The position numbers and the translations under genes were made by a program. Below, in pieces: positions 1-35,922 of a DNA stretch of 35,922 nt. The DNA is from an uncultured Oscillospiraceae bacterium (GTDB lineage Bacteria; Bacillota; Clostridia; Oscillospirales; Oscillospiraceae): positions 1-35,922 of the forward strand of contig CANQVL010000030.1 of the NCBI GenBank assembly GCA_947627285.1. The letters are read 5' to 3'. Each line of letters opens with the position of its first letter. The first letter of the stretch is position 1. Below the pieces are notes generated by a model. That model did no database searches. It was not told the origin of the DNA and was given only the letters and a program-made list of their open reading frames with translations.

Positions 1-683
1 TGGTAGGAGCAGCCCGTCTCCCGAACCAGCTCCAGATCCCGCTCCACCTGCCGCCACTCGCTCTCCGGGTCGTTGCCCACAAGTCCGTGGGCGCGGGCGT
101 AGGCACATTCGTTCACCGACCAGCCCTTTCTGAGAAGGCTCTCGTCCTCGGCGTGGGCGACGATGGGCTTTCCCAGGTCGCGGGCAAGCTCCATGGCGCG
201 GCGCATAAGGCTCTCGGACTGGACGCCGCGTCCGTCGTCGGAAAAGCCCGCCACATAGGGCGCCGTCTCCTCCAGGTCCGCAAGCTCCGCGCCCCGCTCG
301 CCCCTTGTAATGGCTCCGTATGGACGGACCGTCACGGCGGCGTCCCGGTTTATGATGTCCAGCTGTGTTTTCAAGCTGTCCGGGCTGTCCGGCACGGGTT
401 TCAGGTTTGGCATGGAGCAGACGGCGGTATAGCCGCCCCGCGCCGCGGCGAGAGTGCCGGTGCGCACCGTCTCCTTGTACTCAAAGCCCGGCTCCCTGAG
501 GTGTACGTGGGGGTCGATGAGCCCCGGCAGGGCGTGGGCGCCGTTAAAATCAAAAACGGCAGCGTCACCGCCAACTAAGAGCCCCTGCCCCATGGCGGCA
601 ACGTTGCCATCGACGATCAAGATGTCCGCCCTCTGAAAGGCGTTTTGGTAAAATACGTTGAGATTTTTTAAAAGGAATTTCAT
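1..683 (-). CDS. pyrC: Dihydroorotase, class I (N-terminal part, runs off the left edge)
   Basis: Only about 227 N-terminal codons are in the window. Dihydroorotase cyclises N-carbamoyl-aspartate to dihydroorotate, the third step of pyrimidine synthesis, in the cytoplasm. The translation shows the class I metal motif DPHVHLREPG near residue 54, followed by FEYKET, the substrate-side segment MPNLKPVPDSP, and a later AHAEDE that carries a metal-ligand histidine. The N-terminus MKFLLKNLNV is the small beta-sandwich strand usual for the amidohydrolase superfamily. The ATG at 683 has a GGAGG four to five bases upstream. It lies 77 bases downstream of the aminotransferase gene on the same strand and may be cotranscribed with it. 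A hydantoinase or allantoinase is less likely because of the HLREPG motif. Confidence 0.9.
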   Translation of the reverse strand, partial: MKFLLKNLNVFYQNAFQRADILIVDGNVAAMGQGLLVGGDAAVFDFNGAHALPGLIDPHVHLREPGFEYKETVRTGTLAAARGGYTAVCSMPNLKPVPDSPDSLKTQLDIINRDAAVTVRPYGAITRGERGAELADLEETAPYVAGFSDDGRGVQSESLMRRAMELARDLGKPIVAHAEDESLLRKGWSVNECAYARAHGLVGNDPESEWRQVERDLELVRETGCSY

Positions 684-730
684 AAAGCCTCCGTTCTGAG
701 GTGGGAGATAGGTGAAGGGCAGTCGTGGAA

Positions 731-756
731 TGCCCTCCCCCCGTAGGGGGAAGGCA
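731..756 (-). terminator. GC-rich hairpin between aminotransferase and pyrC
   Basis: An imperfect inverted repeat with C and G runs around a TAC loop lies in the 77-base gap between the two genes. No T-run follows on the minus strand, so it is more likely a pause or RNA-stability hairpin than an efficient terminator. Confidence 0.3.
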
Positions 757-760
757 CATT

Positions 761-2011
761 TTAACTGTGGCGCTCTTTTATTACTGAAAACGCCTCGTCA
801 GCCACCTCAAGCGTGTCCTCGATGTCCTCGTCGGTGAGGCTGGCGTTGATGAAGTGGTTGTGGTGGTTGGTGAAAAAGACGCCCCGCTTGACGCACTCGG
901 CTATCCACTCCTGGTGGAGCATGAGGGTGGGGTCGTCGGCGATGCGCAGATAGAATAGGCTGGGCACGCCGGAGACGTGCAGGTCGTAGCCGTATTTCAG
1001 CGCCGTGGCGATGAGCCCGTTTTTCAGCTTTGTGCCTTGGTCGATGAGGAGCTGCGGGCAATTGAGGCGCTTCATCTTCTGTATGCAGGCTATCCCCGCG
1101 GCGAAGGGCACGGCGCTCATCCAGTAGGAGCCCGTGAAGCTCAAGGATGACACGGCGTTTTTCAAAAACTCCTGTCCGCACAGCGCCGAGACGTTGTAGC
1201 CGTTGGCAAGGGCCTTGCAGAAGCAGATGAGGTCCGCCTTGAAGCCGAAATAGTGGTCGGAGCCCGCGATGTCAAGCCGGAAGCCGGCGCGCACGTCGTC
1301 GATTATCAGCACTGTCCCGGTGTCGTCGCAGAGCTTGCGCACCTTCTGCCAGAAGCCCCGGGCTGGGAGCTCGTTGTCCGCGAAGTTGCCGTGCATATAG
1401 GGCTGGGCGATGACACAGGCGATCTCGCCCTTGTTTTGCTCGAAGACCTCCTGGAGGCCGTCAAAGTCGTTCCAGGTGACGTAGAGGTTGTTCGCCACGT
1501 CCTCCTCCAGGATCCCGGCGTAGTCTATCTTCTGGGTCCAGGGGGAGACGCCGTGGTAGTAGCCCTTGAAGAAGACTATCTTCTTCCTGTGGGTGTAGGC
1601 GCGGGCGGTCATCACGGCGCATGTGGTGACGTCGTTGCCGTTCTTGGCGAAAAACGCCCAGTCGGCGCAGTTGACAGTCTCCACCAGGAGATCCGCGAAG
1701 TCTATCATCACGGGGTTGGGGAGGGTGGTGCAGTCGGAGATCGCCCGCTGCCTCGCCGCCGCCTCGTCCACGTCCGGGTCGTTGTAGCCCAAAACGTTGG
1801 GGCCGTATGCCGCCATGTAGTCGATGAACTTGTTCCCGTCCAGGTCCCAGAGGTAGCTCCCCTGGGCGCGGGAGGAGTAGAGGGGGAACGCCTCCACGGG
1901 GATGTAGCACCCCTCGGCGGGACCCTGATGACCGTAGATGCCGGAGGGGATTATCTTGCAGGCGCGCTCAAAGGCGGCGCGGGACTTGGGATATTCGTAA
2001 ACCTTTTTCAT
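761..2011 (-). CDS. Class III PLP-dependent aminotransferase (glutamate-1-semialdehyde aminomutase-like)
   Basis: 416 residues, the usual length for fold-type I class III aminotransferases. Visible family features are LWDLDGNKFIDYMAAYGPNVLGYNDP near residue 55, the PLP-phosphate region FFAKNGNDVTTCAVMTAR near 121, YYHGVSPW near 152, the cofactor aspartate in VLIIDDVRAGFR near 235, and the candidate Schiff-base lysine in ICFCKALANGYNVSALCG near 265. The architecture resembles HemL-type aminomutases, but no tetrapyrrole gene is nearby. The substrate therefore cannot be assigned. The ATG has a GAGGTGAGAG ribosome site and follows the SCP2-like gene by nine bases, so the two form an operon and may act on the same small molecule (inference). 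Confidence 0.85.
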   Translation of the reverse strand: MKKVYEYPKSRAAFERACKIIPSGIYGHQGPAEGCYIPVEAFPLYSSRAQGSYLWDLDGNKFIDYMAAYGPNVLGYNDPDVDEAAARQRAISDCTTLPNPVMIDFADLLVETVNCADWAFFAKNGNDVTTCAVMTARAYTHRKKIVFFKGYYHGVSPWTQKIDYAGILEEDVANNLYVTWNDFDGLQEVFEQNKGEIACVIAQPYMHGNFADNELPARGFWQKVRKLCDDTGTVLIIDDVRAGFRLDIAGSDHYFGFKADLICFCKALANGYNVSALCGQEFLKNAVSSLSFTGSYWMSAVPFAAGIACIQKMKRLNCPQLLIDQGTKLKNGLIATALKYGYDLHVSGVPSLFYLRIADDPTLMLHQEWIAECVKRGVFFTNHHNHFINASLTDEDIEDTLEVADEAFSVIKERHS

Positions 2012-2020
2012 ACTCTCACC

Positions 2021-2773
2021 TCACGCCAGATACATGGACACCCGGTCCAGTATCCTGTTCACATTGTCCACCATGGAGATCATGCCGCTCATGCGCACAA
2101 GCCCCTGCCCGACGCACACGACGCCGTTCACCTTCCCGTCAAAGAGGTCCCTGGCGGCGCGCATGGAGGTGAACACCATGCAGCTCGTGGGCGTCTCGGT
2201 GGGGGTGTGGACGGCAGTCAATACGTGGTCCCGGGCGTGTATGTAACCCTCAGGGCCGCCCTCTATGGCAAGGCGCACATCGCCGTCCACGATGTAGGAG
2301 GCGGAGGCCCTGCCCACCTTGTCCTCGTCGCCGATTTGGGCGATGGCGTCAAGTATGAGGTGGAACATGATGGTGGTGCTTATCTCGAAAAACTGCGGGT
2401 CCTCCAGCGCGCCCTCCGCGGGGCGAAGGTACTCGGTGAGCTTGTCCGTGAGCTTTGTGAACTCGTGGAGCAGAAAGCCTATCTTGGTGAAGCCCTTTGA
2501 GGGGATCGGGGTCACTGTGCCATCAATGAGGCCGTTGAATTTTTTGCAAGAGGAGAAGGGGAGCTTTATGTCGCACCTTTCAATACCCGGCGTAACCGTA
2601 CACGCCCCGCCGGAGAAGCGTATCGTGCCCTCGGGCCCGTCCTTGACAGAGATCCCGATGGAGATCTCCTTGCCCTCGATGAGCTTTTTGCACTCCCCGT
2701 CCAGCTCGCACAGCTTCGCCAGCCCCCCGAGGACCGCGTGGAGATTTATAAACGCCAGTGTCCGCTCGTCCAT
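2021..2773 (-). CDS. SCP2-like sterol-transfer-fold protein, function unknown
   Basis: 250 residues with no signal peptide or membrane segment. Residues about 35-115 have the strand pattern of SCP2 lipid-binding domains: EGTIRFSGG, then DIKLPFSSCKKFNGLIDGT, then a proline-glycine turn and a long helix. The C-terminal half (about 130-250) is not recognised. It contains VDGDVRLAIEGGPEGYIHARDH and a helix ending in DRVSMYLA. It is the first gene of an operon with the class III aminotransferase and has a promoter at 2811-2839. A role in binding a hydrophobic substrate or cofactor is only inferred from the fold. The family call is moderate. Confidence 0.55.
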   Translation of the reverse strand: MDERTLAFINLHAVLGGLAKLCELDGECKKLIEGKEISIGISVKDGPEGTIRFSGGACTVTPGIERCDIKLPFSSCKKFNGLIDGTVTPIPSKGFTKIGFLLHEFTKLTDKLTEYLRPAEGALEDPQFFEISTTIMFHLILDAIAQIGDEDKVGRASASYIVDGDVRLAIEGGPEGYIHARDHVLTAVHTPTETPTSCMVFTSMRAARDLFDGKVNGVVCVGQGLVRMSGMISMVDNVNRILDRVSMYLA

Positions 2774-2810
2774 AAGACCGCCTCCGTTTCTGATTAGCGT
2801 AATTGAAGAT

Positions 2811-2839
2811 ATTATAAATCAATCAAGCCGTTAATTCAA
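2811..2839 (-). promoter_or_regulatory. Sigma-A promoter of the SCP2-like/aminotransferase operon
   Basis: Read on the minus strand: -35 TTGAAT at 2839-2834, a 17-base spacer, and -10 TATAAT at 2816-2811. Transcription would start about 30 bases before the SCP2-like ATG. Confidence 0.8.
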
Positions 2840-2868
2840 GCCCCGCAACTGGAAAAAGCACCGTCAAA

Positions 2869-2902
2869 GAGCACAAAAAACGGCGGACCGAAAGGTCCGC
2901 CG
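2869..2902 (-). terminator. Intrinsic terminator after the anti-sigma gene
   Basis: A perfect nine-base stem CGGCGGACC/GGTCCGCCG with loop GAAA lies at 2881-2902. On the minus strand it is followed by TTTTTT at 2880-2875. It ends the sigma/anti-sigma transcript. Confidence 0.9.
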
Positions 2903-2916
2903 CAGCGTGGTGTTTT

Positions 2917-4695
2917 TTAATCATCCCAATCTCTTTCGTGCTCGAGAATCGAGCCGGTGGAGGCGTCTATTTTGTATTCGTACTCGTAGCCGTTGGATTT
3001 GAATTCCACCTCGTACACAAGCCTTCCGTCGTCGTAGTCGCGCTCGCACTTCACTCTTGACGCCTGCCCCTCGGTGATGCCGGCGTGGGTGAAGGCGGCG
3101 GATTTGGCGGCGTCGGCGCCGATGTCGGAGGTCTGGGCGGCGGTCCCGGTGGAGTGGTGGTCGTCATCGTGGTGAAGGTCAATAAGCTCCGTCTCGAACT
3201 TTACGATTTCCCCGGTGGCGGCGTCCACGGTTATGTCGTACTCGGTGGAGCCGGAGTAAAGCTCTATCTCGTACTCAAGCCGCCCGTCGTCGTACTCTCT
3301 CTGGCACTTGAGCCATACCGCGTCAGAGGCGGAGACGCCCGCCTTCTTGAGGGCCGCCTCCTTCGCGGCGTCAGCGCCGATGTCGCCGTTGGGGGCGGTG
3401 GCGGAGCCCGTGCCGGGTGTGCCCGTGTTGGACGTGCCGGAGCTCTGACCGCCGGCGGTGCCGGGCTCGGCGGGCTTGACATAGCGGGTGTCCTCCCGCC
3501 TGACTGCGCCGGTGGAGGCGTCCACGTCGTAGTCGAACTCATAGCCGGAGCACCAGAACTCCACGTCGTAGTCGTTGTCCTCCCGGTCATACTCCACGCT
3601 CTTGCCCGCGATTTCCTGTCCCGCCAGCTCCGGGTGCTTTTCGCCGAAATACGCAAGGGCCGCGTTCAGGGCGTCGTCGGAGGATACGGCGGTGGCCGTC
3701 CCCGCGCCTGTGCCGGAGGGGGCGGGCTGCTCCCGGGAGACGATGTCGGGCTGACCGCTGATTATCTCGCCGGTGAAGGCGTCCACCATGTACTCGTACT
3801 CCCTGCCGTTCCAGAAGATGTCCACCTCGTAGTTGGGCACCACGTCGTCAAGCTCGGGGTCCACGAAGCCGGCGGGGGAGTCCAGCTCCAAAACGCCGGC
3901 GTACTCCCCCGCTATGCGGGAGGCCTCGCTTTTGCCGATGGGCATGGCGGGGGCGCCGAGCCTTATGAGGTCGCGGAGCTCCTCAACGGTGAGTTGGGCG
4001 AGCCTGTCGAACTCAAGGGAGGGGTTCAGGGCGATGACCTGGTTTATATACGCCGCCTTGCCGGAGGAGATGTTGTTCTGCTGTGCCTGTTTATTGAGGT
4101 CCGCGTCCACGGTCATGCTCTGGCTCAAAACGCCGGCGGAGCTGGAGGCGGTCTGCAAAACGCCGTCCACCTCTGCCACAAGCTTCGCCTGGAGGCTCGC
4201 GCCGCGCTGGGTGTCGTTGTCCTCCACGGATATGAGTATGGCGGAGCTGAGGCTGTCAAGGTAGCCGCTCTTGACGATGGCGCCCACGATGGCGTTCACC
4301 GCCACGCTGACCTTGGCGCCCTCCAGATCGGCGCCGCCGCCCATGGAGGCGAGGATGTCCTGTCCCTCGGCGTTGAGGCCCCTGCAGGAGAGGACCTTTT
4401 CGTTTCTGTTGACTCTGAGCTCTATGCTGGGGTTCACGTCCAGCGACACGACTGTCGCCACAGAGTAATTTTGTCCGTAGTAGAAGCCGCCCGCCCCTGC
4501 CACGAGCACAAGCGCCAGGCATGCGGCGACTATACCTATCCAACGGTTCCTTCTCTTACCTGTCTTTTCCACAATATTCACGGCTCCTTTCCGGTCGTCT
4601 ATCTCCGAGAGGAGCTTCGATAAGCCGTCGGGCGCTGTGTTTTCCACGGCCTTGCGGATCTTCAGCTCAATTTCCCTGTCGGTCACGCGGCTCAC
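2917..4695 (-). CDS. RsgI-like membrane anti-sigma factor with four PepSY repeats
   Basis: 592 residues. The N-terminal 50 are cytoplasmic and charged. One membrane segment lies at about 51-73 (GIVAACLALVLVAGAGGFYY). Residues about 80-250 match the extracytoplasmic middle domain of RsgI-type anti-sigma factors, starting VVSLDVNPSIELRVNRNEKV. Four PepSY-like domains follow at about 255-313, 339-400, 439-501 and 525-589, each ending in a strand pair with D-A-x-T-G. Gly/Thr/Ser linkers join them, with a His-Asp cluster LHHDDDHH at 507-514. Its start overlaps the ECF sigma gene by four bases, the standard sigma/anti-sigma arrangement. It should hold that sigma factor at the membrane until an outside signal is sensed. 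What the PepSY array binds or inhibits is unknown. Confidence 0.85.
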   Translation of the reverse strand: MSRVTDREIELKIRKAVENTAPDGLSKLLSEIDDRKGAVNIVEKTGKRRNRWIGIVAACLALVLVAGAGGFYYGQNYSVATVVSLDVNPSIELRVNRNEKVLSCRGLNAEGQDILASMGGGADLEGAKVSVAVNAIVGAIVKSGYLDSLSSAILISVEDNDTQRGASLQAKLVAEVDGVLQTASSSAGVLSQSMTVDADLNKQAQQNNISSGKAAYINQVIALNPSLEFDRLAQLTVEELRDLIRLGAPAMPIGKSEASRIAGEYAGVLELDSPAGFVDPELDDVVPNYEVDIFWNGREYEYMVDAFTGEIISGQPDIVSREQPAPSGTGAGTATAVSSDDALNAALAYFGEKHPELAGQEIAGKSVEYDREDNDYDVEFWCSGYEFDYDVDASTGAVRREDTRYVKPAEPGTAGGQSSGTSNTGTPGTGSATAPNGDIGADAAKEAALKKAGVSASDAVWLKCQREYDDGRLEYEIELYSGSTEYDITVDAATGEIVKFETELIDLHHDDDHHSTGTAAQTSDIGADAAKSAAFTHAGITEGQASRVKCERDYDDGRLVYEVEFKSNGYEYEYKIDASTGSILEHERDWDD

Positions 4696-5249
4696 TCTCC
4701 TTCCATTATCCCGCGCAGCTTTTCAATGGCGCGGCGGTATTTTGACAGGACCGTGCCCAGGGGCAGGTCAAGGAGCTTTGCTATTTCCCGGTGCTTCATC
4801 CCCGAGACGGCGTGGAGCACCACTATCTGCCGCTCGTCGGGTTTTAGCCTCCCCAGCGCCGTTTGAAGGACCTCCCTGTCCTCCGCCGAGGCGTCGGACC
4901 GGGCGGGTATCGCCGCCCACTCCTCGTCGGTGAGGGTGGCGCCGCGCTTTTCCCTGCGAAGCTCCATGAGACAGAGATTGCGGGTGACGGTGAGGATCCA
5001 CGCCATGGGCGTGCCCCGCGGGCGGTAGCTTGAGGCGTAGTCCCATATCCTGAGGAACGCGTCGTGGCAAAGCTCCTCGCTCCGTCCGGCATCGCCCGTC
5101 ACGGTCAGCGCCGTCGCGTAGACCGCCGCGCGTGTGCGCCCGTAGAGCCGGGAAAACGCGTCCCTGTCTCCCTTTGCCGTCAGCTCCAGCAGCCGCTCGA
5201 GTTCAGCCGCGGGAGCCTCCGGCTCCATCGTCTCTTCCATGTTTTTCAC
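4692..5249 (-). CDS. ECF-type RNA polymerase sigma factor
   Basis: 185 residues, typical ECF length. Region 2 spans about 35-100, with AFSRLYGRTRAAVYATALTV, EELCHDAFLRIWDYASSYRP and AWILTVTRNLCLMELRR. Region 4 spans about 125-180, with LKPDERQIVVLHAVSGMKHREIAKLLDLPLGTVLSKYRRAIEKLR as the helix-turn-helix. The ATG has an AGGAG site. It is followed with an ATGA-type overlap by the RsgI-like anti-sigma gene, its likely inhibitor. No clear sigma-A promoter is visible upstream, so autoregulation is plausible but unproven. The regulon is unknown. Confidence 0.92.
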   Translation of the reverse strand: MKNMEETMEPEAPAAELERLLELTAKGDRDAFSRLYGRTRAAVYATALTVTGDAGRSEELCHDAFLRIWDYASSYRPRGTPMAWILTVTRNLCLMELRREKRGATLTDEEWAAIPARSDASAEDREVLQTALGRLKPDERQIVVLHAVSGMKHREIAKLLDLPLGTVLSKYRRAIEKLRGIMEGE

Positions 5250-5315
5250 TCCTGTCGCTTAAGTAATGCGCTGAGGGGGGTATTTTATTGCAAGGCAATA
5301 AAGGAAACTTTTTAA

Positions 5316-6153
5316 TTTTTTTCTTTTTTCGGCGGCCTGCCGATGGGGTCCCCGCGGGTGCGGGGACGGGGGGTCTTCTTTTCTCATCTTTTTCTCCGAA
5401 ATGAGAAAAAGATGAGTAAAAGAAGCAAAAGAGAGAAAAAGAATTTTTTATTTTGGGTCGGCAGAAGCATGTTTCGCCCTACCGTATTGTCGGCGGGTCG
5501 GCTCCCGCTGTCTAAAACTTTCACGCACGGGCAGAAGATACGGCGCGCGGGTTCCAAGACTGAATTGCACAGTCTCCGAAATCGCTCAGCCGCTTAACGT
5601 GGTCGGTAATTAGTACGCCCTGCCCTCCAATTGCGCCGCGCTTTGTGGGTAGTTGTCGGGTGGAATGTTTCAGCACCGCTCCTACACGGCGTCTGCTGCC
5701 GCGTCTGTATTTTAACGCCCTGCTCCTACATCCGCGCCCATGGCTTCGCCATAGGGCGCTGCGACGCGCAAACAAAAAAGCGGCATCAGCCGCCACCGCT
5801 AAAAATGTCCCCACGGGGACAGCCGCGCCAGCGGCAGAGGCTCAGGAAATTTTCCGCCATCGGAAAATTTCCGTTCCCGTCCCCCGTCGCACCCGCTGCC
5901 GATAGAACAGCCCCCGGGGGTTCTCCACATAGGGGGCCGCGGCCCCCTGTGTGGTCGTTTTTAAAAGGGGATTGTCAAGGGGGAAAATCGAAATCCCCCT
6001 TGACTCGCTTTTCTCTCCTTTGTTACTTTCCTCTCTTTTGGCGAAACCAAAAGAGAGGAAAGTAAATCCCCCGCCATTTAATGGCGGAATCATTATAAAG
6101 AGCCCCGCGGCTTCGGAGCGCCCGCGCCCCATAAGGGCGGACACCTTATAAAT
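5316..6153. repeat. Gene-free island of successive strong hairpins
   Basis: No convincing gene lies between the ECF gene and atpC. The stretch holds many inverted repeats: an eight-base stem at 5348-5367, about 22 base pairs with one bulge at 5375-5425 (loop CGAAAT), a perfect 12-base stem at 5845-5872, a GC-rich arm pair at 5925-5954, a perfect 10-base stem at 5974-6004, a perfect 19-base stem at 6023-6065 (loop CGAAA), and an eight-base stem at 6071-6087. The two outer long hairpins are each followed, reading inward, by related A/G-rich tracts in opposite orientation. This gives the island loosely inverted ends. It may also terminate the atp operon. Its origin is unknown. Confidence 0.65.
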
Positions 6154-6561
6154 TTATCTCCCCTGAGCCACGCTCTTCCTCACCAGCGCCCGTTTGAGCT
6201 TCGCCTCGGCGACGGCAAGCTCATGGTCCGACAGCTTATCCCGCCGCGCCAGCTTATCCTCCGCCTCCGCGCGGGCCCTTTCGGCGCGGTCGGCGTCGAT
6301 CTCGTCCGACCACTCAAAGGTCGTTGGCACAAGCTTCACGTCGTTGTCCTGCACCGACAGCATCCCGCCGATACACGCCGCGCGCCGCGTCTTGCCGTCC
6401 GCCGTTATCCTCGCCTCGCCCATACCCAGGGCGGTGAGGTAATTTATGTGGTTGGGCAGTATGCACACGTCCCCCTCCACCGAGCGGACCGTGAGGCTCT
6501 GCGCCTCGCCTGAGAACATCAGCCCGTCGGGGGTCACCACCTGAAGGTTGAAGGAAGCCAT
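6154..6561 (-). CDS. atpC: F1Fo ATP synthase epsilon subunit
   Basis: 135 residues, normal length. The N-terminal beta-sandwich starts MASFNLQVVTPDGLMFSGEAQSLTVRSVEGDVCILPNH, the standard epsilon pattern. The C-terminal helical hairpin (about 88-135) is rich in Ala, Arg, Glu and Lys. It is part of the central stalk and regulates ATP hydrolysis. It is the last gene of the operon, one base after atpD. Confidence 0.96.
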   Translation of the reverse strand: MASFNLQVVTPDGLMFSGEAQSLTVRSVEGDVCILPNHINYLTALGMGEARITADGKTRRAACIGGMLSVQDNDVKLVPTTFEWSDEIDADRAERARAEAEDKLARRDKLSDHELAVAEAKLKRALVRKSVAQGR

Positions 6562-6562
6562 T

Positions 6563-7954
<1,392 letters not shown>

Positions 7955-7998
7955 TCAAATCACTCCTTGAAATAAGGATTATCCTCAGCTCTTCGCCT

Positions 7999-8850
7999 TT
8001 ATGATGAAGTAGACCCGGCGACTATCTCTGTAATTTCCTGCGTGATTGCTCCCTGCCTCGCCCTGTTGTATTTCAGCGACAGATTGCCTATCATCTCCTC
8101 GGCGTTCTTCGTCGCCGAGTCCATGGCGGTGCGCCGCGCCCCCTGCTCGGAGGCTATGCACTCGCAAAGCGCGCCGTAAATGAGTCCTCCCAGATACTCC
8201 GGAACGACGGTGTTGAAAAGCGCCTCGCCGTTCGGCTCGTATATCGTCTCGCTGGAGGGCCTCGCCCCCACGACACCCGTCCCGTGGAGGGGCAGGGCGT
8301 CCATCACCGTGGGTTCCTGGACAAGTATGGATACGAATCCCGTGTAAACAATGTGTATCTCGTCAAACTCCCCGGCGGTGTACCTGCCGCACAGGTCCCG
8401 CGCCAGGGTGAAGCAGTCGGAGACGGACACGTCCCCCGCCTCAAAATAGGCGTCGGTGAGTATGTCGAACCCGTGGGCACGGAAGCTCTCCACGGCCTTT
8501 TTGCCCACCGGCACCACCGTCACGTTCCGCCCCGCCATCCGCGCCTCGGCGAGCTTGAGGACGTTGTGGTTGTAGCCCCCCGCGAGCCCCCTGTCGCCGG
8601 CGATGACCACCCAGCAGGACCTTTTTACCTCCCGCGCCTCCAGATAGGGCGAGGAGAGCCCCGCCGAGCTCTCGGCTATGCGGCACACGGTGTCGTAAAG
8701 CGTCTCAAAATACGGCCTGCTCCGCGCCACGTTCTCCTGGGCGCGGCGGAGCTTGGAGGCCGCCACCATCTCCATGGCCTTCGTTATCTGCTTTGTGCTC
8801 TCCATGCTCCGGATGCGAAGCTTTATTTCCTTCATGGAAACTCCGGCCAT
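7999..8850 (-). CDS. atpG: F1 ATP synthase gamma subunit
   Basis: 283 residues, typical length. It is the rotating central shaft. The conserved N-terminal coiled coil reads MKEIKLRIRSMESTKQITKAMEMVAASKLRRAQ, and the C-terminal helix includes TAMDSATKNAEEMIGNLSLKYNRARQGAITQEITEIVAG. The ATG at 8850 (MAGVSMKEI) has AAAGGTGG upstream. The internal ATG at 8835 is an alternative start. It follows atpA by 19 bases. Confidence 0.97.
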   Translation of the reverse strand: MAGVSMKEIKLRIRSMESTKQITKAMEMVAASKLRRAQENVARSRPYFETLYDTVCRIAESSAGLSSPYLEAREVKRSCWVVIAGDRGLAGGYNHNVLKLAEARMAGRNVTVVPVGKKAVESFRAHGFDILTDAYFEAGDVSVSDCFTLARDLCGRYTAGEFDEIHIVYTGFVSILVQEPTVMDALPLHGTGVVGARPSSETIYEPNGEALFNTVVPEYLGGLIYGALCECIASEQGARRTAMDSATKNAEEMIGNLSLKYNRARQGAITQEITEIVAGSTSS

Positions 8851-8869
8851 AAGCGGTCACCACCTTTAC

Positions 8870-10390
<1,521 letters not shown>

Positions 10391-10416
10391 CTACAATTTA
10401 TTGGGCGTTCGGGGCG

Positions 10417-10956
10417 TCAAAGCACCGTCTCCCGAAGTCCCCTGCCGATCCTGTCAAGCCTGTCCTTCACGGTGCCGTCAATGCGCCTGCCGCCGCACTC
10501 AAGGCGCATACCGCCCAGAAGCGACGGGTCAACCACCGCCCGGAGCTCGATTTTCTTCCCGAACACCCGGGCAAGCTTTTCCACAAGCCGCTTCCGCGTC
10601 TCGGGCTTCAGCTCAACGGCGGTGTACGCCGTGACCTCAAGGATACCGTTGTCCTCGTTGTACCGCTCCCTGTATGCCCTCGCGCAGTCGGCAAACTCCC
10701 TTACGGCTCCCCTGTCCACAAGCAGCTTCAAAAACCCCGCCACATACGGGTGTACCGAACCGCCAAGGCTCTCGTCCACGGCGTTCCTGCGCTCCTCCTT
10801 CGTTACGGAGGGGGTGGAGAGGAGCTTTATATACTCCGGGTTCTCCGCGAAGATTTTGGCGCAGGCGTCAAGCTCGGCGAGTATCCTCCCGCCCAGCTTC
10901 TCCTCGGCGGCAAGCTCATAGAGCGACCCGCCGTAGGTCCTGGCAAGGTCAGTCAT
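10417..10956 (-). CDS. atpH: ATP synthase delta subunit
   Basis: 179 residues. It is the peripheral-stalk connector between F1 and subunit b. The N-terminus is helical (ARTYGGSLYELAAEEKL) and the C-terminus ends in the family pattern VDPSLLGGMRLECGGRRIDGTVKDRLDRI. The ATG at 10956 is chosen because an AGGTGAG site sits about five bases upstream. A GTG at 10965 is the alternative. It overlaps the end of atpF by eight bases, which suggests coupled translation. Confidence 0.93.
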   Translation of the reverse strand: MTDLARTYGGSLYELAAEEKLGGRILAELDACAKIFAENPEYIKLLSTPSVTKEERRNAVDESLGGSVHPYVAGFLKLLVDRGAVREFADCARAYRERYNEDNGILEVTAYTAVELKPETRKRLVEKLARVFGKKIELRAVVDPSLLGGMRLECGGRRIDGTVKDRLDRIGRGLRETVL

Positions 10957-11458
10957 CGCTCTCACCTAATTTCCCGATGAACTCCGAAACCAGCCTCTCG
11001 TGGTCGGCGGCTGTTATCTCCCTGCCCACCACCTCCTGGGCGATGGTCACGGAGATGGAGGAGATCTCGTTTTTCACCTCGTTGAGGGCCTTTTTCTTCT
11101 CCTGGGCGATGTCCGCCTCAGCCTTGGACATGATCGCCGCCGCCTCGCCCTTCGCCTCGGCGATTATCTCCCGCTCCCGCTTCTGGGCGCGGGAAACAGC
11201 GTCGCGCATGATCTCGTCCCTCTCTGCCCTGGCGGAGCTCAGGTGCTCGGCGTAGTCCGCCTCCAGCTTCGCCGCCTCGGTCCTGGAGCTTTCGGCGTCG
11301 GCGTACATATCGTCGATCTCCTTCTGGCGCTCATCTATCATCTTCTTCACGGGCTTGAAAAGGAACTTTTTCAAAATGAGGAAGGTGATTATCATGTTGC
11401 AGAAGGTAAAGAGCGCGGTCCACGGGTTTATCCCGATTATCTGCTCAAATCCCGTCAT
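10949..11458 (-). CDS. atpF: ATP synthase subunit b
   Basis: 169 residues. One N-terminal membrane segment (about 13-30, NPWTALFTFCNMIITFLILKKFLF) is followed by a long charged helix with heptad character, the peripheral stalk that ties Fo to F1. It overlaps atpH by eight bases and starts 100 bases after atpE. Confidence 0.95.
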   Translation of the reverse strand: MTGFEQIIGINPWTALFTFCNMIITFLILKKFLFKPVKKMIDERQKEIDDMYADAESSRTEAAKLEADYAEHLSSARAERDEIMRDAVSRAQKREREIIAEAKGEAAAIMSKAEADIAQEKKKALNEVKNEISSISVTIAQEVVGREITAADHERLVSEFIGKLGESDD

Positions 11459-11558
11459 AGTACCGCTCCTTTCTACTTCACTTCAAATGTGCGGCGGCCT
11501 CCGGTCCGCGCGGAATAGGCGCGGAGCCGGCGGATACCGTCCTTCGTTGATTTTGGGA

Positions 11559-11804
11559 TCAATACAAAAAGAGCAGAAGCAGAGCTATGACCAGCGAGTA
11601 AATACCCGTGGACTCCGTGATGGCGCAGCCCAGGATCATGTTTGTGCGGAGCGTGCCCACCGCCTCGGGCTGACGGGCCATACCCTCCAGGGCCTTGCCC
11701 ACGGCGTTGCCTTCGCCGATGGCCGGGCCGATGGCGCCCAGGCCCATGCACAAACCGGCGCCCACAGCTACGGCGGCCTCTCTGATCGCGAATCCGATAT
11801 CCAT
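11559..11804 (-). CDS. atpE: ATP synthase c subunit with two glutamates at the ion site
   Basis: 81 residues, two membrane helices and a polar loop ARQPEA at 43-48. It forms the rotor ring that carries the coupling ion. Helix 1 has [13 protein letters not shown], with Glu31 where Na+-type rotors such as that of Ilyobacter tartaricus have Gln32. Helix 2 has [10 protein letters not shown], with Glu64, Ser65 and Tyr69 matching the E65/S66/Y70 Na+ site. This combination is the two-carboxylate motif reported for Fusobacterium nucleatum. Na+ coupling is therefore likely but inferred. The start has a strong AGGAGG seven bases upstream. Confidence 0.96.
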
Positions 11805-11892
11805 AATTTTACCTCCTGTAATTAATTGCTCGTTCTTATATTTCCAGCCGTGAAATACGGCTAAAAACCCTGTTATTCTCTTTCCGCCGGAA

Positions 11893-12747
11893 TTATTTCT
11901 CCTCTTTCGGAGGGCACGCCATCCCCACGTAGACCATGGTCAAAAGCGAGAACACCAGCGCCTGGACGAAGCCGGAGAACACGTCAAAATACAGACTCAG
12001 GACCCCCGGTATGCCGACCTCCAGAATGGGGATCTCCTTAAACGCCCCGAGGTACTCCAGCGCCGCGCACACCGCGATGGCAAAGAGCGCGATGCCGAGG
12101 ATCTTCAGGGCCAGCTTCTTTTTCTTCCTGCCGAAGAAGAACGCCGCGATCCCCAAAACCGCCACGATGGCGATCACCGCGATGCCGGAGGACCGAATGA
12201 GGCCCAGGATCGCCGCGCTGGCGGCGGCGAGGGCTGTGTAGAGAAGGCTGGTCAGAACGCTGCCGCCCATGATGTTTCCGAAGTGACGAAACGCCATGGA
12301 TACGGGCTGGGCGATGTCGGAGATGATGTTCATGGGGTTTATGTACCCCTTCAAAAAGGTCTTGATCCCGCTGTTTTTTATGGTACAGCCCCACACCAGA
12401 AAGCTTGTCATAAGCGCCCAGGTGAGGGTGGTGGAGATGTCCGAGGTGGTGGAGCGGAAAATGCCCGTCATTCCTATGAGCGAGCCGCCCAGGGAGCTCA
12501 GGAACAGCGCTCCGATGTAGGGCGTCCAGTAGGAGTTGTGCTTGCCCATGGTGTCCTCCACCAGGTTGTAGATCATGGTGACGCCCTTTTCGGTGATGAC
12601 CTGGAGCCCGCCGGGGCGCTTTTTCAGGTTCCTCCCCAGAAGGTATCCGGCGACGCACAGTATCACCATCACGGCGAAGGAGGATACCGTCGTCTGCGTG
12701 ATGATGTTCATGCCGTTTATCTGTAGGTAAATTTTGGGACCGTTCAC
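11893..12747 (-). CDS. atpB: ATP synthase a subunit with an extra hydrophobic hairpin
   Basis: 284 residues, somewhat longer than the usual 220-270. It is the stator channel of Fo. The essential arginine is R154 in [13 protein letters not shown], and the C-terminal helix [21 protein letters not shown] is typical. Residues about 184-240 form an insertion relative to the E. coli pattern: two hydrophobic segments separated by the basic run GRKKKK. The start is GTG at 12747, overlapping the stop of the subunit I gene by four bases. Confidence 0.93.
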
Positions 12748-13145
12748 TTTTTTCCACCGTCCTTGCGGAGAAAATCGGTAAGATATATGCTGAGCTGTAC
12801 GAACACCAGCGGCAGTACCGCCGCCAGCGGGTCAAGGCTCGTGGTCTTCAAAACCGCTATGTAGATCGCCGCCAGCGCTAAGAGCCTCAGCACCGAGGAG
12901 CCCTGCACCGCCGCCTTGGCCTTTGCCGGGTCCCCGCCCTCCGCCCTGTCGGCGGCGCGGGACACGGATATAGTCAGCGCCAGGAAGTTGAGGCACGAGA
13001 CGACCGTGCCGAAAACAGCCCCCAGGAGCACGTCTGCGCTGAATTTTCCCAGGAGCGCGTAAACCGCCAGCTCCAGCGCCGTGAGCGCCAGAACTCCCGC
13101 GGCTACCTTCAAAAACTGCCGTATGGCGGCGTCATTGTGAAACAT
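12744..13145 (-). CDS. atpI: ATP synthase subunit I family protein
   Basis: 133 residues with four hydrophobic segments (about 11-33, 39-58, 84-101 and 105-125). It lies directly before atpB, the position of AtpI-type proteins that help assemble the c ring. The sequence is poorly conserved, as is usual for the family, so the call rests on size, topology and position. Confidence 0.8.
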   Translation of the reverse strand: MFHNDAAIRQFLKVAAGVLALTALELAVYALLGKFSADVLLGAVFGTVVSCLNFLALTISVSRAADRAEGGDPAKAKAAVQGSSVLRLLALAAIYIAVLKTTSLDPLAAVLPLVFVQLSIYLTDFLRKDGGKK

Positions 13146-13154
13146 TCCGCATCC

Positions 13155-13418
13155 TCACTTGTGGTCGTTGAAGCCCACGCCGCTGTCCCGGTCGTCCTCC
13201 GCGGCCTGCCGCTCCATGGCTTTCAGATTTTGCCACAGGGAGACAAACGCCCCGCCGATGCCCAGCACCGTCCCCAGGACGACCGCCCAGCCGCCCAGCC
13301 CGAATCGGCCCCGCAACCACACCGAGCCCAAAACGCAGATGAGCAGGGGCGCCGCTATTGAAAGCCCCAGCTGTGTCAGCCAGACAAGATTTTTTAAAAA
13401 TCCAAAGCCTTTTCTCAT
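13155..13418 (-). CDS. atpZ: AtpZ/AtpI-type small membrane protein
   Basis: 87 residues from the ATG at 13418 (MRKGFGFLKN). Two membrane segments lie at about 11-31 and 40-62, with a charged C-terminus. This matches AtpZ, which accompanies subunit I at the head of F-ATPase operons in Clostridia. An in-frame ATG at 13460 is rejected as start because it lies between the -10 and -35 of the operon promoter. The ribosome site before 13418 is weak (TTGGGA). Confidence 0.8.
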   Translation of the reverse strand: MRKGFGFLKNLVWLTQLGLSIAAPLLICVLGSVWLRGRFGLGGWAVVLGTVLGIGGAFVSLWQNLKAMERQAAEDDRDSGVGFNDHK

Positions 13419-13448
13419 GGTCGATCCCAACTTCTCGCTTAAATCAGC

Positions 13449-13477
13449 ATTATAGCGCACATTCCCATAATTGTCAA
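13449..13477 (-). promoter_or_regulatory. Consensus sigma-A promoter of the atp operon
   Basis: On the minus strand: -35 TTGACA at 13477-13472, a 17-base spacer, and -10 TATAAT at 13454-13449. The match to consensus is perfect and fixes the start of atpZ downstream. The -35 lies only four bases from the upstream U32 gene. Confidence 0.93.
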
Positions 13478-13480
13478 TAG

Positions 13481-15496
13481 TTACTTTATTGTCCTGAAGT
13501 AAAGCCCGCCGGTCCGCTCGCCATCGGAGCGGAGGTGATTTTTGTACTGGAAAACCGTGTTTTTTACCTCCTCCGGCGTCTCAAGGGTGAACCAGAGCGT
13601 CAAAAAATCCAGCGGCGGCAGGCGCTTTTCCGCTATGTGCAGGGGGACGGAATTTAAAAGCGTGCCGAATTTTCTGCCGCTGCAAACCACCGGGAATTCC
13701 ACGCCCATCCTGTCCCGGAGATACGAAACGCCGGTGCATTTCCCGCAGCCGTCCCTCCCCCTCACCGGGCAGGCGCGAAAGCGCATGAGCGGCAATCGCC
13801 CGTAGGCGACGATCCCCCTGGGAAGTGTATCCCCCAACGCGGCGATCTTATTCACGGAGAGCTCAAAGGAGACTGTGGCGGATACAAGCCCCAGCGCCCG
13901 GAGCTCCGAAAGGGCAAGGGAATTGAGGACGTTGAGCCCCGCGCCGCCCCGGGCGGTGACGCCCGTTTTTCGGGCGGTTTCGACAGCGTAAAGATTCTCG
14001 CAAAGTACGTCTTTTATGCCCAAATCTCTGATTTTTTCCACAATTTCCGCATCGGAGGTGTCGAAAAACAGCGAAGGGAGTTCCACCGTCAACTTGTCCC
14101 CATATTTTTCCACAACCCAAGGATTTTTAACAGTCTCCGACAGCGGCAAAATTATTCTGTCAAGCTCCCCGAAAATCTGAGAGGTTTTTTCAAATCTCCC
14201 CCAGAGCTCCGGGCTCTCCGGCGGGGTGTAATTCCCGATTTCCGCCGGTTTTTCGTGTATTTCACGCGGGCTTGCCGCGCCGCGAATATTGGATATATTA
14301 TCCAGTGCCTCGCGTCTCAGAGAGTTGAGCGCGGAGACGGGAATTGTAAGATTTTGGTCGATGGACGCGGTGAAGTTTTTTACAAAATATGGTGTTCCGC
14401 CCGTTTTTGAGAGGCATTTTTTCGCCGTTTCGGGGGTGGTTTGGAGGGTCCTGGAGGGCTCTCCGGGGGGTATTCGGACCGTAGTGGAAACGTTTTCACA
14501 CCGCACCCGGAGGGTAGTTGAGAGGGGTGTGGCGGCAAGCTCCATGTCCACCGGAACGCTCTGCCGCTCGTTCCTATATAGCCCCGCCAGGCTCCCCAGG
14601 ACGGCGCGGGCGGCGGCGACGTCCTCCTTCTCCCGGTATCCGAACATGGAGGCGTCGCGCCTGCCGGTGATATAGCCGTCGGTGAAGCCGCTCCTGGAGA
14701 ATACGGCGCGGAGGGACTCCTCGTCGTACGCCTCGCCCCTCAGGGCGGCCCTGGCGGCGGTGACGGCGGCGGCGACGTACTCCGGGCGCTTCATTCTGCC
14801 CTCGATCTTGAAGGAGGAGACGCCGGCGTCGGAGAGGCTTTTCAAATATTTAAGGTGGGACATATCCTTCAACGAGAGGGCGTGCCCATGCTCGGAATTT
14901 CGGAAGTCCAGGCGGCAGGGCTGGGCGCACCAGCCACGGTTGCCGCTCCTGCCGCCAAGCATGGAGCTTAAATAGCACTGCCCGGACATACACATACACA
15001 GCGCCCCGTGAATGAACACCTCCGTCTCGATGCCGCAGAGGGCGGTTATGCGCTCTATCTCGTGAAGTGTCAGCTCCCGCGCCAGGACGACGCGGGAAAA
15101 GCCCAGATCCGCCGCCAGCTTCGCCCCGTCCGGGTTGTGGACGGTCATCTGCGTGGAGGCGTGGCGGGGAAGGTCGGGGCACATGTCCCTGAATCGGGCG
15201 TTGACGGCAAGGTCCTGGATTATCACGGCGTCGGCGCCGGAGGCGGCGGTCTCCCTGACGGCGTCCTCAAGCTGTCCAAGCTCTGAGTCCGTCACCAGGG
15301 TGTTGACGGCGACGTGGACCTTCACGCCCCGGATATGGGCATAGGAGACGGCTCCGGCGAGGGCCCCGTCCCCGAAATTTTCGGCGTTCCGGCGGGCGTT
15401 GAAGCCGCCCGCTCCCAGGTACACCGCGTCGGCGCCGCACCTGACGGCGGCGACAAGCTGCTCCATGCCCCCGGCGGGGGCGAGTATCTCAGGCAT
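13481..15496 (-). CDS. U32 family protein, RlhA-like 23S rRNA hydroxylation factor
   Basis: 671 residues, close to RlhA (YdcP), which is needed for hydroxylation of 23S rRNA C2501 in E. coli. The U32 core starts MPEILAPAGGMEQLVAAVRCGADAVYLG. It includes the cysteine cluster CMCMSGQCYLSS plus GNRGWCAQPCR near residues 168-195, likely Fe-S ligands, and SSFKIEGRMKRPEYV. The region after about 380 fits the extra DUF3656/C-terminal part of long U32 proteins, with a further cysteine set near CPVRGRDGCGKC. It overlaps the next U32 gene by eight bases. RlhA rather than a protease is inferred from length and organisation. Confidence 0.8.
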   Translation of the reverse strand: MPEILAPAGGMEQLVAAVRCGADAVYLGAGGFNARRNAENFGDGALAGAVSYAHIRGVKVHVAVNTLVTDSELGQLEDAVRETAASGADAVIIQDLAVNARFRDMCPDLPRHASTQMTVHNPDGAKLAADLGFSRVVLARELTLHEIERITALCGIETEVFIHGALCMCMSGQCYLSSMLGGRSGNRGWCAQPCRLDFRNSEHGHALSLKDMSHLKYLKSLSDAGVSSFKIEGRMKRPEYVAAAVTAARAALRGEAYDEESLRAVFSRSGFTDGYITGRRDASMFGYREKEDVAAARAVLGSLAGLYRNERQSVPVDMELAATPLSTTLRVRCENVSTTVRIPPGEPSRTLQTTPETAKKCLSKTGGTPYFVKNFTASIDQNLTIPVSALNSLRREALDNISNIRGAASPREIHEKPAEIGNYTPPESPELWGRFEKTSQIFGELDRIILPLSETVKNPWVVEKYGDKLTVELPSLFFDTSDAEIVEKIRDLGIKDVLCENLYAVETARKTGVTARGGAGLNVLNSLALSELRALGLVSATVSFELSVNKIAALGDTLPRGIVAYGRLPLMRFRACPVRGRDGCGKCTGVSYLRDRMGVEFPVVCSGRKFGTLLNSVPLHIAEKRLPPLDFLTLWFTLETPEEVKNTVFQYKNHLRSDGERTGGLYFRTIK

Positions 15497-16685
15497 CCGG
15501 CTCCCTCCTCCGCAAGAAGTCGCCCTCCCGCGCCGGATATGGGCAGGGGACGTAAAGTATCTCGTTGGGGTGGGGCGCGCTGTCCCGGCTCTCCCCCGCC
15601 TCGGTGCGAATTTCCGTCACGGCAAAGCCCGGTGCGCCGCCGCCGGGAGAGAGTATCTCCAGGGTCTGGCCCACCTTGAAATTGTTCCTCTGACGGAGCT
15701 TCAGGACCCCGTCACTCCACCCCAGCACATTCCCCACGAACACGGCGCCCTGGGTGTAGCGCCCGGAATTAGCGTGGTTCTCCCGCAGAAAGCCCCGGTA
15801 AAAGCCCTGGGAATAGGGGCGGTGCTTGACGCACTCAAGCTCGTCCCGGCAGAGGTCAAGGTCCGCGCCGTCCAGCGCCATGCGGTAGGCGCGGGTGACG
15901 GTCGCCACGTAGTAGGCGGTCTTCATGCGCCCCTCTATCTTGAAGGAGGTGACGCCGGCGGCCTTTAAATCGTCCAGCAGATCCACGCAGTTGAGGTCGT
16001 GGGAGCTGAGAATGGCGGCTGAGCCGTTCTCCTCCTCCACGGGGAAATATTCGCCGGGGCGCTTCTCCTCCACGAGGGCATAGCTCCACCGGCAGGGCTG
16101 GGCGCACTGCCCCCGGTTGCCGCTCCTGCCGGTGAGGTAGGAGCTTATTATGCACCTGCCGGAGTACGCCATACACATGGCGCCGTGGACGAACGCCTCC
16201 AGCTCCAGCGTCTTCGGGGTCTTTGCCCGAAGCTCGGCTATGTCCTCCAGGCTCATCTCCCGCGCCAGGACTATGCGCTTCACGCCCATGTCGTGGTAGA
16301 CGCGGGCGGCGGCGTAGTTCATGCAGCTGGCCTGGGTTGACAGGTGGAGCTCCAGCCCGGGCGCGCTTTCGCGCACCGCCGCCAAAACGCCGATGTCAGA
16401 GATTATGACCGCGTCCACGCCGATGTCACGAAGGTAACGCGCGTACTCCGCGGCGGCGGGTATCTCGCCGTTTTGGGCAAGGGAGTTCATGGCGACAAAA
16501 AGCCGCTTTCCCGCGGCGTGCGCCGTATCTACGGCAAGTGCCAGCATGTCCCTTGAAAATCCGGCTGATTTGGCGCGGAGCTGCAGCGCCTCGCCGCCCA
16601 CGTACACCGCGTCCGCCCCGAAGCGCACCGCCGCCCCAAGGCTCTCCATATCCCCCGCCGGGGAAAGAAGCTCAAAATCAGGCAT
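15489..16685 (-). CDS. U32 family protein, TrhP-like tRNA hydroxylation factor
   Basis: 398 residues. It starts MPDFELLSPAGDMESLGAAVRFGADAVYVGG, with the Fe-S type cysteines CMAYSGRCIISS and GNRGQCAQPCRW near 170-197, and TSFKIEGRMKTAYYVATVTRAYR. Size and motifs match TrhP (YegQ, B. subtilis YrrO), which acts with prephenate in forming 5-hydroxyuridine at tRNA position 34. The C-terminal 80 residues form the usual small beta domain. It is transcribed from the promoter at 16715-16743 and is coupled to the RlhA-like gene. Older databases call these collagenase-like peptidases. Confidence 0.82.
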   Translation of the reverse strand: MPDFELLSPAGDMESLGAAVRFGADAVYVGGEALQLRAKSAGFSRDMLALAVDTAHAAGKRLFVAMNSLAQNGEIPAAAEYARYLRDIGVDAVIISDIGVLAAVRESAPGLELHLSTQASCMNYAAARVYHDMGVKRIVLAREMSLEDIAELRAKTPKTLELEAFVHGAMCMAYSGRCIISSYLTGRSGNRGQCAQPCRWSYALVEEKRPGEYFPVEEENGSAAILSSHDLNCVDLLDDLKAAGVTSFKIEGRMKTAYYVATVTRAYRMALDGADLDLCRDELECVKHRPYSQGFYRGFLRENHANSGRYTQGAVFVGNVLGWSDGVLKLRQRNNFKVGQTLEILSPGGGAPGFAVTEIRTEAGESRDSAPHPNEILYVPCPYPAREGDFLRRREPDA

Positions 16686-16714
16686 AAAATCACCTATTTT
16701 CCGCTTGTAATGGC

Positions 16715-16743
16715 ATTATACCACGAACGCTTTGATTTGTCAA
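16715..16743 (-). promoter_or_regulatory. Consensus sigma-A promoter of the U32 pair
   Basis: On the minus strand: -35 TTGACA at 16743-16738, a 17-base spacer, and -10 TATAAT at 16720-16715, ending 29 bases before the ATG at 16685. Confidence 0.92.
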
Positions 16744-16792
16744 GAAAAATTTACGTAATATGAATTATTTCTACGTTTTGACGAAAAGGGAA

Positions 16793-16818
16793 CGCCCCGC
16801 GCCGACAGGCGCGGGGCG
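16793..16818 (-). terminator. GC-rich hairpin after the STAS-kinase gene
   Basis: A perfect 11-base stem (CGCCCCGCGCC and its complement) with a four-base loop. On the minus strand it is followed by GTTCCCTTTTCG, a weak T tract. It is the likely terminator of the kinase gene. Confidence 0.7.
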
Positions 16819-16874
16819 GGGTGGTGGGGGAACGGCGGTTTCATTCCCGGAAGTAAGAATTGCGACAGGAAGGT

Positions 16875-18224
16875 TTAAAAGAAAAATTCATCCTCTTTAT
16901 TTTCAAGGGCGGCTCTGATCCTTTGAAGCCCGGCTTCTACTTCTTTAAGAAGCATTTCAACGCCCAAAATACTAAAGGTTTTTCTTTGATCATCCCCGTC
17001 TACAATGGCGGATTCCTGATTTTGAAGCATGATAGCGCAATACTTAAGATCAATGACCTTCATCGCTCTTGCGCGGAGCAGGACCTCTTCTTTGATCCTT
17101 TCAATATACTCTTCATCTTCCGTATCAAAATAGCCCTTTAAATAGGCATCCCAAAGTTCATAATTCTGATTTAAAGTCAGTCCGTTAAATTTAGATAAAT
17201 AACCTTCTTCCGGATGATCCTCCACCGCACCTATGACGGGTTGCGCGAACGATATAAGGTCAAAAATCGGATGACCGTATCCCGAAGCCGAGCTTCCCGA
17301 AAATGCCATATCCAAAAATAACGACCCATCATTTTGAATCAATACATTTCCGGGATGGAGATCGCCGTGGACAAAAGTATTTGATTCAGGTATCACCTCA
17401 AAAAGATGTCGTATCATTTTATGATCATCTTCATCAAGGACAGCCTTAGCGCGGTCAATTTTATCTAATTTCAATTGCTTTATATCGTCAAAAGTATCAT
17501 CAATAACTGTACTGTTAACGCGGCGGGCAAATTTGCCCAGCTCTTTTCCCAGTTCCTCTATTTTATCCTGATTCTCCCGAAGTTTGTTTGCGTATGATTG
17601 GGAATTTAACAGTTCATAGATTATCCCATATTGATTGCCCACTTTGACTACGTCATAAGAGATAGCTGTAGGAATACCCAAAAGAAAAGCTTTTTGAGAA
17701 GTATTTCTTTCCTTCTGAATATCTTCAAGCGATCTCGTTTCGTTGATGACCTTAAGGATCGTCTCATCGTCAAGACGATAAACAGTTCCGTTAAAGCCGG
17801 CTCCTATTTTTTTAAGTCCGTCAACAGAAAATTCTCTCATTTTCTTAAATACAGGGATCAAAGTTGTTATTCCCGTCATTTCCAAGACTTCATAAGCTGC
17901 CGGCGTCGTATTCTCAATTCTCAGTTTACCATAGGTCTTTAAGAGCTTTAATAGGACACGGATTCCGGCGCTGGAAATATACTCAAGATAATTAAAATCC
18001 AAAATCAGTGAATCGAATTTATTGGCAGCGAGTATTTCATTTATCTCAGCTTCAATTTCCGGAGCAGTATTTGAATTAACCTGGCCTTCTATTCCTACTC
18101 TTAGAATACCGTCTTTATTTGATAGAAGTCTGCTCCCCGTCTTACCGGAATTTAAAGAATTTATTGAATTATCTTCTTTCTTTATCCCCTGTTCCTCAGG
18201 CAGGTTTTTCTTTTCTTTTAGCAT
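16875..18224 (-). CDS. STAS domain fused to an APH-type kinase
   Basis: 449 residues. The N-terminal 36 are Lys/Asn-rich. A STAS domain (about 37-115) includes FDSLILDFNYLEYISSAGIRVLLKLLK, where the serines align with the phosphorylatable site of anti-sigma-factor antagonists. From about 130 an aminoglycoside-phosphotransferase-like kinase follows: a glycine-rich loop IGAGFNGTVYRL, lysine in TILKVI, catalytic loop HGDLHPGNVLI near 284, and metal aspartate in LFLDMAFSG near 306, then GYGHPIFDL. This looks like the TIGR02172 family of APH-like proteins. The gene is much more AT-rich than its neighbours, suggesting transfer. The start has AAAGGAAAGG upstream. Its only good promoter candidate is the inverted one at 18446-18474. 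Substrate unknown. Confidence 0.85.
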   Translation of the reverse strand: MLKEKKNLPEEQGIKKEDNSINSLNSGKTGSRLLSNKDGILRVGIEGQVNSNTAPEIEAEINEILAANKFDSLILDFNYLEYISSAGIRVLLKLLKTYGKLRIENTTPAAYEVLEMTGITTLIPVFKKMREFSVDGLKKIGAGFNGTVYRLDDETILKVINETRSLEDIQKERNTSQKAFLLGIPTAISYDVVKVGNQYGIIYELLNSQSYANKLRENQDKIEELGKELGKFARRVNSTVIDDTFDDIKQLKLDKIDRAKAVLDEDDHKMIRHLFEVIPESNTFVHGDLHPGNVLIQNDGSLFLDMAFSGSSASGYGHPIFDLISFAQPVIGAVEDHPEEGYLSKFNGLTLNQNYELWDAYLKGYFDTEDEEYIERIKEEVLLRARAMKVIDLKYCAIMLQNQESAIVDGDDQRKTFSILGVEMLLKEVEAGLQRIRAALENKEDEFFF

Positions 18225-18243
18225 AGCTTAAATTCCTTTCCTT

Positions 18244-20498
<2,255 letters not shown>

Positions 20499-20512
20499 CT
20501 TTCTGACCTCCC

Positions 20513-21943
20513 TCAGCCCAGGCGTATGCGGGCCTTTATCCAGGGTCCGCCGTCGGAGACCTTGACCCATTCCTTGTAGCCCTTGCCGCACATTCCGCCG
20601 CCGCCCAGCTCAAGAGTGTCGCTCATCATGGTGATGGATTTGAGCAGGTCCGGGACGTAGCCCGTGAGGACGATGGGGGAGAATATGCGTCCGGTGAGCT
20701 TGCCGTCCTTTATCTCCCGGGCGTAGCTGACCATGCACTGTATGCCCCAGTTTTTGGGGTCCTCCATGCCGCTGGAGGGCTCGCACAGGAGAAGGCCGTC
20801 CTTGACGGAGGCGATCATGTCCTCCACCTTGTCGGTGCCAGCCTCGAAATATGTGTTGGTCATGCGGGTGTACGCCTTGCGGCGGTAGCTCTCCCGGCGC
20901 CCGTTGCCGGTGGGGGCGGTGCCCAGGGTCATGGCGGAAAGGTAGTCGGATATACCGCGGCGGAGGACGCCCTTTTCGATTATCACGGTGTCCTGGGCCA
21001 TGGTGCCCTCGTCGTCGAAGAAGTAGCTGCCGGTCTCGGGGACCACCGCCGCGCCGTCGTGCATTGTAACCAGGGGGCTCGCCACGTACTCGCCCACGTA
21101 TTTTTCGGCGAGGGCGCGCTTTTTCACGAACATATCCATCTCAACGCCGTGTCCGAACGCCTCGTGGACTATCATGCCCGTGACCTCGGGGGTGCAGACG
21201 CACTCGTACTCGCCGGGGGTGAGGGGCTGGGAATCCAGGAGCTCCAGGGTGACGCGGGCAACGTCCTCCACGCCGGCGTCCATGCTGTCCATGAGCTCCG
21301 CGCCGCCGAGGGTGGAAAAGCCCTTGCGGCTCATCTTGATCTCCTGACCCTTCGCCGCAACCGTGAAGACCGTGCCGGTGGTCCAGAGGACGTTCTGCTC
21401 CTGCTCCCTGTCGGGGGCGAGATAGAGCTTGCGGTTTTTCTGCCAGACAAGGTTGGCCTGGCAGTCCAGGATCTTTTCGGAGACGGCAAGGCCCCGGTCC
21501 CTCAGGGCGGTGAGGCGGGAGATTATCTCGCCGTCGCCCACCTCGTCGGGGTCGATCTCGTAGTCCGTGCCGCCGTGGAAGGTGAGCTTTTCGGTTTTGG
21601 GGGCGGAGTAGACGCGCTCACGGATGCCGTCGGGCAAAACCGCCTTTGACATGGCGGCTGTGGCGGAGATCCGCTCCAAAAGCTCAGGAACGGTTTCCGG
21701 GGAGATGTGGCTGAAGGAATGCTCCGACCAGTGCTCGCCGTCAAATACCTTGACCACGAAGCCCCTGGCGGAGAAGCGTCCGCCCATGCTGACGCTTGTG
21801 AGCCGGCGCGACACCGCGCAGGACTTCTGGGACGCGTCCTGGACCAGTATCGAGGCGAAGGGGTACTTATCCAGGAGCCCCTTCAAAAGCTCCCGGCAGG
21901 CGGGCTTCGCTTCGGCTATAAAAAGGCTGTCACCAAGCTTCAT
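20513..21943 (-). CDS. tldD: TldD metalloprotease
   Basis: 476 residues. The zinc motif HEAFGHG (HExxxH) lies near residue 263 within VTGMIVHEAFGHGVEMD. The conserved GTMAQDTVIIEKGVLRRGISDYLSA and the C-terminal GGGGMCGKG, which holds a third metal-ligand cysteine, are present. TldD works with TldE as a cytoplasmic protease on small or unfolded peptides, including leader peptides of modified peptides. No such peptide system is visible nearby. It has an AAAGGAGG site and the promoter at 21974-22002. Confidence 0.93.
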   Translation of the reverse strand: MKLGDSLFIAEAKPACRELLKGLLDKYPFASILVQDASQKSCAVSRRLTSVSMGGRFSARGFVVKVFDGEHWSEHSFSHISPETVPELLERISATAAMSKAVLPDGIRERVYSAPKTEKLTFHGGTDYEIDPDEVGDGEIISRLTALRDRGLAVSEKILDCQANLVWQKNRKLYLAPDREQEQNVLWTTGTVFTVAAKGQEIKMSRKGFSTLGGAELMDSMDAGVEDVARVTLELLDSQPLTPGEYECVCTPEVTGMIVHEAFGHGVEMDMFVKKRALAEKYVGEYVASPLVTMHDGAAVVPETGSYFFDDEGTMAQDTVIIEKGVLRRGISDYLSAMTLGTAPTGNGRRESYRRKAYTRMTNTYFEAGTDKVEDMIASVKDGLLLCEPSSGMEDPKNWGIQCMVSYAREIKDGKLTGRIFSPIVLTGYVPDLLKSITMMSDTLELGGGGMCGKGYKEWVKVSDGGPWIKARIRLG

Positions 21944-21973
21944 TTTTGTCCTCCTTTGGATTTGATACCAGCT

Positions 21974-22002
21974 ATTTTACAACGTTTGCGGCGGGTTGTC
22001 AA
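21974..22002 (-). promoter_or_regulatory. Sigma-A promoter of tldD-tldE
   Basis: On the minus strand: -35 TTGACA at 22002-21997, 17-base spacer, -10 TAAAAT at 21979-21974. Confidence 0.9.
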
Positions 22003-22016
22003 CGTGGGGGGCGGAT

Positions 22017-22053
22017 AAAAAAAGAGCCCCCAAAGCCGTGGGGCTTTGGGGGG
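22017..22053 (-). terminator. Terminator after tRNA-Val
   Basis: An 11-base stem (CCCCCAAAGCC and its complement) with a three-base loop, followed on the minus strand by CTCTTTTTTT. Confidence 0.9.
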
Positions 22054-22058
22054 TGGGA

Positions 22059-22132
22059 TGGACGATACAGGACTTGAACCTGTGACCCTCCGCACGTCAA
22101 GCGGATGCTCATACCAGCTGAGCTAATCGTCC
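22059..22132 (-). tRNA. tRNA-Val (anticodon GAC)
   Basis: The cloverleaf is visible on the minus strand. The acceptor arm GGACGAT pairs with ATCGTCC; the D arm is GCTCAGCTGGTATGAGC, the anticodon stem TCCGC/GCGGA with loop TTGACGT, and the T arm contains GGTTCAAGTCC. The anticodon GAC reads valine. CCA is not encoded. It has its own promoter and terminator. Confidence 0.95.
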
Positions 22133-22144
22133 GTCAGCTTGTTT

Positions 22145-22173
22145 ATTTTAAACCATGCCGCGGCGGTTGTCAA
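22145..22173 (-). promoter_or_regulatory. Sigma-A promoter of tRNA-Val
   Basis: On the minus strand: -35 TTGACA at 22173-22168, 17-base spacer, -10 TAAAAT at 22150-22145. Confidence 0.9.
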
Positions 22174-22226
22174 CACTTTTTTCCGGGTTCGGGGGAAAAA
22201 TTTTTTCAAAATCGTAAAAATAATGC

Positions 22227-22255
22227 TTGCATTTTGGCGTGGGTAATGCTATTAT
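22227..22255 (+). promoter_or_regulatory. Promoter of tRNA-Arg
   Basis: -35 TTGCAT at 22227-22232, 17-base spacer, -10 TATTAT at 22250-22255. A TATAAT overlaps three bases further on, but with a 20-base spacer. Confidence 0.75.
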
Positions 22256-22273
22256 AATAGGGCACTTAAAAAT

Positions 22274-22347
22274 GCGCCTGTAGCTCAGCTGGATAGAGTG
22301 CGCGGCTACGAACCGTGAGATCGGGGGTTCGAGTCCCTTCAGGCGTA
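22274..22347 (+). tRNA. tRNA-Arg (anticodon ACG)
   Basis: Acceptor GCGCCTG pairs with CAGGCGT (first pair G-U). The D arm is GCTCAGCTGGATAGAGT, the anticodon stem CGCGG/CCGTG with loop CTACGAA, and the T arm GGGGTTCGAGTCCC. The anticodon ACG (wobble A becomes inosine) reads CGN arginine. CCA is not encoded. Confidence 0.95.
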
Positions 22348-22352
22348 TATAT

Positions 22353-22381
22353 AAAATTCCTCCCCTTTGGGGAGGAATTTT
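22353..22381 (+). terminator. Terminator after tRNA-Arg
   Basis: A perfect 13-base stem AAAATTCCTCCCC/GGGGAGGAATTTT with loop TTT. The stem's own T tract makes it usable in both directions. Confidence 0.85.
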
Positions 22382-22385
22382 AATT

Positions 22386-22622
22386 AATTCCAAAAGGGCT
22401 TTGCACTTTTGGAATTAAGGGAAACGGTGCGGAAGACCTTCGGGAAAAGCCTGCGGGCTTTTCTCGGAGGTCTTCCTGCTGTTTTGCTGCGCGCACGCCC
22501 CGTAGGGGCGCACGCTTGCAAAACATAAGGTGATTTTTCCGACGCGCATGTCGTCGGAAAAATATTTGATTTGGAGTTTTTATTCGCGTCGGCGGAAAAA
22601 TATTTTATTTGGAGTTTTTATT
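22386..22622 (+). repeat. Structured intergenic repeat, copy A
   Basis: In order: hairpin 1 at 22386-22416 (stem AATTCCAAAAG); linker GGTGCG; hairpin 2 at 22431-22476 with TGCG loop at 22452-22455; core helix with outer arms GTTTTGC (22481-22487) and GCAAAAC (22518-22524); tail hairpin 22534-22562 opening TTTTTCCG; and the tail ATTTGATTTGGAGTTTTTA. The tail is duplicated (22552-22584 and 22587-22622), and the second copy runs into the stop codon of the M15D peptidase gene. No gene lies here. Confidence 0.8.
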
Positions 22623-25173
22623 CTCCGAGTACGTTTTCGGGGATTTCCCAGGAGGTGTAGTCGGAGTAGCCGGTTTCGTCGAAGGTGTAGGTGAAGCCGT
22701 TGACGGAGTAGGTGCCGGAGGTCAGGTATTCGCCGGTGGAGAGGCGGTAGCGCCAGCCGGTGGTGTCGGCGATCCAGCCGGCGCGGGTGACGCCCTCTGG
22801 ACGGTAAGGGAGCTTTACGGAGTTGCGCAGCTCGTTGTCCTGGAAGTGCCACCACTCGCTGACGAGGGTGCCGAGCTCTGAGCCAGTCATTATCTCCGCC
22901 AGGAGCTTTGCCTCGTCGTTGTTGAAGCTCAGGATGGAGTTCCAGCTCAGATCGTGCATGGCAGTCTGCATCACCAGCTCCTCGCCGGTCTCCGGGTCCT
23001 CCAGCGTTATATCCACCGCCACGCCCTGGTTGTGGGTGGAGCCGGACCTTGCCAAAAACGAGTTGAGCTTATATCGCCCGTTGGTCATGACGGAGGAGTA
23101 GGTCGGGCGGGGCTCGTGAGGTGCTTCCGGCTCCTGGGGGGTCTCGGGCTCGTCCGGCTGCGCGGCTTTGGTTTTTTCCGTCTCCTCCGGGGCTCCGGCG
23201 TCCTCGGGGGAGTCGGGCGTCTCGGGGGCTTCGCCCTCCGGGACCTCGGGCTCGGGCGGGAAGAGCTCCTCCACCCAGTCCGTCCACATCTCGCCGTCCA
23301 TCAGGTCGTACTCGTAGAGGGGTATCTCGTTTTCAAGGAGGCTCTCGGCGGTGTCGTAGAGCATCCTTGTGGCGTTGTAGGGGCGGAAGGCGTCGTAAAT
23401 CTTCAGCCTGTAGCCCAGGTCGCGGGCCTTTTCCGCGGACTGGGCGATTTTTTTCGCCGTGGGGTAAAGGAGGGGCACCAGGAACTCGGTGGGTGTCTCC
23501 ACCTCAGCCTGGGTCAGGGTATAGGGGGAGTCCTCGGTGTAGATCTCCGCCAGCGCCGCTGCCGTCTCCTCGTCAAGCTCCTCGGAATCCGACGAGGTCC
23601 GGGGAAGGGCGGGGGGCTCCACCGGGAGGGGCTCGCCGTTGGCGTCAACGAATCTGCCGTCCACCACCGTGGGGATCTCGGGAATCTGCGGCCCGGTCCC
23701 CGGGTCGGGGCCTTCGGCGCCCTCGGGATTTTCGGGATTCTCGGGATTTTCAGGGTTTTCGGGATTTTCGGTATCCTCAATTTCTTCGGGGTCTTGGGTA
23801 TCCTCGGGGTTCACTCCGCCGGCGCCGCCCTCGGGGTCACCGGTATCGACCGCGGCGGATTTCCAGGCGAGTCCGGGGGCGTAATTTGACGCGACCTCCT
23901 CGTAGCCGGTTATGACTGTGCCGGTGACGGTGGGGATACCGTAGCCGTGGACCATGTAGATGGCGTCGTAGCTGTTTTTTATGTCGTAGGAGCAGATGTC
24001 GCCCATGTAGTCGGGCAGATTTATGAGGCAGTAGGTGGAATCTATGTACCCGCGCCCGCCGTCAAAGTAGACAAGGAACATTCCGTTCTCCTCCGCCGCC
24101 ACGCAGAAGGCCCGGGAGGCGGGGGCGGTGCCGATCTCCTCCGTCCCGGAGGGGTCGGCGTATATGGGCAGGTCCATGAGGGGCCAGACGGTGGCGTAAA
24201 TTACGGTGGGGCCGGTGGTGAAGCTCACCTCGTCGGGGGTGGCGGAATACTCGCTTCCCGGCAGGCTGTGCTCGCCGGAGGCGGTGACCCGGTAGGTGTG
24301 GTCAGTGTACGCCTTCAGGGGGCCAACGGTGAGGCTCAGGGGCATATCGTCGGTGTAATGCCCCAGGGAGCGCCAGGAGCCGTCGCCGTCCAGCTCCCAG
24401 AGGTCGTAATATTCGCCGCGCGTCTCGTTCCAGGAGAGGGTGTAGTAGTTGTTGCCCAAATCGGCGATCTCCATTATGAGCAGAGTGCCGCGCAGGTCCT
24501 CGCCGCTGACCGAGGCGGAGGCGGATTTGTCGGTGGAGAACTCCACCTGGGTGTTTTCCAGTCCCGCACGGAGGGTGAAGCGGCGGCTCTGGTCCTTTCT
24601 CGGCATGGGGACGTCGGTTTTAAAGGATATGAGGGTGAAGTTGTCCCGGACCGTCCTGAGGAGCGCGCCGTTTTCGTCGTAAACGGAGACTGTCTCCCCC
24701 TCCACCCCCTGCCAGGAGAGAAGGAGGGTGTCGGCGTCGGGGTCGACGGTGGTGGTGAGGGTGCCCAGGTCCGGCAGGGCCGCCGGCAGAGCCGCCTCAA
24801 GGGGCTTCTCGCAGGGGCGGTAGTCCTCCCTTTTGGGCGTCTTGTATTTTTTCCGCGAGGTCACGCGGACGGTGGCGCCGGGGGCGTCCTCCGGCAGGAC
24901 GCAGGAGACGCCGGTATACGTGCCGCTCCAGACCACCTCGCCGCCCCGAAGGAGCTCCACGGTGTAGTCGTCAACGTTCTCACCCGGCTCCCAAAAGAGG
25001 GTCAGCGTCCCGTCGGCGTCCTCGTGGAGGCGGGGCGCGTCCTGGGGAAGCTCATTTTTGGCGAGGGCGTAGGGCCTTTGGCACTGAAAATAGTACAGCC
25101 CAACGCCCGCCGCCGCCAAAAGGGGCAGGATTATCGCCAGCGCGATGAGTGCTTTTTTCAAGGTTGGATTCAT
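22618..25173 (-). CDS. Membrane-anchored VanX-like (M15D) D-Ala-D-Ala dipeptidase with FN3-like, SH3-like and wall-binding parts
   Basis: 851 residues from the ATG at 25173, which overlaps the upstream stop by four bases. A GTG at 25188 is the alternative. Membrane anchor at about 6-25. FN3-like beta domains cover roughly 45-330, with an SH3-like region near 335-385. A Glu/Pro/Asn linker with repeated NPE lies near 468-483. The M15D peptidase has YDAFRPYNATRMLYD near 591, zinc motif SGSTHNQGVAVDI near 708 and EWWHF near 770. It is split by a Pro/Glu-rich insert at about 638-689. A choline-binding-like repeat (GWRYRLSTGEYL) ends the protein. It probably trims peptidoglycan peptides outside the cell, unlike cytoplasmic VanX. 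It is the last gene of the envelope operon. Confidence 0.8.
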   Translation of the reverse strand: MNPTLKKALIALAIILPLLAAAGVGLYYFQCQRPYALAKNELPQDAPRLHEDADGTLTLFWEPGENVDDYTVELLRGGEVVWSGTYTGVSCVLPEDAPGATVRVTSRKKYKTPKREDYRPCEKPLEAALPAALPDLGTLTTTVDPDADTLLLSWQGVEGETVSVYDENGALLRTVRDNFTLISFKTDVPMPRKDQSRRFTLRAGLENTQVEFSTDKSASASVSGEDLRGTLLIMEIADLGNNYYTLSWNETRGEYYDLWELDGDGSWRSLGHYTDDMPLSLTVGPLKAYTDHTYRVTASGEHSLPGSEYSATPDEVSFTTGPTVIYATVWPLMDLPIYADPSGTEEIGTAPASRAFCVAAEENGMFLVYFDGGRGYIDSTYCLINLPDYMGDICSYDIKNSYDAIYMVHGYGIPTVTGTVITGYEEVASNYAPGLAWKSAAVDTGDPEGGAGGVNPEDTQDPEEIEDTENPENPENPENPENPEGAEGPDPGTGPQIPEIPTVVDGRFVDANGEPLPVEPPALPRTSSDSEELDEETAAALAEIYTEDSPYTLTQAEVETPTEFLVPLLYPTAKKIAQSAEKARDLGYRLKIYDAFRPYNATRMLYDTAESLLENEIPLYEYDLMDGEMWTDWVEELFPPEPEVPEGEAPETPDSPEDAGAPEETEKTKAAQPDEPETPQEPEAPHEPRPTYSSVMTNGRYKLNSFLARSGSTHNQGVAVDITLEDPETGEELVMQTAMHDLSWNSILSFNNDEAKLLAEIMTGSELGTLVSEWWHFQDNELRNSVKLPYRPEGVTRAGWIADTTGWRYRLSTGEYLTSGTYSVNGFTYTFDETGYSDYTSWEIPENVLGE

Positions 25174-26510
25174 CTCCAGTATTTCCACGGCGTTTTGTCG
25201 CTCGCCATGCGGTAAAAATTGTAGGAGTAGTTGCCCTTTACCCGGTAGGACATCTCAAGCTCCGGGTCGTACATATAGCAGGCGTCGCCCTCCCAGATCT
25301 CCACCCAGCCGTGGGGCACTGGGTTGGAGTTGTTGACCTTCCCGGCGATGAGCACGGCGTCATAGCCCAGCTGACGCGCCAGGGAGTAGAACACGGCGGC
25401 GTAGCAGTAGCAGTTTCCGCGCTTGGTGGTGAACATGGTGATGGCCTCCTTGTTCGCCCAGCCTGTTTCGCCCACCTCGTAGTAGTTGCGGCGCAGGTAT
25501 TTGAAGCTGTCGCGGGTGAAGTTGTACGCCGCGTGGAGCTTCTCCTCCCGCGTCATGGTGTCGTCCGTTATGGCGGCGAGGGTGTCCTTCACGTAGCCGT
25601 CAAGCTCGGCGCTGCCGCTGGAGAATTTGCCGTCGGGCCCAAATTGGAGACCGCCGAAGCTGCCGTTTACGATGGGCTTTCCGTCCTCGCCTATGTAATA
25701 GAGCTCACCGTCCTGAAAATACGGTCCCGGCTCCTTCAATATGGCGGACATATCCGCCTCGGTCCAGCTGCCGTCCTCGGCGTGGCTGTGGGGTATGGAC
25801 GCCTCCATGATCTCATAATACGCCCAATCGGACGCGGAAACGTCCGAAAAAAGGGAGAAGATATGTCCCGCGAGATAATTTTTGTCCACCGTCCTCCCCA
25901 AAAAGCGGTTTATGAAGGTCACCGCCTCGGCGCGGCTGATGGGGTCCTCCGGCAGAAAGCTGCCGTCGGCGCCCTGTACCCAGCCCCTGCGGGTGGCGAG
26001 GGTTATCTCGTTATAATATTCGTGGTCCGTGGGCACGTCGTCAAAGCTGACGGCGTTTGACACAACGGGGGTGTTGGGCAGAAGCCGCACGCCCATGGCG
26101 ACGAACTCCGCCCGCGTCATGGGCTCGCTCCCGCGAAATTCCCCGTCCACCGTCTCCATGGCTCCGGCGGCGGTGAGAAGGTTGGCGGCGGGCGAGTACC
26201 ACCCGTCCTCGGGCACATCGGGAAGGGAGCTCTCCGGCTCGGGGGGATCCTCCAAAAGCTCCCAGTACATATACGCCGCCTCAGCGCGGGTAAGCTCCCT
26301 TTCGATGCCGAAGACGCCGTTCTCATCGCCCCGGACCAGGGGCTCGTGGACGCTTTCCAGGTCCCTGACCTTCAGCTCTATGGGCTTTCCGGTGCTTTCG
26401 GTGTCCTCAGCGTCGCCGGCGTCCTCCGTCTCCGCAAAGGCTGATATTGGAAAGGCGGCGAGGCACATGGCAAGCGCCAGGGCAAAGGCGGTCTTACGCC
26501 TCATAAGCAT
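25170..26510 (-). CDS. SLH-domain protein with a transglutaminase-like domain
   Basis: 446 residues. Signal peptide about 1-26 (ALALAMCLAAFPISAFA). Three SLH modules cover about 58-215, each with a TRAEA/SRAEAVTF-type helix and a DVP turn, and should anchor the protein to the cell wall. A middle linker (about 260-300) contains GELYYIGEDGKPIVNG, which resembles a wall-binding repeat. The C-terminal transglutaminase-like fold has a catalytic triad: Cys in KRGNCYCYAAV near 363, His in PHGWVEI near 398 and Asp in YMYDPELE near 412. Such domains act as proteases or cross-linkers at the surface. It starts within the end of the lipoprotein gene (17-base overlap) with a GAGGTGG site. Confidence 0.85.
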   Translation of the reverse strand: MLMRRKTAFALALAMCLAAFPISAFAETEDAGDAEDTESTGKPIELKVRDLESVHEPLVRGDENGVFGIERELTRAEAAYMYWELLEDPPEPESSLPDVPEDGWYSPAANLLTAAGAMETVDGEFRGSEPMTRAEFVAMGVRLLPNTPVVSNAVSFDDVPTDHEYYNEITLATRRGWVQGADGSFLPEDPISRAEAVTFINRFLGRTVDKNYLAGHIFSLFSDVSASDWAYYEIMEASIPHSHAEDGSWTEADMSAILKEPGPYFQDGELYYIGEDGKPIVNGSFGGLQFGPDGKFSSGSAELDGYVKDTLAAITDDTMTREEKLHAAYNFTRDSFKYLRRNYYEVGETGWANKEAITMFTTKRGNCYCYAAVFYSLARQLGYDAVLIAGKVNNSNPVPHGWVEIWEGDACYMYDPELEMSYRVKGNYSYNFYRMASDKTPWKYWR

Positions 26511-27129
26511 CGTAGACCACCTCTTTCCCGCTCTCGTCCCTGTACGTGGCGACTATGAAGCCGTCATAATAGAAGTTTCCGTCCTCCCCCGCGCCCAGGC
26601 AGCTGGGGGCGTAATCGGAGCTCACGGGCTCGCCCAGGACGGCGACCAGCCTGCTTATGTCCTGATCCACATACGTCAGCGCCAAAGCTACCGCCTCGGC
26701 GGGGGTGAGCTTCGGCTCCTCGGTTTTCGGGGGCTCCTCCTGCTTCGGAGGGTCCTCGGTTTTGGGGGGCTCGGTGTTCTCATTCTGCTCGGGCGTCTCG
26801 CCGTTCCCCTCGCCGCTTTGCTCAGGGGGAACGGTGTCAACCTCCTGACCGTCCGGGGCGTTTTCGGTGTTTTCACCGGGCTCGGTTTCCTCGCCGTTTT
26901 GGGGGGCGGCGACATCCTCTCCGTTTTGCTCCGGGGGCTGAGGGTCCTCGACGCTGTCGGGGGCGTTGTTATTCTCCGCGCCGCCGTTTGCCGGCGGAAG
27001 CTGCGCCAAATCGCCGACAGAGGGGCCGTCGTCCTTCTCCCCGTCGCCCACGGAGACGCTGACATCGCCGCAGGAGACGAGCCCCAGCGCCAAGATTCCG
27101 GTAAGGATAAGAGCAATCAGTTTTTTCAT
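26494..27129 (-). CDS. Lipoprotein with a long acidic Pro/Glu/Asn-rich region
   Basis: 211 residues. Lipobox LVSC with the acylated Cys at 20. Residues about 35-140 are low complexity (repeated PPEQNGE, EPPKTE and similar), probably a wall-spanning stalk. The C-terminal 70 residues form a small domain containing LGEPVSSDYAPSCLGAGEDG and YYDGFIVATYRDESG, which I do not recognise. It follows the AlgX-like gene by 44 bases and overlaps the SLH gene by 17, so it belongs to the envelope operon. Confidence 0.75.
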   Translation of the reverse strand: MKKLIALILTGILALGLVSCGDVSVSVGDGEKDDGPSVGDLAQLPPANGGAENNNAPDSVEDPQPPEQNGEDVAAPQNGEETEPGENTENAPDGQEVDTVPPEQSGEGNGETPEQNENTEPPKTEDPPKQEEPPKTEEPKLTPAEAVALALTYVDQDISRLVAVLGEPVSSDYAPSCLGAGEDGNFYYDGFIVATYRDESGKEVVYDAYEA

Positions 27130-27146
27130 CTTTCTATACCTCGCTT

Positions 27147-27174
27147 ATACTAATATCTATTTAAATATTAGTAT
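27147..27174 (-). other. AT-rich inverted repeat before the lipoprotein gene
   Basis: A perfect 10-base stem ATACTAATAT/ATATTAGTAT with an eight-base loop lies between the AlgX-like stop and the lipoprotein ATG. There is no T-run. It could be an operator, a processing hairpin or nothing. Confidence 0.4.
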
Positions 27175-28490
27175 TATATGCCCTCAAATGAAGTGAGCGT
27201 GCCTCCCACGTAAAGCGCCGCCGTCCAGGGTCCGTTTGCCAGGGGCACCAGCGCCGAAAAGCCGTCGGGTGTCAGCGCCGCCTCAAATGTCCCGGCACTG
27301 TTTTGTATGTACACGGGGCTGTCAACGTCCGCGCCCGCGGGGAGCGTGCCCGTTATGCCGATATAGCCCTCCAGCCCTGTCTCGCCAGTGGCGAGGCGGA
27401 TCGTGCCGGAGGTCTGCGCGGGCAGCTCCAAATCCCTCTCCGGGGCGGGGAGGACCGGAGGGTACCGGGAGAGATTTACCAGGTTCCGCTCCACCAGCTC
27501 CACAACGAGAAAATCCGCGTCCACGCCAGTGAGGTCGTATTGGGCGCTGCGGGAAAAGCGCGCCCAGGCGAAGGAGTCCGCCATGTAGGGGTAAAGGTTG
27601 TTGCCGAAGGAGTCACGGTACATGAAGAGCCTGCCCTCGCCGGAGCCCTCGGCGGTGATGGTTATGCTGTCGGGCCTTGTGCCTCCGGCGCCGTAGGTCA
27701 GCTCAATGGCGGGGGTGTACACCAGGTCGGTCTCGCTGTCCTCCCAGGCGGGGTAGACCATCTCGTAGAGGTCGCCGGTGTGGGGCGCGGGGGTGAAGTT
27801 GCCCTCAAAGTACCTGCTGGGTCTGCCCAGGGCGCCGCCGATAACGTCCGCCGCCAGCGCCGCGCCTCGGCTCGTCCAGTGGGAGTCGTGGGCGAAGTAA
27901 AGCGTCTCGTCCAGCGCGTTGAAGGCGGTGTGGAGGTTGGCGTAGGGGGTGCCGGAGGCGTCCAGGAGGCTGTAAAGCTCCGCCGCCGCGTACCTTTCGG
28001 CTCTCACGCCGGTGTTGGGCATGAACTCGCCGTAGACGGAGTTTTTGTTGGGGGCGCAGGTGAAAAGGAAGCGTATGCCGCGGGATTCGCAGTATTCGTT
28101 CATAAGCGACAGGTTTTTCGCCGCGGCGAAATATTCCCTCTCAGTGAGCCCTCCGGCGCCGGTGAAGTTGTCCAGGGTGGAGCCGTAAAAGAGCCAGCCG
28201 TTTTTGCCGATTATCACATCGTCCTCGCCCGTCGCGCGAAAGAGCCCGGCGGATATTTTGCGCCCGGCGGTGATGAGCTCCTGCCGGAGGTAGAACCTGT
28301 CGTCAACGTAATTTTTAATGTCGGAGAGAATTGCCGTGTTTGGCGTTCCCTCCGGGGTGGTGAGCTCCGGGCGGTCCGCCAGGACCTCGTTCGCCCCCGC
28401 CTCGCCGGGGCCGAATATGATAAGTCCCACCGTTGGTATAAGGCACATGATAAATACGGCGACCATGAAAACTATAGATGTCTTTTTCAT
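27174..28490 (-). CDS. AlgX/AlgJ-like SGNH-type protein, partner of the MBOAT acyltransferase
   Basis: 438 residues. N-terminal membrane anchor at about 5-27. The AlgX/DHHW pattern is visible: GKNGWLFYGSTLDNF near 95, FLFTCAPNKNSVYGEFMP near 145, DSHWT near 201 (Asp-His pair) and MYRDSFGNNLYPYM near 291 with the candidate nucleophile serine. The last 100 residues form a beta-rich domain. In alginate and other polysaccharide systems such proteins move acetyl groups from the MBOAT to the polymer outside the membrane. It follows the MBOAT gene by nine bases with a GAGGTGA site. The acceptor here is unknown. Confidence 0.83.
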   Translation of the reverse strand: MKKTSIVFMVAVFIMCLIPTVGLIIFGPGEAGANEVLADRPELTTPEGTPNTAILSDIKNYVDDRFYLRQELITAGRKISAGLFRATGEDDVIIGKNGWLFYGSTLDNFTGAGGLTEREYFAAAKNLSLMNEYCESRGIRFLFTCAPNKNSVYGEFMPNTGVRAERYAAAELYSLLDASGTPYANLHTAFNALDETLYFAHDSHWTSRGAALAADVIGGALGRPSRYFEGNFTPAPHTGDLYEMVYPAWEDSETDLVYTPAIELTYGAGGTRPDSITITAEGSGEGRLFMYRDSFGNNLYPYMADSFAWARFSRSAQYDLTGVDADFLVVELVERNLVNLSRYPPVLPAPERDLELPAQTSGTIRLATGETGLEGYIGITGTLPAGADVDSPVYIQNSAGTFEAALTPDGFSALVPLANGPWTAALYVGGTLTSFEGI

Positions 28491-28499
28491 ACCGTCACC

Positions 28500-29921
28500 T
28501 CAAAACCGCGCGTAGATGAAGGGCGAGAAACCGCCCTGGGCAAGCTCCATGACGCACAGGACAAAAAGCGCCGCGTAGCCCAAATATGACGCCGCCTGGG
28601 CCCATTTGCCCCGCAGTCTTTGGGAGACGCGCCGGCAAATCGGAGTGGACAGCGCGGCGCCCAGAAGGAGGAGCGTGACGCTCCTGGCGTTGAGGATACT
28701 GAAAAGCGCCGCGGTGCCGGCGGTGGTGAAGCGGAAGCCCGCGAACATGGCGCCCATCACCGCAAAGCCCTGCGCCGGAGTCTCCGCCCTGAACATCACA
28801 AAGCCGATGACCGCCGCGAGGAGGGTGTAGACGTGCCCGAAGATCCTCCACCCCGCTTTTTTCTGACGGGAGCGTAGATCGCAAAGCCCCTCCAGCGCCG
28901 ACAGTACGCCGTGCCACAGCCCCCAGATGAGGAATGTGAGCCCGAAGCCGTGCCAAACTCCGCACAGGAGGAATACCGCCAGCTTGTTTGCCGCCGTCCG
29001 CCATTTGCTGCATCTGCTGCCGCCCAGGGGGATGTACACGTAGTCCCTGAGCCAGCTTGAGAGGGATATGTGCCACCGCCGCCAAAATTCCGTGACCGAG
29101 GCGGATATGTAGGGGTAGTCGAAGTTTTCCGACGTGGCAAATCCGAACATCTCGCCAAGGCCGATGGCCATGTCGCTGTATCCGGCGAAGTCGAAAAAGA
29201 GCTGTATGGCGTAGGCGACCGCCCCGAGCCAGGCAAGGCGTATGTCCAGGTCGCCCCTTGAGAGGGCGAAGACCGCGTCCGCCGCGCCACCGGCGGCTCC
29301 GGCGATGACGAGCTTTTTGGCAAGCCCGCGAATGAGGCGCTTCATGCCATTGGCGGCGCTTGACACGTCAAGCTCGCGGCTGTCTATCTGGGGCGCGAAA
29401 TCGGAAAACCTTGTTATCGGTCCGCTGGCAAGCTGCGGGAAGAAGGAGACGTAAAGGAGGAACCGCCAAAAGCTTTTCGTCCCCGCCTTGGGGTCCTTGT
29501 AGGAGTCCGCCAGATACGAGACGCACTTGAACACGAAAAACGACACGCCCAGGGGCGCTGCCAGTCTCACCGGCGAGCCTTGGGCAAAGAGGAACAGCAT
29601 GGCGCTCTCCCCGCCCGTGACGGTCACAGCCACCCTCTCCAGCGTCTTGAAAAGCGCCAGGGTGAGCACGTTGAAAACAACGCCCGACGTGAGAGCCACC
29701 CGACGGCGGCGCTTCCCCTCCCCCAGGGCGAGCCCGAAAAGGAAGGTAACGCCGGCGACGGCGAGGAGCACCAGCAGGTCAAATATCCTCCCGAAGGCGC
29801 AAAACACCAGTCCCGCGGCGGTGAGGAGCCCGTTTCTGAAGCCGCGCCTGGGCACGGCGGCGTAGAGTATGAATATCAGCGGGAAAAAGCAAAAGAGGAA
29901 AAACGCCGAATCAATATTCAC
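28500..29921 (-). CDS. MBOAT family O-acyltransferase (AlgI/DltB-like)
   Basis: 473 residues from a GTG at 29921, chosen because GGAGG lies eight bases upstream. The longer ATG form from 29978 has no ribosome site. It is a multispanning membrane protein. Family segments are AAPLGVSFFVFKCVSYLADSY, FFPQLASGPITRFSDF, FDFAGYSDMAIGLGEMFGF, FWRRWHISLSSWLRDYVYIPLGG and the catalytic histidine in GVWHGFG (about 325). It passes an acyl group, probably acetyl, across the membrane for the AlgX-like partner. DltB is less likely because no other dlt gene is present. It is the first gene of the envelope operon. Confidence 0.92.
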   Translation of the reverse strand: MNIDSAFFLFCFFPLIFILYAAVPRRGFRNGLLTAAGLVFCAFGRIFDLLVLLAVAGVTFLFGLALGEGKRRRRVALTSGVVFNVLTLALFKTLERVAVTVTGGESAMLFLFAQGSPVRLAAPLGVSFFVFKCVSYLADSYKDPKAGTKSFWRFLLYVSFFPQLASGPITRFSDFAPQIDSRELDVSSAANGMKRLIRGLAKKLVIAGAAGGAADAVFALSRGDLDIRLAWLGAVAYAIQLFFDFAGYSDMAIGLGEMFGFATSENFDYPYISASVTEFWRRWHISLSSWLRDYVYIPLGGSRCSKWRTAANKLAVFLLCGVWHGFGLTFLIWGLWHGVLSALEGLCDLRSRQKKAGWRIFGHVYTLLAAVIGFVMFRAETPAQGFAVMGAMFAGFRFTTAGTAALFSILNARSVTLLLLGAALSTPICRRVSQRLRGKWAQAASYLGYAALFVLCVMELAQGGFSPFIYARF

Positions 29922-29986
29922 GCCCGCCGCCTCCGTTTCTCTTTCTGTCTCTATATGGCTTTGCCACGGCAAAGTCATACACGGTA

Positions 29987-30015
29987 ATTATCGCTCATTT
30001 TACGAAAAAATGCAA
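29987..30015 (-). promoter_or_regulatory. Promoter of the envelope operon
   Basis: On the minus strand: -35 TTGCAT at 30015-30010, 17-base spacer, -10 GATAAT at 29992-29987. No terminator is obvious inside the five-gene operon. Confidence 0.7.
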
Positions 30016-30055
30016 CAGTTTTTTGCCGTATTCCATCGGGTTCGACTGAATAAGC

Positions 30056-30090
30056 ATAAAAAAGCCGGAGAAACGTAAGCTTCTCCGGCC
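30056..30090 (-). terminator. Terminator after the HIT gene
   Basis: A nine-base stem GCCGGAGAA/TTCTCCGGC with an eight-base loop, followed on the minus strand by TTTTTT. Confidence 0.9.
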
Positions 30091-30117
30091 CGGGACTTCC
30101 ATATATTACATATTATA

Positions 30118-30537
30118 TTAAAGATTTTCCTTGATTTTCTCGATCATTTCCGCGTATTCCCCGTCCGTCAGGAGCTTCTCGCCCGGGTTCATGGCGAAGA
30201 CGCCGCCCCACTCGAAGCCGTCCTTATATTTCGGCACCAGGTGCATATGCAGGTGGCAGCCGGTGTCGCCGTAAGCGCCGTAGTTGAGCTTGTCCGGGTG
30301 GAAGGCGGCGTGGATGGCTTTGGCAGCCCGGTCCACGTCGGCGAAAAAGGCGTTGCGCTCCTCGTCAGATATGTTAACGATCTCGCTCACGTGGTCCTTG
30401 TACGCCACAATGCACCTGCCCGGGTGGGACTGCTCCTTGAAAAGTATGAGCTGAGATACGGTGAGGTCGCAGATCTTGATCCCGAAGGCCGCCAGTGGCG
30501 CACCCCCGACGCAGTAGCCGCAGTTTTGGTCCTTCAT
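30118..30537 (-). CDS. HIT family nucleotide-binding protein
   Basis: 139 residues. The histidine triad HLHMHL lies near 94-99, followed by VPKY, and CGYCVGG at the N-terminus is a typical zinc-binding pair. The family hydrolyses or transfers dinucleoside and nucleoside phosphoramidate substrates in the cytoplasm. It has an AAGGGAG site. It is separated from both neighbours by clear gaps and ends at a terminator. Confidence 0.92.
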   Translation of the reverse strand: MKDQNCGYCVGGAPLAAFGIKICDLTVSQLILFKEQSHPGRCIVAYKDHVSEIVNISDEERNAFFADVDRAAKAIHAAFHPDKLNYGAYGDTGCHLHMHLVPKYKDGFEWGGVFAMNPGEKLLTDGEYAEMIEKIKENL

Positions 30538-30576
30538 TATAATTGCTCCCTTCCTGTTTTATTCAGGCTCAGCGCC

Positions 30577-30873
30577 TTATTTCCCGCGCTTTTCCGGTAT
30601 GCTCCGGTTCACGCGCGTGACGACGATTATCTCATGCCCGCACTCCGGGCAGTGGCACCCGCGCCGGATGCCCCGAAGGAGCGCCCCCGGCTCCACCTGT
30701 CCGCCGCACTTGGGGCACCTGAGACGCAGCGCGCCCCAAATAAAATACCCCGCAAGAGCTATTGCCGCGGCGATGAAGCACCACGGGCGGAAAACTCCCG
30801 CCACCAGCATCACCGCAAAGGCCAGCATGAGCACGTATTCGATTATGATGTCAAGAAGCTTCACCACACGCAC
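30577..30873 (-). CDS. Small membrane protein with a zinc ribbon
   Basis: 98 residues if started at the GTG at 30873 (MRVVKLLDIIIEYVLML), which has GGGGAG ten bases upstream. The same frame stays open to 31161 but crosses repeat copy B, so the extra residues are unlikely. Two membrane segments at about 8-27 and 30-46 are followed by CPKCGGQVEPGALLRGIRRGCHCPECG, two CxxC knuckles, and a basic tail. Function is unknown. Confidence 0.65.
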   Translation of the reverse strand: MRVVKLLDIIIEYVLMLAFAVMLVAGVFRPWCFIAAAIALAGYFIWGALRLRCPKCGGQVEPGALLRGIRRGCHCPECGHEIIVVTRVNRSIPEKRGK

Positions 30874-30889
30874 TGTGCCGACTCTCCCC

Positions 30890-31075
30890 TCAAAAAGGGC
30901 TATGCCCTTTTTGAAAAATAGGAACGTGCGGGAAATATTTATGAATTTTGCGAAATTCATAAATATTTCCCTGCCGTCGCGCTGCGCGCACCGCCGAAGG
31001 CGGCACACTTGCGCGACAAAAGGTGATTTTTCCGACGTACATGCCGCCGGAAAAATACTTGATTTAAGGCTTTTA
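30890..31075 (+). repeat. Structured intergenic repeat, copy B
   Basis: Hairpin 1 at 30890-30914 (stem TCAAAAAGGGC, loop TAT); linker CGTGCG; hairpin 2 at 30931-30970 with a perfect 18-base stem and TGCG loop at 30949-30952; core helix with outer arms GTCGCGC (30976-30982) and GCGCGAC (31011-31017); tail hairpin 31027-31055 opening TTTTTCCG; and tail ACTTGATTTAAGGC. It fills most of the gap between the divergent zinc-ribbon and GNAT genes. Confidence 0.8.
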
Positions 31076-31244
31076 CAGCCCTGCAAAATAACCCCTACAG
31101 AGATTACACGGATATTATAAAGCTTTGTAGTTGGCAAGTCAACAAATATTTCTTCCGTCACGCCATGCCTTTTTGCCTTTTCGCTCTTCCATTTGCCGCG
31201 TTTTAGCTGTATACTGTCCTCAAAGACAAAAAAGGGGTATTAAA

Positions 31245-31808
31245 ATGGCAGATTCACAGATAACCCTCCGCCTTGCCCGTCCGGAGGACGCCCGCGCGCT
31301 TCTGGACATATATTCCTGGTACGTGGAGAACACCACCGTCACCTTCGAGTATGAGGTCCCCTCCGTCGAGGAATTCGCCCGGCGCATAACCGACACCCTT
31401 CGGAGCTACCCGTATCTGGTCGCCCTGCGCGGCGGGGAGATCGTGGGCTACGCCTACGCCGGCAGGTTCCGGGAGCGCGCCGCCTACGACTGGTGCTGTG
31501 AGGCCAGCGTCTACGTGCGCCGGGATATGCACCGTCTGGGCATAGGCCGGCTCCTTTACCAGGAGCTTGAGCGGATACTCCGCCTCCAGAATATAGCCAG
31601 CATCGACGCCTGCATCTCCCACCCCAACAAGGACAGCATAAAATTCCACTCCTCCCTGGATTTCGAGCGCGTCGCCCGCTTCTCCAAATGCGCCTGGAAA
31701 ATGGGCCGCTGGGTGGACGTGATATGGATGCAAAAGATCCTCCGCGACGATGATACGGAGCCGGAGCCATTTATTCCGTTTTCGCAAAAGGGCGATGCCC
31801 TTTTGTGA
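31245..31808 (+). CDS. GNAT N-acetyltransferase, phosphinothricin-acetyltransferase type
   Basis: 187 residues from the ATG at 31245, which has AAGGGGT upstream. Pattern typical of the Pat/Bar-like subgroup: LRLARPEDARALLDIYSWYVENTTVTFEYEVPS, then YPYLVALRGGEIVGYAYAGRFRERAAYDW, then ASVYVRRDMHRLGIGRLLY (acetyl-CoA pyrophosphate loop) and HPNKDSIKFHSSLDFE. It acetylates a small amine, but the real substrate is unknown. The last ten codons and the stop lie inside hairpin 1 of repeat copy C, so the repeat supplies the C-terminus. Confidence 0.88.
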   Translation: MADSQITLRLARPEDARALLDIYSWYVENTTVTFEYEVPSVEEFARRITDTLRSYPYLVALRGGEIVGYAYAGRFRERAAYDWCCEASVYVRRDMHRLGIGRLLYQELERILRLQNIASIDACISHPNKDSIKFHSSLDFERVARFSKCAWKMGRWVDVIWMQKILRDDDTEPEPFIPFSQKGDALL

Positions 31809-32148
31809 AAACGGGGAGGACGTGCGAAAAAATTTCTGGAAATGTCTGCGGACATTTCCAGAAATTTTTTCTGCTGTTTTGCTGCGCGCACGCCCTCGTC
31901 GTCGCGGAAGTCGCTTAACCTCGCCCCCTCGTCCTCGCTCGAGCCGCTTTACTTCGGGCTCCCTATGGTCGCCCTCAGGCGCAGGCTCGGCTCGTCCTCT
32001 CCCCAACAGGCTTTCGCCTGTCGGGGTCCCCCTATGGCAGGGCTCAGGCGCTGACTTCGCTCCTCCTCTCCCCACGCAATCATGATTGCGTGGGGACCCC
32101 CATATGGGCGCACGCTTGCAAAACATAAGGTGATTTTTCCGGCGGCAT
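31776..32148 (+). repeat. Structured intergenic repeat, copy C, expanded and cut
   Basis: Hairpin 1 at 31776-31814 has an 18-base stem with one G-U pair. Linker CGTGCG follows. Hairpin 2 at 31826-31871 has a perfect 21-base stem and TGCG loop at 31847-31850. Core arms GTTTTGC are at 31876-31882 and GCAAAAC at 32118-32124. Between the arms, a roughly 210-base insert replaces the few bases of the other copies. The tail hairpin starts (TTTTTCCGGCG) but its right arm is missing after about 32148, where the mobile element begins. Confidence 0.75.
31961..32098 (+). repeat. Two tandem 69-base units, each with its own hairpin
   Basis: Units start at CCCTATGG (31961 and 32030). They share CTCAGGCGC, a GCTC-TCCTCTCCCC stretch and a closing GGGG-CCC. 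The hairpin part differs: the first has an imperfect ACAGGC/GCCTGT stem, the second a perfect 26-base palindrome at 32070-32095 with centre ATCATGAT. They lie inside the core of repeat copy C. Confidence 0.75.
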
Positions 32149-32205
32149 CTACTCGTGGGTATAGAGAAACATTGTGAACCTGCCTAACTATAAATTCTTC
32201 CGGTC

Positions 32206-32233
32206 AGGAGCCTGTGGTGATGCACAGGCTCCT
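32206..32233. repeat. Hairpin near the large recombinase stop, shared with 19169-19196
   Basis: An 11-base stem AGGAGCCTGTG/CACAGGCTCCT with a six-base loop, just after the recombinase stop. There is no T-run. Ten stem bases are the same as in the tldE terminator next to the small recombinase. Confidence 0.6.
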
Positions 32234-32242
32234 TGGTGTATG

Positions 32243-33556
32243 TCATGCTATTTCCAAATCCAGCTCTGCGACTTGTATGAGGATGTCCTCCAGCTCCTGG
32301 GGCATGTCGTCTAGGATGCCGATATCACGGTAGTGGATGACGATCTCTTGGGGAGCGCTGCGGGAATACTTTTTGGCCCGTTCGCCTACTTCAACGCGTT
32401 TGATGAAGGTGTGGAGGAGCTCCGGGGTCAGTTCGTTTATCTCCGTGTACTTTCGGGCGTTGTCCAGGAAACGGTCGAAGTTGGAGGTGGAGTCCTTCAA
32501 GTTTTGTAAGCGGGCGGTCAGGTCTGGAAGGGCGGTTTTGATGCTCTCCTGCTCTGAGGTGTACTCGGTGGACAGGATTCTGTACTGTTCGTCGGGGATT
32601 CGGCCAAGAACGTTGTCCTCATAGAGACGTTTGAACAGGGACATGAGCTCTGATTGGCGCTTGGCCATAGCGGAGATTTGTTTCTCCAGAGATCGCATTT
32701 CCTTTTGCGATTCCTTTGTGCGCTTCTTTCCGATGTATTCCGCAAACCTGCGCTCGTTTTGCCTCGCGAAGTGGGTGATGCGGCGGAGGTCGTCAAGGAC
32801 AATGGCGTAGAGGTCTTCTTCCCGGATGCTGTGGACCGAGCAGGTGGTTTTGCTGTTCTTGCGGTAATTGGAGCATATGAACCGGGCTTTGGCCTCTTTC
32901 TCCCCGTGGGTCCGGTGGTACGTCATCACCGCCCCGCAATCTCTGCAGTAGACGAGGCCGGAGAAAAGGCTTGGCTCCTTGAATTTTGTGTATCTCCGCT
33001 TGTGCCTGCGGTTGTCCTGCACGATCTCCCATGTCTGCCTGTCGATGAGCGGCTCATGCGTTCCCTCGAAACGGAACTGTTCGGATTCCGGGCGTTGGAC
33101 TGTCTTCTTGTTCTTGTAGGAAATGGTGGTCGTCTTCATGTTGACCGTCACACCCAGGTATGTCTCGTTGCCCAGGATGTTTGTGATCGTGGTGGGGGAC
33201 CATGCGTAGGGCCTTGAGGTGTCGAGGCCGGTGAGCTTCACGCCATACTTCTCATAGCAGAAGTAGGACGGTGTGGGGACCTGGTCCGCCTCAAGCTGTT
33301 TCGCGATCTTGGACGGGCCCAGTCCCTCAGCACAGAGGGCGAAGATGCGTTTGACCACCGGGGCCGTGTCCGGGTCGGGGACGATGTGCCGCTTGGGGTC
33401 CTCCGGGTCCTTCATGTAACCGTAGAGAGGGCGGCTGGCGATCCGCGCGCCGGTCTGGGCCTTGATCTTCACCACGGCCCGGCCCTTGTTGCTACAATCC
33501 TTGCAGTAGAACTCGTTAGTCAATCTTACATAAAGAATGACATCATAGCAGTGCAT
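32243..33556 (-). CDS. Large serine recombinase lacking its catalytic domain (remnant)
   Basis: 437 residues open, but the N-terminal resolvase domain of about 150 residues is absent. Similarity begins around residue 12 (LTNEFYCKDCSNKGRAVVKIKAQ, normally the end of the catalytic-domain helix). The recombinase domain follows (about 40-140, RPLYGYMKDPEDPKRHIVPDPDTAPVVKRIFALCAEGLGPSKIA). A zinc ribbon (CRDCGAVMTYHR and CSNYRKNSKTTCSVHSI, about 205-250), a coiled coil (about 290-380) and the C-terminal IKRVEVGERAK complete it. It belongs to the TnpX/TndX-type transposon recombinases. Without the catalytic serine it cannot cut DNA. It could still bind att sites. The break lies near 33520, just before the tnpV region. 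Confidence 0.85.
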   Translation of the reverse strand: MHCYDVILYVRLTNEFYCKDCSNKGRAVVKIKAQTGARIASRPLYGYMKDPEDPKRHIVPDPDTAPVVKRIFALCAEGLGPSKIAKQLEADQVPTPSYFCYEKYGVKLTGLDTSRPYAWSPTTITNILGNETYLGVTVNMKTTTISYKNKKTVQRPESEQFRFEGTHEPLIDRQTWEIVQDNRRHKRRYTKFKEPSLFSGLVYCRDCGAVMTYHRTHGEKEAKARFICSNYRKNSKTTCSVHSIREEDLYAIVLDDLRRITHFARQNERRFAEYIGKKRTKESQKEMRSLEKQISAMAKRQSELMSLFKRLYEDNVLGRIPDEQYRILSTEYTSEQESIKTALPDLTARLQNLKDSTSNFDRFLDNARKYTEINELTPELLHTFIKRVEVGERAKKYSRSAPQEIVIHYRDIGILDDMPQELEDILIQVAELDLEIA

Positions 33557-33614
33557 TGGCGGTCGATTACCTCCGGTGAAGCGGTGGCAACATCATAATA
33601 TGGAGGAAAAAGAC

Positions 33615-34001
33615 ATGAGCGAATTGAAATTGAGAGTTCACGACAACACGAACGGCCTTGATTACGTCCTCGCCGGAGACTACTACATCCCGGCTATCGA
33701 ACTGCTGGATAACGATTCCCGCCCCATCGGAAAATGGGGACGGATGCACAGGGCATATCTGGAGGAAACGAACCAGTCAATGCTCAACCATTTGATTCTG
33801 ACAGGCAAGCTGTACACTTATCTTGCCGACATCAACGAACAGGCACAGGAACGCTGTCAGCTTATCATCCGGCAGATGACCAGAGCCGAGGGCGTGGATA
33901 AAGATTTGAAACGCCGGTCACAGTGGGAATGGATTCAAGCCATGAGCAGCATCGTCAGCCGTGCGGAGGAAATAATCAGGAACGAGATGATTTATGTGTA
34001 A
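33615..34001 (+). CDS. tnpV: TnpV-type transposon-encoded protein
   Basis: 128 residues. MSELKLRVHDNTNGLDYVLAGDYYIPAIEL and WGRMHRAYLEETNQSMLNHLILTGKLYTYLADINEQAQER match the TnpV family of Tn4451-like elements. The function is unknown. GGAGG lies eight bases before the ATG. It is divergent from the truncated recombinase, which suggests that tnpV arrived with a second element or a rearrangement. Confidence 0.85.
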   Translation: MSELKLRVHDNTNGLDYVLAGDYYIPAIELLDNDSRPIGKWGRMHRAYLEETNQSMLNHLILTGKLYTYLADINEQAQERCQLIIRQMTRAEGVDKDLKRRSQWEWIQAMSSIVSRAEEIIRNEMIYV

Positions 34002-34016
34002 TATGCCTTGATTCAA

Positions 34017-34055
34017 CTGGCAAGGGTGTGAATGAAATAGTCACCCCCTTGCCAG
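34017..34055 (+). other. Hairpin downstream of tnpV
   Basis: A 15-base stem with one mismatch (CTGGCAAGGG and CCCTTGCCAG arms) and a nine-base loop, 16 bases after the tnpV stop. No T-run follows, so termination is uncertain. Confidence 0.5.
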
Positions 34056-34159
34056 GCCTTGGAGCATCGCCAAGCGGTAACGCTTATTTCATAGTAACGT
34101 TTTGCAAACGTGGAAACCTCGCAAATACGGCGATACAGAAACATAATATCAACAGAGGC

Positions 34160-34186
34160 GGCCAAGCGATTGGCCACTTTTTTTTG
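34160..34186 (+). terminator. Intrinsic terminator in the tnpV-GntR gap
   Basis: Stem GGCCAA/TTGGCC with loop GCGA, then AC and eight T. The gap 34002-34375 otherwise holds the hairpin at 34017-34055, a small stem GTTCCG/CGGAAC at 34270-34285 and the promoter at 34302-34330. I see no gene in it. Confidence 0.85.
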
Positions 34187-34301
34187 TTGTGCCATATAAT
34201 ATTTAGAATATCTTATACCAGCATCCAAAACGCAAAAGGCCAAACTCCAATACCAACTGATGGCATTTTGTTCCGCTTACGGAACAGATTACATAAACAT
34301 A

Positions 34302-34330
34302 TTGACAACGATGTGCCTATTGGTTATAAT
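34302..34330 (+). promoter_or_regulatory. Perfect sigma-A promoter of the GntR-ABC operon
   Basis: TTGACA at 34302-34307, 17-base spacer, TATAAT at 34325-34330. Just downstream, ATGTT-AA-AACAT (34335-34346) is a small inverted repeat at the expected transcript start, a candidate operator for the GntR protein. Confidence 0.92.
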
Positions 34331-34375
34331 GTGTATGTTAAAACATCACATCAAAGGAAAGGAGAAAGGGGTTTA

Positions 34376-34750
34376 TTGAAAATACTGATTTCAAACACTT
34401 CCGATACACCCTTATACCAGCAGATTAAAGATCAAATCAAAGACGCCATTCTGAAAGAAGAATTGGTTGAGGGGGACGCACTTCCCTCTATCCGTGCTTT
34501 TGCAGAAAATCTGAAGGTTAGCGTCCTGACAATCAGGCGGGTATATGAGGAATTGGAGCAAGAGGGATTCATAGTAAGTCAAGTAGGAATAGGCACGTTT
34601 GTATCTACCAGTAATCTTGAATTACTCCGCGATTCCAAACGACGCCTTGTGGAACAAAAAATGCTGGATATGATAAAGACGGCAAAATCATTAAAAATCA
34701 GTAAGGAAGAATTAAATGCCATGATGGATATTCTTTACGAGGAGGATTGA
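34376..34750 (+). CDS. GntR family regulator, YtrA subfamily
   Basis: 124 residues from a TTG at 34376, which has an AAAGGAGAAAGGGG site. The winged helix covers about 8-75: TPLYQQIKDQIKDAILKEELVEGDALPSIRAFAENLKVSVLTIRRVYEELEQEGFIVSQVGIGTFVS. The short C-terminal helix pair, with no metabolite-binding domain, is the YtrA layout. These proteins usually repress their own ABC transporter operon and respond to envelope stress or antibiotics. It ends one base before the ABC gene. Confidence 0.92.
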   Translation: MKILISNTSDTPLYQQIKDQIKDAILKEELVEGDALPSIRAFAENLKVSVLTIRRVYEELEQEGFIVSQVGIGTFVSTSNLELLRDSKRRLVEQKMLDMIKTAKSLKISKEELNAMMDILYEED

Positions 34751-34751
34751 G

Positions 34752-35609
34752 ATGAACGATATTTTGACGGTCAACGGCTTAAATAAGTCGTATGGCAATT
34801 TCTCTTTGAAAGATGTGACATTCTCTTTGCCGGAGGGGTGTATCACAGGTTTTATTGGCGTCAATGGAGCTGGAAAAACAACAACGTTACGGACGCTTTT
34901 AGGTCTGACGAGCAAGATGTCCGGGCACATTTCGTTTTTCGGTCTTGACATGGATAAGAACGAAAGACAAATCAAAGACCGCATTGGTATCGTTTTAGAC
35001 GACGGGTGCTTTTACGACGAACTTTCGTTAGCTGAAATGAAAAGTGTCATTTCGTCTGCGTACACTTCATGGTCTGAACAGGATTTTAGGCGGTACATGG
35101 ATGTGTTTTCGCTTGACCCAAGGCAAAAGATCAATACCCTTTCTAAAGGTATGAAAATGAAGTATGCGCTTGCACTGGCTCTTTCTCATAACGCAGAACT
35201 CTTGATTATGGACGAGCCGACAAGTGGACTTGACCCGCTGATCAGAAGCCAGCTTCTGAAAACCCTGATTGAATACATGAAGAATGGCGGCAAAGGGGTT
35301 TTCTTTTCGACGCATATCACTTCTGACCTTGATAAAATTGCCGATATGCTCATTATGATTGATAACGGGCGTATCGTCTTTCAAGAGGAAAAGGACACTT
35401 TGCTTGACACATATCGGATTGTCAAAGGCGATAGTCGGTCTTTATCAACTGATGTACGCAAGCTCTTTTTATCTATATCGGAAACTGATTTTGGATTTAC
35501 AGGGATTACAAAGCAAATATCCGAAGTACGGTCTTATATTCCCGACGTTATGGTTGAGCGTCCGACGATTGAGGATATTATGCTTGGGAATATCGGAGGT
35601 GAAAAATGA
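34752..35609 (+). CDS. ABC transporter ATP-binding protein
   Basis: 285 residues. Walker A GVNGAGKTT near 37-45, signature LSKGMKMK near 133, Walker B LLIMDEPTSGLD near 153, switch His in FFSTHITSDLDKIADM. It resembles the YtrB/BcrA-type exporters that go with YtrA-like regulators. It overlaps the permease gene by four bases. Confidence 0.93.
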   Translation: MNDILTVNGLNKSYGNFSLKDVTFSLPEGCITGFIGVNGAGKTTTLRTLLGLTSKMSGHISFFGLDMDKNERQIKDRIGIVLDDGCFYDELSLAEMKSVISSAYTSWSEQDFRRYMDVFSLDPRQKINTLSKGMKMKYALALALSHNAELLIMDEPTSGLDPLIRSQLLKTLIEYMKNGGKGVFFSTHITSDLDKIADMLIMIDNGRIVFQEEKDTLLDTYRIVKGDSRSLSTDVRKLFLSISETDFGFTGITKQISEVRSYIPDVMVERPTIEDIMLGNIGGEK

Positions 35610-35922
35610 TGTTGTTCGCCCTACTTAAAAAGGATTTTCTGATTGTCAAAAAATATGTACTGATTATGCTTTCGTTTATTTTTCTTATTCCGCCGTTCAT
35701 GCGGTGGCGGACGCCGGAGTTTACAGGAGCTTTTGGCTTTATTCTTTCCGTCATTTTTGCCGTCCTTATGCTGCTGCAATATGTGTCTCTGAAAGAGTAT
35801 CAATTTCCCAAAGCCGCGACATTATTATGTGCCACACCGTTTACGCGGAAAGAAATGGTCTTGTCAAAATACATTTTCTGCATGGCAATCTATGTGATCT
35901 GCTGTATCGCTTTTGGGATTGA
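35606..35922 (+). CDS. ABC-2 type permease (N-terminal part, cut by the right edge)
   Basis: 105 codons are visible. It starts MMLFALLKKDFLIVKKYVLI, then has membrane segments at about 17-32, 43-60 and 90-105. KEYQFPKAATLLCATPFTRKEMVLSKY is the usual cytoplasmic loop of ABC-2 permeases. GGAGGTG lies upstream. It should form a transporter with the ATP-binding protein; the substrate is unknown. Confidence 0.9.
   Translation, partial: MMLFALLKKDFLIVKKYVLIMLSFIFLIPPFMRWRTPEFTGAFGFILSVIFAVLMLLQYVSLKEYQFPKAATLLCATPFTRKEMVLSKYIFCMAIYVICCIAFGI

Follow-up and report, generated by a model that had tools for sequence, protein, structure and literature searches.

Among described systems, the closest to the repeats studied here are the IS1182-family elements IS1272 and TnSha1. 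According to the accessible text of two reports (PMC5678879, PMC4923244), IS1272 targets stem-loops and terminators and, in its published mode, the stem-loop is deleted or replaced and no duplication is left, while a stem-loop duplication is drawn in PMC5678879 as an alternative pathway. As far as that text goes, the likeness to IS1272 and TnSha1 lies in the DDE transposase family, the short terminal inverted repeats and the stem-loop targets, which are often terminators; the difference is that here the whole stem-loop is duplicated and that the element in our window has no transposase gene. In form the repeats resemble QMITE, BOX, RUP and SPRITE, described in the accessible part of a review (PMC10969869) as short, non-coding, high-copy, intergenic sequences with terminal repeats and stable stem-loop transcripts, but the present element has a multi-module interior with hypervariable, near-perfectly paired arms, and the term IS1182 is absent from the text of that review. 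REPIN/REP sequences, in the accessible part of PMC3116915, are likewise high-copy palindromic intergenic repeats. For the behaviour of the hairpins, the nearest likeness is evolution by template switching, where, in the accessible parts of PMC8794818 and PMC8604942, the arms are homogenised in a single event, with multi-base compensatory changes and spacer inversion; the material there was RNA genes and coding DNA of yeast, whereas the process proposed here would act in a bacterial mobile element and be mixed with exchange between copies. Neither an IS1182-derived MITE nor the present repeat is named in any of the literature matches listed, a scope that left ISfinder and subscription journals outside.

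The window, i.e. the whole stretch of 35,922 nucleotides analysed here, comes from an uncultured Oscillospiraceae bacterium, and it is probable, judging from the sequence comparisons below, that its repeats are a MITE mobilised in trans by an IS1182-type transposase. The initial annotation had described three copies, each with hairpin 1, a linker, hairpin 2, a core and a tail hairpin in the same order, and the sequence bears this out, with all three on one strand (copies A, B and C; Table 1), except that hairpin 1 of copy A starts two bases before the 22386 first given. Hairpin 2 is indeed closed by TGCG in all three copies, and the outer core arms are, as described, GTTTTGC/GCAAAAC in A and C and GTCGCGC/GCGCGAC in B. 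The tail hairpin opening is common to the three, but copy C diverges 3' of TTTTTCCG and has lost the closing CGGAAAAA arm. As for the UNCG-type loop that had been described, the U(UGCG)A of copy B differs from the canonical C(UNCG)G; of the 158 copies that were parsed, 113 have a C and 45 a T immediately 5' of the loop. The near-invariance of TGCG is partly built in, because the hairpin-2 finder demanded a T[GA][CT]G loop; two of the alignments were made without this finder. Hairpin 1 of copy C overlaps the 3' end of the upstream ORF and provides its stop codon, and the long-form core of this copy has an additional arm of ~210 nt with hairpins of its own inside, a form found in 28 of the 158 parsed copies, among which copy C is not counted. 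No ORF of at least 80 aa lies wholly within A, B or C.

Table 1. Modules of the three repeat copies in the window
Feature	Position	Strand	Remarks
Copy A hairpin 1	22384..22418	+	A-run / GGGC-type stem / T-run
Copy A linker GTGCGG	22427..22432	+	
Copy A hairpin 2 with TGCG loop	22431..22476	+	from fold and terminator scan
Copy A core	22480..22525	+	outer arms TGTTTTGC 22480-22487 and GCAAAACA 22518-22525; inner hairpin 22495-22511
Copy A tail hairpin ATTTTTCCGACG / CGTCGGAAAAAT	22533..22563	+	
Copy A right end, degenerate	22564..22585	+	ATTTGATTTGGAGTTTTTATTC
Copy B hairpin 1	30890..30914	+	from fold
Copy B linker CGTGCG	30925..30930	+	
Copy B hairpin 2	30930..30971	+	19 bp, perfect; TGCG loop
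Copy B core	30975..31018	+	outer arms CGTCGCGC / GCGCGACA; inner hairpin between
Copy B tail hairpin	31026..31056	+	
Copy B right end, degenerate	31057..31083	+	GGCTTTTACAGCCCTG, similar to GAGTTTTTTGACAGNCTG
Copy C hairpin 1	31776..31814	+	18 pairs, one of them G-T
Copy C hairpin 2	31826..31871	+	21 bp, perfect; TGCG loop
Copy C core, long form	31875..32125	+	outer arms TGTTTTGC 31875-31882 and GCAAAACA 32118-32125
Copy C tail opening GGTGATTTTTCCG	32129..32141	+	without closing arm

A covariance model of the core and tail, of the kind that the initial annotation had proposed for searching this genome and its relatives, found further copies in abundance. At E <= 1e-6 there are 127 copies in the source genome (G000) and 117 in a sister genome (G005), with 150 candidates scored per genome, and the model matches 96 of the 296 genomes searched, which overturned the restriction to two genomes suggested by a motif search; relatives of the element are also present in a cultured carrier, P. 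gallinarum DSM 107456. Core and tail are matched across genera by one model and are visible by eye in other genera. The common form of the element is ~150-210 bp long, and intact copies in relatives are ~200 bp. From the model matches, 126 in G000 (leaving aside one that overlapped a match on the other strand) and 117 in G005 were taken forward; sequence was taken for part of these, and 97 and 87 elements respectively, 184 together, were parsed. Hairpin 2 or the tail went unrecognised in 26 of them, and hairpin 1 in 7 more.

Intact copies in relatives have short terminal inverted repeats (CAGNYTGTCRAAAA...) and often a duplicated hairpin on both flanks. The pattern GAGTTTTTTGACAGNCTG, with at most one mismatch, occurs in 19 of 34 genomes, against 0 for a reversed-pattern control among the matches listed; the single matches at L318, L319 and L335 were chance occurrences on reading and not elements. 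When 23 loci of relatives were examined, 11 of them without a left end by the pattern used, a flank duplication score of at least 14 was reached by nine of the twelve copies with both ends and by none of 218 shuffled pairings. Flank repeats were also found at 11 of 151 copies in G000 and G005, against 1 of 749 in the control. At copies A, B and C the terminal repeats are degenerate and no target duplication is visible. Among 44 flank-matched pairs, the 19 with a difference above 70 nt were inspected, two of which were without a tail in G005. At one clear empty site G005 lacks the copy present at C2:20163-20256 of G000, where a 10-bp duplication (GTGAGGTTAT) is seen; the target there is non-palindromic, and the left end of the inserted copy is not of the CTGTC type. 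Copy B is also absent from the flank-matched site in G005, where the junction is not clean. Hairpin 1 was also considered as a terminator of the host itself, but this reading was given up, since in intact copies it holds the left terminal repeat and a separate hairpin stands outside.

The same ends are found on complete insertion sequences. The NCBIfam model of the IS1182 transposase, NF033551, has matches in 15 of 45 genomes, including three in G000, two of them above the cut-off. Ten IS1182 loci were checked for their ends, and five of them (L349-L353), in the source genome and four same-genus relatives, have CAGTYTGTC... termini that are the same as or closely similar to those of the MITE, with one palindrome repeated on both sides and each transposase above the cut-off of 270 bits. 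The sequence CAGTCTGTCAAAAAAC stands in L351-L353 at the transposase-start end or at both ends, or with a one-change equivalent at the other end; both ends of L351 are the reverse complement of the right end of the type-1 MITE (GTTTTTTGACAGACTG) over 16 nt, L350 has CAGTTTGTCAAAAAA at both ends, and the two ends of L349, the IS of G000 itself, show one and two differences per 16 nt from the right end of the type-2 MITE. No flanking palindromes were seen at the other five loci, and these were not counted as support, L363 and L354 having different ends (GGGGCTGTGAAAA) and L348, L364 and L372 no matching ones. It is the ends alone that MITE and IS have in common, and no shared interior was seen on reading the 5' and 3' ends of the ISs. 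Co-occurrence is weak: among genomes G000-G027, an IS1182 match was found in 10 of the 16 that are MITE-rich (at least 11 covariance-model matches) and in 3 of the 12 others, the remaining 6 MITE-rich same-genus genomes being without one, and G005 gave no match at E <= 1e-10 despite its many copies. Repeated ISs are frequently missing from draft genomes, which is not proof of their presence here.

The earlier suggestion of a mobile element is therefore upheld by the copy number of more than 100, the terminal inverted repeats and flank duplications, the one clear empty site and the autonomous IS that matches. Like a MITE, the element is short, high-copy and dispersed, is without a transposase gene, shares its terminal inverted repeats with an IS and shows target-site duplication; the parent ISs at L349-L353 have the curated-level transposase of IS1182 and the palindromic targets that are reported for some members of this family. 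The family had gone unrecognised, and Rfam at gathering thresholds has no match to the repeat (the whole window yields two tRNAs only and no intron families; at a relaxed threshold, copy B alone being searched, the best match has E = 0.081 and 20.7 bits, against 53 required), but the element is of a known kind, the IS-derived MITEs.

It can be hypothesized that an IS1182-type transposase cuts the MITE ends in trans, and that the element is joined at an extruded hairpin, often by the 3' end of a gene, such that the hairpin ends up duplicated on both sides. Hairpin 1 holds the left terminal repeat, folded upon itself. After insertion the terminal repeats would decay, as they seem to have done in A, B and C, while the hairpins would remain paired. 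That a different enzyme mobilises the element, for instance a group IIC intron reverse transcriptase or a Y1/HUH transposase, is highly improbable. Group IIC introns have terminator targets and a GTGCG start, and the substrates of HUH transposases have multiple hairpins, features that the terminator-adjacent targets, GTGCG motif and hairpins of our repeats recall; nevertheless, the same ends are carried by IS1182 elements, no Rfam intron matches at the gathering threshold, and neither enzyme type would be expected to go with terminal inverted repeats and duplication of the target. The group IIC intron was abandoned because such repeats and flank duplications were found. REPs, for their part, have a Y1 (RAYT) enzyme as their mover, whereas the present element shows DDE-type ends and target duplication.

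Hairpin 1 is shaped like a bidirectional terminator, with an A-run, a GC stem and a T-run, and insertion may therefore preserve termination through it. A co-directional stop codon (open frame of at least 150 codons) lies at -60..+40 of hairpin 1 in 85 of 132 copies, and 66 of the 132 have convergent stop codons close to the right end, which means that gene ends are not a mark of one side alone; the DNA is GC-rich, and these open-frame counts include spurious frames. The terminator role is putative, and a terminator scan flagged hairpin 1 in none of the three window copies.

The unusual part of the element is its interior, where hairpins 1 and 2 are fast-changing in sequence yet nearly perfectly paired. 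The arms are unrelated in sequence between copies, and the Watson-Crick share is 97.9% in hairpin 1 (131 distinct sequences) and 98.1% in hairpin 2 (126 distinct), values made somewhat favourable by a mismatch-penalising finder, fixed-length counts giving 96.9-97.4%; when arms are dealt to other copies, pairing falls to 56% and 50%, respectively. In 36 orthologous copies with a flank identity of 95.8%, there are 34 double Watson-Crick changes and 9 single ones, against 54 singles and 0.4 random doubles expected, and 19 of the 34 doubles require a non-pairing intermediate. The excess of doubles varies with the strictness applied to common lineage (15 doubles to 8 singles at left-arm identity of at least 85%, 3 to 7 at 90% or more), and so part of it may reflect whole-hairpin exchange. 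At orthologous sites hairpins 1 and 2 are often swapped whole or altered on both arms together, including symmetric changes of several bases (e.g. TTTTC/GAAAA to TTGCC/GGCAA) and one case of loop inversion; since replacement was defined by an ungapped left-arm identity below 75%, some length changes were scored as replacement (at least four hairpin-1 pairs and one hairpin-2 pair).

This combination of fast change and pairing fits a DNA-level correction of the arms through template switching, together with exchange from copy to copy. The matching of the arms would be upheld by DNA template switching from one arm to the other, modules of hairpin 2 and core appear to be exchanged between copies, and selection on the hairpins, as terminators or in another function, probably contributes. 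Selection for bidirectional termination could also pair hairpins 1 and 2 on its own, with no special DNA process, a possible but doubtful reading. The form of hairpin 1 and the placement between gene ends would agree with it, as would the terminator-like sites that the scan flagged (hairpin 2 in A and C, the tail in A and B). The unflagged hairpin 1 of A, B and C speaks against it, as do the 19 doubles that require a non-pairing intermediate, with about 0.4 random paired doubles expected, and the multi-base symmetric changes between orthologs.

The initial annotation had also seen selection on structure, perhaps in a regulatory RNA. The pairing is real, but the pattern of change fits the DNA-level process at least as well, because hairpins are replaced whole, doubles often have no wobble intermediate and a loop was inverted. 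We consider it quite unlikely that the repeats form a family of structured RNAs, either regulatory or in 3'-UTRs, with stems held by selection on the transcript and an incidental spread. Folding is strong, with z = -9.8, -7.1 and -7.4 for single strands of A, B and C against dinucleotide shuffles, none of which was equally stable (0 of 200, 0 of 200 and 0 of 100), and covariation in 27 copies exceeds all 500 shuffles in four of five measures (e.g. paired cells 93.1% against 85.4%, double-changed cells 55 against 17.6), although the fifth, further pair types, lies below them (10 against 12.2). Such an RNA would also suit the frequent site just 3' of co-directional stop codons, the C(UGCG)G loops of the 113 copies and the single core and tail model that matches across genera, and the mismatches of hairpin 2, G-T 35 to A-C 13, could hint at plus-strand RNA selection. 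Against it, the pair-preserving changes in the 27-copy alignment are all two-sided, with 0 one-sided wobble cells, 124 of 165 copies retain a plus-strand A-C mismatch in the tail, the sister genomes often differ by replacement of a hairpin, the one loop inversion is not expected under RNA selection, and there are shorter relatives, L320 and L324, without hairpin 2 and core. In hairpin 1 the mismatches are even (G-T 12, A-C 11), and in core and tail A-C exceeds G-T, the reverse of hairpin 2; binomial values for this bias were set aside because the copies are related.

If the repeats are MITEs moved by an IS1182-type transposase, a widespread family of intergenic repeats in Oscillospiraceae would be given its mover, its rule of targeting and its anatomy, and their mislabelling as a new regulatory RNA would be avoided. 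The case is also a warning that mobile palindromes can yield strong covariation statistics without RNA function. More than 100 copies per genome, with a sister at ~96% flank identity, would also provide a direct natural test of how perfectly paired hairpins evolve, by selection through wobble intermediates or by one-step copying of arm from arm. A more far-reaching and rather unlikely reading is that the core-plus-tail (...GCGCGC...ACACTTG...CCGACGTACATGCCGYCGG...) is, rather than passive filler of the MITE, a conserved, selected DNA or RNA device that recombination has joined to differing ends and variable hairpins in several genera of Oscillospiraceae, in which case the hairpins would be a replicated record of template switching, their arms rewritten as units and their function blind to sequence. 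Within the window, the tail opening GGTGATTTTTCCG has three exact matches, and five matches with at most two mismatches against 1.3 expected.

Reading the window sequence bore out the three plus-strand copies, A, B and C, described in the initial annotation, as well as their module order: hairpin 1, a linker ending in GTGCG, hairpin 2 with its TGCG loop, a core helix enclosing a smaller hairpin, and GGTGATTTTTCCG. All three copies fold far more stably than their shuffles. The tail hairpin closes in A and B and is without completion in C, where the core also carries an additional arm of ~210 nt. Nothing in Rfam matched A, B or C at curated thresholds. The right part of the copy A tail is present as a tandem duplicate (94% identical), and hairpin 1 of copy C supplies the stop codon of a forward 225-aa ORF, the product of which looks by eye like a GNAT acetyltransferase. 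The long-core arm of copy C recurs in 28 of the 158 parsed copies, 22 in the window's own genome (G000) and 6 in the sister genome (G005); in the 16 copies listed, the core arms flank it and it carries variable hairpins of its own, e.g. CCCCACGCAATCATGATTGCGTGGGG.

Positions of the repeat copies and associated features (window coordinates unless stated)
Feature	Position	Strand
Copy A, start	22384/22386	plus
Copy B, start	30890	plus
Copy C, start	31776	plus
Copy A tail, duplicated units	22550-22585 and 22588-22623	
ORF running into hairpin 1 of copy C, with that hairpin	31131-31814 (ORF ends at 31808)	forward
Copy C long-core arm	31895-32103	
L079 tail (G000)	1546	minus

With at most one mismatch allowed, a 15-nt tail motif has 112 occurrences in G000 and 87 in the same-genus G005; none of the other 59 relatives has more than six. 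Built from 27 copies, a covariance model covering the core and the tail found 127 copies in G000 and 117 in G005 (150 candidates scored in each); 96 of 296 genomes matched at E <= 0.001 (14 candidates scored per genome). Among the matches listed from an exact-pattern scan, which include rabbit-gut ('Lapin') MAGs, Pseudoflavonifractor gallinarum DSM 107456, Lawsonibacter and Dysosmobacter, nearly all record titles are Oscillospiraceae. The P. gallinarum record is of a strain, not a MAG, and its core and tail hairpin are recognisable by eye, the remaining hairpins being different; the presence of core and tail there argues against a MAG artefact.

Conservation across 170 copies fades ~19 nt past the tail, but intact copies continue as far as GAGTTTTTTGACAGNCTG or a second form, GGGGTTTGTCAACAGTCTG. 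On the left, the element ends with hairpin 1's outer arm (CAGNYTGTC...); the element ends are therefore inverted repeats. Outside these ends the same hairpin is often present twice. In relatives' copies with both ends recognised, this flank duplication scored at least 14 in 9 of 12, versus none of 218 shuffled pairings, and for G000 and G005 together the figures were 11/151 versus 1/749; since the units are palindromic, direct and inverted orientations are hard to tell apart and both were called. In G005, two of the 44 loci matched by their flanks to G000 lack the tail. One of these two sites is clearly empty and shows a non-palindromic 10-bp duplication, GTGAGGTTAT, opposite a G000 copy with an intact right end and a left end that is not CTGTC-type; the other, with a junction that is not clean, is the site of copy B. 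Copies are located between gene ends, with a co-directional stop codon at -60 to +40 of hairpin 1 in 85 of 132 (peaking at -20 to +20) and a convergent one close to the right end in 66 of 132. From the form of hairpin 1 a terminator role is plausible; a simple terminator scan of A, B and C left hairpin 1 unflagged and picked out hairpin 2 in A and C and the tail in A and B.

Judging from the sequences, the element is very probably a MITE that carries ends of IS1182 type and inserts at hairpins close to where genes end, with an IS1182-type transposase as its likely mover. The family assignment is made because of the ends, targets and duplications. A locus found by the end pattern, L336, holds a transposase fragment matching the IS1182 model NF033551 (E = 2.2e-22, under the curated cut-off) and exceeding the cut-off of PF13751. 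NF033551 has matches in 15 of the 45 genomes, one of them an intact copy belonging to G000, and five of ten IS1182 loci tested have CAGTYTGTC... ends inside duplicated palindromes. The G000 insertion sequence (L349) has the ends CAGTCTGTCGACAAAC...GTTTGTCTACAGTCTG, flanked by two copies of AACCACTCGTTAAACGAGTGGTT; over 16 nt these ends depart from the MITE's type-2 end at 1 and 2 positions. CAGTCTGTCAAAAAAC, which over 16 nt equals the type-1 end of the MITE, stands at both ends of locus L351 and, with one change at the other end, at one end of L352 and L353; the end sequence of L350 is CAGTTTGTCAAAAAA. Two reports (PMC5678879, PMC4923244) give stem-loops and terminators as targets of IS1272, an IS1182 family member; in the events they describe the target stem-loop is lost, whereas here the flanking hairpin is often duplicated. 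Two observations count against IS1182: G005 has no IS1182 match, and matches coincide only loosely with MITE abundance (10 of 16 MITE-rich versus 3 of 12 other genomes, G000-G027). Different ends (GGGGCTGTGAAAA) were seen on two IS1182 transposase genes, L363 and L354, in G000 and a same-order relative.

The part of the MITE finding worth following is the behaviour of the hairpin arms. We parsed 184 elements (97 from G000, 87 from G005), 158 with hairpin 2 and tail and 151 with hairpin 1 as well. The 131 distinct hairpin-1 sequences are 97.9% Watson-Crick paired and the 126 distinct hairpin-2 sequences 98.1%, with perfect pairing in 113/151 and 119/158 copies, respectively. For fixed-length arms, pairing was 96.9% (hairpin 1, 82 distinct) and 97.4% (hairpin 2, 116 distinct), versus 55.8% and 50.1% when right arms were dealt to other copies (maxima over 500 deals, 60.2% and 55.9%). 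Covariation in the core-and-tail alignment lay above all 500 shuffles by four of five measures, and changes keeping a standard pair were all two-sided there. G-T versus A-C mismatches number 35:13 in hairpin 2, 12:11 in hairpin 1, 7:36 in the core and 1:130 in the tail, where the A-C excess is mostly a single shared mismatch; no single RNA strand is indicated by this asymmetry.

Across 36 copies orthologous between G000 and G005 (flank identity 95.8%), 16 of 36 hairpin-2 pairs and 15 of 33 hairpin-1 pairs counted as replaced, a tally that includes some length changes. In same-lineage hairpins, double Watson-Crick changes number 34 and single changes 9, with 1 other change and 604 pairs unchanged, and a wobble-pair route is impossible for 19 of the 34. 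The double:single ratio falls to 15:8 at arm identity >= 85% and 3:7 at >= 90%, and therefore exchange between copies contributes. It can be hypothesized that the arms are altered through template switching together with such exchange. Arm homogenisation and spacer inversion are given as marks of template switching in PMC8794818 and PMC8604942, and one pair, L105/L177, has a loop inversion, TCC/GGA.

Several variant forms were also seen. Loci L320, L324, L330 and L344 are shorter derivatives in which the ends and portions of hairpin 1 or the tail remain, without hairpin 2 and core. In L079, a G000 copy, ~400 nt containing a second, unrelated hairpin-rich stretch separate hairpin 2 from the tail. 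In other genera (L247, L253, L261, L283, L250, L274) a TGCG-loop hairpin, by eye, follows the tail instead of preceding the core, as if the modules had been rearranged. A separate recurring hairpin, GGCTTGAAAGG...CCTTTCAATGCC, is found at gene ends, replacing hairpin 1 or beside it, at L007, L013, L080, L081, L125 and L209.
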